NCBI RefSeq assembly: GCF_000814845.2
Contig: NZ_CP010431.2
Location: 3,038,001 to 3,102,000 of the forward strand
Origin: Pandoraea sputorum
GTDB taxonomy: Bacteria > Pseudomonadota > Gammaproteobacteria > Burkholderiales > Burkholderiaceae
DNA length: 64,000 nt
Direction: 5' to 3'
Made by a program: the position numbers and the translations under genes. Positions within the stretch are counted from its first letter, which is position 1, and every line of letters starts with the position of its first letter. This document shows, piece by piece, positions 1 through 64,000 of this stretch. The notes beneath the pieces were generated by a model. That model was not told the DNA's origin. It was given only the letters and a program-made list of their open reading frames with translations, and ran no database searches.

Positions 1-69
1 CTGGCCAGCCCACTTGGGGGTCTGGCCACCGCACTCGGTACAGATATAGACGGTCTTGGCTTTAGCCAT
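1..69 (-). CDS. radA: DNA repair protein RadA, N-terminal fragment (cut by window edge)
   Basis: Only the first 23 codons lie in the window, reading leftwards from the ATG at 67-69. They encode MAKAKTVYICTECGGQTPKW and three more residues, the typical RadA start. It includes the first half (CTEC) of the four-cysteine zinc finger that precedes the RecA-like ATPase. RadA is a RecA-related branch-migration and DNA repair ATPase. It follows alr on the same strand with a 22-base gap, so the two are probably co-transcribed. The rest of the gene is outside the window. Confidence 0.9.
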   Translation of the reverse strand, partial: MAKAKTVYICTECGGQTPKWAGQ

Positions 70-91
70 GCAGGCAATCCTGTCGCGCGGT

Positions 92-1162
92 TCAGACGGC
101 GTGGATCGGTACGCGACGCGCCACCGCACACATCAGTTCATAACCCAGCGTACCAGCCGAGGCGGCGACTTCGTCGATGCACAGGCCGCGCCCCCACAAG
201 GTAACGGACGCCCCCACGCGCGCCTGCGGCACCGGGGTGAGATCGACAGACAACATGTCCATCGATACGCGGCCAACGGTGCGCGTGCGCACGCCGTCCA
301 CCAGAATCGGCGTACCCGTGGGCGCGACACGCGGATAGCCGTCGGCATAACCACATGCCACGGTGCCTACGCGCATCGGCGTCTGCGCAACGAACGAACT
401 GCCGTAGCCCACTGAGCCACCGGCAGGCACGTCCTGAATGCCGATGAGTTCGGCTTCGAGTGTCTGCGTCGGCTGAAGGTCGAGTTGCGCGGCCGTGACT
501 TCCAACCCCTTCGGCGAAGAACCGTAGAGCATGATGCCGGGGCGCACCCACGCACCATGCGCAGTCGGATGGAACAGCGTGGCGGCCGAGTTAGACAGGC
601 TGCGCTCGCCCGGCACGTCGCAAGCGCCGCGCTCGAACGTCTCCATCTGGTGCGCGATGCCCCGCTCGCCGTCGGCGTCGGAGAAGTGCGTCATCAGCAC
701 GATCTGACTCACACCGGGGATGGCACGTGCGCGCTCCCACGCGGCGCGAAAGCGCTCCGGCGCGAAACCGAGGCGGTTCATGCCGGAGTTCATCTTGAGC
801 TGGATATTGAGCGGCTTCGTTAACCGCGTGGTCTCGAGCATGCGCAACTGTTCGTCGCTATGCACCGTGGTCGTCAGACCGTACTTGTCGACGATGGCGA
901 GGTCTTCGGGCTTGAAGAACCCTTCGAGCAGCAGGATCGGACCAGCCCAGCCCAGCTCTCGCAGGCGCACGGCCTCATCGAGGTCGAGCAGGCCGAAACC
1001 ATCGGTGTCACGCAATCCGGGGTAAGCGTTTTCGATGCCGTGTCCGTAGGCATTGGCCTTGACCACCGCCCAGACTTTGCTGTTGGGGGCGTGACGGCGG
1101 GCGACATCGAGATTATGGGCGAGTGCTGCGGTATGAATCGAAGCTTTGATTGGACGAGGCAT
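92..1162 (-). CDS. alr: Alanine racemase
   Basis: PLP-dependent cytosolic racemase that converts L-alanine to D-alanine for peptidoglycan. About 356 residues, normal for the family. The PLP-binding lysine is in [10 protein letters not shown] near residue 35. The second catalytic base, a tyrosine, is in VGYGSSF near residue 250. [10 protein letters not shown] is the conserved C-terminal beta-domain segment. I chose the ATG at 1162 (MPRPIKASI), which matches where family members begin. An in-frame ATG at 1198 would add 12 residues. It sits upstream of radA on the same strand and divergent from lplT. Confidence 0.95.
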
Positions 1163-1288
1163 GGCAGGATCGAATCTTAGGAGAAGCTGCGCCAGCATGG
1201 GCCGGCGGCATAACGCATCGGCATATTTTCGTGTTATAAAGCCGTGCGCACAACTTGTTTTGCCGAAATCTTTTTCCCGATAACAATA

Positions 1289-1303
1289 TCGGTCTCAGAC
1301 CGA
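1289..1303. repeat. Perfect 7-1-7 palindrome, possible operator
   Basis: TCGGTCT-C-AGACCGA is a perfect inverted repeat with a one-base centre. Its size suits a dimeric regulator. No regulator can be assigned from the sequence. Confidence 0.4.
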
Positions 1304-1420
1304 GGGCGACCGGGCGCCCGGCACGGGGGCTTCAAGACCGAACATACGGTCCATTAGCGACTTTTGCATGGCCGATGAGCGCAGATACCCCTGTGTTTAA
1401 GCCCGGTTTCTTCCCGTATG

Positions 1421-1440
1421 GGTATCCCTGACGGGATACC
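1421..1440. repeat. Perfect 8-bp hairpin upstream of lplT
   Basis: GGTATCCC-TGAC-GGGATACC forms a perfect 8-bp stem with a 4-base loop, ending 60 bases before the lplT start. No T-run follows, so it is not a standard terminator. It could be an operator or an RNA leader structure. Confidence 0.4.
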
Positions 1441-1500
1441 GCGGATTCCGACAACCGAGACACGCAAGTTTTACGCCGCACGGGATCGACTCAAGTACCG

Positions 1501-2793
1501 ATGAAGAAAGGCTTTTATACCATCATGGCCGCGCAGTTTTTTTCGTCGCTGGCCGACAATGCATTGCTAATTGCCGCAATCGCACTCCTGAAGGATCTGC
1601 ATTCCCCGCAGTGGATGACACCACTGCTCAAACTCTTCTTCGTTCTCTCGTACGTCATTCTCGCCGCCTACGTCGGTGCATTCGCCGACTCGATGCCCAA
1701 GGGCAAGGTCATGTTCATCAGCAACACGATCAAGGTCGTGGGCTGCATGATGATGCTGTTCGGCTCGCATCCGTTGATTGCGTACGGCGTGGTGGGCTTC
1801 GGCGCAGCGGCGTACTCACCTGCGAAGTACGGCATTCTCACGGAGCTATTGCCCGCCGAGAAACTCGTCGCGGCGAACGGCTGGATCGAAGGGTTGACCG
1901 TCAGTTCGATCATTCTCGGCACCGTACTCGGCGGTGCGCTTATCAGTCCGCACATATCCGCATGGGTGCTGCATCACACCCCTGAGGTGATCAGCTCGCC
2001 GGCGATGGCCGCGATGATCATCATCATGGGCATTTACGTGATTGCCGCGCTGTTCAATCTGCGTATTCCCGATACCGGCGCACGCTATGCGCGTCAGGAA
2101 CGCAATCCGATCAAGTTGATCTCCGACTTCGCCGATTGCTTCGTCACGCTGTGGCGCGACAAGCTGGGCCAGATCTCGCTCGCCGTCACGACGCTGTTCT
2201 GGGGAGCCGGCGCGACGCTCCAGTTCATCGTGCTGCGCTGGGCCGAAAAAGCCCTCGGCATGACGCTTTCCGAAGGCGCGATCCTGCAAGCCGTGTCGGC
2301 TGTGGGTGTGGCCATCGGCGCGGTCGTCGCCGCCTCGCGCATTCCGCTCAAGCGCTCGCTGTCAGTGCTACCGGTCGGCATTGCCATGGGGATTGCCGTC
2401 ATGGCGATGGCGTTCTTCTCGAAGGACCTGCTGCCCTGGGGCACCGAATGGAAGGTGCCGCTGTATCTGATCGTCTCGTATATCTTCCTGATCATCGTCG
2501 GCGCGCTCGCGGGTTTCTTCGTGGTGCCGATGAATGCCCTGCTCCAGCACCGTGGCCACGTGCTGCTCTCGGCCGGTCACTCCATCGCCGTGCAGAACTT
2601 CAACGAGAACCTGTCGGTGCTGATCATGTTGTGCCTCTACGCACTGCTGATCTGGTTCAATGTGCCGGTCGGGGTCGTGATCATTCTCTTCGGGTTGTTC
2701 GTGTCGGGCACGATGTGGCTCGTCATGAAGCGTCATCAGGCCAATCAGCGCGAATTCGATTCGGTCGCGCTCATTGGCGAAGTCAAGCATTGA
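1501..2793 (+). CDS. lplT: Lysophospholipid transporter LplT
   Basis: Major-facilitator-family inner-membrane protein of 430 residues. LplT moves lysophospholipids from the outer to the inner leaflet for re-acylation. The N-terminus (FYTIMAAQFFSSLADNALLI) matches the family's first membrane segment, and about 12 hydrophobic segments follow. The family's usual partner, acyltransferase Aas, is not fused or adjacent here. thiD begins one base after the stop codon, so the two are likely co-transcribed. The start ATG at 1501 has no strong Shine-Dalgarno. Confidence 0.9.
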   Translation: MKKGFYTIMAAQFFSSLADNALLIAAIALLKDLHSPQWMTPLLKLFFVLSYVILAAYVGAFADSMPKGKVMFISNTIKVVGCMMMLFGSHPLIAYGVVGFGAAAYSPAKYGILTELLPAEKLVAANGWIEGLTVSSIILGTVLGGALISPHISAWVLHHTPEVISSPAMAAMIIIMGIYVIAALFNLRIPDTGARYARQERNPIKLISDFADCFVTLWRDKLGQISLAVTTLFWGAGATLQFIVLRWAEKALGMTLSEGAILQAVSAVGVAIGAVVAASRIPLKRSLSVLPVGIAMGIAVMAMAFFSKDLLPWGTEWKVPLYLIVSYIFLIIVGALAGFFVVPMNALLQHRGHVLLSAGHSIAVQNFNENLSVLIMLCLYALLIWFNVPVGVVIILFGLFVSGTMWLVMKRHQANQREFDSVALIGEVKH

Positions 2794-2794
2794 T

Positions 2795-3637
2795 ATGAAT
2801 TTGCGGCAGCCTTCCCAAGCACGTCAGTCGTCCATTCCCATCGCCCTCACCATCGCCGGTTCTGACTCCGGCGGTGGCGCAGGCATTCAGGCCGACCTCA
2901 AGACCTTTTCCGCCCTCGGTGCCTACGGTGCCAGCGTGATTACGGCGCTCACCGCACAGAACACGCAGGGCGTGACAGGTATTCACACGCCGCCCGCAAG
3001 TTTTGTGACGGCGCAGATGGACGCCGTCTTTCAGGATCTGGAGGTCGATGCCGTCAAGCTCGGCATGCTCGCTAACGCGGATGTCGTGCGCGCCGTGGCC
3101 GCCGGGCTGCGTCAGTACAAGCCGCGCTTCGTCGTGCTCGACACGGTCATGATCTCGAAGAGCGGCCACGCGCTGCTGCAACCGGATGCGGTCGCAGCCT
3201 TGCGCGACGAACTGCTGCCGCTGGCCGATCTCATCACGCCGAATCTGCCGGAAGCGGCAGCATTGCTGGGGGTAGAAGCCGCGACGGACGAAGCCGAGAT
3301 GGAGCGCCAGGCACAGGCACTGCGGGCGCTCGGCGCACGCAACGTGCTGGTCAAAGGGGGGCATCTGGCGGGAGATCTGAGCCCGGACTGGCTCGTGAGT
3401 GCGGCTGGCGTCGAGCGGTTCAACGCGCCGCGCATCGCTGCCCATAATACGCACGGCACGGGCTGCACGCTCTCCGCTGCGCTCGCCGCACTCCGCCCGC
3501 GTCGCAACGGCTGGTCGGACACCGTGCGCGACGCAAAGGCGTATCTCAACGGCGCGCTTGCCGCCAGCGACGAACTTCAGATCGGCAAAGGCATTGGGCC
3601 GGTCCACCACTTCCACGCCGTCTGGCCGAAAGACTGA
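2795..3637 (+). CDS. thiD: Hydroxymethylpyrimidine/phosphomethylpyrimidine kinase
   Basis: Ribokinase-fold kinase that phosphorylates HMP and HMP-P to HMP-PP in thiamine biosynthesis. Motifs seen: TIAGSDSGGGAGIQADLKTF near the N-terminus (substrate loop), TPNLPEAAALLG, and the C-terminal HGTGCTLSAAL (anion hole and catalytic region). 280 residues from the ATG at 2795; an in-frame TTG at 2774 would add seven and overlap lplT. Its stop is followed 72 bases later by the end of the convergent DUF1853 gene, with no clear terminator between. Confidence 0.95.
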   Translation: MNLRQPSQARQSSIPIALTIAGSDSGGGAGIQADLKTFSALGAYGASVITALTAQNTQGVTGIHTPPASFVTAQMDAVFQDLEVDAVKLGMLANADVVRAVAAGLRQYKPRFVVLDTVMISKSGHALLQPDAVAALRDELLPLADLITPNLPEAAALLGVEAATDEAEMERQAQALRALGARNVLVKGGHLAGDLSPDWLVSAAGVERFNAPRIAAHNTHGTGCTLSAALAALRPRRNGWSDTVRDAKAYLNGALAASDELQIGKGIGPVHHFHAVWPKD

Positions 3638-3709
3638 GCGCAAGATCAAGAAGCGGATGCGGCGCACCCGATGCGCCGTACGGTCGTGTCGCAGTCGCCC
3701 GATCCAGCG

Positions 3710-4825
3710 TCAGAGCGATGGCGCGGCGTCGGCACTCTGCGCCAGTGCGCGTCGCGCAGCGGCGTCTGCCCGCTCACTGAGTTCTTCGATGCGATGCCGT
3801 GCACGCGGTGCCCAGAAGTCGGGGACGATGAAACCCCGCTCGCATTCGAACCAGGCCCCGTCAGCCTCCCCGCCAACACCTCTTCTCAACGCAACGAGCA
3901 GCAGCGGCTCCGCGACGCCTCGCTCATGCCAGTGCGTCTCGATGCGGGCGCGCATGGCCTCCAGCGAGAGCACCGCCGAAGCTTCGACGCGTGCGGGCGC
4001 AAGCCAGCGCGCGCGCGGCAGCATGGCCCACGCCTGATGCGACGACGCCGACTGCGCGTGCGACCACCACGCATCGGGCGTCGCCCACCAGCCTCTGCCA
4101 TGCCCCTCGGACACCAGTTGCGGCAGCTGCCCCTGCTGCCCGAGCGGATGAAATAGCCATCCCTTGAGATACACCTGAGGCAGCCACGGCCCGTCGGCAG
4201 GGAGTGCACTGCGTGCGGCGTCAAGCGTGGTCAGGCGCAATTGATGACCGAGCAACCGCGCCACCTTGTCTGCCAGACTGTCGGCGAGATTGGGGCCCAG
4301 CCAACGAAACTGGAGCGCGCGCTCGTCGAGCGTACCCGGCGCGCCCGGCATATCCGCCATATCCGATGATTCCGGCGGAACGAACAGATACAGCTTCACG
4401 GCCAGTTCCCAATGCAACAACTGGCGATCGGCGCGACGCGTCAGAAGAAAGTCGCACTCTCCAAGCGTCATGTTGCCGCGCCGGGCGTCGCGAACCTGCA
4501 GCCCGGCAGCGTGCAGATCGAATTGCGGGCTATGCAGCAACGCGAAGTGCAGCAATTGCTCTGCATAGCGCCCCAGACGGTGGCTCTCTCCGCGCGCCAG
4601 CATCTCATGCAACGGCGCGGGATCGGCATCACAGGCGAGCAGCCAGTCGTGAAGGACTTGAGAGGGGAAGACGGGTTCGGCGTTGAAGTGCGCGAGTGCC
4701 GCCGGGAATCGGGCGGCACTGAGCAGATCGGCGGACAGCAATAACCACGCGAGGTCGCGCACCGGCGCCTCGCGCAGCGTTTCGATCAGTTCGCCGTAGG
4801 CTTGTGGTCCGGAGTCGATTCGCAC
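3710..4825 (-). CDS. DUF1853 family protein
   Basis: A 371-residue protein that I place in the DUF1853 family by overall resemblance; its function is unknown. Features seen: RLGRYAEQLLHFALLH, then DFLLTRRADRQLLHWELAVKLYL, with acidic and lysine residues arranged as in nuclease-like domains (an inference, not a demonstrated activity). No signal peptide or membrane segment. Its start lies 40 bases inside the 3' end of the uracil-DNA glycosylase gene, so translation is probably coupled. That link to a DNA repair enzyme is the only functional clue. Confidence 0.75.
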   Translation of the reverse strand: MRIDSGPQAYGELIETLREAPVRDLAWLLLSADLLSAARFPAALAHFNAEPVFPSQVLHDWLLACDADPAPLHEMLARGESHRLGRYAEQLLHFALLHSPQFDLHAAGLQVRDARRGNMTLGECDFLLTRRADRQLLHWELAVKLYLFVPPESSDMADMPGAPGTLDERALQFRWLGPNLADSLADKVARLLGHQLRLTTLDAARSALPADGPWLPQVYLKGWLFHPLGQQGQLPQLVSEGHGRGWWATPDAWWSHAQSASSHQAWAMLPRARWLAPARVEASAVLSLEAMRARIETHWHERGVAEPLLLVALRRGVGGEADGAWFECERGFIVPDFWAPRARHRIEELSERADAAARRALAQSADAAPSL

Positions 4826-5895
4826 ACGGCCTCATAGGTAGCCCGCGCCAGGCACCAATCCGTCCAGGCCTTGGCCTTGTCGGGCAGACTGCGTAACAGA
4901 TAGGCCGGATGGTACGTCACGATCACCGGCACCCCTTCGTACTCATGCACGCGTCCGCGCAAGCTGGCGATGCTCGCCTGCGTGCGCAAAATGCTCTGTG
5001 CCGCAAAGCGGCCCATCACCACGATCACGCGCGGCTTGAGCAACGCGACCTGACGCTTCAGATAAGGCTCGCAACTCGCCACTTCCGCCGGTTCCGGATC
5101 GCGGTTGTTCGGTGGACGGCACTTGAGCACGTTGGCGATATACACGTTCTCGCCTCGCCGCAACGCCGACGCCCTGAGCATGTTATCGAGCAGCTTACCC
5201 GCCTGACCGACGAACGGCTCACCCTGCAAGTCCTCCTGCTGCCCGGGCGCTTCGCCCACCAGCAGCCAGTCGGCCTCGCGGTCGCCAACGCCGAAGACCG
5301 TCTGTGTGCGCTTCTCGCACAAACCGCACAAACGGCAACCGGCAACGCGCTCCGTGAGCGCTTCCCAGTCCAGCGTCTCCACGCCCGGCAATGCGGGACG
5401 CGACGGCGCGTCCTCGCCCGCATCGCGCACGATCGACCACAGCGCGGCATCGGCGGCGGCATCGCCATCGCCGTTACCTTCGCTGTCAAGCCACATCGGG
5501 ATGTCGTCGGGCGGCATGTCGGAGGAGGCGCGACGCGAAGTCTCCCGTGCCACCGGCGCCGGCGCGAAGTCGCGCGGCGCGGGGGGTGTGGGAAGTGTGG
5601 CAGATGAAGGACGGGCAGGCGCATCGTCGAACGCGGACGGACGAGCAGCGGCAGGACGCGCAACACTCACCGGCGCGCCTGATGGCACCGCCGACGGTGT
5701 GACGTCCCACGGCGGCAAGTCGTCACCTTGTGCAGCGCCCGGCGCATCGAGCGTCGCCACGTCGCCATGCTCGGCAGACGCCGCAGCCGCAACACCGGCG
5801 GACTGCGCCGTATGAGCTGCATTCGCCACAGCATCATTGGACATCCATACCGGCCACAGCCCGAACTCTTCCAGAATCGCTTTAGGCCACGGCAC
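4786..5895 (-). CDS. Family 4 uracil-DNA glycosylase with long N-terminal extension
   Basis: 369 residues. The C-terminal ~200 residues are a family 4, iron-sulfur uracil-DNA glycosylase, which removes uracil from DNA. Seen: a CRLC cysteine pair, GEAPGQQED (active-site motif), [13 protein letters not shown], a second cysteine pair spaced by 15 residues (CRPP...SCEP), and HPAYLLR near the end. The first ~165 residues are Ala/Pro-rich, low complexity and probably disordered; only the extreme N-terminus ([11 protein letters not shown]) looks conserved. It overlaps rimI by 14 bases and DUF1853 by 40, so the run is an operon. Confidence 0.9.
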
Positions 5896-6361
5896 GATCG
5901 GTCTCCCACGACAGGCGCATCACAATGGCGTCTTCACGACGCCCACTCGCCGGATAGTATCCCTTGCGCCGGCCGATCTGCACGAAACCGAAACGCTCGT
6001 AAATGCGCAACGCGCGCACATTGGACGGACGCACCTCCAGGAGCACGCCGCCCATGCCCTGCTCACGCGAGACACGCACGATCTCCTGCAACAACTGCAC
6101 GCCGAGCCCGTTGCCCTGCATTTCGGGCACGACACAGACATTGAGTAGATGCGATTCGTCGACGACCGGCATCAGCAAGAAATAGCCGAGCAACGTACCG
6201 TCGACCGCCCGCAGGCAAACGCCCTGATGCCCCGCATCCAGTGAATCCGCGAAGTTCTGGCGCGTCCACGGAAACGGGTACGCGCGCACTTCGACCGCGA
6301 CGACTTCGTCGAGGTCTGCCGGTGTCATCGGCAAATAGTGGTTCGGTCCAGCCTGCCGCAT
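5882..6361 (-). CDS. rimI: Ribosomal protein bS18 N-acetyltransferase RimI
   Basis: 159-residue GNAT acetyltransferase that acetylates the N-terminal alanine of ribosomal protein S18. Acetyl-CoA loop: VVPEMQGNGLGVQLLQEIV. Also seen: LLEVRPSNVRALRIYERFGF and RKGYYP, typical of RimI. Its ATG shares one base with the tsaB stop (TGATG), so it is translationally coupled to tsaB, a pairing common in proteobacteria. The target S18 gene (rpsR) is elsewhere in this window. Confidence 0.93.
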   Translation of the reverse strand: MRQAGPNHYLPMTPADLDEVVAVEVRAYPFPWTRQNFADSLDAGHQGVCLRAVDGTLLGYFLLMPVVDESHLLNVCVVPEMQGNGLGVQLLQEIVRVSREQGMGGVLLEVRPSNVRALRIYERFGFVQIGRRKGYYPASGRREDAIVMRLSWETDRAVA

Positions 6362-7122
6362 CAGGACACCCCCTTGCCGCTCGCCTGCGCCGCTGCCTGC
6401 TTGATGGCTTCGCGCTCGGCGGTCGTCTGCGCCACTTTGTTACGGATGTAGACGGGCATGGCCTGATCGGCCGGGATGGCCTCGCCGCGAGCGAATGCCC
6501 GGGCGGCGAGCTCGGCGACGTGACGGGCGCGCGGCATGGCATCGGCCAGCACGGCCTGCGCCTGCGCGCTCGCCTGCAGACGTTCGCCGAAGGCCGCGAC
6601 GGCGTTGCCTGCGATGACGAATTCGGCGTCCGGTGCGCGCACCTGTTCGGCGGCATCCAATGACGGTGCCTGCACTTCCCGCCAGTCGCCCGTCGCGTCG
6701 TCCCAGACGTAATTGGCCCAGTAGGCTTCATTCATGCGCGCGTCGAGCGCGACGAGCACGCGCTGCGTGCCCACGCGCATGGCGCGCGCCGCTTCGGCAC
6801 AGGCGACGAGCGTGCCCACGGGGACGACCGGCAACCCGGCACCGAACGCCAGCCCCTGCGCTACACCACAGGCTGTACGCAGCCCGGTAAACGAACCTGG
6901 CCCCGCGCCAAAGGCAATCGCGTCGCAATCGGCCAGCGTCAGGCCAGCCTCGCGCAACACCTCGCGGGCGGCGGGAAGAATGTGCGTACTGGAAACCGGG
7001 CCAGTGTCGAGATGGCGTTCGGCTATAAGGGCCGGTGCGCCGCTGGCGGGATCATGGCGATACACGGCGACCGAACAGAACTCGGTCGAGGTATCGAGGG
7101 CAAGAAGCGTAATCGATGACAT
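6361..7122 (-). CDS. tsaB: tRNA N6-threonylcarbamoyladenosine (t6A) protein TsaB
   Basis: ASKHA-fold partner of TsaD and TsaE, needed for t6A37 on ANN-decoding tRNAs. LALDTSTEFCSVAVY at the N-terminus is the family start, and AFGAGPGSFTGLRTACGVAQ is the diagnostic central motif. I start at the ATG at 7122 (MSSITLLALDTSTE, 253 residues). An upstream in-frame ATG at 7197 gives an unrelated N-terminus. First gene of the tsaB-rimI-udg-DUF1853 run. Confidence 0.95.
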   Translation of the reverse strand: MSSITLLALDTSTEFCSVAVYRHDPASGAPALIAERHLDTGPVSSTHILPAAREVLREAGLTLADCDAIAFGAGPGSFTGLRTACGVAQGLAFGAGLPVVPVGTLVACAEAARAMRVGTQRVLVALDARMNEAYWANYVWDDATGDWREVQAPSLDAAEQVRAPDAEFVIAGNAVAAFGERLQASAQAQAVLADAMPRARHVAELAARAFARGEAIPADQAMPVYIRNKVAQTTAEREAIKQAAAQASGKGVS

Positions 7123-7588
7123 GGCGCTATTGTAATCGGCGGCGCGGCGCGCGATCCAGCGCGATGAAGGGATGGCCCGCAAGGAATACCGGGGCATGCC
7201 AGCGGACGCCTGACGACGCCCCGGGCCGGTTTGCGGTGCATTTGCCCCGCCGCAGAGCGCCCTTCCACAGACGCCTCACCACTCCGTGCAAATCCGAACG
7301 TGCATTTTTTCTGAAATGGGTATATAATCCGCGCTTCGCTTCGCGGGGCACCAAGTGTTACCCCGCCTGGCGACGAAAAACTGCGTTTTGCCCCAATCCT
7401 GTGATAAGCCGCTGTAGTTCTTGCCGGTACTGGCGTTCTTAGGAACGACCCGCCACCGTCCCCCGGCTTACGATACGGATTTCGATCCGCTTTCTGCCCC
7501 ATCCGCGATTTGCTTCCTGCTTGCGACGAATTGGGTTTGCCGATTGGCGCCAACGCCCCGACATAACCCTTAATCCGCAAGAGGATTC
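7123..7588. other. tsaB/helicase intergenic region with long helicase leader
   Basis: No gene seen. It holds the divergent tsaB promoter and, on the plus strand, a TATAAT box at 7323-7328. If that box is used, the helicase mRNA has a leader of roughly 250 bases. Near its 5' end lies a hairpin, GCGGGG (7343-7348) pairing with CCCCGC (7361-7366). Long structured leaders are common for cold-inducible RNA helicases; that role here is inferred. Confidence 0.5.
7300..7328 (+). promoter_or_regulatory. Candidate sigma70 promoter of the DEAD-box helicase gene
   Basis: A perfect -10 hexamer TATAAT sits at 7323-7328. The -35 region (GTGCAT, 17 bases upstream) is poor. No other consensus -10 is evident between it and the gene. 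Confidence 0.45.
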
Positions 7589-9475
7589 ATGGAACAGCCT
7601 TCCAAGCGGTCTGCCATCGCGCAGACGTATTTCCCGTCGTCCGAAGAAAATGAAAACGGCGCTGCCGCATCTGTTGAAGTCGCTACTGCCGACAACAACG
7701 ACGGCAAGCCCACGTTCGCCGAACTCGGCCTGAACGAAGCCATTCTCTCCGCCCTGACCACCGCCGGTTACACCCACCCGACGCCTGTCCAGCAGCGTGC
7801 GATTCCCGCCGCGCTGGCCGGTCGCGATCTGCTGGTGTCGAGCCCCACGGGTTCGGGCAAGACGGCCGCATTCATGCTGCCGGCCATCCACCGCTTCGCA
7901 GAAATGCAAGCCAGCGGCGAGCTGAGCGCCCGCACCGCACCGGCCGCGCATCCGCGCAACCAGCCGGCTGCCCCGGGCGAGAAGCCCCGCAAGGGCCAGC
8001 GCGTGCGCCGCGTCGCCGCGCAACCGCTGCTGCTCGTGCTCACGCCGACGCGTGAACTGGCACAACAGGTGTCGACCGCTGCCGATACCTACGGCAAGCA
8101 ACTGCGCCGCCTGCGCACGGTGAGCATTCTGGGCGGCATGCCCTACCCGCGTCAGCTCGAAATGCTGGCGAAGCAGCCGGAGATCATCGTGGCGACGCCG
8201 GGCCGTCTGCTCGACCACATCTCCAGCGGCAAGATCGATCTGTCGCAACTGATGATGCTGGTGCTCGACGAAGCCGACCGCATGCTCGACATGGGCTTCA
8301 TCGACGACATCCAGACCATCGTCGACGCCACGCCGGAAGCACGTCAAACGTTGCTCTTCTCGGCAACCATCGACGGCCGTATGGGTGAAATCACGCGTCG
8401 CCTGCTGCGCGATCCGGAAACCATCGAGATCACGCGCGGTAGCGACCAGCGTACTAACGAAAACATCGAGCAAACGCTGCACTATGTGGACGACCGCGCC
8501 CACAAGGACCGTCTGCTCACGCACCTGCTCGGCAACGATTCGCTCGACCAGGCCATCGTGTTTACGTCGACCAAGCGCGACGCCGACCTGCTGGCCGACC
8601 AACTCGAACAAGCCGGTTTCGACAGCGCCGCACTGCACGGCGACATGCCGCAAGGCGTGCGTAACCGTACGCTGCGCGCCCTGCGCGAGCGTCGTGTTCG
8701 CGTGCTGGTGGCCACGGACGTCGCCGCTCGCGGCATCGACGTGCCGGGTATCACGCACGTGTTCAACTACGATCTGCCGAAGTTCGCAGAAGACTACGTG
8801 CACCGAATCGGCCGTACGGGCCGTGCCGGTCGTCGTGGCGTGGCCGTGAGCCTCGCCGCACACGCTGAAATCGGTGCGGTGAAGCGCATTGAACGCTACA
8901 CGCGTCAGCCGCTGCCGGTGAACGTTGTGGCGGGCTTTGAGCCGCGCCGCTCGCCGCCGAAGGCTGGCGCTGGCGGCAAGCGTCCGGGGGGTCCGGGCCG
9001 TGGCGGTCCGCGTCATGGTCAGGGCAACGGTGGCGGCCGCTGGAGCAACAACGGCCCGCGTCAGGGTAATGGCGGCGGCTACGGTGGTGGCAACGGCGGC
9101 GGCTATCAGGGCGGTCAACGTTTCGGCGGCAACAAGCCGGCCGGTACGTTCGAGCGTCGCGAGAACACGGGCTACCAAGGTGGCTACCAGCAAGCCGAAG
9201 GTGGCAACACGGGTGGCAACGGTTTCTCGAACGGTAGCGCAACGGATCGCTTCGAGCGTCGCTCGCCGCGTCCGTTTGACGGCAACCGTCAGGATCGCGC
9301 CCCGCGTTCGTTCGAAGGTGGTCGTCCGTCTGAAGGCGGCTATCGCCAGGACCGTGGCACCCGCAGCTTCGACGGCCAACGTCAGGATCGCGGCTTCGGC
9401 GGCAATCGTGGCAACGGCGGTAACGGTGGCTACGGTGGCAACGGCGGCGGCTACAACAAGCGTCGCGGCGACTAA
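7589..9475 (+). CDS. RhlE-type DEAD-box ATP-dependent RNA helicase with Gly/Arg-rich tail
   Basis: 628 residues. Helicase core: Q motif (PTPVQQRAIP), Walker A SPTGSGKT at 85-92, TPTREL, ATPGRL, DEAD near 227, SAT, a VATDVAARGID block and HRIGRTGRAG. The last ~170 residues are Gly/Arg/Asn/Tyr-rich with many GGYGG and RxDR-type repeats, a likely RNA-binding, disordered tail. Role: RNA unwinding in ribosome assembly or mRNA turnover, often cold induced. The start ATG has a good Shine-Dalgarno (AGAGGA). Transcription ends at the strong terminator at 9527-9574. The exact paralogue (rhlE1, rhlE2 or other) cannot be decided here. Confidence 0.93.
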   Translation: MEQPSKRSAIAQTYFPSSEENENGAAASVEVATADNNDGKPTFAELGLNEAILSALTTAGYTHPTPVQQRAIPAALAGRDLLVSSPTGSGKTAAFMLPAIHRFAEMQASGELSARTAPAAHPRNQPAAPGEKPRKGQRVRRVAAQPLLLVLTPTRELAQQVSTAADTYGKQLRRLRTVSILGGMPYPRQLEMLAKQPEIIVATPGRLLDHISSGKIDLSQLMMLVLDEADRMLDMGFIDDIQTIVDATPEARQTLLFSATIDGRMGEITRRLLRDPETIEITRGSDQRTNENIEQTLHYVDDRAHKDRLLTHLLGNDSLDQAIVFTSTKRDADLLADQLEQAGFDSAALHGDMPQGVRNRTLRALRERRVRVLVATDVAARGIDVPGITHVFNYDLPKFAEDYVHRIGRTGRAGRRGVAVSLAAHAEIGAVKRIERYTRQPLPVNVVAGFEPRRSPPKAGAGGKRPGGPGRGGPRHGQGNGGGRWSNNGPRQGNGGGYGGGNGGGYQGGQRFGGNKPAGTFERRENTGYQGGYQQAEGGNTGGNGFSNGSATDRFERRSPRPFDGNRQDRAPRSFEGGRPSEGGYRQDRGTRSFDGQRQDRGFGGNRGNGGNGGYGGNGGGYNKRRGD

Positions 9476-9526
9476 GCCAACGGATATCGGCGAGACGGGA
9501 TAATCTCCCGTCTTACGCGAATCGAC

Positions 9527-9574
9527 AAAAACCCCGGCATCGACGGCCATCGTCGACGTCGGGGTTTTGTTTTG
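9527..9574. terminator. Bidirectional terminator between the helicase gene and pip
   Basis: AAAACCCC pairs with GGGGTTTT (9561-9568), and the stem continues through a GC-rich inner arm with one wobble and one mismatch. A T-rich tract follows on the plus strand and an A-run precedes it, so it can serve both convergent genes. A smaller hairpin, ACGGGA/TCCCGT, lies just before at about 9495-9511. Confidence 0.8.
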
Positions 9575-9600
9575 TTCCTACGATTCGAGGCTGCGCGTCA

Positions 9601-10707
<1,107 letters not shown>

Positions 10708-10754
10708 TCAAAGTTCAGTGTAGCGCGGCGACTCAGACAAGACAAAGCACGCGC

Positions 10755-10789
10755 AAAACAAAATGGGACGATGTCGCCATCGCCCCATT
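10755..10789 (-). terminator. Rho-independent terminator of aceB
   Basis: On the minus strand, AATGGGGCGATG-GCGA-CATCGTCCCATT forms a 12-bp stem with one G-U pair and a 4-base loop, followed by TTTGTTTT. It lies 86 bases past the aceB stop. Confidence 0.8.
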
Positions 10790-10874
10790 GCGTTGTCTTT
10801 CTCCCGTTCCGGCATCTGATCGTCGTACCGTCATGCTGCCCGCGATCCGCTCAGCATGACAGCAAACTCGACCA

Positions 10875-12470
10875 TCAAACCTCTTCGTAAAGCGGCAGCG
10901 TGAGGAAGTCGACGAAGCCCTCGCTCGTGCTCATTGTCTCGAAGATCACGGCGGCGCGGTCGTACGTCGGTGCGACCTGCCCCACGAGCTCCTTGACGTT
11001 AGCGAGTTCCTGCGGAATCAGTTCGCGCACCAGTTCGGCGGTGACCTTGCGGCCGTCGTCGAGCTTGCCCTTCGGCGAGCGGATCCACTGCCAGACCTGC
11101 GAGCGCGAAATCTCGGCGGTGGCAGCGTCCTCCATCAGGTTGTGGATCGGCACGCAACCGTTGCCCGCCAGCCAGGCACCCAGATAGTGGATGCCGACGT
11201 TGATGTTGTTACGCAGCCCCGCTTCGGTGATCGGCGCTTCCGGCTTGAACTCCAGCAGATCACGGCCCTTGACGCTCACGTCGTCGCGCTGCTTGTCGAT
11301 CTGGTTCGGACGCTCGCCCAGCACCTTCACGAACTCTTCCATCGCGACCGGCACCAGCCCCGGGTGCGCGACCCAACCACCGTCGTAACCGTCGGTCGCA
11401 TCGCGCGCCTTGTCGCTGCGAATACCGGCCATCGCCTTTTCGTTCGCTTCCGGATCACCCTTGATCGGGATCAGCGCGCTCATGCCGCCAATCGCAGGTG
11501 CATTGCGACGGTGACACGTCTTGAGCAGCAGCAACGCGTAAGCGCGCATGAACGGCACCGTCATGTTGATGCGGCTGCGGTCGGCGAGGCAGAAGTCGGC
11601 GTCGACCTTGAACTTCTTGATGCACGAGAAGATGTAGTCCCACCGGCCCGCGTTCAGGCCCGAGCTATGCTCGCGCAGCTCGTACAGGATTTCGTCCATC
11701 TCGAATGCTGCGAGCACCGTCTCGACGAGCACCGTCGCCTTGATGGTCCCTTGCGCCACGCCCAGTTCGTTCTGCGCAAGCACGAACACGTCGTTCCACA
11801 GACGCGCTTCAAGATGGCTCTCAAGCTTCGGCAGGTAGTAGTAAGGACCGAAGCCGCGCTCAAGCGACGTCTTGGCATTGTGGAAGAAGTGCAGGCCGAA
11901 GTCGAACAGGCTGCCCGACAGGCGCACGCCGTCCACGCTCACGTGCTTTTCGTCGAGGTGCCAACCGCGCGGTCGCACGATCAGCGTCGCGACCTTATCG
12001 CCAAGTTGGTAGCGTTTGCCGTTCTGCTCGAGGCTGATGGTGCCGCGCACGGCGTCGCGCACGTTGATCTGCCCTTGCAGCTGGTTATGCCAGTTCGGGG
12101 TGTTCGAGTCCTCGAAGTCGGTCATGTAGCTGTCCGCACCCGAGTTCAGCGCGTTGATGATCATCTTGCGCTCGACAGGCCCGGTGATCTCCACGCGCCG
12201 GCACTGCAGGGCATCCGGCAGCGGTGCAATACGCCAGTCTGCGTCGCGGATGGCCTGCGTCTCAGGCAGAAAATCGGGCACTTCACCGGCATCCAGACGC
12301 GCCACGCGCGCTTCACGGGCGGCGAGCAACGTCTGACGTTGCGACTCGAACGCGCGGTGCAGCTTCGCGACGAACGCCAGCGCTTCGGGGGTCAGAATGG
12401 CTTCGTATTCGGGACGGATATCAGTGGCGTCGACATGCAGTTGCATGCCTGGGGGCAGACTCAAAGGCAT
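10875..12470 (-). CDS. aceB: Malate synthase A
   Basis: 531 residues, the length of the MSA isoform. It condenses glyoxylate with acetyl-CoA to malate, the second step of the glyoxylate shunt. Seen: DFEDSNTPNWHNQLQGQINV, VRPRGWHLDEKH (catalytic arginine region), GPYYYLPKLESHLEARLWN, ATVLVETVLAAFEMDEILYELR and the C-terminal FLTLPLYEEV. A LysR gene is divergently placed 234 bases upstream and is the obvious candidate regulator. aceA lies 2.2 kb away on the same strand but in a separate transcript. Confidence 0.96.
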   Translation of the reverse strand: MPLSLPPGMQLHVDATDIRPEYEAILTPEALAFVAKLHRAFESQRQTLLAAREARVARLDAGEVPDFLPETQAIRDADWRIAPLPDALQCRRVEITGPVERKMIINALNSGADSYMTDFEDSNTPNWHNQLQGQINVRDAVRGTISLEQNGKRYQLGDKVATLIVRPRGWHLDEKHVSVDGVRLSGSLFDFGLHFFHNAKTSLERGFGPYYYLPKLESHLEARLWNDVFVLAQNELGVAQGTIKATVLVETVLAAFEMDEILYELREHSSGLNAGRWDYIFSCIKKFKVDADFCLADRSRINMTVPFMRAYALLLLKTCHRRNAPAIGGMSALIPIKGDPEANEKAMAGIRSDKARDATDGYDGGWVAHPGLVPVAMEEFVKVLGERPNQIDKQRDDVSVKGRDLLEFKPEAPITEAGLRNNINVGIHYLGAWLAGNGCVPIHNLMEDAATAEISRSQVWQWIRSPKGKLDDGRKVTAELVRELIPQELANVKELVGQVAPTYDRAAVIFETMSTSEGFVDFLTLPLYEEV

Positions 12471-12658
12471 CAGGGATCTCCAACAGCTTGTTTATGTTCG
12501 GAAGCACGCCGCAAGGAAGGGACTTCAGGGGCTTTGCACAGGGCCCTCACACCTCATCGGGCGTGTAGGACGCGCACTTCCGTCAATGCCGGGGGGATCG
12601 CGCGATCCGACAGCATTGCCCGCCGATTTTATTATTGATGCCGATCATCATAAAGATG

Positions 12659-12680
12659 CATAGAAATCACTTTATCTATG
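12659..12680. promoter_or_regulatory. Inverted repeat, candidate LysR operator between aceB and its regulator
   Basis: CATAGA-N10-TCTATG lies 24 bases before the LysR start within an AT-rich stretch. LysR proteins usually bind interrupted dyads near their own promoter, so the position fits. The assignment is inferred. Confidence 0.4.
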
Positions 12681-12704
12681 ACTTTTTAGTACATAATCGC
12701 GATC

Positions 12705-13652
12705 ATGGATCGCTTCAAACAAATCGAAACGTTCGTTGCCGTGGCCGCCAGGGGCAGTTTATCCGGGGCTGCGGCGCTGGAAGGCGTGGCCCCGGCCGTG
12801 ATCGGACGGCGTATCGACGCGCTCGAATACCGGCTGGGCGTGAAGCTACTCGTACGCACCACCCGGCGCGTGACGCTGACCTTCGAAGGCTCCGCCTTTC
12901 TGGAGGACTGCCAGCGCATTCTCAACGAGATGCACAACGCCGAAGCGGCCGTGTCGGCCGGAGGCGTGAAAGCCAGCGGGCATTTGCGACTGTCTGCCCC
13001 CGCCGGGTTCGGGCGACGCCACGTCGCCCCGCTGCTGCCGGTGTTCATCGCTTCGCATCCGGACGTCACCGTCACCCTCGATCTGTCGGACCGGCTTGTG
13101 GATCTGGTCAACGAGGGCTTCGACTGCGCCATCCGGCTCGGTGAGTTGCCCGACTCCAGCCTCGTCTCACTGCGTCTCGGCGACAACCGGCGCGTGTGCG
13201 TGGCGTCCCCCGACTATCTCGCTGCGCACGGCCGTCCCGAGTCGCTCGACGACCTCGCCGATCACAATTGCCTCGCGTTCGGCTCGACCGCCAACCAGCA
13301 GCGCGGCTGGACCTTTGCGAAAGACGGCAAAGTCGTCACCATTCGCGTGAACGGGACGATGGAATGCACCGATGGTGCGGTGCTGCACGATTGGTGCCTG
13401 GAGGGCTACGGACTGGCGTGGCGCTCGTGGTGGGAGGTGGGCGACGACATTCGCGCTGGCCGGCTGACGACGGTGCTCGATGCATTCGCCGCGCCGCCCA
13501 TCGGCATCCACGCCGTGTTTCCTCAGCGCCGTCACCTGCCGCTGCGTGTGCGCCTGTTCATCGACCATCTCAGGCATCACTACGGCAGCTCGGCGTACTG
13601 GCAAGACGACGCGTCTCAAAATTTGCACGAAAGCGTGCACCAAAGCGCGTAG
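12705..13652 (+). CDS. LysR-family regulator divergent from aceB
   Basis: 315 residues. N-terminal winged helix (MDRFKQIETFVAVAARGSL... GRRIDALEYRLGVKLLVRTT), then a substrate-binding domain. Closely resembles the LysR at 50744-51658: both share GRRIDALE, HNCLAF, QQRGW, VTIRV and RVRLFI. Its divergent position suggests it regulates aceB, perhaps in response to glyoxylate or a related acid; the ligand is unknown. The ATG at 12705 fits the family start MDR[FY]KQIETFV. Confidence 0.88.
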   Translation: MDRFKQIETFVAVAARGSLSGAAALEGVAPAVIGRRIDALEYRLGVKLLVRTTRRVTLTFEGSAFLEDCQRILNEMHNAEAAVSAGGVKASGHLRLSAPAGFGRRHVAPLLPVFIASHPDVTVTLDLSDRLVDLVNEGFDCAIRLGELPDSSLVSLRLGDNRRVCVASPDYLAAHGRPESLDDLADHNCLAFGSTANQQRGWTFAKDGKVVTIRVNGTMECTDGAVLHDWCLEGYGLAWRSWWEVGDDIRAGRLTTVLDAFAAPPIGIHAVFPQRRHLPLRVRLFIDHLRHHYGSSAYWQDDASQNLHESVHQSA

Positions 13653-13954
13653 ACGCACGCATCCGCGCGCGTCGATTTGACGCATGACGCGAGACGCCCG
13701 GCCAGCGGGGGCGCGGACTGCAGGCCAGTCCTCGACGAGATACGTACGAGGAACGTTTGCTGCGGATAGCCCCTCTCAATATCGGGTTTGCCCCCGTTGT
13801 TGCGTCGCGCCAAAGCCATAAAATCGAAGCGAAGGGTCCGCAGGCGATGCTCGGCAGGCATCGGAAGCTGCAAGACAGCGGACTGGGTGCAAGACCGTGA
13901 TACCTGCGCGAGCCTGTGAACGCGTGTTCAGCAACGCCAACTGCGGGAGGTCAT
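13653..13954. other. Intergenic region upstream of uspA
   Basis: 302 bases without a recognisable gene or terminator. It contains the candidate uspA promoter at 13797-13824 and, at its right end, the uspA ribosome-binding site. Confidence 0.5.
13797..13824 (+). promoter_or_regulatory. Candidate sigma70 promoter of uspA
   Basis: TTGTTG (13797-13802), a 16-base spacer and TAAAAT (13819-13824). It lies about 130 bases before the uspA start. Confidence 0.4.
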
Positions 13955-14392
13955 ATGTTGTTTACCCACATCCTCATTCCGACTGACGGCTCGGAGCTAT
14001 CCCAAAAGGCTGTGACGGGCGGGCTCGAACTGGCCCGCGCCCTGAACGCCAGAGTCACCGGCTACTGCTGTCTCGCCGAATATCCCTACTCCCCTTTCAG
14101 CGAATACGTGCTCGAAGCACCGGCTACGTTCAGCGAACGCATTGCCGAAGAAGCCTGCGCGCATCTCGACAGTCTCGCCCAGGCGGCCGCCGCAGCGGGC
14201 GTGCCCTTCGACCGCGACAGCTCGACCTTCCCCGCCCCTTATCTGGGCATCATCGACGCAGCGGAACGTCACGGGTGCGACGTCATTCTGATGGCCTCGC
14301 ACGGGCGGCGTGGCCTCACCAGTCTGCTGCTCGGCAGCGAGACGCAACGCGTGCTCGTGCACTCGAAGATTCCGGTCCTCGTGTACCGTTGA
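13955..14392 (+). CDS. Universal stress protein, UspA family
   Basis: 145 residues, a single Usp domain. Starts MLFTHILIPTDGSELSQKA, and near the end carries the ATP-binding pattern G-2x-G-9x-G-S (in SHGRRGLTSLLLGSETQRV), so it is probably of the ATP-binding type. I chose the ATG at 13955, preceded by GGGAGG four bases upstream; an upstream ATG at 13916 lacks this. Monocistronic, with a strong terminator after it. It sits between the two glyoxylate-shunt genes, but no direct link is shown. Confidence 0.9.
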   Translation: MLFTHILIPTDGSELSQKAVTGGLELARALNARVTGYCCLAEYPYSPFSEYVLEAPATFSERIAEEACAHLDSLAQAAAAAGVPFDRDSSTFPAPYLGIIDAAERHGCDVILMASHGRRGLTSLLLGSETQRVLVHSKIPVLVYR

Positions 14393-14444
14393 TTGCGTTG
14401 ATGAAGCGGATGGCCCCGACGCCATCGACATCGTCGACACGATG

Positions 14445-14484
14445 AAAAAAGGCCCGTGAGCGGGATACGCTCACGAGCCTTTTC
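14445..14484. terminator. Bidirectional terminator between uspA and aceA
   Basis: AAAAGGC-CC-GTGAGCG-GGATA-CGCTCAC-GA-GCCTTTT: two paired blocks with a small internal loop and A/T runs on both flanks. It can end both the rightward uspA and the leftward aceA transcripts. Confidence 0.75.
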
Positions 14485-14651
14485 TCGTTCAGGCGTGCAG
14501 CGCAGTCAGGACGACGACGGGAACGCCGCCCCAACTGCCCCGGCCGGATAAGCCGGACGCGCGGTCCTGACGCGATACTGTTCCGCCAGCGTACGACGTG
14601 CCCCCACGCGCATCGTCGCTGACGGGCGCATCGCGCCCTCCCTCAGCCCTG

Positions 14652-15974
<1,323 letters not shown>

Positions 15975-16084
15975 GATGATCTCTCCTGGTTTCTCGATAC
16001 AAATAAAAGGGGGTGACTCTTTGCTGCCCTGGGATCGCCGGCCCCGCGGTTGACCGCGCTCAGCGTCTCCAAATCGGCAGGTCT

Positions 16085-16114
16085 TGTATAAGAGTTTAGG
16101 GATTTCTCACGCAA
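16085..16114 (-). promoter_or_regulatory. Candidate aceA promoter
   Basis: On the minus strand, TTGCGT (16109-16114), an 18-base spacer and TATACA (16085-16090). It would give a leader of about 105 bases. AT-rich DNA lies directly upstream. Confidence 0.4.
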
Positions 16115-16278
16115 CGCAACAGAACGAATCTGCGTTCAATCACATCTTTTTTATTTATATAAATCAAATACATAACAAAATAATTTCTTAATATGAAACG
16201 CTGTTTTCCTTCCTGAAATCATCATGTTGTGCCAAGCAGCGCAAATTTTTACGCACCGCAAAGACATTCCACATCATG

Positions 16279-16310
16279 AAAAAAGGCCGATGACACAGGT
16301 CATCGGCCTT
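16279..16310 (-). terminator. Terminator of the EamA transporter gene
   Basis: Perfect 12-bp stem AAGGCCGATGAC / GTCATCGGCCTT with a 4-base loop. On the minus strand it is followed by a run of T. Confidence 0.85.
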
Positions 16311-16333
16311 CGAGAGCGGAATGCGGACAGGAC

Positions 16334-17245
16334 TTATGAGGCAGCGCGGCTCGTCGACGGTAGCGCCTTCGGCGGCTTACATACCAACCAGACGGCCAGC
16401 GCGATAAAACATCCGCCGAAGAAGTGAGCCATTGTGACGGCTTCGTTCAGGAACAATGCGCCCCAGAGCACGCCGAACGGCGGAATCAGGAAAGTGACGG
16501 TCAGCGAGCGCAACGGTCCGAGATCGGCGATAAGACGGAAGAACAACATATAGGCGACGGCGCTGCACAGGAAGCCGAGCGCTGCCATGGCGGCCCACAC
16601 GCCACCGGTCACGGGTCCGGGAATGCCTGACGTCGCCGACACGTAGCCAAAGAACGGCAGCAGGACGACGGCCGCGCCGAGTTGGCTGCCGAATGCCACG
16701 AGCTTCGCATCGAGACCCCCGCGCTCGGTGATCCAGCGCTTGGTCAGGTAACCGGCAAGGCCGTAGCACGACGTGGCGACGAGACACGCCAGCGCCCCCA
16801 TCAGAACGGGTCCGGACATCGTGACCGGGCCGGTGCGCGTGAGCACGGCCACGCCGATCAGCCCCAGCAGCACGCCCAGACTCTTGGCACCCGTCAGACG
16901 CTCACGGAAAAACAGCGCGCCGATCACAACGCCCATCAGCGGCGTGGTGGCATTGAGAATCGCGGAATATCCGGCGGGAAGCACGCGCGCGGCAAGGCAA
17001 TACATGACGAACGGAATGCCCGAATTGATAACGCCGAGCACCATCGCGGCCCCGAGCAACCCTTTGAATTCCCAACGAACGCGCATCGCCAGCAGAATGA
17101 CCGCTAGGCCGATAGCCCCGAGCGTCACGCGAAAGAACGCGGTAGGCAACGGCCCGAGCGCAGGCACGATGATGCGCATGAAAAGAAAGCTGGCTCCCCA
17201 GATGGCGGAGAGCGCCAACAAACGGGCGATGTCGGATGAACGCAT
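16334..17245 (-). CDS. EamA (DMT superfamily) transporter
   Basis: 303 residues, with about ten hydrophobic segments arranged as two EamA repeats. LLALSAIWGASFLFMRII opens repeat one and ALACLVATSCYGLAGYL opens repeat two; FRVTLGAIGL and TPLMGVVIGALFFRERL are typical. Probably a metabolite or drug exporter of the inner membrane; substrate unknown. The frame stays open for another 109 codons upstream, but that part is hydrophilic and unlike the family, so I start at the ATG at 17245. Monocistronic. Confidence 0.85.
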   Translation of the reverse strand: MRSSDIARLLALSAIWGASFLFMRIIVPALGPLPTAFFRVTLGAIGLAVILLAMRVRWEFKGLLGAAMVLGVINSGIPFVMYCLAARVLPAGYSAILNATTPLMGVVIGALFFRERLTGAKSLGVLLGLIGVAVLTRTGPVTMSGPVLMGALACLVATSCYGLAGYLTKRWITERGGLDAKLVAFGSQLGAAVVLLPFFGYVSATSGIPGPVTGGVWAAMAALGFLCSAVAYMLFFRLIADLGPLRSLTVTFLIPPFGVLWGALFLNEAVTMAHFFGGCFIALAVWLVCKPPKALPSTSRAAS

Positions 17246-17484
17246 GGTCGGACTGACGGCCCAAGCGGCCGCCACGAAAGGATCGGAATGCCTGAATCCT
17301 CCCACATCGGAACGGGGAGCGCTGGTCATAATCGGACATGGCGACGTCGCCCGACGAAGGTGCTGCGATGGGTCGCCACCATCAAATGGTGAATCACCCC
17401 ATCCGCTTTTCGGAATCCGCGCATTGAAGGGCCAAAACGTCGTGCGATATGGTCGTGAGTCGAACCTCCGGAGCTTCACACGAA

Positions 17485-18297
17485 ATGACGTATCGAAATT
17501 TGCAGGCGCTCTCTCATCGAACGACTCTCCACCCGATTCCCCGATCCCGTTTGCAATATCGCCCCCCCGCAAGCACGAACGTCCCGCGAGGATACGACCT
17601 GTGGAATCACTATGAAGTCAGTTGGATGGACATGCACGAGCGCCCCCAGATCGCCGTTGTGGAAATGGTGATTCCGTGCGACTCGCCTTACACACTGGAG
17701 ATGGCAGATGCACAGCGCTATTTCCTTGCGCTTCGAGAGTGTCGTTTCGAATCGCCGGAAGCACTGGAATCGCATATCGCGTCGGAGTTGTCGCGATCTC
17801 TTCAGGCCTATGTCCTCGTGCGTAGCACGCCGGTGCGCCAGGCGGTGCGAACGACCGCCGCATGTGGGCCGGTAGCGCGATCGCTGGATACTGAGCCCGT
17901 TGGCGTGATCCGAGGTGGCGTCGATGCCCATCTGTTGCGCATCCATCGCGACGCCACGACCTTGCCAGCGTCACCGGCCCGCGAATGTCTGACCTCGGAT
18001 CTGTTGAGCGTACGATGCCCGCTTAGCGGGGGCGTCGACTATGGCACGGTATGGTTTGACTACACGGGCCTGCCAATTTGCTCACGTTCGCTTATGGCGT
18101 ACGTTCTCTCGTTTCGGGATAGCGAGATGTACATCGAGCAATGCGTGGAGACGCTCTTTGCCGATATCCTCACGCAATGCACGCCGTCACGCCTGTCCGT
18201 TCGCGCACGCTTTACCCGGCGCTACGGGCTTGACATCAATCCCGTACGCTCAACGCACGGCGTCGCCATCACCAATCAACGCACCGTTCGCCAATGA
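17485..18297 (+). CDS. QueF-like protein lacking the NADPH motif and active-site His
   Basis: About 270 residues (a further ATG at 17449 would add 12). Tunnelling-fold protein clearly related to the long form of preQ0 reductase QueF: YDLWNHYEVSWMD, then LTSDLLSVRC, SFRD...EQCVETLF and RFTRRYGLDINPVRS. Kept (this numbering): Glu72, nucleophile Cys178, Asp185 seven residues later, Glu218. Changed: the QueF motif ESKSFKLY reads EMADAQRY, losing both lysines; the His before Glu218 (His229 in E. coli) is Ile217; QPDWG is GVDYG. So it may bind 7-deazaguanine nitriles but is unlikely to be an ordinary NADPH reductase. Four bases before yhhQ. Confidence 0.8.
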   Translation: MTYRNLQALSHRTTLHPIPRSRLQYRPPASTNVPRGYDLWNHYEVSWMDMHERPQIAVVEMVIPCDSPYTLEMADAQRYFLALRECRFESPEALESHIASELSRSLQAYVLVRSTPVRQAVRTTAACGPVARSLDTEPVGVIRGGVDAHLLRIHRDATTLPASPARECLTSDLLSVRCPLSGGVDYGTVWFDYTGLPICSRSLMAYVLSFRDSEMYIEQCVETLFADILTQCTPSRLSVRARFTRRYGLDINPVRSTHGVAITNQRTVRQ

Positions 18298-18301
18298 CCG
18301 T

Positions 18302-19105
18302 ATGACTGATCTTGCTTCGACGCTGTCTGCCGAGAGCCTCGTTCCGTCGCAACAGGCGACACACATCACACCGGCCGTGATTGTGCTGGCCATCGGCTTT
18401 GTCAGTTTTCTCCTGATATCGAATGCGCTGGGCGCGCGCGTGTGTGAAGTCACGCTGCCATGGACCGTCGCGGGCGAGCCGTTCCGGCTCACGTTTTCTG
18501 CCGCGCTGATCAGTTTCCCGTTCGCCTATCTCTTCTCGTCGGTACTGACCGAGGTCTACGGTTATCGCATCAGCCGGGTTGTGATCTGGAGCGGCCTTGC
18601 CGCAAATCTCGTGATGCTTGTATTCCTGTGGTTGACGGCCATGCTGCCGACCGACCCCACATGGGCCGCCCAAACCGGCTTCACGGACGAGGTACAACGT
18701 CACTGGTTCGAGTCGATCGCACACATGTTCCTGGCGTCGGTCTCGGCCTGTCTCGTGGGTGAATTCGCCAACGCAGCAACGCTGGCCCGTATGAAGATCG
18801 CGATGCACGGCAGACTGGCGAGCCTTCGATTCATCGTCGGCAGTGCGTTGGCGGCATTGCTCGATTCCGTCGTCTTCGTGGTTGTGGCGTTCGCTTACGT
18901 GCTCGACCTCGACGCCATGACGCGCATGGCCGGGCTCGAATTCGTCTTCAAATGTGCCCTGCAATGGCTCGTTTTGCCGATGACGGTCGGCCTCGCCCGA
19001 TGGCTCAAACGCACAGATGGTATCGATCATTACGACATCGGCACGTCGCTGAACCCGTTCGGCTTTCGCTTGTCACGCACGAAAGCCTCGGGTAGTCGTC
19101 AATAG
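18302..19105 (+). CDS. yhhQ: Queuosine precursor transporter, YhhQ/QPTR (VUT) family
   Basis: 267-residue inner-membrane protein with about six hydrophobic segments. Family YhhQ imports 7-deazaguanines such as preQ0 and preQ1. Seen: VSFLLISNALGARV at helix one, the FSSVLTEVYGYRISRVVIW motif, ACLVGEFANA, and ALQWLVLPMTVGLARWLK near the end. The start ATG at 18302 is four bases after the QueF-like stop, so the pair is surely one transcript. Salvage of queuosine precursors is the likely pathway. Confidence 0.88.
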   Translation: MTDLASTLSAESLVPSQQATHITPAVIVLAIGFVSFLLISNALGARVCEVTLPWTVAGEPFRLTFSAALISFPFAYLFSSVLTEVYGYRISRVVIWSGLAANLVMLVFLWLTAMLPTDPTWAAQTGFTDEVQRHWFESIAHMFLASVSACLVGEFANAATLARMKIAMHGRLASLRFIVGSALAALLDSVVFVVVAFAYVLDLDAMTRMAGLEFVFKCALQWLVLPMTVGLARWLKRTDGIDHYDIGTSLNPFGFRLSRTKASGSRQ

Positions 19106-19120
19106 CGGCGGCCTCGCCAA

Positions 19121-19645
19121 CTACGCTGCGTCGGCGTCCCGTGCCCGGCGATAGGCGATCCAGTCGCCGCCCGGGATACGAGGCAACTGGCTGACGGCTG
19201 CTGCATCCACCGGATAGACGATGCACGCGTACGTGGCACCGGCGCACGCGACGTCCAGCATCTCTCGCACGAATAGGCCTGCCTCGCCCGGATAGACGGC
19301 TTCGATTTCGTCGAGCACGGGGATAAGCGCCGCATCTATCCGGTAGACGTCACCGGTCACGCGCTCGTCCATGCCTACGCCCAACACCATACCCGGATAG
19401 CTACCAAAGTCGTAAAGCTGCCCGCCTAGCGTCGAAGTGCCGACGTACGTCGGTGCCGCAATACCGTGACGCTCCGCCGCGCGCATCATGTCGTTGATCT
19501 CTCCCGCGCGCAACGTCCCGTAGACGAAGACGTACACGGCATCGGTTCGCGCATCGACCGGCACGGATTCGACAGACACCGCTGGAGCAGAGGGCGTAGC
19601 GGGCGTAACAGGCGCATCGGGCGCGAGGTTAGGCATGGCATGCAT
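19121..19645 (-). CDS. Gamma-glutamylcyclotransferase/AIG2-like protein
   Basis: 174 residues. The core VYVFVYGTLRAGEINDMM carries the YGTLR substrate-loop signature, and DEIEAVYPGEAGLFVREM includes the conserved glutamates of the fold. Family members cyclise gamma-glutamyl peptides or related amines, but many have no known substrate. About 36 N-terminal residues are Pro/Ala-rich and probably disordered. Convergent with yhhQ (15-base gap) and divergent from the AraC gene; no functional link to either is evident. Confidence 0.8.
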   Translation of the reverse strand: MHAMPNLAPDAPVTPATPSAPAVSVESVPVDARTDAVYVFVYGTLRAGEINDMMRAAERHGIAAPTYVGTSTLGGQLYDFGSYPGMVLGVGMDERVTGDVYRIDAALIPVLDEIEAVYPGEAGLFVREMLDVACAGATYACIVYPVDAAAVSQLPRIPGGDWIAYRRARDADAA

Positions 19646-19710
19646 CCGGTTCGAAAGTGACAGGCAACGAGTTTACACTTACAAAATTCCAATTGTCGCC
19701 ATCACACGTC

Positions 19711-20610
19711 ATGCCGACCCTCATGTCCGCGCCAGCCGGTCCGATGGATACCGAGGCGCCGGGCCTCGGCCCCCTGCCCGCCGCTCAGGCCGAGTTCGAC
19801 AACTACGTCGTACCGGACACCTTCATGCCGACACCGTCGCGCCCGGTGCGTTTGCGCGCCCGGCCGTTACGCGATGGCATCCGCGTTCCGAATCATCGCC
19901 ACGCATGGGCACAGGTCGCTTACACCCCGCGAGGCGTCATCCAGATCGCCGTGGCCGACGCCGCGTGGATCGTGCCGCCCTCACGGGCCATCTGGATTCC
20001 CCCCGACATCGAACACAGCCTGCTGGTCAACGAGCCGTCGTATCTGCGCACGCTGTACGTGCATCCCGACGTGATCCCGTCGGGTCTCGATCAGTGTCGC
20101 GTGGTGGAAGTGTCCGCGCTGCTGCGGGAGTTGATCGCCGCGATCGATGTGCCCAGCCCGGATCTCGATCCGCCGCGCGAGCAATTGCTCGGCGCGCTGA
20201 TTCTCGACGAACTGCGACGCGCCTCCCCGCTGCCGCTGGAAGTCCCGCTTCCCCGCGACAAGCGCCTGCTCACGTTATGCACGGCGATGCTCGCCGATCC
20301 GGCCCGCGCCTGGACGCTCGATCAATGGGCGCGCTTCGCCGGTGCCAGCCCGCGCACGATCGGACGCCTGTTCCGTCAGGAACTCAATATGAGCTTCGTG
20401 CAATGGCGTCAGCAGGCGCTGCTCGCGCAGGCGATTCCGCTGGCGTCCAAAGGCTATCCGCTTTCGCGTATCGCGCGCGAACTCGGCTATCGGAGCCAGA
20501 GCGCCTTCTCCGCGATGTTCAAGCGCACCTTCGGACGTACGCCGACCGACTTCTTCGCCACGGCCCCCGACACTACATTTGTCGGAACAGATGAGCGTAC
20601 TGACGACTGA
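19711..20610 (+). CDS. AraC-family transcriptional regulator
   Basis: About 299 residues from the ATG at 19711; the frame also opens at 19657 (317 residues) and the true start is uncertain. N-terminal cupin-like sensor (HRHAWAQVAYTPRGV, WIPPDIEHSLLV) and C-terminal double helix-turn-helix (WTLDQWARFAGASPRTIGRL; GYPLSRIARELGYRSQSAFS; MFKRTFGRTP). Its 3' end overlaps the 3' end of the opposite-strand response regulator by 38 bases. Target unknown; perhaps the neighbouring divergent AIG2-like gene. Confidence 0.88.
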   Translation: MPTLMSAPAGPMDTEAPGLGPLPAAQAEFDNYVVPDTFMPTPSRPVRLRARPLRDGIRVPNHRHAWAQVAYTPRGVIQIAVADAAWIVPPSRAIWIPPDIEHSLLVNEPSYLRTLYVHPDVIPSGLDQCRVVEVSALLRELIAAIDVPSPDLDPPREQLLGALILDELRRASPLPLEVPLPRDKRLLTLCTAMLADPARAWTLDQWARFAGASPRTIGRLFRQELNMSFVQWRQQALLAQAIPLASKGYPLSRIARELGYRSQSAFSAMFKRTFGRTPTDFFATAPDTTFVGTDERTDD

Positions 20611-21415
20611 CCGCCACGCGGTCTTTGCGGCGTTTGAGTTTGAGTGTCAGGCGTCCGAGCGGCGTATGCTGCGCGCTCACGACTTCCCCCACATTGACGA
20701 CCGTACTGCGATGCACCTGCCAGAATCGCGACGGATCGAGCTGCGGCAGTAGCTCGCGCAGACTCGTGCGGATGAGCAGGTCACCTTCGACCGTTGCCAC
20801 CACGACATACTTGTCCGCCGCTTCGAAAAAGCAAATTTCTTCGACGGGCACAATCCGGATTTCGTCGCGCACCGATGCACGCACGAACTGGAGATATTCG
20901 CGGGGCTTCTGTCCATTTTGATTCGCCTGTCCCGCAGGCGCGCTCTCGGATGACGCGGACGGCCGCCCTTCTCCCGCATCCAGATGCGTACGTAATGTCG
21001 TCAACAACTTCGATAGCGTATCGCCCGTCGGCGCGGCCAGCCGTTCGCGCACGCGCGCAACCGTGCGCGCCAGGCGCTCAGGCGCCACCGGCTTGAGCAG
21101 GTAATCGACGGCCGCCGCGTCGAAGGCCTCCAGCGCGAACCGGTCGAACGCCGTCACGAACACGATCTGAGGCGGTCGGTTCATTCGCGCACACGCCTGC
21201 GCAACCTCAATGCCGGTCGCACCCGGCATCGAGATGTCGAGAAACACAACGTCCGGTTGCGATCGGGCGATGGCCGCAATCGCCGACGTGCCATCGGGTG
21301 CAATGGGCAGCATCTGCAAGTCGGGCCAGGCCTGCGCGAGCATGGCGCGCAACGCGTCGGCAAGCAATGGTTCGTCTTCGGCGATCAGGGCGACGGGGGA
21401 TGTCATGCACTCCAC
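20573..21415 (-). CDS. LytTR-family response regulator
   Basis: 280 residues. Receiver domain with acidic pocket EDE at the start, phospho-acceptor in VVFLDISMPGATGIEV (about residue 58), T in VTAFDRFALEAFD and K in DYLLKPV. A Gln/Pro-rich linker, then a LytTR DNA-binding domain (CFFEAADKYVVVAT, FWQVHRSTVVNV). It follows the sensor kinase by nine bases in a three-gene operon. Targets unknown. Confidence 0.92.
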   Translation of the reverse strand: MECMTSPVALIAEDEPLLADALRAMLAQAWPDLQMLPIAPDGTSAIAAIARSQPDVVFLDISMPGATGIEVAQACARMNRPPQIVFVTAFDRFALEAFDAAAVDYLLKPVAPERLARTVARVRERLAAPTGDTLSKLLTTLRTHLDAGEGRPSASSESAPAGQANQNGQKPREYLQFVRASVRDEIRIVPVEEICFFEAADKYVVVATVEGDLLIRTSLRELLPQLDPSRFWQVHRSTVVNVGEVVSAQHTPLGRLTLKLKRRKDRVAVSRQYAHLFRQM

Positions 21416-21424
21416 TCTCTGCGA

Positions 21425-22618
21425 CTAGAAACCTGTGCCATTTGCGCTGCCCGCCTCGGCTCCCTGCCCGGGCAACGCCACAGGCAAGCGCAGTGTGGCA
21501 ACGACGCCTCGCGGTACGCCCTCGGTGAGCGTGAGTCGTGCGTCGTCGCCAAAGAGCACCCGCAGGCGCTCCCGGATATTCGTCAGGCCGATGCCGAACG
21601 TACGTCCCGCCGCATCGCCGCCAGCATTCGTACCTGCGACGGGAAAGCCTGCACCGTCGTCCGTCACGCGCACCACGATCTGGTCCACGCCGGAGGCCGT
21701 CCGTTCGCACCAAGCGCTCACCGCCACGCTTGCGCCACCCGACAGCGGTTCGACGCCGTGCTTCACCGCGTTCTCCACCAGCGGCTGCACGAGCATAGGG
21801 GGCACACGCACAGCGCGACATTCGTCAGGCAACTCGAACGTGTAACGCAGACGCTCACCGAAGCGCACCTGCTGAATGGCCAGTAACGCTTCGAGCAACG
21901 CAAACTCGTCTGCGAGCGGCGTTGTCTCCGAGCGGGTCGCTGCCAGCGATGCACGCAAGAAACGATTCAGGTGCCCGAGCAGTACTCGCGCCCGGGCCGG
22001 GTCGCTCGCGATCAACGAATCGAGATTCGCCAGCACGTTGAACAGGAAGTGCGGCTCCAGTCGCGCCTGAAGCGTCCGCAGTTGCGCGTACACCAGTTGA
22101 CGGTCGGCCGCGGCCTCGCGCAACGCCTGATGCGCCGTCTCTTCACGCAACTGTGCGATGCGCGCCCGCGACCAGCCGTGATAGGTGCCAATCGCCGTCG
22201 CGATCAACGCGATCAGCAGGACGATGGGCATCGAATGGCCGTTGACCGGACGCCACATCGTGATCGGCAGACCGAGCAGCATCGTCCCCGTCGCAATGCC
22301 GAGCGCCAGACCAGCGGCGCAACCGAATGCGACGAGCAGCAGGAACCCCGCCATCGACGGCCGCGCATCACGCCAGATCAACCGGCGTCCGCCGTCGATA
22401 AACACCGTGATGGCAATGCCGATGCACTGCGCAAACACCAGATTCTGGATGAACGAGCCGCCGAAGCCGATGAACCAGAGCGCCAGCGCGATGGCCGTAT
22501 TGAAAAGCAGCACACCTACAAGTTCACGCACAAAACGAAGCCACAGGCCACGCGTCTCGATGACGCGGCCCGCCTGAGTGGTCTGAGCGGCTTGCGATGA
22601 TTTCATTGTCGACGTCAT
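21425..22618 (-). CDS. LytS-type membrane sensor histidine kinase
   Basis: 397 residues. Several membrane helices in the first ~150 residues (LLFNTAIALALWFIGFGGSF, FLLLVAFGCAAGLALGIATG, IVLLIALIATAIGTYHGW). A short coiled region, then the His_kinase domain with phospho-acceptor LEPHFLFNVLANLDSLI, and an ATPase domain with PPMLVQPLVENAVKHGVEP and GIGLTNIRERL. Its ATG overlaps the stop of the DUF2306 gene (ATGA). Cognate regulator is the next gene. Confidence 0.92.
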   Translation of the reverse strand: MTSTMKSSQAAQTTQAGRVIETRGLWLRFVRELVGVLLFNTAIALALWFIGFGGSFIQNLVFAQCIGIAITVFIDGGRRLIWRDARPSMAGFLLLVAFGCAAGLALGIATGTMLLGLPITMWRPVNGHSMPIVLLIALIATAIGTYHGWSRARIAQLREETAHQALREAAADRQLVYAQLRTLQARLEPHFLFNVLANLDSLIASDPARARVLLGHLNRFLRASLAATRSETTPLADEFALLEALLAIQQVRFGERLRYTFELPDECRAVRVPPMLVQPLVENAVKHGVEPLSGGASVAVSAWCERTASGVDQIVVRVTDDGAGFPVAGTNAGGDAAGRTFGIGLTNIRERLRVLFGDDARLTLTEGVPRGVVATLRLPVALPGQGAEAGSANGTGF

Positions 22619-23205
22619 TGTTGTGCGCCTCCGGCTTCGCCCCAGCCCGATCCTGCGATCATGGCGAGCAGGCCCGGCCCGGACTTCGGCCGCGTGGGTG
22701 CTATATCGAGTATCTCGTCGTGTGCTTCGGCTAGCGGATTGCTTTGCGCCCGGCGAAACACTGCACTGCGCTCGTCATCCACCGTCTCTCTTTGCGTCTG
22801 TTTTAGTGTCCCTATCGGCCGTGCGTCATGTTGCCACATCTGCGCGAACGCGTTGCTGAGCGTGCGCCCGGGCACCCCCACAGCCGCAACGCCCGCGATG
22901 ACCAGCCCGGTAAAGAGCCCCATCATCTGCCGCCGGTGCGCCATCACGTCGCCGCGTCGAATCGCCAGCACGGCGAGCGCCAGCCCGACCAGCACGTACA
23001 CCGAAAGCGCATGCAGCCACGAAAAGTTGCCGTGCCCCAATTCGCGGATGCCGAAGCTCGTCGCCGCCGTCGCCGTCATCGCCGACACCCACAGGCGTCC
23101 CGCCCACCGGTGCCGGGGCGTGCCGCGTCGCATGAGCAGAATGCCCGCGCCTAACAAGACGGCAGCCGTCGCTACAGCCACGTGGATCGCTACTATCGTC
23201 GTCAT
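22615..23205 (-). CDS. DUF2306-like membrane protein
   Basis: 196 residues, about four or five membrane helices (VATAAVLLGAGILLMRRGTP, LSVYVLVGLALAVLAI, MMGLFTGLVIAGVAAVGVPG). HRWAGRLWVSAM and HRRQMMGLFTG carry the two histidines typical of this DUF2306-like family. Function unknown. Translationally coupled (ATGA) to the LytS-like kinase, so it may be a sensing partner or the output of the two-component system; both are inferences. Confidence 0.75.
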   Translation of the reverse strand: MTTIVAIHVAVATAAVLLGAGILLMRRGTPRHRWAGRLWVSAMTATAATSFGIRELGHGNFSWLHALSVYVLVGLALAVLAIRRGDVMAHRRQMMGLFTGLVIAGVAAVGVPGRTLSNAFAQMWQHDARPIGTLKQTQRETVDDERSAVFRRAQSNPLAEAHDEILDIAPTRPKSGPGLLAMIAGSGWGEAGGAQQ

Positions 23206-23426
23206 GACGTCCTCACAGGGTTCGAATCATGACCTGACGATAAGCAAGCACGGCGCGACTCGCAGCCCGCTTGCGACGAACGGTTTGCCGTCGACGCCAA
23301 CCGCAGCCTCTCCGGCGCGAGCGGTGCCCGGTTTGTCGCGCCAGCACCCGCCCACCTGGAAGGCGATGCGGTGGTCGCGCATTTTCGCCGACGATTGTGA
23401 CAGGACGACGCATCGCCTCACACACG

Positions 23427-23462
23427 AAAAAAATCCCCGCGCCTCTTGCGAAACGCGGGGAT
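23427..23462 (-). terminator. Terminator of clpB
   Basis: On the minus strand, ATCCCCGCG pairs with CGCGGGGAT around a 12-base loop and is followed by a run of T. It lies 26 bases past the clpB stop. Confidence 0.85.
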
Positions 23463-23487
23463 GGTTCGGCCAGTCAACCGGTAAGGC

Positions 23488-26115
23488 TTACTCGGCGGCG
23501 GCCTCGGTCGCCTTGTTCACCTGCGCGGCGGTTTCGCCATCGAAGGTGAAGCGGCCATTGCGCCAGTCGACCGGGATCGTGTCCTTCGGGCCGAACGTGC
23601 CGGCGAGCACCAGCTTGGCGACCGGGTTCTCGATCTCCTGCTGGATCGCGCGCTTGAGCGGTCGTGCCCCGAACACCGGGTCGAAGCCTTCGCGCGCCAC
23701 ATGCGTGAGCGCCGCCTTGCTGACTTCGAGATTCATGTCGAGCTTCGCCAGACGCTGACGCAGGATCTCGATCTGAATCGTGGCAATCGACTCGATATGC
23801 TTCTGATCGAGTCCGTGGAACACCACGACTTCGTCGATCCGGTTCAGGAACTCCGGACGGAAGTGATCCTTGATCTCCGTCCACACGGCGTCCTTGATCC
23901 GTTCCTGCGGCTCGCCCACCATCGACTGAATCATCGACGAACCGAGGTTCGACGTCATCACGATCACCGTGTTCTTGAAGTCCACGGTGCGCCCCTGACC
24001 GTCGGTCATACGGCCATCGTCCAGCACTTGCAGCAGCACGTTGAAGACGTCCGGGTGCGCCTTCTCAACTTCGTCGAGCAGAATCACGCTGTACGGCTTA
24101 CGACGCACGGCTTCCGTCAGATAACCGCCTTCTTCATACCCGACGTAGCCCGGAGGCGCTCCGATCAGACGCGCCACGCTGTGCTTCTCCATGAACTCGC
24201 TCATGTCGATACGGATGAGGTGATCCTCCGAATCGAACAAGAACATCGCGAGCGCCTTGCACAGCTCGGTCTTGCCCACACCGGTCGGCCCGAGGAACAG
24301 GAACGAACCGTACGGACGGTTCGGATCCGCCAACCCGGCACGCGAACGACGGATGGCGTCGGCCACGGCCGTAATGGCCTCGTCCTGTCCGATCACGCGC
24401 TCGTGCAGCTTGTCTTCCATCTTGAGCAGCTTCTCGCGCTCGCCCTGCATCATCTTCGACACCGGAATGCCCGTGGCACGCGAGACGACGTCCGCAATCT
24501 CTTCCGTGCCCACCTGCGTGCGCAACAGACGCGGTTGCGACTGCTGCCCCGCCGCTTCGGCGGCATCGGCATCCTTCAACTGCGCTTCGAGCTGCGGCAG
24601 CTTGCCGTATTGCAACTCGGCTACCTTGTCGAGCTTGCCTTCGCGTTGCAGCTTGGCGATCTCGGCACGCACGCGGTCGATCTCTTCCTTGACCTGCGCA
24701 CTGCCCTGCACCGCCGCCTTTTCAGCCGTCCACACCTCTTCGAGGTCGGCGTATTCACGCTCCAGACGCGAAATTTCTTCCTCGATCAGCGCCAGACGCT
24801 TCTGCGACGCCTCGTCCGTTTCCTTCTTGATCGCTTCGCGCTCGATCTTCAACTGGATGAGACGACGGTCGAGCTTGTCCATCACTTCCGGCTTCGAGTC
24901 GATTTCCATCTTGATCTTCGACGCAGCTTCGTCGATCAGATCGATGGCCTTGTCCGGCAGGAAACGATCGGTGATGTAGCGCTGGCTGAGTTCAGCCGCC
25001 GCGACGATGGCCGGGTCGGTAATCTCCACGCCGTGGTGCAGTTCGTACTTCTCTTGCAAGCCGCGCAGAATCGCAATCGTCGCTTCGACGCTCGGCTCTT
25101 CGACCAGCACCTTCTGGAAGCGACGCTCCAGTGCGGCGTCCTTCTCGATGTACTTGCGATATTCGTCGAGCGTGGTGGCCCCGATGCAATGCAACTCGCC
25201 GCGCGCAAGCGCCGGCTTGAGCATGTTGCCCGCATCCATCGCACCTTCGGCCTTGCCCGCGCCGACCATCGTGTGAATTTCGTCGATGAACAGGATCGTG
25301 CGGCCTTCGTCCTTGGCAATGTCGTTGAGCACGCTCTTCAGGCGCTCTTCGAACTCGCCGCGGAACTTCGCACCGGCCAGCAGCCCGGCCATGTCGAGCG
25401 CCAGCACGCGCTTGTTCTTGAGCGACTCCGGCACTTCGCCGTTGACGATACGTTGTGCGAGCCCTTCCACAATGGCCGTCTTACCCACCCCCGGCTCGCC
25501 GATGAGCACAGGGTTGTTCTTGGTACGGCGTTGCAGGATCTGGATCGTGCGACGAATTTCGTCGTCGCGGCCGATCACCGGATCGAGCTTGCCGGACGCG
25601 GCGCGCTCGGTCAGATCGAGCGTGTATTTCTTGAGGGCTTCGCGCTGGTTCTCGGCATCCTGACTGTCGACGGATGCGCCACCGCGTACGCCTTCGATGG
25701 CAGCTTCCAGCGATTTACGGGTGAGGCCACGGCCGCGCGCGAGCTTGCCCGTGTCGCCCTTGTCGTCGGCGAGCGCGAGCAGGAACATTTCGCTGGCGAT
25801 GTAGCTGTCGCCATGCTTCTGCGCTTCCTTGTCGGCCTGATTGAGCAGGCCCGCGAGTTCGCGGCTGACCTGCACATTGCCGTCGGTGCCTTGCACCTGC
25901 GGCAACTTCGCGATGGCCGTTTCGATGTCGTGCGCCAGCGGCTGAACCTGCACGCCTGCGCGCTGCAACAACGAGCGCGCAGCGCCCTCGGGTTGTGCGA
26001 TCAGCGCGGCGAGAAGGTGCAGCGGCTCGATGTATTGCTGGTCGCGACCGACTGCCATGCTTTGGGCATCAGCCAGCGCTTCCAGGAACTGCGTGGTGAA
26101 TTTGTCTTGTCGCAT
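23488..26115 (-). CDS. clpB: ATP-dependent disaggregase ClpB
   Basis: 875 residues, full length. Double Clp_N repeat, first AAA+ domain ([18 protein letters not shown], sensor [13 protein letters not shown]), a coiled-coil middle domain (about 400-540, charged, ERE/KEE-rich), second AAA+ domain ([23 protein letters not shown]) and a C-terminal D2 domain. With DnaK it rescues heat-aggregated proteins. Monocistronic, with a Shine-Dalgarno (GGAG) six bases before the ATG. A sigma32-like -35 box lies upstream. Confidence 0.98.
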
Positions 26116-26148
26116 CTAGTGCTCCGGTAAGAAATCTCTCTGGATCGG

Positions 26149-26177
26149 ATGTGCGGACAAGCCCCTGTGGTTTCAAG
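26149..26177 (-). promoter_or_regulatory. Candidate sigma32 heat-shock promoter of clpB
   Basis: On the minus strand a perfect CTTGAAA (26171-26177) is followed after 14 bases by CCGCACATC, a partial match to the CCCCATNT -10 element. It lies about 35-60 bases before clpB, whose family is typically under sigma32. Confidence 0.45.
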
Positions 26178-26387
26178 GGGCATTACAGCGCGACGTTTGA
26201 CATTTCGCGCAATGCCTGACGAGACGCCGGCTTCAGGCTTGCCGGGCGGGGAAGACGACGGAATCGCTCCCCTGCGCCGGACGCGTGGTGCGTTGGAACA
26301 ACCGCAGGACACGCCCGGGTTTGAGGCTCATAATAGCTACTTTCAGCACGCCGCACCATGCGTCATCCGGGCGCCTAAACATCCCAA

Positions 26388-26948
26388 ATGACGTCGCCGT
26401 CGGCCCCCGTACCTGCCGAAATGTCCGCCGAATCCACGCTTCCGACGACCTCGAGATCTGCCAGCCAGGCCGTCATCGACCCACTGGAATGGCCGACGGC
26501 CCCTGTCACCCGTATTGCCGATATCGACGAGGATGCCGTACGCCTGCTCGTCCACACGTTCTACGGACGCGTTCGCGACGACGACCTGCTCGGCCCGGTA
26601 TTCCGGCAGGCTCTTGAAGGCCGCTGGGACATGCATCTGGAAAAGATGGTCGCGTTCTGGTCGAGTATCGTGCTCGGGGCCAAAAGGTATCGCGGCAATG
26701 TGACGCAGGCGCATCAGCCATTCGGGCATCTCAGCGGCGAGCACTTCAGCCGCTGGCTCGCGCTCTTCTTCGATACGCTCGACAAGCTGTTCGAACCGCA
26801 AGCGGCGTTCGCCTTCGCGGAACCGGCCATCCGCATTGCGGAGAGCCTTCAATTAAACCTATTCGGATGGGAATACACGTTGCCGCCCGCGCAGCGCGCC
26901 TTGCTCGACAGCATCAAGCAAAGACGGCCGACTCGGCAGCACGATTGA
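26388..26948 (+). CDS. Group III truncated haemoglobin
   Basis: 186 residues. A 2-on-2 globin domain from about residue 40: LVHTFYGRVRDDDLLGPVF, then WDMHLEKMVAFWSSIVLG with the proximal histidine, and HLSGEHFSRWLALFFDTLD. Group III members bind oxygen or nitric oxide; the role varies. A disordered Ser/Pro-rich N-terminus of ~35 residues is longer than usual. Convergent with moaE and divergent from clpB, so probably its own transcript. A CATAAT -10-like sequence lies about 50 bases upstream. Confidence 0.88.
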   Translation: MTSPSAPVPAEMSAESTLPTTSRSASQAVIDPLEWPTAPVTRIADIDEDAVRLLVHTFYGRVRDDDLLGPVFRQALEGRWDMHLEKMVAFWSSIVLGAKRYRGNVTQAHQPFGHLSGEHFSRWLALFFDTLDKLFEPQAAFAFAEPAIRIAESLQLNLFGWEYTLPPAQRALLDSIKQRRPTRQHD

Positions 26949-26982
26949 TACGATCGACGAAAATAAGAGCAGTTCGACGACG

Positions 26983-27438
26983 TTATTTGATGTTCCAGCG
27001 CTCGCGGGCAGCCGTGTCGGTCTCACGGGCGTCGACCCAGCGCTCGCCTTGTGGCGTGGATTCCTTCTTCCAGAACGGCGCTTCGGTCTTCAGATAGTCC
27101 ATGATGAACTCGCAGGCGGCAAAGGCGTCGCCCCGGTGCGCCGACGTGACCGCGACCAGCACGATCTGATCGCCGGGTCCAAGGTCGCCGTAGCGGTGGA
27201 TGACCAGCGCGTCGAATAGGCGCCAGCGCTCGCGCGCTTGCACGACAATCGCCTCCAGCGCCTTCTCCGTCATGCCCGGGTAGTGTTCGAGCGTCATGCG
27301 CGAAACGTCCTTCCCGTCATTCAGATCGCGCACCGTTCCGACGAAGGTCGCCACCGCGCCAACGCGCAGATCGTCTGCACGCAAGCGCCGGACTTCCTCC
27401 GACAGGTCGAAATCCTCGGTCTGCACTCGAATCGGCAT
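26983..27438 (-). CDS. moaE: Molybdopterin synthase catalytic subunit MoaE
   Basis: 151 residues. MoaE with MoaD adds two sulfurs to precursor Z to form molybdopterin. Seen: GAVATFVGTVRDLNDGKDV, LEHYPGMTEKAL, HRYGDLGPGDQIVLVAVTSAHR, and the active-site lysine region EAPFWKKES. Last gene of the moeA-moaD-moaE run on the minus strand. No clear terminator in the 34-base gap to the convergent haemoglobin gene. Confidence 0.95.
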   Translation of the reverse strand: MPIRVQTEDFDLSEEVRRLRADDLRVGAVATFVGTVRDLNDGKDVSRMTLEHYPGMTEKALEAIVVQARERWRLFDALVIHRYGDLGPGDQIVLVAVTSAHRGDAFAACEFIMDYLKTEAPFWKKESTPQGERWVDARETDTAARERWNIK

Positions 27439-27476
27439 GGAATGACGTCTCCTTGGCTATGGACCGCGCGCGTGGC

Positions 27477-27737
27477 TCAGCCGCCCGTTACCGGCGGGAA
27501 GAACGCGACTTCGCAACCTTCCGTCAGGCGGGTAGACGCGGGCACCATCGTATGATTGAGCGCCATGCGCAGCGAGCGCTGCGGGCCGAGCGTCTCGGCC
27601 CAGACCGGGCCGCGCGCGCACAGCCATTCCCGCACGTCTCCCACCGTGGCAATCCCGGCAGGCAGCGCGTCCACGCGCTCCTCGGCGACGTTGAGCGCCT
27701 CACGGACACTGGCGAAAAAGCGAAGATCGATCTGCAT
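27477..27737 (-). CDS. moaD: Molybdopterin synthase sulfur carrier MoaD
   Basis: 86 residues, ubiquitin-like fold, ending in the diagnostic PPVTGG whose terminal glycine is thiocarboxylated. Start at the ATG at 27737 (MQIDLRFFASVRE), as in family members. The frame is open 17 codons further upstream but that part is unlike MoaD. Between moeA (47-base gap) and moaE (38-base gap). Confidence 0.94.
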   Translation of the reverse strand: MQIDLRFFASVREALNVAEERVDALPAGIATVGDVREWLCARGPVWAETLGPQRSLRMALNHTMVPASTRLTEGCEVAFFPPVTGG

Positions 27738-27784
27738 AGTCTGTCCGGTGCATGACCCGAGATGTCGCGCCATGCACCTGTCTC

Positions 27785-28996
27785 TCAATATAGAAGGTCG
27801 GAGAACGGCAGGAACGCCACCGTCTGCCCCGCTTCGATGCGATGTCCCGGCGGGTTATCGATGAGGCCGTCGCCCCACACGGTCGACGTGAGGACTGCCG
27901 AACTTTGGTTCGCAAAGGCGTCGAGGCCGCCCTGATCGTTCAGGCGCGCCCGCACGAATTCGTTGCGACGATCGGCCTTCTTCTGCGTGAAATCGGCGCG
28001 CATCGCGATGCGGCGCGGCGTCACGTCCGTCACCCCCTGTAAACGCAGGATGAACGGGCGCACGAACAGCAGGAACGTCACGAAACTCGACACCGGATTC
28101 CCCGGCAGGCCAATGAAGTGCGCCGTGCCACCGCCCATACGGTTGACCTCGCCGTACGCGAGCGGCTTGCCCGGCTTGAGTGCGATCTGCCACAGGTTCA
28201 GACGCCCCTCGGCTTCCACCGCCGGCTTGACGTGATCCTCCTCGCCCACCGACACACCGCCGGACGTGATGATCAGATCGTTGCCGCGAGCCGCGTCGCG
28301 CAGAATCGCGCGTGTGGCCGCCAGATTGTCGGGCACGATGCCGTAATCGGTCATCTCGCAGCCCAGATTCTCCAGCAGGCTGCGCAGCACGAAGCGGTTG
28401 GAGTTATAGATGCTGCCCGCGCGCAACGGTTCACCGGGCATCGTCAGTTCGTCGCCCGTGAAGAACACGGCGACGCGCAAACGCCGGGCCACCTGAAGCT
28501 TCGCGATGCCGACGGATGCCGCCAGCCCCAACGATTGCGCGCGCAGCCGGGTACCGGCCGCCAGCACCACGCTGTCGCGACGAATGTCCGCGCCCTGACG
28601 GTTCACGAACTCGCCCGCTTCGGGGGCGTGACGAATCACGACCGTCCCATCCTCACGCGCCTCGCACTGCTCCTGCATCACAACGGCGTCAGCCCCCGGA
28701 GGCACCGGCGCCCCCGTGAAGATGCGCGCTGCGGTGCCGCTGGCGAGCGGGTCGGGCGCGTGCCCGGCGGGGATACGCTGGGAGACGGGCAACACGGTGG
28801 CGTCGCCCGTCAGATCGGCCGTGCGAACGGCGTACCCGTCCATCGCGCTCGTGTCCATCGGCGGGACGTCGAGCGTAGCGACAACGTCGGCCACCAGCAC
28901 GCGTCCGTTGGCCGCGAGTGTGTCGACCGTCTCACGCGCGTCGAGCGGATGCGCCGCCGCCAGCACGGCGTCAAGGGCTTCTTGTGTACTCAGCAT
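27785..28996 (-). CDS. moeA: Molybdopterin molybdenumtransferase MoeA
   Basis: 403 residues. Inserts molybdate into adenylated molybdopterin. Seen: DVPPMDTSAMDGYAVR near residue 45, RIFTGAPVPPGADAVVMQEQ, LIITSGGVSVGEEDHVK (MPT-binding domain) and IGLPGNPVSSFVTFLLFVRP. Ends with a C-terminal beta barrel. Begins 45 bases after the thrC stop on the same strand, so the amino acid and cofactor genes may share a transcript. Confidence 0.96.
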   Translation of the reverse strand: MLSTQEALDAVLAAAHPLDARETVDTLAANGRVLVADVVATLDVPPMDTSAMDGYAVRTADLTGDATVLPVSQRIPAGHAPDPLASGTAARIFTGAPVPPGADAVVMQEQCEAREDGTVVIRHAPEAGEFVNRQGADIRRDSVVLAAGTRLRAQSLGLAASVGIAKLQVARRLRVAVFFTGDELTMPGEPLRAGSIYNSNRFVLRSLLENLGCEMTDYGIVPDNLAATRAILRDAARGNDLIITSGGVSVGEEDHVKPAVEAEGRLNLWQIALKPGKPLAYGEVNRMGGGTAHFIGLPGNPVSSFVTFLLFVRPFILRLQGVTDVTPRRIAMRADFTQKKADRRNEFVRARLNDQGGLDAFANQSSAVLTSTVWGDGLIDNPPGHRIEAGQTVAFLPFSDLLY

Positions 28997-29041
28997 GCAA
29001 ATGGCCCGGGAGTCAGTAAGCGCAGAATGCGAAGCACCGTC

Positions 29042-30508
29042 TTACAGGCCGGTATGCTCTGCGATGTAAGCCTTCACGCGTTCCACGTCGTTCGGCACGG
29101 TCTCGAAGCGCTGCGGCAGCGATTCCAACTGCTCGAAGCCCGCCGGACGCGGCGGCTCGCGATGCAACGCCTCGCGAATCGTTTCGGCGAACTTCGCCGG
29201 CTGCGCCGTCTCAAGCACGACCATCGGCACGCCGGGTTCGAGCGCTTCGCGCGCGACCTTCACGCCGTCTGCGGTGTGCGTATCGATGACCACGTCGTAA
29301 CGCTTGGCCACGTCCTGAATCGTCGCCAGACGATCCGCGTGCGTGCTGCGGCCCGACACGAAACCGAACTTCGCGACGCGCGCAAACGCCTCGCTGCCCG
29401 ACAGATCGAAACCGCCTTCGCGCTCGACCTTCTTGAGCAGGTCAGCCGTTGCCGTGGCATCGCGGCCCAGCAGATCGAACAGGAAGCGCTCGAAGTTCGA
29501 TGCCTTCGAGATGTCCATGCTCGGGCTGCTCGTGTGAAACGTCTCAGCCGACTTGCGCACGCGGTAACGGCCGGTGCGGAAGAACTCGTCGAGCACGTCG
29601 TTTTCGTTGGTCGCCACGACCAGCTTGCGAATCGGCAGGCCCATCATGCGCGCGATGTGACCGGCGCAGACGTTGCCGAAGTTGCCGGACGGCACCGTGA
29701 ACGATACTTCGCCATCCTGCCCGGACTTGCCGCCCGTGGCCGCGAAATAGCCCTTGAAGTAGTACACGACCTGCGCCACAACGCGCGCCCAGTTGATCGA
29801 GTTGACCGTGCCGATCTTGTAGCGCGCCTTGTAGGCGTGATCGTTCGAGACGGCTTTGACGATGTCCTGCGCGTCGTCGAACACCCCTTCGACCGCGAGG
29901 TTGAAGATGTTCGGGTCTTGCAGGCTGTACATCTGCGCCGTCTGGAATGCGCTCATCTTGCCCGCAGGTGAGAGCATGAAGACGCGAATGCCTTCCTTGC
30001 CGCGCATGGCATATTCCGCCGCGCTGCCGGTGTCGCCGGAGGTCGCACCGAGAATGTTGAGCGCGTCGCCGTGCTGCGCCAGCGCGTATTCGAACAAGTT
30101 GCCAAGCAGTTGCATGGCCATGTCCTTGAACGCCAGCGTCGGGCCGTTCGAGAGCGCGAGCAGCGACAACTGCGTGTCGCCCTCAACACCCAACGGCAGC
30201 AACGGCGTGATGTCCGCCGCGTCTTCGCCCGGACGCACGTTGCGGTACACCTCGGCGGTGTACGTACGCTTCGTAAGATCGGCCAGGATCTCGGCCGGAA
30301 TGTCGCCCGCGAACTTGGCCAGCACCTTGGCGGCCAGTTCGGCGTACGACAGCTGACGCCAGGCACGCAGCTCGTCGGCCGTCACCTGCGGGTACTCTGT
30401 CGGCAGATAAAGACCGCCGTCCGGGGCGAGGCCGCCGAGCAGAATGCTGGAGAACGACTGCGGTTCGCCAGAGGTCAGGCCCGCGCCGCGCGTGGAGATG
30501 TATTTCAT
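29042..30508 (-). CDS. thrC: Threonine synthase
   Basis: 488 residues. PLP enzyme that turns O-phosphohomoserine into threonine. Seen: MKYISTRGAGLTSGE at the N-terminus, the PLP-lysine region ALSNGPTLAFKDMAMQLLGN, GATSGDTGSAAEYAMRG (phosphate loop) and FTVPSGNFGNVCAGHIARMM. The class is the longer gamma-proteobacterial/yeast type. Directly follows hom (37-base gap). Confidence 0.96.
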   Translation of the reverse strand: MKYISTRGAGLTSGEPQSFSSILLGGLAPDGGLYLPTEYPQVTADELRAWRQLSYAELAAKVLAKFAGDIPAEILADLTKRTYTAEVYRNVRPGEDAADITPLLPLGVEGDTQLSLLALSNGPTLAFKDMAMQLLGNLFEYALAQHGDALNILGATSGDTGSAAEYAMRGKEGIRVFMLSPAGKMSAFQTAQMYSLQDPNIFNLAVEGVFDDAQDIVKAVSNDHAYKARYKIGTVNSINWARVVAQVVYYFKGYFAATGGKSGQDGEVSFTVPSGNFGNVCAGHIARMMGLPIRKLVVATNENDVLDEFFRTGRYRVRKSAETFHTSSPSMDISKASNFERFLFDLLGRDATATADLLKKVEREGGFDLSGSEAFARVAKFGFVSGRSTHADRLATIQDVAKRYDVVIDTHTADGVKVAREALEPGVPMVVLETAQPAKFAETIREALHREPPRPAGFEQLESLPQRFETVPNDVERVKAYIAEHTGL

Positions 30509-30545
30509 GGGGATCGTGTCCTGTGGTATCGGTGACCTGTACCGC

Positions 30546-31856
30546 TCAGCTCAGCGCTTCCATACGGATGCGGGTGACATTGGACAGCACCGTGTCCATC
30601 GCCTCGATCTTCGCGATGGCCGCGTTGATGTGCTTCTCGAGCGTCTGGTGCGTCAGGATGATGATGTCGGTCTGGTGCTCGCCTTCGCGCGATTCCTTTT
30701 GCAGCAGCGCATCGATGGAGATGTCCAGGTCGGCCAGAATGCGCGTGAGTTCCGCCATCACACCGGCACGGTCCACCACCCGCAGACGCAGGTAGTAGCT
30801 CGTCGTGACTTCGTCGATCGGCAGCACCGGCGTGTCGGACAGCGAGTCGTGCTGGAACGCCAGATGCGGCACGCGATGTTCCGGGTCGGCCGTCTGCAGA
30901 CGGGTCACGTCGACGATGTCGGCCACCACGGCGGAGGCCGTCGGCTCAGCGCCCGCGCCCTTGCCGTAGTAGAGCGTGGCACCCACGGCGTCGCCCTGCA
31001 CCAGCACGGCGTTCATCGCGCCTTCCACATTGGCGATGAGGCGCTTGGCCGGGATCAGCGTCGGATGCACACGCAGTTCGATGCCGTTTTCCGCGCGGCG
31101 CGTGATGCCCAGCAGCTTGATACGGTAGCCGAGTTCCTCGGCGTACTTGATGTCGAGCGCCGACAGCTTGGTGATGCCTTCGACGTAGGCGCGGTCGAAC
31201 TGCACCGGCACGCCGAATGCGATGGCGCTCATCAGCGTGAGCTTGTGGGCGGCGTCGACGCCTTCGATGTCGAACGTCGGATCGGCTTCCGCGTAGCCCA
31301 GACGCTGCGCGTCGGCGAGCGCCACGTCGAAGTCGATGCCCTTGTCGCGCATCTCCGAAAGAATGAAGTTCGTGGTGCCGTTGATGATCCCGGCGATCCA
31401 CTGAATGCGGTTAGCCGTGAGGCCTTCGCGCAGCGCCTTGATGATGGGGATGCCGCCGGCGACGGCGGCTTCGAACGCCACCATCACATTGGCTTTGCGG
31501 GCCGCCGCGAAGATCTCGTTACCGTACACGGCCAGCAACGCCTTGTTGGCGGTGACCACGTGCTTGCCGTTCTCGATCGCCTTCAGGACCAGTTCCTTCG
31601 TGAGATCGTAGCCGCCGATGGTTTCGACCACGACGTCGATGGCCGGATCGTTCACAACCTCGAACGGGTCGCCCGTGACGACCGCCGCGTGGCCCACAAG
31701 ACCCTTGGCCCGCTCGACGTTACGCACCGCGACCTTCGTAATTTCAATACCCCGGCCGGCGCGACGTTGGATTTCTTCCTGGTTGCGAGCCAGTACCTGG
31801 AAGGCGCCGTAGCCTACGGTGCCCAGGCCCAGCAGGCCCAATTTGATCGGTTTCAT
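30546..31856 (-). CDS. hom: Homoserine dehydrogenase
   Basis: 436 residues. Reduces aspartate semialdehyde to homoserine with NAD(P)H. Rossmann motif LGLLGLGTVGYGAFQVL, catalytic region AGIINGTTNFILSEM and YAEADPTFDIEGVDAAHKL. A C-terminal ACT domain (YYLRLRVVDRAGVMAELTRI) suggests feedback control by threonine. Monofunctional (no aspartokinase). Between the aminotransferase (37-base gap) and thrC. Confidence 0.96.
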   Translation of the reverse strand: MKPIKLGLLGLGTVGYGAFQVLARNQEEIQRRAGRGIEITKVAVRNVERAKGLVGHAAVVTGDPFEVVNDPAIDVVVETIGGYDLTKELVLKAIENGKHVVTANKALLAVYGNEIFAAARKANVMVAFEAAVAGGIPIIKALREGLTANRIQWIAGIINGTTNFILSEMRDKGIDFDVALADAQRLGYAEADPTFDIEGVDAAHKLTLMSAIAFGVPVQFDRAYVEGITKLSALDIKYAEELGYRIKLLGITRRAENGIELRVHPTLIPAKRLIANVEGAMNAVLVQGDAVGATLYYGKGAGAEPTASAVVADIVDVTRLQTADPEHRVPHLAFQHDSLSDTPVLPIDEVTTSYYLRLRVVDRAGVMAELTRILADLDISIDALLQKESREGEHQTDIIILTHQTLEKHINAAIAKIEAMDTVLSNVTRIRMEALS

Positions 31857-31893
31857 GCAGTTTTACTCAAAAGTCGGAATCGGTTGGCGCGCA

Positions 31894-33120
31894 TCACTTG
31901 CCGTGGCGACGGCGATAACCGTCCAGGAAGCGGGCAATGCGACTGATGGCGTCTTCCAGGTCGCCCTCGTGAGGCAGGAACACTACTCGGAAATGGTCGG
32001 GGTGCATCCAGTTGAAGCCGCTGCCCTGCACCAGCAGGACCTTTTCTTCGAGCAACAACTGGAGAATGAAGTCCTGGTCGTTGGCGATGGGGTACACCGC
32101 CGGATCCAGACGCGGGAACAGATACAGCGCCGCCTTCGGCTTCACGCAGGTCACACCGGGGATGTCGGTGAGCATGCGGTGGGCGATCTCGCGCTGCTCG
32201 TACAGGCGTCCGCCCGGCACGATCAGGTCCTTGATGCTCTGGTAGCCGCCCAGCGCCGTCTGAATGGCGTACTGACCGGGCACGTTCGGGCACAGGCGCA
32301 TCGAGGCGAGAATGTTCAGCCCTTCGATATAGTCGCGCGCCGGACGCTTGTCGCCCGACACGACCATCCAGCCCGCGCGGTAGCCGCACGCACGGTAGCT
32401 CTTGGACAGGCCGTTGAAGGTAATCGTGAGCACGTCTTCGGAAAGCGAGCCGATGGAGGTGTGCTCTTCGCCGTCATAGATGATCTTGTCGTAGATCTCG
32501 TCGGCGTAAATGATCAGCTTGTGTTCGCGGGCGAGCGAGACGATCTCCTTGAGGAGTTCGTCCGAATACAGCGCGCCGGTCGGATTGTTCGGATTGATGA
32601 TGACGATCGCGCGGGTGTTGGGCGTGATCTTCTTGCGGATGTCCGCGAGATCCGGCTGCCAGTCTGCCTGCTCGTCGCAGACGTAGTGCACCGGAGTGCC
32701 GCCCGAGAGACTGACGGCGGCCGTCCACAGCGGATAGTCGGGCGCGGGCACAAGCACTTCGTCGCCGTCGTTGAGCAGCGCCTGCATGGCCATCACGATC
32801 AGCTCGGACGCCCCGTTGCCGAGGTAGATGTCGTCGAGCTGAACGTCTTTGATGCGCTTTTGCTGACAGTAGTGCATGATCGCCTTGCGCGCCGCGAACA
32901 CCCCCCGCGAGTCCGAGTATCCGGCCGAGTTCGGCAGATTGCGGATCATGTCCTGAACGATCTCGTCAGGCGGTTCGAAGCCGAACGGCGCCAGATTGCC
33001 GATGTTCAGTTTGATGATGCGATGACCTTCGTCTTCCATGCGCTTGGCATGTTCGAGCACGGGCCCACGAATGTCGTAGCAGACATTCTGCAATTTCTGC
33101 GATTTGAGGATCGGTTTCAC
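31894..33120 (-). CDS. alaA: AlaA-type glutamate-pyruvate aminotransferase
   Basis: 408 residues from a GTG at 33120 (MKPILKSQKLQNVCYDIRGP), which matches where AlaA relatives begin; the open frame extends 75 codons further in unrelated sequence. Class I/II PLP aminotransferase. Seen: NIGNLAPFGFEPPDEIVQDM, VIINPNNPTGALYSDELL, IYADEIYDKI and the PLP lysine in NGLSKSYRACGYRAGWM. Makes alanine from pyruvate and glutamate. First gene of the alaA-hom-thrC-moeA-moaD-moaE run. Confidence 0.93.
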   Translation of the reverse strand: MKPILKSQKLQNVCYDIRGPVLEHAKRMEDEGHRIIKLNIGNLAPFGFEPPDEIVQDMIRNLPNSAGYSDSRGVFAARKAIMHYCQQKRIKDVQLDDIYLGNGASELIVMAMQALLNDGDEVLVPAPDYPLWTAAVSLSGGTPVHYVCDEQADWQPDLADIRKKITPNTRAIVIINPNNPTGALYSDELLKEIVSLAREHKLIIYADEIYDKIIYDGEEHTSIGSLSEDVLTITFNGLSKSYRACGYRAGWMVVSGDKRPARDYIEGLNILASMRLCPNVPGQYAIQTALGGYQSIKDLIVPGGRLYEQREIAHRMLTDIPGVTCVKPKAALYLFPRLDPAVYPIANDQDFILQLLLEEKVLLVQGSGFNWMHPDHFRVVFLPHEGDLEDAISRIARFLDGYRRRHGK

Positions 33121-33479
33121 GGCGGTTGTGGTCTTGACGGGCGGCGCAGCGATCCGGACGGGCCGGCAACAGGCGGGAACGCACGGCGAACCCGCGGGAA
33201 TTATCGAGCGCGTACGATCAATCGGTCGATCGGTGCGTCGGTGTGCGATAAATGCGCGTGTAAAACGCACATGACACCGCATTTTTCCTGGATTCGGCGT
33301 AACAAATGCCGCACTGCAACGGTTTTGCCGTGCTGCGTACGGCAAAAAGCTATAATTTAGCCAATTATGACAGACTTCGGCAATGCATCATTGACGGTTT
33401 GCGGCACGCAGGGCAAGATGCCCGCCCGTTAAACGATCTGCCGATCGCTCAGCCACCACTGGGTAGGGAATCTCCGAAA
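33121..33479. other. Divergent alaA / Mth938-like intergenic region
   Basis: 359 bases without a gene. On the plus strand a perfect TATAAT (33351-33356) is the best start point for the Mth938-arn run. Several overlapping GATC/CGATC repeats lie at about 33216-33240, and a TGCG...CGCA dyad at about 33250-33275. No clear alaA promoter seen. Confidence 0.45.
33351..33356 (+). promoter_or_regulatory. Candidate -10 box for the Mth938-arnT transcript
   Basis: Perfect TATAAT about 125 bases before the GTG start of the Mth938-like gene. No good -35 at 16-18 bases (TTGCCG is 20 bases upstream). Confidence 0.35.
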
Positions 33480-33869
33480 GTGAAACTGCATCAAGATCCG
33501 TCACAAGCGGCATTGAACACGGTCACCGGCTACGGCCCCGGCTATGTTGAAGTCAACAAGGTTCGTTACAACCACAGCGTGATGATTGCCCCCGAGGGCG
33601 ATGTGACGCCGTGGCCGGTGTCGCGCTTCGAAGCGCTCGACACGTCTCACTTCGACCTGCTGCGCGCGCGCGAACCGGAAGTCGTCATCTTTGGGAGCGG
33701 CGAGCGTCTGCGCTTCGCCCACCCGCGTCTGACCACGGCCCTGACGAGCCAGCGGGTCGGCGTCGATTCCATGGACACGCAGGCCGCATGCCGCACGTAC
33801 AACATTCTGATGACCGAGGGGCGCCGCGTCGTCCTCGCAGTGCTCATCGAAACCGAGGCGACTGAGTGA
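33480..33869 (+). CDS. Mth938-like (DUF498) domain protein
   Basis: 129 residues from the GTG at 33480 (MKLHQDPSQAALNTVTGYGP). Single Mth938-like domain: VEVNKVRYNHSVMIAPEG, REPEVVIFGSGERLRF, GVDSMDTQAACRTYNILMTE. The family is widespread and includes human complex-I assembly factor NDUFAF3; its bacterial function is unknown. Its stop overlaps the arnT start (GTGA), so it appears to lead the arn transcript. No recognised role in L-Ara4N synthesis. Confidence 0.85.
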   Translation: MKLHQDPSQAALNTVTGYGPGYVEVNKVRYNHSVMIAPEGDVTPWPVSRFEALDTSHFDLLRAREPEVVIFGSGERLRFAHPRLTTALTSQRVGVDSMDTQAACRTYNILMTEGRRVVLAVLIETEATE

Positions 33870-35644
33870 GCCGCCGCCCGCTCGCTCCCGGCCTGATGGC
33901 CGCAGACCCGATCGCGTCGCCTCCCCCGCCTCCTGTGCCCACGCTTTCCGCCGCCGGCACACCGTCCGTTGCCTATCCGCTGTCCCCGGCCGCCTTCTGG
34001 CTGCTGCTCCTGGCGTTTGCGCTCGTCTGGTTCGGCGTGCTCGACTATCGTCACCTGATTTCGAGCGACGAAGGCCGCTACGCCGAGATGGCGCGCGAGA
34101 TGTGGACGACCGGCGACTGGATTACGCCGCGCTACAACGGCTACAAGTACTTCGAGAAACCGCCGCTGCAAACCTGGATGAACGCGCTGACCTTCGCCGC
34201 CTTCGGGCTGGGTGAGTGGCAGGCCCGGCTCTGGACCGCACTGACCGGCTTTGCAGGCGTGCTGATGGTCGGTTTCACGGGACGACGCGTATTCAACGCC
34301 CGCGTGGGCCTGTTCGCCGCCGCAGCGCTGGCTGCAGCTCCCCTGTGGTCGCTGCTCGGGCACTTCAACGTGCTCGACATGGGCCTGTCCTTCTTCATGG
34401 GGCTGTCTTTGTGCGCGCTGTTGCTCGCGCAACGCCCCGGGCTCGAACGCTCCGCCGTGCGGGGCTGGATGTGGCTGTGCTGGGCCGCCATGGCGCTGGC
34501 CGTACTGAGTAAAGGCCTCGTCGGCATTGTGCTGCCGGGGGCCGTGCTCGTCCTTTATACGCTCGTCACGCGCGACTGGGCCTTGTGGCGACGTCTTTAT
34601 CTTGGCAGCGGCCTGATCGTCTTCTTTGCCGTTGCTGCGCCGTGGTTCGTGCTCGTGCAGATGCGCAACCCCGAGTTCTTCGACTTCTTCTTCATCAACG
34701 AGCACTTCCGCCGCTTCGCGATGGAGGGCCACAACCGCGACGGCGCGCCGTGGTACTTCGTGCCGGTCTTCATCGTCGGCTTCCTGCCATGGCTGTCGAT
34801 TCTGCCCGGCACAGTGCGCGCCACGCTACGCATGCCGCGTCAGCCCAACGGATTCGCCCCAACGGCCCTGCTGTGGGTGTGGTCGGTGTTCATCTTCGTG
34901 TTCTTCAGTGCGTCGCACTCGAAGCTCATCTCGTATTTGCTGCCGATCGCCCCGGCGATGGCGCTCCTGTTCGGGCTGTATCTGGCGCAATTGCGCCGCG
35001 ATACGGTGCGCGTTCATATGGCGGGCTATGCCGTCTTCCTGATTGCCGCGCTCGTGATGGTCGCCATCTTTGCCGGTCGCGCTGGCAGCGTGCGCAACCC
35101 CAACGAGCTGTACAAGGCCTTCCAGGTCTGGCTGTACTTCGCGGTAGGTGCAGGTCTTGTCGGCACGCTCATTGCATGGCGCCTCGCGCGCCACAGCGCC
35201 CGTCGCGCCTTGCTGGCGTTCTCCGCTGGCATGCTGCTGCTCGTGACCATCGGGGGGATGGGACATGAAGTCTTCGGACGCCAGAGCACCGGCGTGCTGC
35301 TCGTGCCCGCCGTCAAGGCCGAGATGCAGCGCCTCGGGCCGAACGTGCCGTTCTATTCGGTGAACGTGCTCGATCACACCATGCCCTACTACCTCGGGCA
35401 AACGATGATCATGGTGCAACATCCGGACGAACTGGAATTCGGCGTGAAGCAGGAACCACAAAAATGGGTGCCGACGCTCGACGACTTCTATGCACGCTGG
35501 CGTGCCGATCCGAAAGCGCTCGCGCTGGTCGATCCGGACACGTTCGGCAAGCTCGAAGCGGCGCATTTGCCGATGCGTATCGTCGCGCGCGACGCCCGCC
35601 GTGTCGTAATCTCGAAACCGCAGCCCGAAGACAACGTAAAATAG
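33866..35644 (+). CDS. arnT: ArnT: L-Ara4N lipid A transferase (GT83)
   Basis: 592-residue inner-membrane glycosyltransferase with about a dozen helices and a large C-terminal periplasmic part. Transfers 4-amino-4-deoxy-L-arabinose from undecaprenyl phosphate to lipid A, lowering negative charge. Seen: SSDEGRYAEMAREMWTTGDW (first periplasmic loop with the conserved acidic residue), RYNGYKYFEKPPLQTWM, and FFFINEHFRRFAM. Slightly longer than the ~550-residue enterobacterial protein, with a Pro-rich N-terminus. GTG start overlaps the Mth938-like stop. Confidence 0.9.
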   Translation: MSRRPLAPGLMAADPIASPPPPPVPTLSAAGTPSVAYPLSPAAFWLLLLAFALVWFGVLDYRHLISSDEGRYAEMAREMWTTGDWITPRYNGYKYFEKPPLQTWMNALTFAAFGLGEWQARLWTALTGFAGVLMVGFTGRRVFNARVGLFAAAALAAAPLWSLLGHFNVLDMGLSFFMGLSLCALLLAQRPGLERSAVRGWMWLCWAAMALAVLSKGLVGIVLPGAVLVLYTLVTRDWALWRRLYLGSGLIVFFAVAAPWFVLVQMRNPEFFDFFFINEHFRRFAMEGHNRDGAPWYFVPVFIVGFLPWLSILPGTVRATLRMPRQPNGFAPTALLWVWSVFIFVFFSASHSKLISYLLPIAPAMALLFGLYLAQLRRDTVRVHMAGYAVFLIAALVMVAIFAGRAGSVRNPNELYKAFQVWLYFAVGAGLVGTLIAWRLARHSARRALLAFSAGMLLLVTIGGMGHEVFGRQSTGVLLVPAVKAEMQRLGPNVPFYSVNVLDHTMPYYLGQTMIMVQHPDELEFGVKQEPQKWVPTLDDFYARWRADPKALALVDPDTFGKLEAAHLPMRIVARDARRVVISKPQPEDNVK

Positions 35645-35690
35645 CGCGCTTGGGGTTTCCCGAGACCATTTGCGGCATCCATAATTATTC

Positions 35691-35710
35691 ACAAACGTTC
35701 ACAAACGTTC
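35691..35710. repeat. 10-bp tandem repeat before the SMR gene
   Basis: ACAAACGTTC occurs twice in direct tandem, ending two bases before the ATG of the SMR gene, where a Shine-Dalgarno would be expected. A CATAAT hexamer lies just upstream (about 35680). Confidence 0.5.
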
Positions 35711-35711
35711 C

Positions 35712-36083
35712 ATGAATCTCGCGACGTTTTCCCTTATTCTCACCGGCGTGCTGCTCAATGCGTGCGCCCAGCTGTTGCTCAAAGCGGGCGCCAATGCCAT
35801 CGGCGCCCTGGAATTCACGCGCGCCAACATTGTGCCCATCGGTATCAAACTTGCCACGCAGGTGCCGATCATGGGCGGGCTCGTCTGCTATGCCATCAGT
35901 GTGGTCGTCTGGATTCTGGCGCTCTCGCGCGTAGAAGTCTCGATTGCCTACCCGATGCTCTCCCTGGGCTATGTCGTGAACGCGTTCGCCGCGTGGTATC
36001 TGTTCGGCGAAACGCTGTCCATGCAGCGCGTGGTGGCCATCGGCATCATTCTTGTGGGTGTTTATATTCTGGCGCGCAGCTAA
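35712..36083 (+). CDS. SMR-like protein, probable ArnE/ArnF-type L-Ara4N-lipid flippase
   Basis: 123 residues, four membrane helices (LILTGVLLNACAQLLLKAG; IMGGLVCYAISVVVWILALS; IAYPMLSLGYVVNAFAAWYL; RVVAIGIILVGVYILARS). Small multidrug resistance/EamA fold. In enterobacteria a heterodimer ArnE-ArnF flips undecaprenyl-phosphate-L-Ara4N; here only one such gene lies in the cluster, so it may act as a homodimer. No clear Shine-Dalgarno; a 10-bp tandem repeat occupies that place. Confidence 0.78.
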   Translation: MNLATFSLILTGVLLNACAQLLLKAGANAIGALEFTRANIVPIGIKLATQVPIMGGLVCYAISVVVWILALSRVEVSIAYPMLSLGYVVNAFAAWYLFGETLSMQRVVAIGIILVGVYILARS

Positions 36084-36177
36084 GTCTGCCGTCAGAGGAA
36101 ATCGCCGTACGCGCGCCCCACAGGGCTTGCGCGCTTTCCATGCACATTCGAGCTAACTTGAGGCTTAGTCATACATC

Positions 36178-37344
36178 ATGAGCGACTCGGCAACCTCCCA
36201 ACCGAATCAACCGTTCATCCCGTTCACGCGCCCGAGCATCGACGAAGCAACGATCGCCGGCGTGACCGAAGTGCTGCGCTCGGGGTGGATCACCTCGGGG
36301 CCGCAAGTACAGGCTTTTGAAAAGGCGCTTTCCGAATATTTCGGCGGACGTCCGGTACGCGTCTTCAATTCGGGCACGGCCACACTCGAAATCGGCCTGC
36401 GTATCGCTGGCGTGCAAAGCGGTGACGAAGTCATCACCACGCCGCTGTCGTGGGTCGCCACGTCCAACGTCATTCTGGAAGTGGGCGCCACACCGGTGTT
36501 CGTCGACGTCGATCCCGCCACGCGCAATATCGACCTCGACCTGCTTGAGAAGGCGATCACGCCCAAGACCCGCGCGATCATCCCCGTCTACCTCGCCGGC
36601 CTGCCGGTCGACATGGACCGTCTGTACGACATCGCGCGCCGCCACAAACTGCGCGTAGTCGAAGACGCCGCTCAGGCCATGGGCGCGAGCTGGAACGGCA
36701 AGCGCATCGGATCGATTGGCGATCTCGTCTCGTTCAGCTTCCACCCGAACAAGAACCTCACCTCCATCGAAGGCGGTGCGCTGGTGTTCAACACCGACGA
36801 CGAAGCGCGTCTTGCCGAGAAGTACCGCCTGCAGGGCGTGACCCGTTTCGGTCTCGACGGCATGGATGTCGACGTGCTGGGCGGCAAGTACAACCTCACG
36901 GACGTGGCCGCGCGTGTCGGCCTCGGCCAGATGCCTCACCTGGCGGCATTCAACAACCGCCGCACCGAACTGGCACGCCAGTATTTCGACAAACTCGCGG
37001 GCGGCGCCGCCGTCAAGCTGGGAGTGGGTTTGCCGCATGCTGATTTCAAGAACTCGAACTGGCATATGTTCCAGATCGAACTGCCGCTGGCGCAGCTTAC
37101 GATCGACCGTGCGGGCTTCATGGAACAGTTGAAGGCGCGCGGCATCGGCAGCGGCGTGCACTACCCCGCCATCCACCTGTTTACAATGTATCGTGCGCTG
37201 GGTTTCAAGGAAGGCCAGTTCCCGCATACTGAACGTCTGGGCCGTGCCATCCTGACGCTCCCGCTGTACCCCGCCATGACGGATGCCGACGTTGCGCGCG
37301 TCTGCGAAGCCGTAAATGCTATTTGCGCTGATCACAAAAAATGA
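36178..37344 (+). CDS. arnB: UDP-L-Ara4N aminotransferase ArnB
   Basis: 388 residues, DegT/DnrJ/EryC1 family PLP enzyme that aminates UDP-Ara4O with glutamate. Seen: FIPFTRPSIDEATIAGVTEV, SGTATLEIGLRIAGVQ, VEDAAQAMGASWNGKRIG and the PLP lysine in FSFHPNKNLTSIEGGALV. Its stop overlaps the arnC start (ATGA). Confidence 0.95.
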   Translation: MSDSATSQPNQPFIPFTRPSIDEATIAGVTEVLRSGWITSGPQVQAFEKALSEYFGGRPVRVFNSGTATLEIGLRIAGVQSGDEVITTPLSWVATSNVILEVGATPVFVDVDPATRNIDLDLLEKAITPKTRAIIPVYLAGLPVDMDRLYDIARRHKLRVVEDAAQAMGASWNGKRIGSIGDLVSFSFHPNKNLTSIEGGALVFNTDDEARLAEKYRLQGVTRFGLDGMDVDVLGGKYNLTDVAARVGLGQMPHLAAFNNRRTELARQYFDKLAGGAAVKLGVGLPHADFKNSNWHMFQIELPLAQLTIDRAGFMEQLKARGIGSGVHYPAIHLFTMYRALGFKEGQFPHTERLGRAILTLPLYPAMTDADVARVCEAVNAICADHKK

Positions 37345-38375
37345 ATCGACCACAACTCTCCGTCGTCATCCCGGTATACAACGAAGAGGCTGGCCTCGCC
37401 GCCCTCTTCGCACGGCTTTACCCGGCGCTAGATAAGCTGGGTGTGACCTACGAAGTGGTGTTCGTCAACGATGGCAGCCGCGACCGTTCGGCGGCCATGC
37501 TTGCCGAACAGTATCGCGCGCGCCCGGACGTCACGCGCGTGGTGCTGTTCAACGGCAACTACGGCCAGCACATGGCCATTCTGGCGGGCTTCGAGCACAC
37601 ACGCGGTGAATGGGTCGTCACGCTCGACGCCGACCTGCAGAACCCGCCGGAAGAAATCGGCAAGCTCGTGGCGCAACTCGCCGCAGGACACGACTACGTG
37701 GGCACGGTACGTATGAACCGTCAGGACACGTGGTTCCGTCGTAATGCCTCGCGCGCCATGAACCGTCTGCGCGAACGCATCACGCGCATTCGTATGACCG
37801 ATCAGGGCTGTATGCTGCGCGGCTACAGCCGCCACATCGTCGACACGGTCAACCAGTGCCGCGAGATCAACACCTTCATTCCGGCGCTGGCTTATACGTT
37901 TGCCCAGAATCCGACGGAAGTGGACGTCGCCCACGAAGAGCGTTTTGCCGGGGAGTCGAAATACTCGCTCTATGCGCTTATTCGCCTGAACTTCGATCTT
38001 GTCACGGGCTTCTCGGTCGTACCGCTGCAATGGCTCTCGGGCGTGGGCATCACGCTGTCGGCCGCCTCGGGCGTACTGTTTGTCGTGCTGATGGCGCGAC
38101 GCTTCCTGTTCGGCTCGGAAGTCCAGGGCGTGTTCACCCTGTTCGCCGTGACGTTCTGCCTGCTGGGTGTGATCCTGTTCGGTATGGGCCTGCTCGGCGA
38201 GTACATCGGCCGTATTTATCAACAGGTTCGCCAGCGTCCCCGCTATCTGGTGCAAGCGGTGTTGCAGGCCCACGAATCGCATGACGCCCACCCCGTTTCC
38301 CATGGCGACAAATCGGGCTCGCAAAGCGCCACACTGAGCACCGGCGCGACCGAGCTGGGGTCGCACACGTCATGA
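37341..38375 (+). CDS. arnC: Undecaprenyl-phosphate L-Ara4FN transferase ArnC
   Basis: 344 residues. GT2 glycosyltransferase (LSVVIPVYNEEAGLAAL; DADLQNPPEEIGKLV) with two C-terminal membrane helices (VGITLSAASGVLFVVLMARR; TFCLLGVILFGMGLLGEYIG). Loads formylated Ara4N on undecaprenyl phosphate at the cytoplasmic face. ATGA overlaps with both arnB and the next gene show tight translational coupling. Confidence 0.95.
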   Translation: MNRPQLSVVIPVYNEEAGLAALFARLYPALDKLGVTYEVVFVNDGSRDRSAAMLAEQYRARPDVTRVVLFNGNYGQHMAILAGFEHTRGEWVVTLDADLQNPPEEIGKLVAQLAAGHDYVGTVRMNRQDTWFRRNASRAMNRLRERITRIRMTDQGCMLRGYSRHIVDTVNQCREINTFIPALAYTFAQNPTEVDVAHEERFAGESKYSLYALIRLNFDLVTGFSVVPLQWLSGVGITLSAASGVLFVVLMARRFLFGSEVQGVFTLFAVTFCLLGVILFGMGLLGEYIGRIYQQVRQRPRYLVQAVLQAHESHDAHPVSHGDKSGSQSATLSTGATELGSHTS

Positions 38376-39298
38376 GCAATACGCCCGTAACGTCGGCAGC
38401 CAAAGCGGTTGTCTTCGCGTATCACAACGTCGGCGTTCGCTGCCTGCAAGTGCTGCTCGCACGCGGCGTCGACGTCGCACTCGTCGTCACGCATCAGGAC
38501 AACCCGAACGAGAACATCTGGTTCGGCAGTGTCGCGGGCGTCGCCGCCGAGCACGGTATCCCGGTCGTCACTCCCGACGATCCGACCGATCCCACGCTCG
38601 CCGAGCGTATCCGCGCCATCGCGCCGGACTTTATTTTTTCGTTCTACTACCGCCATATGATCCCGGTGGCCGTGCTGGAAATCGCGCCGCGCGGCGCTTT
38701 CAACATGCATGGTTCACTGCTGCCGAAGTATCGCGGGCGGGTGCCCGTCAATTGGGCGGTTCTGCGAGGCGAAACAGAAACGGGTGCCACGCTGCACGAA
38801 ATGGCGCTGAAGCCGGATGCCGGGGCGATCATCGACCAGACGTCGGTGCCGATCCTGCCGGACGACACGGCGGGCGAAGTGTTCGAGAAGGTCACGGTCG
38901 CGGCCGAACAGACGCTCTGGCGCTGCCTGCCGGGCCTGATCGCCGGGAGCGCCCCTCGCCTGACCAACGATCTCGCCGCCGGCAGCTACTTCGGAGGGCG
39001 CAAGCCCGAAGACGGCCGCATCGACTGGACGCAGTCGGCGCAGAGCGTCTACAACCTGATCCGAGCCGTCGCACCGCCCTATCCGGGGGCCTTTACCGAT
39101 GTCGGGGAGCGCCGTTTCGTGATCAATCGGGCCCGTCTGTCCCGCTCGCCCGCCCCGGCCGGTTTGCCCTGCGGACTGCAAGTAGTGGATAATGCGCTCC
39201 TCGGCATTTGCGGCGACGGAAATGCCATCGTCATTCATGAACTAACGCTGGACGGCAAGCCTCTCGCGCCGGCACAGTTTTCCCAGCTCAATCACTGA
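38372..39298 (+). CDS. UDP-Ara4N formyltransferase (stand-alone ArnA N-terminal domain)
   Basis: 308 residues. Equivalent to the formyltransferase half of enterobacterial ArnA, here a separate gene. Catalytic triad residues visible: Asn and His in FNMHGSLLPKYRGRVPVNW and Asp in PDAGAIIDQ. Formylates UDP-L-Ara4N using N10-formyltetrahydrofolate so that ArnC accepts it. Overlaps arnC by four bases; the decarboxylase gene follows after seven bases. Confidence 0.93.
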   Translation: MSNTPVTSAAKAVVFAYHNVGVRCLQVLLARGVDVALVVTHQDNPNENIWFGSVAGVAAEHGIPVVTPDDPTDPTLAERIRAIAPDFIFSFYYRHMIPVAVLEIAPRGAFNMHGSLLPKYRGRVPVNWAVLRGETETGATLHEMALKPDAGAIIDQTSVPILPDDTAGEVFEKVTVAAEQTLWRCLPGLIAGSAPRLTNDLAAGSYFGGRKPEDGRIDWTQSAQSVYNLIRAVAPPYPGAFTDVGERRFVINRARLSRSPAPAGLPCGLQVVDNALLGICGDGNAIVIHELTLDGKPLAPAQFSQLNH

Positions 39299-39305
39299 CC
39301 GTAAT

Positions 39306-40355
39306 ATGAAAAAAGTCCTGATTCTCGGTGTCAACGGGTTCATCGGCCACCATCTGTCGAAGCGCATCCTGGAGACGACCGACTGGGAAGTTTATGGCAT
39401 GGACATGCTCACCGATCGCCTCGGCGATCTGGTCAACCACGAGCGCATGCACTTCTTCGAAGGCGACATCACGATCAACAAGGAATGGGTCGAGTACCAC
39501 ATTCGCAAGTGCGACGTGATCCTCCCGCTGGTCGCCATCGCAACGCCGGCCACCTACGTGAAGGCCCCGCTGCGCGTGTTCGAACTCGACTTCGAAGCGA
39601 ACCTGCCGATCGTGCGCTCGGCCGTGAAGTACGGCAAGCATCTGGTGTTCCCGTCGACCTCCGAGGTCTACGGCATGTGCACCGACGGCGAATTCGATCC
39701 GGAAAACTCGCCGCTGATCTACGGCCCGATCAACAAGCCGCGCTGGATCTACGCTTGCTCGAAGCAGCTCATGGACCGTGTGATCTGGGGCTACGGCATG
39801 CAGGAAGGCCTGAACTTCTCGCTGTTCCGTCCGTTCAACTGGATCGGTGCCGGCCTCGACTCGATCTATACGCCGAAGGAAGGTTCGTCGCGCGTGGTCA
39901 CGCAGTTCCTCGGCCACATCGCCCGTGGTGAGAACATCAGCCTGGTCGACGGCGGCAACCAGAAGCGCGCCTTTACCGACATCGACGACGGTATCGACGC
40001 GCTGGTTCGCATCATCGACAACAAGAACAATGTTGCGAGCGGCAAGATCTACAACATCGGCAATCCGACGAACAACTTCTCGGTGCGCGAACTCGCCAAC
40101 ATGATGCTCAAGCTGGCAAGCGAGTATCCGGAATACGCCGAAACGGCCAAGAAGGTTCAGCTCATCGAAACGACGTCTGGCGCCTACTACGGCAACGGCT
40201 ATCAGGACGTGCAGAACCGCGTGCCGAAGATCGAGAACACGATGCAGGAACTCGACTGGAAGCCGACGACGTCGATGGAAGATGCCCTGCGCAAGATTTT
40301 CGAAGCGTATCGCGGTCACGTTGCCGAAGCTCGTCGTCTGGTCGAGGGCGAATAA
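39306..40355 (+). CDS. UDP-glucuronate decarboxylase (stand-alone ArnA C-terminal domain)
   Basis: 349 residues. SDR-type NAD-dependent enzyme that oxidises and decarboxylates UDP-glucuronate to UDP-Ara4O. Seen: ILGVNGFIGHHLSKRIL (NAD loop), PSTSEVYGMCTDGEFDPENS (conserved Ser-Glu), YACSKQLMDR (Tyr-x3-Lys), and the FRPFNWIGAGLDSI region. In E. coli this is fused with the formyltransferase in ArnA. A hairpin terminator lies between it and arnD. Confidence 0.94.
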   Translation: MKKVLILGVNGFIGHHLSKRILETTDWEVYGMDMLTDRLGDLVNHERMHFFEGDITINKEWVEYHIRKCDVILPLVAIATPATYVKAPLRVFELDFEANLPIVRSAVKYGKHLVFPSTSEVYGMCTDGEFDPENSPLIYGPINKPRWIYACSKQLMDRVIWGYGMQEGLNFSLFRPFNWIGAGLDSIYTPKEGSSRVVTQFLGHIARGENISLVDGGNQKRAFTDIDDGIDALVRIIDNKNNVASGKIYNIGNPTNNFSVRELANMMLKLASEYPEYAETAKKVQLIETTSGAYYGNGYQDVQNRVPKIENTMQELDWKPTTSMEDALRKIFEAYRGHVAEARRLVEGE

Positions 40356-40428
40356 CGCCAGTGCCTGCGCCAGTCTGCTGCTGCGACACGCTCGCGACAT
40401 GGCGGCATGACCGGAACACCGCACGACA

Positions 40429-40462
40429 CGCCCGGTGCGCCCTCGGCGCATCGGGCGTTTTT
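40429..40462 (+). terminator. Intrinsic terminator inside the arn cluster, before arnD
   Basis: CGCCCGGTGCGC / GCGCATCGGGCG: 12-bp stem with one G-U pair, five-base loop, then TTTTT. It should reduce or stop transcription into arnD, so arnD probably also has its own promoter in 40463-40554. Confidence 0.85.
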
Positions 40463-40554
40463 GACTCAGCAGTTCGACTGTGTAATTTGATTCGACATTC
40501 GAGACATCGCGCACCTCGGCGGCGATGGCTTCGATGTACTACTCAAGGGCGGCT

Positions 40555-41457
40555 ATGGCCAAGATTGTCTTGAAGATCGACGTCGACACGCTGCGCGGCA
40601 CCCGCGAAGGCGTGCCCAATCTACTCGCCGCGCTGGCCGAACACGAGGCAATGGCGACGTTCCTGTTCAGCCTCGGACCCGATCACACCGGCTGGGCGCT
40701 CAAGCGTGTCTTCCGTCCCGGCTTTCTGAAGAAGGTCTCGCGTACGTCGGTGGTCGAGCATTACGGCTTCAAGACGCTCATGTACGGCACGCTGTTGCCC
40801 GGCCCGGATATCGGCAAGCGTGCAGCGGATGTCATGCGCACCGTGCAAAGCGCTGGCCACGAGACGGGCATCCACACCTGGGATCACACGTACTGGCAGG
40901 ACAACGTGCGCACGCGCGACGCGGCATGGACGCAGCATCAGATGGCGCAGGCGCATGCACGCTTCGCGCAGATATTCGGTGCGCCCCCGCTCACGCATGG
41001 TGCGGCAGGGTGGCAAATGAACAACCACGCTTTCCGTCAGATCGACGCCTGGGGCATGAAGTATTCGTCGGACGGACGCGGTGACGCCCCGCACTACCCG
41101 ATCGTCGACGGCGTGCGTCTGAACCATGTCCAGATGCCCACCACCCTGCCGACGGTAGACGAGCTGCTGGGCGTCGACGGCCGCGACATCAACGGTGTGG
41201 CCGAGCATCTGCTTGCCCTGACCCGCGATCCGGCGCAAGATCACGTGTTCACGCTTCACGCAGAACTCGAAGGTCAGAAGCTGGCGCCGCTGTTCCGTCA
41301 GTTGCTTGCCGGTTGGCGTCGACAGGGCCACGATCTGGTCACGATGGGCGACTATTACGCGACGCTGGATCTGGCCGCACTGCCCGCACATCCGGTCGTG
41401 TGGGGAGAAATTCCGGGCCGCTCCGGCGATCTGATTCTGGAAGGCCAGGCCGCCTGA
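40555..41457 (+). CDS. arnD: 4-deoxy-4-formamido-L-arabinose-phosphoundecaprenol deformylase ArnD
   Basis: 300 residues from the ATG at 40555 (MAKIVLKIDVDTLRGTREG). Polysaccharide-deacetylase (NodB) fold that removes the formyl group once the sugar is on the lipid carrier. Metal-site residues: Asp in KIDVD and the two histidines in HETGIHTWDHTYW. An in-frame ATG ten codons upstream is less likely. Separated from the other arn genes by a terminator, and 63 bases before bcp. Confidence 0.94.
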   Translation: MAKIVLKIDVDTLRGTREGVPNLLAALAEHEAMATFLFSLGPDHTGWALKRVFRPGFLKKVSRTSVVEHYGFKTLMYGTLLPGPDIGKRAADVMRTVQSAGHETGIHTWDHTYWQDNVRTRDAAWTQHQMAQAHARFAQIFGAPPLTHGAAGWQMNNHAFRQIDAWGMKYSSDGRGDAPHYPIVDGVRLNHVQMPTTLPTVDELLGVDGRDINGVAEHLLALTRDPAQDHVFTLHAELEGQKLAPLFRQLLAGWRRQGHDLVTMGDYYATLDLAALPAHPVVWGEIPGRSGDLILEGQAA

Positions 41458-41520
41458 ACCATCCCCCGTATTCGAAAAACTTTCCGAACCGGCCCTACGA
41501 GGCCACCCAAGGAGACCATA

Positions 41521-41982
41521 GTGACGGTAGCCATCGACACTCCCGTGCCCGATTTCACCGCACCGGCCACCGGCGGCGATTTTTCGCTCAAGGCCCATCG
41601 CGGCCAGAAGGTGGTGATCTACTTTTATCCGAAGGACAACACGCCCGGCTGCACGACGGAAGGCATGAACTTCCGCGACAGCTACGACCAGTTTCAGGCG
41701 GCCGGCGCACAGATCGTCGGCGTGTCGCGCGACAGCCTGCGGTCACACGAGAACTTCAAGAACAAGCTCGAACTGCCCTTCCCGCTGATCTCCGATGGCG
41801 ATGAAGCGGTCTGCAAACTGTTCGGTGTCATCAAGCTGAAAAAACTGTATGGCAAAGAACATCTTGGGATCGAACGCAGCACGTTTCTGATCGACGAGAA
41901 AGGGGTTCTGCGCAAGGAATGGCGTGGTGTGCGTGTGCCCGATCACGTGGCGGACGTGCTGGCTGCCGTGCAGGCGATCTGA
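41521..41982 (+). CDS. bcp: Thioredoxin-dependent peroxiredoxin Bcp
   Basis: 153 residues. Reduces hydrogen peroxide and organic peroxides. Peroxidatic cysteine in YFYPKDNTPGCTTEGMNFRD, with a further Cys at about residue 100 (EAVCKLFGV), so the resolving arrangement may differ from E. coli Bcp. GTG start with a strong AAGGAG seven bases upstream. Probably co-transcribed with arnD; ended by the terminator at 42194. Confidence 0.94.
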   Translation: MTVAIDTPVPDFTAPATGGDFSLKAHRGQKVVIYFYPKDNTPGCTTEGMNFRDSYDQFQAAGAQIVGVSRDSLRSHENFKNKLELPFPLISDGDEAVCKLFGVIKLKKLYGKEHLGIERSTFLIDEKGVLRKEWRGVRVPDHVADVLAAVQAI

Positions 41983-42302
41983 GTCGGCAAGCGCGCGCGA
42001 CACTCGCATGAGGCGGGTCGTCGGGCGCGCGTACGAGCGCTATTCGGGCCGGTGTTGCGCAGGGGCCGATAGCGACCGCCAGTGAGGGCATTCGACGCTA
42101 TACAAGCACGGCAAGAGACGTTATAGTCGGCCGTAATGATCAAGCGCATTGAACGAGACTATTGCAGGCGTCGCCACGGCGGCGCCTTCAGCCAAGCCGC
42201 CTCTCCGGTGCGTCCGGGCAGGCGGCTTTTTTGTTGCCGGGACGTGATGTATTGCCGTTTGTCCCGGCCGAGTAGTGTTGTGTTTTCTTGAACGGGAAAT
42301 CT
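41983..42302. other. bcp/phoH2 intergenic region
   Basis: 320 bases without a protein gene. It includes TATACA (about 42099) and TTATAGT (about 42119) boxes without good -35 partners, and a terminator at 42194-42232. A short untranslated RNA between these is possible but unproven. Promoter for phoH2 not identified. Confidence 0.4.
42194..42232 (+). terminator. Rho-independent terminator after bcp
   Basis: AAGCCGCC (42194-42201) pairs with GGCGGCTT (42221-42228) around a 19-base loop and is followed by T residues. It ends the arnD-bcp transcript or a short RNA starting after bcp. Confidence 0.75.
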
Positions 42303-44048
42303 ATGCCATTGCCATCGGCGCCGACCAAACCGGGCTCGCTGCTAGCCCCGGAACAATTCCCCACTCGCCTCAAACCTTCGCGCACGGAGGCCAAGAAACC
42401 GATCCCCTCGTCTGAACAACAAGCACTGGGCGAAACGTCCGGTGCCTCGGGAGCCGCCAGCGCGACTGAGTTGAAGGTCGTCCCCAAAACCGCTCCGGCG
42501 ACGCAGACTGCACCACAGCCGTCGCCTGCTGCACGTTCGCCCCAGTCGCCGCCTTCGGCAGACTCCAGCGGCGCCAGCCCGTCCCTCAAGGCCGTGAAGT
42601 CGACGGCGACGGGCCAGGGTTCGAAACGTACACGCGGCAAAGATCAGGAACCGGCGAAGCTTTTCGTACTCGACACCAACGTGCTCATGCACGACCCGAG
42701 CAGCCTGTTCCGCTTCGAAGAGCACGACGTCTATCTCCCGATGATGACGTTGGAAGAGCTCGACAATCACAAGAAGGGCATGTCGGAAGTGGCGCGCAAT
42801 GCGCGTCAGGTGAGCCGAACGCTCGACGGGCTGGTCGCGGAAAGCGGCTCGAAGTCGATGGCCGAGGGCATTCCGCTCTCGCGACTCGGCAACAAGGACG
42901 CCATCGGGCGTCTGTACTTCCAGACCGATCTGCCCGACGTTCCGCCGCTCGAAGGTCTGCCGCAAGGCAAGGCCGACAACCAGATTCTGGGTGTCGTGCG
43001 TGCGCTGCAGGACAAGTTCCGCGATCGTCAGGTCGTGCTGGTGTCGAAAGACATCAACATGCGCGTCAAAGCGCACGCGCTCGGTCTGCCCGCAGAAGAT
43101 TACTTCAACGACAAGGTGCTCGAGGACAGCGATCTGCTCTACTCGGGTGTGATGGCTCTTCCGCCTGACTTCTGGACGAAGCACGGCAAGGGCATGGAGA
43201 GCTGGCAGGACAACCGGACCGGCACCACGTTCTATCGAATCACCGGGCCGCTTTGCGCGAGTTTCCTCATCAATCAGTTCGTCTATCTGGAAACGAACAA
43301 TGGTGAGGCACCTTTCTACGCACAAGTGCGGGAGATCAACGGCAAGACGGCGTTGCTGCAAACGCTGCGTGACTACGGCCATCACAAGAACAATGTGTGG
43401 GGCATTACGGCACGCAACCGCGAGCAGAACTTCGCGCTGAACCTGCTGATGAATCCGGAGGTGGACTTCATCACCCTGCTGGGACAGGCAGGCACCGGCA
43501 AAACGCTGCTGGCGCTCGCCGCCGGTCTGGCGCAGACGCTCGACGAGAAGCGTTACAACGAGATCATCATCACGCGCGCGACCGTGCCCGTTGGTGAAGA
43601 TATCGGCTTCCTGCCGGGCACTGAGGAAGAGAAGATGCAACCGTGGATGGGCGCATTCGACGACAACCTCGAAGTGCTGCAAAAGACCGACGACTCAGCT
43701 GGCGAATGGGGCCGTGCGGCCACGCAGGAACTGATTCGCTCCCGACTCAAGGTCAAGAGCATGAACTTCATGCGCGGCCGTACGTTCGTGAACAAGTTCG
43801 TCATCATCGACGAGGCGCAGAACCTGACGCCGAAGCAGATGAAGACCCTCGTCACGCGCGCCGGTCCCGGCACCAAGCTGATCTGCCTGGGCAACATCGC
43901 GCAGATCGACACGCCGTACCTGACCGAAGGCAGCTCCGGCCTCACCTACGTGGTGGATCGCTTCAAGGGCTGGGGACACAGCGGACACGTTACGCTCGCG
44001 CGCGGCGAACGTTCGCGTCTGGCGGACTACGCAGCAGAAATTCTCTGA
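42303..44048 (+). CDS. PhoH2-type PIN-PhoH ATPase
   Basis: 581 residues from the ATG at 42303. An Ala/Ser/Pro-rich N-terminal ~110 residues, then a PIN ribonuclease domain (LFVLDTNVLMHDPSS near 120; TLEELDNHKKG; VSKDINMRVKA), then a PhoH P-loop ATPase (LLGQAGTGKTLLALAAGLA near 390; FVIIDEAQNLTPKQMKTL). PhoH2 proteins are ATP-dependent RNA-cleaving helicases linked to toxin-antitoxin-like or stress RNA turnover in other species. Both acidic PIN residues and Walker motifs look intact. Strong terminator follows. Confidence 0.92.
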   Translation: MPLPSAPTKPGSLLAPEQFPTRLKPSRTEAKKPIPSSEQQALGETSGASGAASATELKVVPKTAPATQTAPQPSPAARSPQSPPSADSSGASPSLKAVKSTATGQGSKRTRGKDQEPAKLFVLDTNVLMHDPSSLFRFEEHDVYLPMMTLEELDNHKKGMSEVARNARQVSRTLDGLVAESGSKSMAEGIPLSRLGNKDAIGRLYFQTDLPDVPPLEGLPQGKADNQILGVVRALQDKFRDRQVVLVSKDINMRVKAHALGLPAEDYFNDKVLEDSDLLYSGVMALPPDFWTKHGKGMESWQDNRTGTTFYRITGPLCASFLINQFVYLETNNGEAPFYAQVREINGKTALLQTLRDYGHHKNNVWGITARNREQNFALNLLMNPEVDFITLLGQAGTGKTLLALAAGLAQTLDEKRYNEIIITRATVPVGEDIGFLPGTEEEKMQPWMGAFDDNLEVLQKTDDSAGEWGRAATQELIRSRLKVKSMNFMRGRTFVNKFVIIDEAQNLTPKQMKTLVTRAGPGTKLICLGNIAQIDTPYLTEGSSGLTYVVDRFKGWGHSGHVTLARGERSRLADYAAEIL

Positions 44049-44087
44049 CGCCAGTCCATGCCATCGAGCGCTTCGACGCTCCACGCA

Positions 44088-44112
44088 ACGGCGCCTTCGG
44101 GCGCCGTTTTTT
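44088..44112 (+). terminator. Terminator of phoH2
   Basis: ACGGCGCC-TTCG-GGCGCCGT perfect 8-bp stem with a UUCG tetraloop and a run of six T. Confidence 0.92.
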
Positions 44113-44268
44113 ATAGCCAGGACACTACGTGCAACACCCCATAATGCATCGGCTCAAGATGGCAAAATCGTCCGGCAAGCGGCGAATTTGTGACGTCGAT
44201 GCCACAGAACGCCCGGATTTGGGCACTTTTGCGATGCATTCGTGCGCTAAGCGTCGTAAACTCGGCGC

Positions 44269-45123
44269 ATGCGAATCCAGCGCCCTCTGAGCATGTCTCG
44301 AACTCCGACTCGTCCGATGGCCCGATGCACGACGCAGCTCGCAACGTCCGCCCAGACTGCATGGGTGCCGTGGCGTTCGGCGGGGGTACTGGCGCTCACG
44401 CTGCTGGTCGCCGCATGCTCCTCCGGCCCGACGGTCCGGCAAGGCGGCAACGCGAACTTCGGCAATCGCACGGTCGGCCCCGAGCGCAGCGCAGGTCAGG
44501 AGGAGATCACGCTCGAAGCGATGAGCCTCGTTGGCATTCCTTACCGCTACGGCGGCAACACCCCCGACTCCGGATTCGATTGCAGCGGCCTCGTGCGCTA
44601 TGTGGTGGCGCGCGCAGCTGGCGTCAATCTGCCGCGCACGACCGCCGACATGAGCGGCATCGGCACCGTGCTCGAACGCGACGACCTCGCCTCAGGCGAT
44701 CTCATCTTCTTCAATACGACGGGACGCGCCCACTCGCATGTGGGCATCTACGTGGGACAGGGGAAATTCGTGCACGCGCCGAATTCGGGCGGCACGGTGC
44801 GGCTGGAGAGCATTTTCATCCCGTATTGGGCGAAGCGTATCGACGGTGTACGACGCGTCGCGGCCAACAAGGCGCCGGCGGGCAATACGACCTACGTCAA
44901 TCGCTCGGCACCCGAGACGGTTGCGGTGACGCCAGCAGCGACCGCGGCACCGACGCTCACGGCGACACCGGTCAGCCCTGCACCGAACCGTCCGCTAACG
45001 GCAGCGACGCCCTCACCGCTTGGCGCACCGCAGACGGCATCCCCGAGCAGCACGGCCAATCTCACGTCGCCGCCGTCGCAGGACGACGATCCGATTGCCC
45101 GCTTCGCCAACAGCGCGATGTAA
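44269..45123 (+). CDS. NlpC/P60 family lipoprotein, peptidoglycan endopeptidase
   Basis: 284 residues. Lipoprotein signal with lipobox LVAAC at Cys50 (the true start could be one of the later ATGs at codons 9 or 17, which gives a more usual signal length). NlpC/P60 catalytic Cys in SGFDCSGLVRYVVARA, His in HSHVGIYVGQGKFVH. Likely cleaves peptide stems of peptidoglycan in the periplasm. The last ~75 residues are a Thr/Pro/Ser-rich tail. Convergent with the cupin gene; their stop codons abut. Confidence 0.9.
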   Translation: MRIQRPLSMSRTPTRPMARCTTQLATSAQTAWVPWRSAGVLALTLLVAACSSGPTVRQGGNANFGNRTVGPERSAGQEEITLEAMSLVGIPYRYGGNTPDSGFDCSGLVRYVVARAAGVNLPRTTADMSGIGTVLERDDLASGDLIFFNTTGRAHSHVGIYVGQGKFVHAPNSGGTVRLESIFIPYWAKRIDGVRRVAANKAPAGNTTYVNRSAPETVAVTPAATAAPTLTATPVSPAPNRPLTAATPSPLGAPQTASPSSTANLTSPPSQDDDPIARFANSAM

Positions 45124-45387
45124 TCACTTCCGCCCGACGAGATACTGCACGCCCGCCGGACCATAACGTTCGGCATGCGGCTCTCCGGCGGCCAGATGGA
45201 AGACGTCTCCCTCGCCATATCGACGCTCGACGTCGCCCACCCGAATCACGATCGCGCCGGACAGAATCAGCGCCTTCGCTTCGAATGGATGCGTATGCGT
45301 GTCGAGCCCGCCTGCTTCTCTCGTCACGGTGACGAACGCCGTGAAGCCTTCATTGGCAAGTTCTCGCTCGAATGCGTCGCGTTGCAT
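45124..45387 (-). CDS. Small cupin-domain protein
   Basis: 87 residues, single cupin. DTHTHPFEAKALILSG supplies two histidines and a glutamate of the metal site; GEPHAERYG supplies the third histidine. Function unknown. Start at the ATG at 45387, with CGGAGGG six bases ahead. It follows a 34-codon gene by 37 bases, both downstream of a Fur-like box, so it may be iron-regulated (inference). Confidence 0.85.
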   Translation of the reverse strand: MQRDAFERELANEGFTAFVTVTREAGGLDTHTHPFEAKALILSGAIVIRVGDVERRYGEGDVFHLAAGEPHAERYGPAGVQYLVGRK

Positions 45388-45424
45388 ACGCCCTCCGTTC
45401 TGGCGGCTGCGATGCGCCGGGGGA

Positions 45425-45529
45425 TCAGCGCAGATGGCCAAGCAGCGTTGCCGCACCACCGATATTAATGGCAGCGCCCATCAGTATGCTCAGCGGACGG
45501 TGGCGCAAGGAGTGGATCAATGTCGTCAT
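45425..45529 (-). CDS. 34-residue small protein upstream of the cupin gene
   Basis: ATG at 45527-45529 with a perfect GGAGG six bases upstream, stop TGA at 45425. The product starts MTTLIHSLRHRPLS and continues with a hydrophobic stretch (ILMGAAINIGGAATLLG) long enough for one membrane helix, ending HLR. I do not recognise it. The excellent ribosome site, the Fur-like box and promoter just upstream, and the short gap to the cupin gene argue that it is real. Alternatively it could be a leader peptide of the cupin gene. Confidence 0.6.
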   Translation of the reverse strand: MTTLIHSLRHRPLSILMGAAINIGGAATLLGHLR

Positions 45530-45557
45530 GGTAGCCTCCGATGTGATTGAATAAAAC

Positions 45558-45585
45558 ACTATGGAAAAATGATAATCAATCGCAA
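45558..45585 (-). promoter_or_regulatory. Candidate promoter of the small-protein/cupin operon
   Basis: On the minus strand TTGCGA (45580-45585), 16-base spacer and CATAGT (45558-45563). The Fur-like box fills the spacer, a standard repression position. Confidence 0.45.
45565..45583. promoter_or_regulatory. fur box: Fur-box-like site
   Basis: Matches the 19-bp consensus GATAATGATAATCATTATC at 14 positions, including the unbroken core ATGATAATCA. It lies in an AT-rich island between the pit terminator and the 34-residue gene. Confidence 0.55.
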
Positions 45586-45662
45586 TAATCTATTGAAATT
45601 GATTCTCCCGATGGCATCGATTGGCGCTTTCAATCCTCCCGGCCAGCACTTGGCACAGACGT

Positions 45663-45688
45663 AAAAAAAGCGGCCGAAGCCGCTTTTT
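45663..45688 (-). terminator. Terminator of the pit transcript
   Basis: AGCGGC-CGAA-GCCGCT perfect stem, extended by A-T pairs and flanked by A and T runs. It lies 20 bases past the pit stop. Confidence 0.85.
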
Positions 45689-45708
45689 CTATTCCGTAGC
45701 CCGATCCG

Positions 45709-46719
45709 TCAGAGGATCTGCTTGCCCACCCACCAGGCGATGGCGGCGATAAATGCCGATGCCGGGATCGTCAGCACCCAGGCCCAGACGATGTTGCCTG
45801 CCACGCCCCAGCGCACTGCCGACAGCTTGCGGGTCGCGCCCACGCCGACGATGGCACCCGTGATGGTGTGCGTCGTCGAGACCGGCACGCCGAGCCACGA
45901 TGCGAAGAAGAGCGTGAACGCCCCGCCCGTCTCGGCACAGAAACCACCGACCGGCTTGAGCTTCGTGATCTTCTGCCCCATCGTGCGCACGATACGCCAG
46001 CCACCGAACATGGTGCCCAGACCGATCGCCAGATAGCAGCCGATGATCACCCACAGCGGCGGCTCGGCAGCTTCCTGCGGCCACATGCCCGCAGCGATCA
46101 GCAGCATCCAGATGATGCCGATGGTTTTCTGCGCGTCGTTGCCGCCGTGGCCGAGGCTATACATACCGGCGGACACCAGTTGCAGGCGACGGAACCAGCG
46201 GTCCACGCGCGCAGGCGGCGTGCGGAAGAACAGCCACGACACGAGCAGCATGAAGAACGAACCGAGCACGAAACCGAGCAGCGGCGAGACGAAAATGAAT
46301 GCCACGGTTTGCAGCAGGCCACTCGCCACGAGCGAGCCCGTGCCCGCCTTTGCCACCGCCGCGCCGACCAGACCACCGATCAGGGCGTGCGACGAACTCG
46401 ACGGAATACCGTAGTACCAGGTGATGATGTTCCAGGCGATAGCGCCCACGAGCGCGCCAAAGATCACATAGTGATCGACGATCTCGGGGTGCACCGTGCC
46501 CTTGCCCACCGTCGCCGCGACTTTCAGGTGAAAGACGAACAGCGCGATGACGTTGAACATGGCGGCGAAAGCCACCGCCTGATGCGGTTTGAGCACGCCC
46601 GTCGAGACCACCGTAGCGATCGAGTTGGCGGCGTCGTGAAAACCGTTCATGAAGTCGAACAGGAGCGCCAGTGCGATCAATAGTCCGACCAGCCAAAGGC
46701 TGATGTGCAGCGTTGCCAT
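45709..46719 (-). CDS. pit: PiT-family inorganic phosphate transporter
   Basis: 336 residues, about ten membrane helices in two repeats. Family signature: FDFMNGFHDAANSIATVVSTG in repeat one and GGNDAQKTIGIIW in repeat two. Low-affinity phosphate (metal-phosphate) symport. Start at the ATG at 46719 (MATLHISLWLVGLL). An upstream ATG in frame reads unrelated sequence. 13 bases after the DUF47 gene, an operon seen widely. Confidence 0.95.
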   Translation of the reverse strand: MATLHISLWLVGLLIALALLFDFMNGFHDAANSIATVVSTGVLKPHQAVAFAAMFNVIALFVFHLKVAATVGKGTVHPEIVDHYVIFGALVGAIAWNIITWYYGIPSSSSHALIGGLVGAAVAKAGTGSLVASGLLQTVAFIFVSPLLGFVLGSFFMLLVSWLFFRTPPARVDRWFRRLQLVSAGMYSLGHGGNDAQKTIGIIWMLLIAAGMWPQEAAEPPLWVIIGCYLAIGLGTMFGGWRIVRTMGQKITKLKPVGGFCAETGGAFTLFFASWLGVPVSTTHTITGAIVGVGATRKLSAVRWGVAGNIVWAWVLTIPASAFIAAIAWWVGKQIL

Positions 46720-46732
46720 CGAAAGTCTCCGC

Positions 46733-47359
46733 TCAGGCGTTTTCCAGCACAATGCCTTCGATGATATTGGCAACGTCCTCGCATTTGTCGGTCACCGACT
46801 CGAGCAATTCGGACACAGCCTTCTGCTTGATCAGCTCTTTCACGTCAGCCTCTTCACGGAAAAGCTTCGACAGCGATGCGCGCAGCAACCGGTCGGCTTC
46901 CGATTCGAGACCGTCGATCTCTTCGCAGAACTTCAGAATTTCGCGGGCACGATCCATGTCGTTGAGCAGTGCGACGGTGCTTTGCACACGTTCGCAGCAC
47001 TTCACACAGATTTCGCCCAGCATGCGGGCTTCAGCCGGCACGCTCTTGATGTCGTACATCCACACGGCCGTCGCCACGTCTTCCATCAGATCCAGGATGT
47101 CGTCCATCGTGCTGATCAGCTTATGGATCTCGTCGCGGTCGAAAGGCGTGATGAACGTCTTGTGCATCAAGTCGATGGTCTCGTGCGTGATGCGATCCGC
47201 TTTCTTCTCGTTGTTCTGCACGGCAACGGTGCGTGCCTCGGCGTTTGGCAGGTCGTTGAGCATGGCTGACAGCTCGCGGCTGCCTGCGACCATGCACGCC
47301 GCGTGCTGGTTGAACAGGTCAAAGAACTTGCCCTCGGTGGGCATGAAGCGACCGAACAT
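46733..47359 (-). CDS. DUF47 (PhoU-like) Pit accessory protein
   Basis: 208 residues, all-helical and highly charged. MFGRFMPTEGKFFDLFNQHA at the start, NNEKKADRITHETIDLMHKTFITPFDR... is the DUF47 core (motif ExxxD region repeated twice). The family resembles PhoU and is almost always next to pit, which it probably modulates. Upstream member of the two-gene operon. Confidence 0.9.
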   Translation of the reverse strand: MFGRFMPTEGKFFDLFNQHAACMVAGSRELSAMLNDLPNAEARTVAVQNNEKKADRITHETIDLMHKTFITPFDRDEIHKLISTMDDILDLMEDVATAVWMYDIKSVPAEARMLGEICVKCCERVQSTVALLNDMDRAREILKFCEEIDGLESEADRLLRASLSKLFREEADVKELIKQKAVSELLESVTDKCEDVANIIEGIVLENA

Positions 47360-47473
47360 TATGAGGAAACTCCGGGTATTAATAGGGGACGGGTCGACAC
47401 AAAAACGTCACATTCTACCTCGTCGGAGGCATGCGATGCCGCATGCGCATCCGAACAGATAGAAATCGAGGCG

Positions 47474-48850
47474 TCAGTATTGCGGACCGGCCAGATTATC
47501 GAACTTCGTGTAGGCACCGATGAACGCCAGACGGACGTGGCCGATAGGACCGTTACGCTGCTTCGCGATGATGATTTCGGCCGTGCCTTTGTCTGGGGTG
47601 TCGGGGTTATAGACTTCGTCGCGGTAGATGAACAGGATGATGTCCGCATCCTGTTCGATAGCGCCCGATTCGCGCAAATCCGACATGACCGGACGCTTGT
47701 TCGGGCGTTGTTCGAGACTTCGGTTGAGCTGCGAGAGCGCGATCACTGGCACGTTCAGCTCTTTGGCAAGGCCCTTGAGCGAACGCGAAATTTCGGAAAT
47801 TTCGGTCGCACGGTTTTCGCCGCCGCCCGAACCGCTCATCAGCTGCAAGTAATCGATGATGATCAGACCGAGCTTGCCGCACTGACGTGCCAGACGTCGC
47901 GCACGCGCACGCAGTTCCATCGGGTTGAGCGCGGGTGTTTCGTCGACGAACAGTTGCGTCTCGTTCATCTTCTGCATCGCGTGCGTGAGCTTGGGCCAGT
48001 CTTCGTCGACCAGCTTGCCGGTGCGCAGACGATGCTGATCGAGGCGCCCCACCGAACCCAGCATACGCATGGCCAGCTGCGTCCCCGGCATTTCCATCGA
48101 GAACACGGCAACGGGCAAGCCCTCTTCCACCGCGATGTGCTCACCGATGTTCATCGAGAAAGTCGTCTTACCCATCGACGGACGACCGGCCACGATGATC
48201 AGATCGCCGCCGTTGAAACCGGACGTCATGCGATCCAGATCGACGAAGCCCGTCGGAATACCGGTAATGTCGCTGCCGCCTTCACGGTGGTATAGCTCGT
48301 CGATACGCTCGACCACTTGCGTGAGCAGCGGTTGCAGTTCGAGGAAGCCGTTGGTGCTGCGCGAGCCCTCTTCCGCAATCGCGAAGACTTTCGCCTCAGC
48401 CTCGTCGAGCATCTGACGCACTTCCTTGCCCTGCGGATTGAAAGCATCCGAAGCAATTTCGTCGGCGACCGTCACAAGCTTACGCAGCACGGCCCGGTCG
48501 CGCACGATTTCCGCATAACGGCGAATGTTCGCCGCACTCGGGGTGTTCTGCGCGAGGGCGTTCAGGTAGGCCAGCCCGCCCACGTCCTCGGCTTTGCCGG
48601 CAGAAGTGAGCGATTCGAAGACGGTGATGACGTCGGCAGGTCGGTCGCTGGAGATCAGACGCCCGATGTGCTGATAGATCTGACGATGGTCGTAGCGGTA
48701 GAAGTCCGATTCGGACAAGAAGTCGCCGATACGATCCCAGGCGCCGTTATCGAGCAGCAGACCGCCGAGCACGGATTGTTCCGCTTCGATGGAGTGCGGT
48801 GGCACCTTGAGCGAATCGAGCTGGGGATCGGGGGCGTTCATGCCGGGCAT
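47474..48850 (-). CDS. dnaB: Replicative DNA helicase DnaB
   Basis: 458 residues from the ATG at 48850 (MPGMNAPDPQ); a second ATG at 48841 gives 455. N-terminal domain PPHSIEAEQSVLGGLLLDN, RecA-like motor with Walker A GRPSMGKTTFSMN, LIIIDYLQLMSGSG and the arginine-finger region. Hexameric 5'-3' helicase at the replication fork. Separated from the ribosomal block by a terminator (49078-49109), so at least partly independent. No intein. Confidence 0.96.
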   Translation of the reverse strand: MPGMNAPDPQLDSLKVPPHSIEAEQSVLGGLLLDNGAWDRIGDFLSESDFYRYDHRQIYQHIGRLISSDRPADVITVFESLTSAGKAEDVGGLAYLNALAQNTPSAANIRRYAEIVRDRAVLRKLVTVADEIASDAFNPQGKEVRQMLDEAEAKVFAIAEEGSRSTNGFLELQPLLTQVVERIDELYHREGGSDITGIPTGFVDLDRMTSGFNGGDLIIVAGRPSMGKTTFSMNIGEHIAVEEGLPVAVFSMEMPGTQLAMRMLGSVGRLDQHRLRTGKLVDEDWPKLTHAMQKMNETQLFVDETPALNPMELRARARRLARQCGKLGLIIIDYLQLMSGSGGGENRATEISEISRSLKGLAKELNVPVIALSQLNRSLEQRPNKRPVMSDLRESGAIEQDADIILFIYRDEVYNPDTPDKGTAEIIIAKQRNGPIGHVRLAFIGAYTKFDNLAGPQY

Positions 48851-49077
48851 TATACCGTCCCCGCGATCCCGGTCAGTCCCGGCAAAATCGCGCTTGCGCG
48901 ACGACTTTTCAGGACGTTGTTTGTTCAGCAGTTTCCCTGGAGGCAGCATAAGGTGGCGCTATCGAACGATGACTTGGATGGAAGGGAGAGCGAGCAACCG
49001 GGAGGCGGTCGGCGTACGGCAATGCGAGACCGGCGACCGGATATTCCGGCAGCCAACACAACGGAACGGACAGACAT

Positions 49078-49109
49078 AAAAAAACGGAAGCCGGTACTCC
49101 GACTTCCGT
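49078..49109 (-). terminator. Terminator after rplI
   Basis: On the minus strand ACGGAAGTCGG pairs with CCGGCTTCCGT (one G-U pair) around a four-base loop, followed by TTTTTT. Confidence 0.85.
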
Positions 49110-49145
49110 CTTTTAATCGCGTCGGGAAGCTGACGCGGGTACGAC

Positions 49146-49598
49146 TTAGGCGTGCTCGCCCAGCACCGACACGGTGACGTCGATCACGACGTCGGTGTGC
49201 AGCGCCACTTGAACCGGGAAATCACCCACGGTCTTGAGCGGGCCGTTCGGCAGACGCACTTGCATCTTCTCAACCTTGAAACCTTGGGTACCCAGGGCTT
49301 CGGCGATGTCGAAGTTGGTGACCGAACCGAACAGACGGCCGTCAACACCAGCCTTCTGCGAGATTTGCACGGTCAGACCCGACAGCTTTTCGCCTTCGGC
49401 TTGAGCAGCAGCCAGCTTGTCGGCGGCAGCCTTTTCCAGTTCGGCGCGGCGAACTTCGAATTCGGCGATCGCGTCCTTGGTGGCGCGGCGAGCCTTCTTC
49501 GTCGGGATCAGGAAGTTACGTGCGAAACCATCCTTGACCTTCACGATGTCGCCCAGGTTACCCAGGTTGACGACCTTTTCCAGCAGAATCACTTGCAT
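49146..49598 (-). CDS. rplI: Ribosomal protein bL9
   Basis: 150 residues. [32 protein letters not shown] is the conserved N-terminal domain start (part shown across positions 1-32), followed by the long central helix and C-terminal domain. Large ribosomal subunit. Fourth gene of the rpsF-priB-rpsR-rplI block. Confidence 0.98.
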
Positions 49599-49625
49599 TA
49601 TCTATTCTCCTTCGTCGACTGGCGA

Positions 49626-49907
49626 TTAAGCACCGTGCAGATCGGTGTACGGCAGCAGCGCGAGGAAACGCGCGCGCTTGATAGCCGTATCGAGCTGGCG
49701 CTGGTAGTGCGCCTTGGTGCCCGTCAGGCGAGCCGGGGTGATCTTGCCGTTGTCGCCGATGAAGTCCTTCAGCGTTTCGACATCCTTGTAATCGATCTGC
49801 TCGACACCAGCGACGGTGAAGCGGCAGAACTTCTTGCGCTTGAACAGCGGGTTTTGCTGTTGGCGGCGGCGATCAAACTTCTTGTTTTTACCGTTAGGAC
49901 GCGGCAT
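49626..49907 (-). CDS. rpsR: Ribosomal protein bS18
   Basis: 93 residues, starting [17 protein letters not shown] and carrying [15 protein letters not shown] and [20 protein letters not shown]. Small subunit protein; its N-terminal alanine is the RimI target in E. coli. A TTG further upstream is not needed. Two bases from the priB stop. Confidence 0.97.
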
Positions 49908-49909
49908 GT

Positions 49910-50212
49910 TCAACAATCCTTTTCAAATGCTTGCAATGCTGTGATGTGAAACACCAGGGTGCGACTATTGCGATGCTTCTTAGCCAGAAACCCTGCCCAC
50001 TGGGCCGGTTTCTCGAGTCCCAGCGCCATGACTTTGGCACTCATCGGACCGATCGCAACTGCGGGTATCGAGAACTCGACCTGACGGGCCACGCCCGCCT
50101 CTTCGGCTGTTCCCTCGTGCGCCAGCGTGACATCGATCACGGGAAGCCCGGCCGGGGTATAGCGCAGCGTGCCGATTTCGACGATGCTGGCCTCGAGCCG
50201 TAAGCGATTCAC
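49910..50212 (-). CDS. priB: Primosomal replication protein PriB
   Basis: 100 residues, single OB fold ([41 protein letters not shown]). Single-strand DNA-binding primosome component that helps PriA restart forks. GTG start. Its place between rpsF and rpsR is the usual one in beta-proteobacteria. Confidence 0.92.
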
Positions 50213-50258
50213 GCGTTCAATGTTTCTGTTGGCACCCTGATGCGTTCCGGTGCGCTAA

Positions 50259-50636
50259 TTACGAAGCGGCAGCTTCGGTCGCGGGCACGGCGGCAGCCTT
50301 CTTGGCTTCTTCGCGGGCCACTTCCTTCATCATCGGCGACGGTGCGGTCTCAGCCTTCTTCATCTTGACGACGAGGTGGCGCAGAACGGCGTCGTTGAAC
50401 TTGAATGCGTGTTCCAGCTCGTCCAGGGTTTCCTGGTCGCATTCGATGTTCATGCAAACGTAATGAGCCTTAGCCAGCTTTTCGATCATGTAGGCCAGTT
50501 GACGACGGCCCCAGTCTTCGACGCGGTGGATCTTGCCCTGACGGGTTTCGACCGTGCCACGATAGCGCTCGATCATTGCAGGCACTTGCTCGCTCTGATC
50601 GGGGTGAACGATAAATACGATTTCATAATGACGCAT
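50259..50636 (-). CDS. rpsF: Ribosomal protein bS6
   Basis: 125 residues, starting [20 protein letters not shown], with [22 protein letters not shown]; the Ala/Lys/Glu tail is typical of Burkholderiales. First gene of the block; priB starts 46 bases on. Confidence 0.98.
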
Positions 50637-50743
50637 AGGGTGCTCCTTATGGACAAAGCTGCCTGGGCGTCAGAACCAGTGCAGCAAGGTTGCAGAACCC
50701 GCGATTCTAGCGGATTTCGTGTCGAGCATCAACTCCCTCTCCA

Positions 50744-51658
50744 TCAACCGTTCTCCAGCCAGTAATTCGGGCGCGCATAAATCTGCCGCAACTGTTCGAT
50801 GAACAGCCGCACCCGCGCGGGCTGGAAGCGCTGTTGCGGATACACGGCGAGGATGTCGTAATCGGGCAGCGCGTATTCGTCCAGCACAGTCTCCAGCTCC
50901 CCGGACTGCAACTCGCGCTGGATTTCCCACGTCGAGCGCCAGCCGAGCCCCAGCCCTTCGAGCGCCCATCGGTGCAGCAACTCGCCGTCGTTGCAGTCAA
51001 GACTACCGGCTACGCGGATCGTCACGAGCTTGCCCTGCCGCTTGAAGTACCACCCGCGCTGTTGCCCGCCCTGAAGGTTGAACGCCAGACAGTTGTGCTT
51101 GGCCAGATCCTCCAGGGTCTTGGGACGGCCGTGACGCGCAAAGTATGCCGGTGTGCCGCACACCACGCGCCGGTTCTGCGCGAGTTTGACGGCCACGAAG
51201 TTCGGGTCGACGGAGCCGCCGATACGAATCCCCATGTCGTAGCCCTCGCGCACGATATCCACCACACGATCCGTCAGGTTGAACGAGATCTGCACTTCGG
51301 GATGTAAGCGCAGGAACGCCGGTGCGTGCGGGGCGACATGCTTGCGGCCGAACGCCGCCGGGGCTGAAACGATCAGGTGACCGGACACAGCATGTCGGCC
51401 TGCGCTGATTTCGTTCTCTGCCATCTCCCAGTCGCCGAGCAACTGCTTGCAGCGCTCCAGAAAAGCGCCGCCCTCTTCCGAGAGCGCCAGTCGGCGCGTC
51501 GAACGGTACATGAGCTTGATGCCGAGACGCTTTTCGAGCGCATCGATGCGCCGCCCGAGAATCACCGGCGACACCCCCTCCTTGAGCGCCGCCGCGGCCA
51601 GACTGCCGGCTTCGGCCACCTGCACGAAGGTTTCGATCTGTTTGTAGCGGTCCATCAC
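50744..51658 (-). CDS. LysR-family regulator divergent from gcl
   Basis: 304 residues, ATG at 51658 or 51655. HTH domain MMDRYKQIETFVQVAEAGSL... GRRIDALEKRLGIKLMYRST, then effector domain. Very like the LysR next to aceB (12705-13652), with the same GRRIDALE, HNCLAF, QQRGW, VTIRV and RVRLFI segments. Divergently placed to gcl with 139 bases between, AT-rich with two GATC-type repeats. The likely role is glyoxylate- or related-ligand control of gcl-hyi-glxR; the ligand is inferred. Confidence 0.88.
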   Translation of the reverse strand: MMDRYKQIETFVQVAEAGSLAAAALKEGVSPVILGRRIDALEKRLGIKLMYRSTRRLALSEEGGAFLERCKQLLGDWEMAENEISAGRHAVSGHLIVSAPAAFGRKHVAPHAPAFLRLHPEVQISFNLTDRVVDIVREGYDMGIRIGGSVDPNFVAVKLAQNRRVVCGTPAYFARHGRPKTLEDLAKHNCLAFNLQGGQQRGWYFKRQGKLVTIRVAGSLDCNDGELLHRWALEGLGLGWRSTWEIQRELQSGELETVLDEYALPDYDILAVYPQQRFQPARVRLFIEQLRQIYARPNYWLENG

Positions 51659-51797
51659 GTCTCCATTCGATACTTTTTGTTCTTAAAAAAACGATCTTTT
51701 GTGATCTTATCAAACAAATCGTACCGGCTTAAAGTGACCTCCAACAAGATTCATCCCTATAAGTCCCGTATTCGTCATTACCCATTGGAGGAGTCAC

Positions 51798-53564
<1,767 letters not shown>

Positions 53565-53755
53565 GCCGGCCAGCACTGTCAACGGTTTGCGGGGCGCATG
53601 CGTCCCCTCCGCTTTCGGCTAGACCCCGTGAAACGGCCAAAGCATGCGCTCCGCAACCTTGCAGTACCTCGCATGACCTTAGCTTCACCCAGCATTCACC
53701 CTTGCATCGAATCGTCGAAACCACCCCCTAAAAAAGAGAGAGAGGAGTCAGCGCA

Positions 53756-54547
53756 ATGCCGAAATTTGCCGCCAATCTGACCATGCTGTTCAACGAGGTG
53801 CCGTTCCTCGACCGCTTCAAGGCGGCCGCCGCAGCGGGCTTTCGCGGCGTGGAGTTCCTGTTCCCGTACGCGTTTCATCGCGACCAGATCGCCGACAAGC
53901 TGAATCAGTATCAGCTCGACCTCGTGCTGCACAACCTGCCCGCCGGTAACTGGGACGCAGGCGAGCGCGGCATCGCCATCCTCCCCGATCGCGTGGCCGA
54001 ATTCCGCGACGGCGTTGGCGAAGCCATCACCTACGCCAAGGCGCTGGGTGTGAAGCAACTGAACTGCCTCGTCGGCAAGCAAGGCGCCGATCTGTCGACG
54101 CAAGCCGCCACCGAAACGCTCGTGGGCAACCTGCGCTTCGCCGCCGACGCGCTCAAGGCCGAAGGCATCCGCCTACTGGTCGAGCCGATCAACACATACG
54201 ACATTCCGGGTTTCTTCCTGAACCGTACGAAGCAGACGCTGGAAGTCTTCGACGCCGTCGGCTCGGACAACCTGTTCCTGCAGTACGACATCTATCACAT
54301 GCAACGCATGGAAGGTGAACTCGCCAAGACCATCGAGACGAATCTGGCGCGCATCGCTCACGTGCAGCTCGCCGACAATCCGGGCCGCAACGAGCCGGGC
54401 ACGGGCGAGATCAACTACGCCTACCTGTTCGCGTTCCTCGACCGCATTGGCTACTCGGGCTGGATCGGCTGCGAGTACAAGCCCGCGACGACTACCACCG
54501 ACGGCCTCGGCTGGTTCAAGGCGGCAGGCCTGCGCGAAGCTGCATAA
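53756..54547 (+). CDS. hyi: Hydroxypyruvate isomerase
   Basis: 263 residues. TIM-barrel of the xylose-isomerase-like family that interconverts hydroxypyruvate and tartronate semialdehyde. Seen: MPKFAANLTMLFNEVPFLDR, LLVEPINTYDIPGFF, LFLQYDIYHMQRMEGEL, GEINYAYLFAFLDRIGYSGW (metal-binding Glu/Asp/His positions present). GAGAGGAG lies eight bases before the ATG. Confidence 0.94.
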   Translation: MPKFAANLTMLFNEVPFLDRFKAAAAAGFRGVEFLFPYAFHRDQIADKLNQYQLDLVLHNLPAGNWDAGERGIAILPDRVAEFRDGVGEAITYAKALGVKQLNCLVGKQGADLSTQAATETLVGNLRFAADALKAEGIRLLVEPINTYDIPGFFLNRTKQTLEVFDAVGSDNLFLQYDIYHMQRMEGELAKTIETNLARIAHVQLADNPGRNEPGTGEINYAYLFAFLDRIGYSGWIGCEYKPATTTTDGLGWFKAAGLREAA

Positions 54548-54583
54548 GTCGGCTTAAGCCGACTTAAGCCGACTTAAGCCGAC
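54548..54583. repeat. 10-bp tandem palindromic repeats between hyi and glxR
   Basis: A palindrome GTCGGCTTAAGCCGAC (54548-54563) is followed by two more GACTTAAGCC units. Any two neighbouring units can pair, so alternative hairpins form in the mRNA just after the hyi stop. Confidence 0.85.
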
Positions 54584-54779
54584 GCAAGTCAGCGTAACCC
54601 TCGCAACAACCGACCGGGTTTCGACGAGGAAGGGCCCCGCCGGCCGCATGCAGGGGGCATGCGGCCGGAGCACGGGGGATGCGTGAACGCTCATTGCCTG
54701 TAGCGCTAACGCAGCCATGCCCTGCCCGTCCAACGGTCGGCAACAACAACTTCAAACTTTGGCAATAAGGAGTCTCGAA

Positions 54780-55661
54780 ATGGCACAACTCGGTTTTATT
54801 GGTCTGGGCATCATGGGCGCGCCGATGGCGAAGCATCTGCAAAACGCCGGTCACAAGCTGTTCCTGTACGAGCGTCGCACGCCCCCGCAAGACCTGATCG
54901 ACGGTCAGGCCACCGTTTGCACGTCGGCCAAGGAAGTCGCCAAGCGCGCCGATATCGTGTTCGTGATGGTGCCGGACACCCCTGACGTCGGCGCGGTGCT
55001 GTTCGGCCAGGACGGTCTGGCAGAGGGTCTGACGGCGGGCAAGATCGTCGTCGACATGAGCTCGATCTCGCCGATCGAAACGAAAGAATACGCCAAGAAG
55101 ATCAAGGCACTCGGCTGCGAATACCTCGACGCCCCGGTCTCGGGCGGCGAAGTCGGCGCGAAGGCCGCGTCGCTGTCGATCATGGTCGGTGGCTCACAAG
55201 CCGCATTCGACGACGTGAAGCCGTTCTTCGAACTGATGGGCAAGAACATCACGCTCGTGGGCGAAAGCGGTGCGGGCCAGACCTGCAAGGTCGCCAACCA
55301 GATCGTGGTGGCACTGACGATCGAAGCCGTGGGCGAAGCCCTGCTGTTCGCGTCGAAGGCCGGTGCAGATCCCGCGAAGGTGCGTGCAGCCCTGATGGGT
55401 GGTTTCGCTTCGTCGCGCATTCTGGAAGTGCACGGCGAGCGCATGGTCAAGCGCAACTTCGAACCGGGCTTCCGCATCGCGCTGCACCAGAAGGATCTGA
55501 ACCTGGCGCTGCAAACGGCGAAAACTCTCGGTGTATCGCTGCCGAATACGGCCACGGCGCAGGAACTGTTCAATGCCTGCGCAGCCAATGGCGGCGCAGC
55601 ATGGGATCACTCGGGCATGGTCCGCGCGCTGGAAATGCTCGCGAACCACACGGTCGCCTGA
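54780..55661 (+). CDS. glxR: Tartronate semialdehyde reductase
   Basis: 293 residues from the ATG at 54780, which has AAGGAG seven to nine bases upstream. 3-hydroxyacid dehydrogenase family: LGFIGLGIMGAPMAKHL (NAD loop), DAPVSGGEVGAKAASLSIM, and the catalytic lysine in GAGQTCKVANQIVVA. Reduces tartronate semialdehyde to glycerate, completing glyoxylate-to-glycerate flow. 232 bases after hyi. Confidence 0.95.
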   Translation: MAQLGFIGLGIMGAPMAKHLQNAGHKLFLYERRTPPQDLIDGQATVCTSAKEVAKRADIVFVMVPDTPDVGAVLFGQDGLAEGLTAGKIVVDMSSISPIETKEYAKKIKALGCEYLDAPVSGGEVGAKAASLSIMVGGSQAAFDDVKPFFELMGKNITLVGESGAGQTCKVANQIVVALTIEAVGEALLFASKAGADPAKVRAALMGGFASSRILEVHGERMVKRNFEPGFRIALHQKDLNLALQTAKTLGVSLPNTATAQELFNACAANGGAAWDHSGMVRALEMLANHTVA

Positions 55662-55822
55662 GACTGAAGGACAGGCCCCGCCGCGACGTCGTGTCGCGGC
55701 GCGAAGCCGCACCGCGTATTTCGCGAGAAGACGAAGAAAGCGGCCACAAGAAAAGCCGCAAGTCATAGCAGGCAGAGGAGAAAGACGGGGCGAGCGCGTC
55801 GACAGACGCCACGCCGAGCGTC

Positions 55823-55866
55823 ACGGCGCCAGTCAAGCGAAAGCGGGACTCGCGCCGTATTTTTTT
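55823..55866 (+). terminator. Terminator of gcl-hyi-glxR
   Basis: ACGGCGC pairs with GCGCCGT and AGTC with GACT across one mismatch, closing a 12-base loop. A run of seven T follows. Confidence 0.75.
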
Positions 55867-55873
55867 GCCTCGA

Positions 55874-56914
55874 TCAATATTCGTCGAAAAGACTCTGCAT
55901 GCGCTCACGCGGCACGCCCGCTTGCAGCGCCAGCATCAGCAGTACGCGCGCCTTGTACGGATGCAGGTTGCCGGCGCTCACGAAGCCGTACTGATCGTCC
56001 GGCGCAGCGCCGTTATGCATCACGTGACCGCTACCCACGCGCGACGCACGCACCACCGTCACACCGCGTTGTACCGCCTCGGCCAGCGCCTGTTGCAACA
56101 GCGAGTGCAGCGAGCCGTTGCCGGTACCTGCGACCACAATGCCCTGCACGCCCGCTTCCACCAGCGCGTCAACCGCGATGCGCGACACGCCCGCGTAGCT
56201 CGATACCACTTCCACCGCAGGCAACTCGCCGGACAGCCCGACGAATTCGCTCTCGACAGTGTGGTACTGGAGCGGCTCGCGCTGAAACGCCACGCGCTCG
56301 TCCTGCACCCAGCCGATCACGCCGATTTCCGGCGAATGGAAGGCGTCGACCTTGTAAGTGCTCGTCTTGATGACGTCGCGCGCGCAGTGAATCTGATTGT
56401 TGATAGCGACCATCACACCGCGTCCGGCCGAAATCGGATCGGTTGCCACCCGCACGGCGTTGAGCAGATTGAGCGGGCCGTCGGCCGAGAGTGCCGTCGC
56501 GGGCCGCATGGCTGCCGTCAGGACGACCGGCTTGCGGCTGTTGATCGTGAGATGCAGGTAATACGCCGTCTCTTCGAGCGTATCGGTGCCATGCGTAATC
56601 ACGGCGCCGGCCACATCGGGCTGCGCCAGCAAAGCGTTCACGCGGGCGGCCAGCTTCTGCCACAGCGAAACGCTGATGTCCTTGCTGTCGATCTGCGCGA
56701 CCTGTTCGGCGTGAATATGGGCCACGTTACCCAGCGCGGGCACGGCGGCGAGCAGATCCTGAACACCGAGCGCTCCGGCCTGATAACCGGCGGTGCGCGT
56801 GGCGTCGGCCGCGCTGCCCGCAATCGTGCCGCCTGTGGCGAGCAGCGCGATGCGCGGCAATTCGCCCGAGGACACCGTGTAATGAGGAATCGGGTTGAAT
56901 GAGGTCAATGTCAT
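55874..56914 (-). CDS. L-asparaginase
   Basis: 346 residues from the ATG at 56914 (MTLTSFNPIPHYT). Bacterial type II-like asparaginase fold: first catalytic Thr in LLATGGTIAGSA, second in VITHGTDTLEETAYYL. No signal peptide is evident, so it may be cytoplasmic despite the type II-like sequence. An upstream ATG at 56968 would add 18 residues. Tail-to-tail with glxR, whose terminator lies between. Its substrate preference (Asn or Gln) cannot be told. Confidence 0.9.
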   Translation of the reverse strand: MTLTSFNPIPHYTVSSGELPRIALLATGGTIAGSAADATRTAGYQAGALGVQDLLAAVPALGNVAHIHAEQVAQIDSKDISVSLWQKLAARVNALLAQPDVAGAVITHGTDTLEETAYYLHLTINSRKPVVLTAAMRPATALSADGPLNLLNAVRVATDPISAGRGVMVAINNQIHCARDVIKTSTYKVDAFHSPEIGVIGWVQDERVAFQREPLQYHTVESEFVGLSGELPAVEVVSSYAGVSRIAVDALVEAGVQGIVVAGTGNGSLHSLLQQALAEAVQRGVTVVRASRVGSGHVMHNGAAPDDQYGFVSAGNLHPYKARVLLMLALQAGVPRERMQSLFDEY

Positions 56915-56982
56915 GCCAGCGATTGTATCCAATACTGCCGCGCTTCCCAATCCTCCCGACCCTCCCAATGGCTGAAAACATC

Positions 56983-57005
56983 GATCCCGCCACCAGGGCG
57001 GGATC
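56983..57005 (-). terminator. Possible terminator of cysB
   Basis: On the minus strand GATCCCGCC pairs with GGCGGGATC around a five-base loop; a TTTT tract follows after GATG. Confidence 0.5.
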
Positions 57006-57039
57006 GGCTCAGCAGCATGCCAACATCCGGCGGGAAACG

Positions 57040-57978
57040 TCAGGCCGCAAACTCCAGCGCCTCGCGCAACTGCGTCGAGATTTCCTGCTCCTTGAGCGCA
57101 GGCGCAAGCATTTCGATGAAACGGTACGCGTACGAGCGCAGGAACGCACCGCGTCGCAGGCCGATGCGCGTCGTGCTCGGCTCGAACGCATTTTCCAGTT
57201 CCAGCACGGCCAGATCCTGATCCTTGCGCGGATCGACCGCCATCGCCGCCACAATGCCGATGCCCAGCCCCAGTTCGACGTACGTCTTGATGACGTCCGT
57301 ATCGAGCGCGGTGAGCACGATATCCGGCACCAGCCCCTGATCGGTGAACGCCTTGTCCACGTGCGAGCGGCCCGTGAAATCGCCGTCATACGTGATGATC
57401 GGGTATTCGGCGATGTCGGCGAGCGTCAGGTTCTCGCGTCCGACCAGCGGGTGCTCCTTCGGCACGACAGCCACGTGATGCCATGAATAGCACGGGAACG
57501 TGACGATATCGGGAAAGCGGTCGAGCGCCTCGGTCGTAATGCCGATATCCGCTTCGCCGTCGATGACCATCTGCGCGATCTGACGCGGGCTGCCCTGGCG
57601 CAACGCCAGATGCACCTTCGGAAAGACGCTCGTGAACTGCTTGATCACCTGCGGCAGCGCGTAGCGCGCCTGCGTGTGCGTGGTGGCGACCACAAGGTGC
57701 CCGCTGTCCTGATCGGCGAACTGACGCGCCACGCGGCGCAGGTTCTCGGCATCGAGCAGCATGCGCTCGATCAGTTGCAGCACCGCCTTGCCCGGTTCGG
57801 TCAGGCCCGTGAGACGTTTGCCGCGGCGCACAAAGACATCCACGCCGAGCTCGTCCTCCAGATCCTTGATCTGCTTGCTCACGCCCGATTGCGACGTGTA
57901 CAGCGCACTGGCCGCTTCCGTCAGATTGAGGTTCTGCCGAACCGCTTCGCGCACGTAGCGCAATTGCTGGAAATTCAT
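57040..57978 (-). CDS. cysB: CysB-type LysR regulator of sulfur assimilation
   Basis: 312 residues. N-terminal HTH MNFQQLRYVREAVRQNLNLTE... SKQIKDLEDELGVD and a CysB-like effector domain (ATTHTQARYALPQVIKQF, GEADIGITTEALDR, ITYDGDFTGRSHVDKAF, TALDTDVIKTYVELGLGIGI). Activates sulfate-transport and cys genes when N-acetylserine is present. It is last in the sulfate operon. Whether it is CysB or its close relative Cbl cannot be settled from sequence. Confidence 0.9.
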   Translation of the reverse strand: MNFQQLRYVREAVRQNLNLTEAASALYTSQSGVSKQIKDLEDELGVDVFVRRGKRLTGLTEPGKAVLQLIERMLLDAENLRRVARQFADQDSGHLVVATTHTQARYALPQVIKQFTSVFPKVHLALRQGSPRQIAQMVIDGEADIGITTEALDRFPDIVTFPCYSWHHVAVVPKEHPLVGRENLTLADIAEYPIITYDGDFTGRSHVDKAFTDQGLVPDIVLTALDTDVIKTYVELGLGIGIVAAMAVDPRKDQDLAVLELENAFEPSTTRIGLRRGAFLRSYAYRFIEMLAPALKEQEISTQLREALEFAA

Positions 57979-58086
57979 GATCTAACTCCGCCCTGTTACT
58001 TGTCTGTCCGTGACGCCTATGGATGAAGTACCGCTTGTAGTTTTGACGTGTACCGCCTGGACCGCCTGGACTGCACGTACCGCTCG

Positions 58087-59163
58087 TTATGCCTGCGCCG
58101 AAAACACCCGCAACTGACGCGGCACTGCGCGCAGCGTCGTGCCCGCATCCGCGCCGAGGGCCTTCCAGCCCGAGCGCGTGAGTTCGGCTTCCCACACGGC
58201 GTCGCCGGGTGCGGCAAGCTCAACGCGCACCGTGCCACCCAGCGGAATCGCGCGGCGCACCGCCACGTCGATGCCCGGGCCGCCAGCGCCTGCCGGGACC
58301 AATGCCAGATCGTGCGGACGCACATACGCAATCGCGCGCCCGTCCTGCGGCACGGCAGGCAGATCGTCCTTGTGTACGGTGACGCGATACTTGCCCGCGT
58401 CCGCAATGAAATCGTGCGTCTGCAACTCGCCCGACAAGCGGTTCGCCGCGCCGAGAAACTCATACACGAACGCACTCTCCGGGGTGTCATAGACGTCCTG
58501 GGGTGCGCCGATCTGTTCAACCTTGCCGCGATTCATCAGCACGATGCGATCGGCCACTTCGAGCGCTTCTTCCTGATCGTGCGTGACGAAAATCGTCGTG
58601 ATGTGAAGCTCATCGTGGAGACGGCGCAGCCAGCTGCGCAACTCCTTGCGCACCTTGGCATCGAGCGCGCCGAACGGCTCATCGAGCAACAGCACCTTCG
58701 GTTCGACAGCCAGTGCACGTGCGAGCGCGATACGTTGACGCTGCCCGCCCGACAGCTCAGCCGGATAGTGATCGGCCAGCCAATCGAGTTGCACGAGGCC
58801 CAGCAACTCATGCACCTTGGTGCGAATCTGCGCGTCCGAGAGGCGATCGCGACGCGACTTCACGCGCAGACCGAACGCCACGTTCTCGAACACCGTCATG
58901 TGACGGAACAACGCATAGTGCTGGAACACGAAACCGACCTGACGCTCGCGCGTGCCCACCGAAGCGACGTCCTCGCCGTTGAGAACCACGCGCCCCGCGT
59001 CAGCAAATTCCAGCCCGGCGACGATACGCAGCAGCGTCGTCTTGCCGCACCCCGACGGCCCGAGCAGCGCGACCAGTTCCCCCGTGGGGAATTCGAGACT
59101 GACGTCGTCGAGTGCGGCGAAATCGCCGAAATGTTTGGAAACCTGTTGTACCTGGATGCTCAT
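58087..59163 (-). CDS. cysA: Sulfate/thiosulfate ABC transporter ATPase CysA
   Basis: 358 residues. Walker [19 protein letters not shown] signature [16 protein letters not shown], Walker [14 protein letters not shown]-loop [13 protein letters not shown], and a C-terminal TOBE-like regulatory domain. Energises sulfate uptake with CysT, CysW and Sbp. 79 bases after cysW. Confidence 0.96.
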
Positions 59164-59242
59164 TTGTCTTGCTCCTCGATGCTGTTCGACGCGACGTGTC
59201 TGCTGTGCGTATGTACCCGCTCAGTACCCGCTCAGTTCCCGC

Positions 59243-60148
59243 TCAGGCCTGCACAGCGTCTTCACGACGCGCAGCCTTGTCCTGCGCCAGCTTGTGCTCC
59301 GCCCAGAGCTTCAACCCGAGCGTGGCCAGTGCAAGCAGCGCCAGAATCGACGCCGCCGCGAATGCGCCGACCGTGTGGTAGTCGTTGTATTCAATTTCTA
59401 CGTGCAACGGCAGCGTGTTCGTCTCGCCGCGAATGTGCCCCGAGACAACCGACACCGCCCCGAACTCGCCCATTGCACGGGCGTTACAGAGGATCACGCC
59501 GTACAGCAAACCCCACTTGATCTTCGGCAGCGTGACGCGCGTAAATACCTGCCAACCGCTCGCGCCCAGCACGCGGGCCGCTTCTTCTTCCTCGCTGCCC
59601 TGCGCCTGCATCAACGGAATCAGTTCACGCGCCACGAATGGGAACGTGACGAAAACCGTCGCAAGCACCAGTCCCGGCAACGCAAACACGACCTTCAGGT
59701 TGTGCGCGTCGAGAAAGTCCCACAGCGGCCCCTGACGGCCAAAAATCAGCAAGAAGGTCAGGCCCGCAACGACCGGCGACACCGAAAACGGCAGGTCGAT
59801 CAGCGTCGTGAGAATGCTCTTGCCCTTGAACTCGAAACGCGCGATCGCCCACGACGCCGCCACGCCGAATACCAGATTCAGCGGTACGGCAATCACGGCG
59901 ATCAGCAACGTCAACCGAATCGCCGAAAGCGCATCGTCGTTGGTCAGCCCGTCCCAGTATGCGGCGAAGCCCTTGCCCAGCGCCGTGACGAAGACCGACG
60001 CGAGCGGCAGCAGCAGAAACAGCGTAAAGAACAGCAGGGCCACACCGATGAGGATGGCTTTGACGAACGCGGGCTCGTCGGTCGGATCGGATTGGCGGAC
60101 CTTGGCGACTTGCGGCAAGGCCCGCGACAGTGCGAGTGAATCGGACAT
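59243..60148 (-). CDS. cysW: Sulfate ABC transporter permease CysW
   Basis: 301 residues, six membrane helices. EAA-type coupling loop RELIPLMQAQGSEEEEAARV; LSAIRLTLLIAVIAVPLN and FLLIFGRQGPLWDFL. Pairs with CysT. 66 bases after cysT. Confidence 0.94.
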   Translation of the reverse strand: MSDSLALSRALPQVAKVRQSDPTDEPAFVKAILIGVALLFFTLFLLLPLASVFVTALGKGFAAYWDGLTNDDALSAIRLTLLIAVIAVPLNLVFGVAASWAIARFEFKGKSILTTLIDLPFSVSPVVAGLTFLLIFGRQGPLWDFLDAHNLKVVFALPGLVLATVFVTFPFVARELIPLMQAQGSEEEEAARVLGASGWQVFTRVTLPKIKWGLLYGVILCNARAMGEFGAVSVVSGHIRGETNTLPLHVEIEYNDYHTVGAFAAASILALLALATLGLKLWAEHKLAQDKAARREDAVQA

Positions 60149-60214
60149 GATCGAAACGTTCTCTTCGTTGTTTTCTCGTGCGCCTGGTGGCTTCGTTCTG
60201 CTGGCTTCGTAACG

Positions 60215-61078
60215 TCACGCGCCGCGGGTGCGACGCCCCGAATGACGGCGTTGCAGCCACCATTGCAGCGTATTGATGAGGAGCAGCAGCACGAACGAGA
60301 TCAGCAGCATCACCACGGCCAGCCCCGCCGCGCCTGCAAAGTCGTACTGTTCGAGCTTGGTGATGATCAGCAGCGACGTGATTTCGGAGACCATCGGAAT
60401 GTTGCCCGCGATGAAAATCACCGAGCCGTACTCGCCGACTGCACGCGCAAACGCCAGCGCAAACCCGGTCAGCAATGCAGGCAGCACCGCCGGAAGAATC
60501 ACGTGACGCAACGTCTGCCAGCGCGTCGCGCCGAGGCATGCCGCAGCCTCCTCCTGCTCGCGCTCGAACTCTTCGAGCACCGGTTGCAGGGTGCGCACCA
60601 CGAACGGCAGGCCGATGAATGTGAGCGCCACGAAAATGCCCAGCGGCGTGAAGGCGATCTTGATGCCGAGCGGCTCGAACCAGCGTCCGATCCAGCCGTT
60701 CGGCGCGTAGATGGCGGCCAGCACGATGCCCGCGACCGACGTCGGCAAGGCGAACGGCAGGTCGATCAGCGCGTCGACGAAGCGCTTGCCCGGGAACGTG
60801 TAGCGCACCAGCACCCACGCCAGGATGAAGCCGAAAAATGCGTTCAGCGTCGCCGCCGCGAGCGAGATACCGAACGTGAGGCGATACGACGCCAGCACGC
60901 GCGGCGAACCCACTGCGGCGACGAAGCTCGCCCAGTCGAGCGAGCTTGCCTTGATGAAGACCATCAGCAACGGCACCAGCACCACAAGGCTCAGGTACGC
61001 GACGGTGTAGCCCATCGTCAGGCCAAAGCCCGGCAAGGCACTTGGCTTGCGCCACATTGGAAAGAGTGCGGTACTCAT
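60215..61078 (-). CDS. cysT: Sulfate ABC transporter permease CysT
   Basis: 287 residues, six membrane helices. SYRLTFGISLAAATLNAFFG, and the EAA loop LEEFEREQEEAAACLGATRW with LPALLTGFALAFARAVGEYG. Also called CysU. Follows sbp by 16 bases. Confidence 0.95.
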   Translation of the reverse strand: MSTALFPMWRKPSALPGFGLTMGYTVAYLSLVVLVPLLMVFIKASSLDWASFVAAVGSPRVLASYRLTFGISLAAATLNAFFGFILAWVLVRYTFPGKRFVDALIDLPFALPTSVAGIVLAAIYAPNGWIGRWFEPLGIKIAFTPLGIFVALTFIGLPFVVRTLQPVLEEFEREQEEAAACLGATRWQTLRHVILPAVLPALLTGFALAFARAVGEYGSVIFIAGNIPMVSEITSLLIITKLEQYDFAGAAGLAVVMLLISFVLLLLINTLQWWLQRRHSGRRTRGA

Positions 61079-61094
61079 GCGATGGTCCCTGCCC

Positions 61095-62126
61095 TTACTT
61101 CTTGGTGTAGATCTGGTCGAAGATGCCGCCGTCGGCGAAATGCTTCGCCTGCGTCTTCGTCCAGCCGCCCAGATCGGCGTCCACCGTGTAGAGCTTGAGC
61201 TTCGGATACTGCGACTCGTACTTCTTAGCGATCTCCGGCGAGCGCGGACGATAGAAGTGCTTCGCCGCGATCTCCTGACCCTGCGGCGAGTACAGCCATT
61301 GCAGGTAGGCCTCGGCGGCCTTGCGCGTGCCGTGCTTGTCGACGTTCTTGTCGACGATGGCCACCGGCGGTTCCGTCAGGATCGACGACGACGGCACCAC
61401 GATGTCGAACTTGTCCGGACCGAGGTCCTTCACCGACAGCAGCGCTTCGTTTTCCCAGGCGATCAGCACGTCGCCGATACCACGTTCCACGAAGGTCGTG
61501 GTCGCGCCCCGCGCGCCCGAATCCAGCACGCCGACATTTTTGTAAATGGCCTTCACGAAATCCTGCGCCTTTTGCTCGTTACCGCCCGGTTGCTTGAGCG
61601 CGTACAGCCATGCTGCGAGGTAATTCCAGCGCGCGCCCGCCGACGTCTTCGGGTTCGGCGTCACCACGCTGATGCCCGGCTTGGCGAGGTCGTTCCAATC
61701 CTTGATGCCCTTGGGGTTGCCCTTGCGCACCAGCAACACGATGGTCGACGTGTACGGCGTGGCGTTGTCCGGCAGACGCTTCTGCCAATCCTTGTTCACG
61801 AGACCGGCGGCGGCCAGTTCGTCGATATCGGCGGAGATACCGAGCGTGACGACGTCAGCCGGTGCGCCGTCGAGCACGGTACGGGCTTGCTTGCCCGATC
61901 CGCCGTGCGAAGCCTTCACCGTCACCGTGTCGCCAGCGACTTGCTTGTAGTGAGCCTCGAAGGCCTTGTTGTAGTCGGCGTACAGCTCACGCGTCGGGTC
62001 ATACGACACGTTGAGCAGCGACAGGCTGGCGGCCTGCGCCTGAATCGTCATGCCAGCGGCCAGCGCCAGACCACCCAGCGCGACTGCCAGCTTCTTAGCT
62101 TTCCATCCCCGTGCTGCTTTGTTCAT
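61095..62126 (-). CDS. sbp: Periplasmic sulfate-binding protein
   Basis: 343 residues from the ATG at 62126, with AAGGAG nine bases upstream (a GTG three codons earlier is less likely). Sec signal peptide to about residue 33 ([16 protein letters not shown]), then [35 protein letters not shown] and ITNPxx-like [20 protein letters not shown] of the Sbp/CysP family. First gene of sbp-cysT-cysW-cysA-cysB. Confidence 0.95.
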
Positions 62127-62169
62127 GACTTGCACTCCTTGTTTGCTTCTCGTGTGTAGGAGGCCAGTC

Positions 62170-62215
62170 TATGGGGGCGTCTAAATAATTAAAAATAATA
62201 TTTTTTCTTTTGTTT
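62170..62215 (-). promoter_or_regulatory. AT-rich region upstream of sbp, probable CysB-binding zone
   Basis: A strongly AT-rich stretch (blocks such as AAATAATTAAAAATAATA) lies about 45-90 bases before sbp. CysB-dependent promoters have AT-rich upstream sites; no exact half-sites could be assigned. Confidence 0.35.
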
Positions 62216-62259
62216 ATGCCGGAATAAGGATTAGAGAAATTGTGCTGACGGGGTGGCCA

Positions 62260-62898
62260 TCAGACGTACGGAGTGCCGTCCAGTGCAGCGGCAACGCCTG
62301 CACACCCCCGGTCTACAAGGCTCAGGAAGGTTTTCTGTGCGGCAGCGGTGTCCTGTGTCAGGCCGAACGTGCGATGGGCGTTGAGGAAGGCGACCGTCCA
62401 TGCGGCGAGCCATAACGCTGCGGCCAGTTGGGCGTCAACGTCCGGCGCCGGTCGGTCGACCGTATCGGCAAGCGCCTGCGCCACAACCTCGGCCAGTTCG
62501 TCCCGGATCGCCCGGGCGCGCGCCTTGAGCGTCTCGCTACCCTCGATCGTCCGGATGAAGTCCTGGCTCTGGGCCGAAAAGTTCACGAAGGGGCTGTTCT
62601 GCGCCACCAGACGGTGCGCCAGCCCCCGCAGCGCCTCCACGGGCGAAACACCCGCATCCCGCTCATGGATGGCTTGCCGAAGCGCGTCGCGCCCCTCTTC
62701 GTCCCGGTCGAAGAACATGTCTTCCTTACGGGGAAAGTGATTGAAGACGGTCATGCGCCCGACATCGGCGGCCGCCGCGATCTGGTCGACCGTCACATGA
62801 TCGAAACCGTGTTCGTGGAAAAGCCGTGTCGCGGCGTTGGAAATGCCCTGCCGGGTGGCGAGGCGCTTTCTCGATCTCAAATCGGTTGGCGTTGACAT
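62260..62898 (-). CDS. TetR-family repressor
   Basis: 212 residues. HTH at the N-terminus (RQGISNAATRLFHEHGFDHV; AADVGRMTVFNHFPRKEDMF) and an all-helical ligand domain. Divergent from the FAD monooxygenase with 54 bases between, including a perfect 15-bp palindrome. Likely represses the monooxygenase; inducer unknown. It is separated from sbp by about 133 bases. Confidence 0.88.
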   Translation of the reverse strand: MSTPTDLRSRKRLATRQGISNAATRLFHEHGFDHVTVDQIAAAADVGRMTVFNHFPRKEDMFFDRDEEGRDALRQAIHERDAGVSPVEALRGLAHRLVAQNSPFVNFSAQSQDFIRTIEGSETLKARARAIRDELAEVVAQALADTVDRPAPDVDAQLAAALWLAAWTVAFLNAHRTFGLTQDTAAAQKTFLSLVDRGCAGVAAALDGTPYV

Positions 62899-62917
62899 GA
62901 GGTTCCTGATGGCCTAG

Positions 62918-62946
62918 TTTACATGTACTCAGTACATATTTATACG
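62918..62946 (+). promoter_or_regulatory. Candidate sigma70 promoter of the monooxygenase, probably leaderless
   Basis: TTTACA (62918-62923), 17-base spacer and TATACG (62941-62946). The usual start point, about seven bases after the -10, falls on the ATG at 62953. Confidence 0.55.
62923..62937. promoter_or_regulatory. Palindromic TetR operator
   Basis: ATGTACT-C-AGTACAT, a perfect 7-1-7 inverted repeat. It fills the spacer of the divergent promoter, the usual site for TetR-type repression. Confidence 0.65.
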
Positions 62947-62952
62947 AAGTAT

Positions 62953-64000
62953 ATGACAAACTCCATTGATGTTGTAGTGGTCGGTGCCGGTCCCGTCGGG
63001 CTGCTCGCCGCCATCGAACTGACGCTCGGCGGGGCATGCGTGCTCGTGCTCGAACGGCTGGCGTCGCCAAGTCAGGCGATGAAGGCGTTGTCCTTCGGGC
63101 CACTTGCGGGCGAAGCGCTGTTGCGTCGTGGCATGCGCACCGCCATCGACGACGCACAGCAGCGCAGCGCACAAGCCATGCAGGCGTTCACCCAACAGAC
63201 GGGTGCGGATCTGCGCGTCCGTGCTTCGAAGTTTAATGGCCATTTCGCCGGGCTTTCCCTCATTCGGCGCGATGCACAGGTCGACCCCGACAGGCGGCCA
63301 CGTCACGTCGATCAGCCTGCGCTGGAAGCGATGCTGGCTGCGCGGGCGCTGGCGCTCGGCATCGAGGTGCGGCGCGAACATGAGATCACCGGGATTGACG
63401 CGGATGACCACGGCGTCGAAGTCTCGTGGATGTCGCCAGACGGACCGGGCCGGGTCAAGGCGGCCTACCTCATCGGCTGTGACGGCGGCCGTAGCACCGT
63501 GCGCAAGACGTGCGACTTCGCGTTTCCCGGGACCACGCCAACGCTCACCTTCTATCAGGCGACAGCCGATGTCGATCATCCGGAGCGCTTGTTGCCGATC
63601 GGCTGGAATCGCACCGAGCGGGGCGTATTCTGCTACGGCCCCGTGCCCGGACGTCTGTTCATGCTCGACTTTTCCGGGCCGCCTGAGGACCGGCAAGCGC
63701 CCGTCACGCGCGAGGAGATCGAAGCGGTTCTGCGCCGCACCAGCGGTCAGGAGGTGCGCTTGAACGCGCTGCATGCCGCCAGTCGCTGGGCGGACAACAC
63801 GCGCCTCGTCGACACCTACCAGCAGGGACGCGTGTTCCTCGCAGGCGACGCCGCACACGTTCACTCGCCCTTCGGCGGTCAGGGCCTGAGCCTCGGCCTG
63901 CTCGACGCCGCCAACCTTGGCTGGAAACTCGCCGCCGTCATTCGCGGCGATATGCCTGAAAGCCTGCTCGCTACTTACACGGCCGAGCGTCGCCCGGTCG
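62953..64000 (+). CDS. FAD-dependent aromatic hydroxylase-type monooxygenase (3' end outside window)
   Basis: At least 349 codons, running off the window. Starts MTNSIDVVVVGAGPVGLLAA with the GxGxxG FAD loop; YLIGCDGGRSTVRK is the DG motif, and VFLAGDAAHVHSPFGGQGL the FAD-ribose GD motif. This is the PheA/TfdB-like flavoprotein hydroxylase group (PF01494). The substrate is unknown. Regulated by the adjacent TetR on the evidence of the operator. No good Shine-Dalgarno; the mRNA may be leaderless. Confidence 0.85.
   Translation, partial: MTNSIDVVVVGAGPVGLLAAIELTLGGACVLVLERLASPSQAMKALSFGPLAGEALLRRGMRTAIDDAQQRSAQAMQAFTQQTGADLRVRASKFNGHFAGLSLIRRDAQVDPDRRPRHVDQPALEAMLAARALALGIEVRREHEITGIDADDHGVEVSWMSPDGPGRVKAAYLIGCDGGRSTVRKTCDFAFPGTTPTLTFYQATADVDHPERLLPIGWNRTERGVFCYGPVPGRLFMLDFSGPPEDRQAPVTREEIEAVLRRTSGQEVRLNALHAASRWADNTRLVDTYQQGRVFLAGDAAHVHSPFGGQGLSLGLLDAANLGWKLAAVIRGDMPESLLATYTAERRPV

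Follow-up and report, generated by a model that had tools for sequence, protein, structure and literature searches.

The window, the whole 64,000-nucleotide stretch of Pandoraea sputorum DNA analysed here, carries two adjacent genes on the forward strand, one for a QueF-family protein (referred to here as QueF2) and one for a relative of the queuosine-precursor transporter YhhQ. Genes on the opposite strand lie on either side of the pair:

16334..17218, reverse strand: EamA-type transporter (putative), the divergent left flank; start codon approximate; assigned with synteny
17485..18297, forward strand: QueF2, a bimodular (tandem T-fold) QueF-family protein (270 aa) whose NADPH motif is degenerate
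18302..19105, forward strand: YhhQ/QPTR (COG1738, Vut_1), a queuosine-precursor transporter relative of 267 aa, assigned by PF02592 and alignment
19121..19645, reverse strand: gamma-glutamylcyclotransferase-like (GGCT-like) gene (putative), the right flank; assigned with synteny

Both flanking genes were named from their sequence, the left one presumably encoding an EamA-type transporter and the right one presumably a gamma-glutamylcyclotransferase-like protein. The QueF2 frame is intact in the window, from an ATG at 17485 to a stop codon at 18295-18297, and four bases separate this stop from the YhhQ ATG at 18302; some orthologues have no such gap, the start of yhhQ overlapping the stop of QueF2. 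The GGCT-like gene starts 11 bases from the start of a divergent gene that we take to be of the AraC type. No tRNA genes were found in the 64,000-nt window. Riboswitch control was considered and rejected, as no Rfam model reached its gathering score, whether in the window or in 12 accessory pairs of the kind described below and 8 Pandoraea loci (20 loci in all); a defence or phage role was likewise set aside, with no PADLOC match for either QueF2 or YhhQ. A PHROG QueF-type family (labelled “GTP cyclohydrolase”) matches QueF2, which shows only that phages carry QueF relatives.

The tandem T-fold domains PF14819 and PF14489 were both found in QueF2, giving it the bimodular architecture of QueF and a QueF-like fold. 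Against TIGR03138, the NCBIfam equivalog model for QueF, the protein scores 189.2 bits, far under the cut-off of 293.45. Archaeal QueF-L has one T-fold in a chain of about 100 residues, in contrast to the 270 residues and two domains of QueF2. By these measures and by the motif described below, QueF2 is best regarded as a variant within the QueF superfamily, outside QueF in its motif and equivalog score and outside QueF-L in its size. Some databases name members of the QueF2 group NADPH-dependent reductases (P0009, P0017), a label to which the sequence gives no support. In the literature covered, from which most subscription journals are absent, no report was found joining Pandoraea and queuosine, and none with a QueF of this type in its title or the start of its abstract.

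PF02592 (Vut_1) matches YhhQ at 103.3 bits (cut-off 27.2), and the protein aligns with both E. coli YhhQ and the YhhQs of the accessory pairs. Like E. coli YhhQ, it exceeds the Vut_1 cut-off and has an alignable FPF...G...R region; unlike it, the window protein carries an extra C-terminal segment and falls marginally under the TIGR00697 equivalog cut-off (50.0 bits against 50.95). Members of the YhhQ/QPTR family differ in substrate, as described in the available portions of PMC5372724 and PMC11130926.

QueF2 numbering was tied by alignment to annotated E. coli QueF, in which the equivalents of QueF2 E72, A74, Q77, C178, D185, I217, and E218 are E89, K91, K94, C190, D197, H229, and E230, respectively. 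The residues that distinguish the protein, or that it shares with all of its relatives, are located as follows:

17698..17715, forward strand: EMADAQ (residues 72-77), the site of the QueF NADPH motif (E-S-K-S-h-K); Glu72 is kept and both lysines are gone
18007..18009, forward strand: Ser175, a Lys or Arg in 119/119 other bimodular QueFs
18016..18018, forward strand: Cys178, the thioimide-forming Cys (E. coli Cys190) by alignment
18037..18039, forward strand: Asp185, the general acid/base (E. coli Asp197) by alignment
18121..18123, forward strand: Ser213, a His in 116/119 other bimodular QueFs
18133..18138, forward strand: Ile217 and Glu218, the equivalents of E. coli His229 and of the base-anchoring Glu (E. 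coli Glu230)
18142..18144, forward strand: Cys220, the equivalent of V. cholerae Cys236, kept in 15/15 orthologues

Conservation was assessed by comparing 20 QueF2 rows (19 clusters, since P0002 and P0003 are both the window protein) with 119 other bimodular QueFs, the rows being drawn from two database searches, one of them represented by the best 120 of 403 matches. Lys74, Lys77, Lys/Arg175, and His213 occur in 118, 119, 119, and 116 of the 119 other sequences and in none of the 20 QueF2 rows. Conversely, Cys178, Asp185, Glu218, and Arg246 (V. cholerae R262) are retained in all rows of both sets, and Glu72 is present in 20/20 QueF2 rows and 118/119 others. An original prediction, made from the letters of the window, had described a QueF-like protein with EMADAQ in place of the motif and with Cys178, Asp185, Glu72, and Glu218 kept; these letters are confirmed, and the loss of both lysines with retention of the four residues extends across the 20 rows. 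The accompanying claim that the catalytic His is lost holds for the window protein (Ile217) and not for the family: of the 15 Pandoraea genomes with QueF2, 12 have Ile and three have His at position 217, and of the 20 rows, 15 have Ile there and five have His. In the tree, the three His217 genomes and P0021 fall outside the Ile clade, and this placement suggests that the cofactor lysines were lost before His217. In one database QueF, P0026, the first motif lysine is replaced by Thr (EATSLK) and the catalytic His by Gln (FQEDC), which may reflect a further functional shift that arose independently.

The consequences of these substitutions can be gauged from what is described of canonical enzymes. 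In normal QueF, the Cys attacks the nitrile of preQ0 and NADPH reduces the resulting thioimide, which is very stable before NADPH binds; the motif E(S/L)K(S/A)hK holds the NADPH, and V. cholerae Cys236 is discussed as partner of the catalytic Cys in a protective disulfide (PMC5372742, in the part available). The same portion of that study treats sequences missing any listed feature as non-QueF. Its catalytic set (Cys55/194, Asp62/201, Glu97/234) is represented in QueF2 by Cys178, Asp185, and Glu218 in 20/20 rows; the QueF motif is replaced by EMADAQ, with Lys74 and Lys77 in 0/20. Compared with E. coli and V. cholerae QueF, therefore, QueF2 is without the motif lysines, Lys/Arg175, and His213, and most members are also without the catalytic His. 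On this comparison, loss of ordinary NADPH reduction by QueF2 appears well supported.

QueF2 has also acquired residues of its own. Met73, Ala76, Arg84, Arg177, and Ser213 are invariant in 15/15 QueF2 genomes and occur in fewer than 10% of 59 canonical sequences, a set without P0021 and P0026 (the latter being counted in the 119-row comparison), and the segment YVLVRxTPVRQAVR is conserved and peculiar to QueF2. Arg84 and Arg177 are found in 15/15 QueF2s and Arg78 in 14/15. Together with the retained Arg246 and the His of three genomes, these arginines favour an alternative in which QueF2 is still a nitrile reductase converting imported preQ0 to preQ1 through a rewired cofactor site (for example, Arg78, Arg84, and Arg177 binding phosphate, or NADH taking the place of NADPH). 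A precedent for caution exists, in that a phage QueF-family protein predicted to be QueF-L gave preQ1 in phage DNA (available part of PMC6884629), so a loss of reductase function deduced from sequence is not certain. Against such rewiring stand the joint loss of Lys74, Lys77, Lys/Arg175, and His213 and, in 12/15 genomes, of the catalytic His as well. Further evidence on both sides comes from the rest of the genome and from related loci, considered below; a reductase of this kind is unlikely.

Intact QueF2 is present in 15 of 32 Pandoraea genomes, always at a single syntenic site between the EamA and GGCT-like genes. The other 17 hold no intact copy (G003 and G014 among them contain fragments), and both flanks are present in 16 of these, G018 having no EamA match; at the site in G025, the contig stops short of the right flank. 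The flanks are thus constant and occur also at sites without the pair, and a third conserved gene was rejected there. The proposed pairing of the QueF-like protein with YhhQ is borne out across the genus: YhhQ follows QueF2 in 15/15 genomes, 13 of them with a full gene, one with a truncated gene (G008), and one with a gene cut by the contig end (G025). In G008, QueF2 is retained and the YhhQ frame ends early; G015 has YhhQ at the site without QueF2. Three other genomes have nothing more than weak Vut_1 matches elsewhere.

The joint history of the two genes was traced on an EamA tree of 27 of the 32 genomes, from which G018 (no EamA match), G024, G026, G028, and G030 are absent, none of the five having QueF2. 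With the truncated YhhQ of G008 and the cut one of G025 both scored as present, QueF2 requires at least 10 changes on this tree and YhhQ 9. Across seven independent QueF2 contrasts, YhhQ changed the same way in six, the opposite way in none, and was unchanged in one (p 0.031). Because adjoining genes can go in one deletion, joint loss is support rather than proof; that QueF2 travels with the transporter is supported, though the link is not absolute (G015, G008). The pair is dispensable, with no intact QueF2 in 17/32 genomes. QueF2 rows from the database search are all named Pandoraea where they are named, and among named genomes a scan found 11 Pandoraea loci with identities of 62-94%, the next match dropping to 41%.

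This patchiness (17/32 genomes without an intact copy, two with fragments), together with a rate of evolution faster than that of the EamA neighbour, is what would be expected if QueF2 were a decaying duplicate without function. Selection nonetheless argues strongly the other way. QueF2 frames are closed in 15/15 Pandoraea genomes, and in 102 of 105 pairs, the other three being saturated, the median dN/dS is 0.137 and the highest value 0.253; synonymous distances are large, and four close pairs still give 0.135-0.213. The newly acquired residues are conserved, and the Cys/Asp/Glu set is fully kept. QueF2 is under purifying selection and is not decaying; the early argument against decay, from an intact frame with the YhhQ start four bases on, is backed by these values, and a functionless duplicate is extremely improbable.

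A search with P0021 of 398 genomes of the same family, taken from its named members to be Burkholderiaceae, gave 15 places outside Pandoraea, in genomes with two QueF matches each, where one match stood out by score; these loci were chosen by score and are no census, and several other two-match genomes keep at least one QueF match whose neighbours were unexamined. At 15/15 of these accessory loci, YhhQ lies next door on the same strand, the QueF that it adjoins being of canonical type. The accessory pairs (e.g., in Trinickia terrae) therefore resemble the Pandoraea pair in having QueF and YhhQ on the same strand and a second QueF match in the genome, and both kinds of pair have the C-terminal YhhQ segment ID(H/Y)YD...NPF, which is absent from E. 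coli YhhQ. They differ in the QueF itself: the accessory QueFs are about 36-41% identical to QueF2, and 15/15 keep the motif and the His (ESK(S/T)xKLY and FHEQ), both of which the window protein lacks. No third conserved gene was found beside the accessory pairs, the widest other cluster covering 6/15 loci (gene picking was crude, and some clusters were antisense frames).

In the tree, QueF2 forms one clade (100/100) and groups with 14/15 accessory QueFs and seven other rows, weakly (80/68, stem 2.03, midpoint root). On the simplest reading of these sequences, Pandoraea acquired an accessory QueF-YhhQ pair, whose QueF would then have lost reduction. The canonical character of the sister pairs also lends something to the idea of a reductase with a rewired cofactor site.

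The whole-genome check for normal queuosine genes found each of those looked for in the genome that contains the window (G000). FolE, a canonical QueF with an intact motif (QueF1), QueC, one TGT match with a QueA match about 0.2 kb away, two PTPS-family (PTPS/queD-type) genes, and a TIGR00276 match, which we take to be QueG, are all present. TGT, QueC, and canonical-type QueF matches occur in 32/32 Pandoraea genomes; the letters of QueF1 were checked in 31 of them (16 + 15, with G029 outside the set) and are canonical there. G000 thus seems equipped to make queuosine de novo, so the QueF2-YhhQ pair appears to be an additional, accessory module on which queuosine synthesis is not obviously dependent. 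The need for a second reductase in the same cell is correspondingly not obvious.

Two side observations concern 7-deazaguanine genes elsewhere in the genus. In G000, near gyrB (G000:C1, L077:5894-8600), a second QueC-like gene lies beside an OGG-like gene (PADLOC matches), accompanied by what are presumably a PfkB-like/deoxyribosyltransferase-like gene and, nearby, a GHKL-type ATPase-like gene; this cluster resembles parts of QueC/OGG defence operons, and a second QueC match occurs also in G002, which is without QueF2. In G030, another Pandoraea, a stretch of about 10 kb (L076:7000-19000) holds a second QueC together with weak TGT/DpdA-like and Vut_1 matches and with proteins that we take to be DGQHR-like; it resembles a dpd island, the kind concerned with 7-deazaguanine in DNA.

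Archaeal QueF-L, the archaeosine synthase (PDB 5k0p/5jyx), also lacks the NADPH motif. As in QueF2, it has a T-fold with the Cys and Asp kept, and the Asp is the general acid/base shared by QueF and QueF-L (PMC5485725, available part). QueF2 could by analogy be an archaeosine-type amidine synthase in which ammonia adds to the thioimide, and amidation was one of the options first proposed for it. Several observations weigh against this option. The substrate of QueF-L is preQ0 carried in tRNA; the thioimide that it forms with free preQ0 was unreactive towards ammonia, in contrast to that with preQ0-tRNA (PMC5485725, same portion). G000 has a single TGT match, beside queA, and no second TGT or DpdA-like match beyond it that could serve as partner; moreover, QueF2 is bimodular, in contrast to the PDB QueF-L chains. 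On account of the tRNA requirement and the lone TGT, this route ranks last among the catalytic options and is, in itself, very unlikely.

The arrangement at the locus, the residues kept and lost, and the accessory pairs elsewhere together make it somewhat probable that a QueF-YhhQ salvage pair gave rise to QueF2-YhhQ as an accessory module, whose QueF would no longer be an NADPH reductase and would keep the first half-reaction. Most likely, QueF2 is neofunctionalised, forming a thioimide with a preQ0-type nitrile that would then not be reduced. YhhQ would import preQ0 or a close 7-deazaguanine; QueF2 would hold the base through Glu218 and Glu72; and Cys178, helped by Asp185, would attack the nitrile to give a covalent thioimide, as the retained residues suggest. 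An unreduced thioimide is to be expected because QueF2 keeps the residues of the first step and is without the usual cofactor motif. Water or an amine, acting as a non-hydride nucleophile, might then resolve the intermediate, or QueF2 might retain it as a covalent preQ0-bound form; the first outcome is slightly favoured, as a guess. The original prediction had raised a possible new 7-deazaguanine pathway; the loss of standard NADPH reduction is the part that stands (motif, 189 vs 293 bits), whereas a new pathway does not follow from the analysis, given the normal queuosine genes of G000 and a pair that looks derived from an accessory queF-yhhQ.

Alternatively, QueF2 may be non-catalytic, a covalent or non-covalent receptor of preQ0 or an analogue that regulates QueF1 (in a mixed dimer) or the transporter. 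Retention of the base-binding and Cys set without the cofactor site would suit a receptor, as would the overlap of the yhhQ start with the QueF2 stop in some orthologues and the stability of the thioimide before NADPH binds that is described in PMC5372742 (in the part available). Full conservation of Asp185 and of the protective Cys220, both dispensable for a simple binder, weighs against a receptor and makes it distinctly unlikely.

The lysine content of the proposed thioimide-forming QueF2 is unusual beyond the motif. Orthologues have no lysine in 12/15 cases and at most two, with arginine raised; over the aligned core, the mean number of lysines is 6.1 for the 15 accessory QueFs and 9.6 for the 31 Pandoraea QueF1s. 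Thioimides react with amines, and lysine avoidance in QueF2 would fit an exposed, amine-reactive intermediate. A plain rival, GC-driven drift from Lys to Arg, can account for part of the pattern. Of 375 genes sampled from the window and 40 stretches of G000, each encoding 240 aa or more, four are lysine-free, three of them hydrophobic; genes were picked by a GC3 rule that covered 66% of bases and misses QueF2 itself (GC3 minus GC2 = 0.16), so genes of QueF2-like composition are under-sampled. The GGCT-like neighbour (174 aa) also has no lysine, and 0 or 1 in 15 orthologues. The lysine-free state was therefore rejected as proof of amine chemistry, weakened as it is by the four genes in 375, the neighbour, and the GC bias.

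A bolder proposal, doubtful at present, is that QueF2 represents a third type of nitrile enzyme built on the T-fold, passing the thioimide to an amine or water rather than to hydride or to tRNA-targeted ammonia, served by its own importer, and yielding a derivative undescribed in bacteria. If so, the near absence of lysines would be an avoidance of self-amidination by the protein's own reactive thioimide. QueF and QueF-L already demonstrate that the same Cys-nitrile thioimide can lead to more than one product. A lineage found in nature in which the thioimide half of the reaction would be kept and the hydride half gone would offer a direct test of what decides the fate of the thioimide, and QueF2 may reveal either a 7-deazaguanine metabolite not yet known or a sensor of preQ0.
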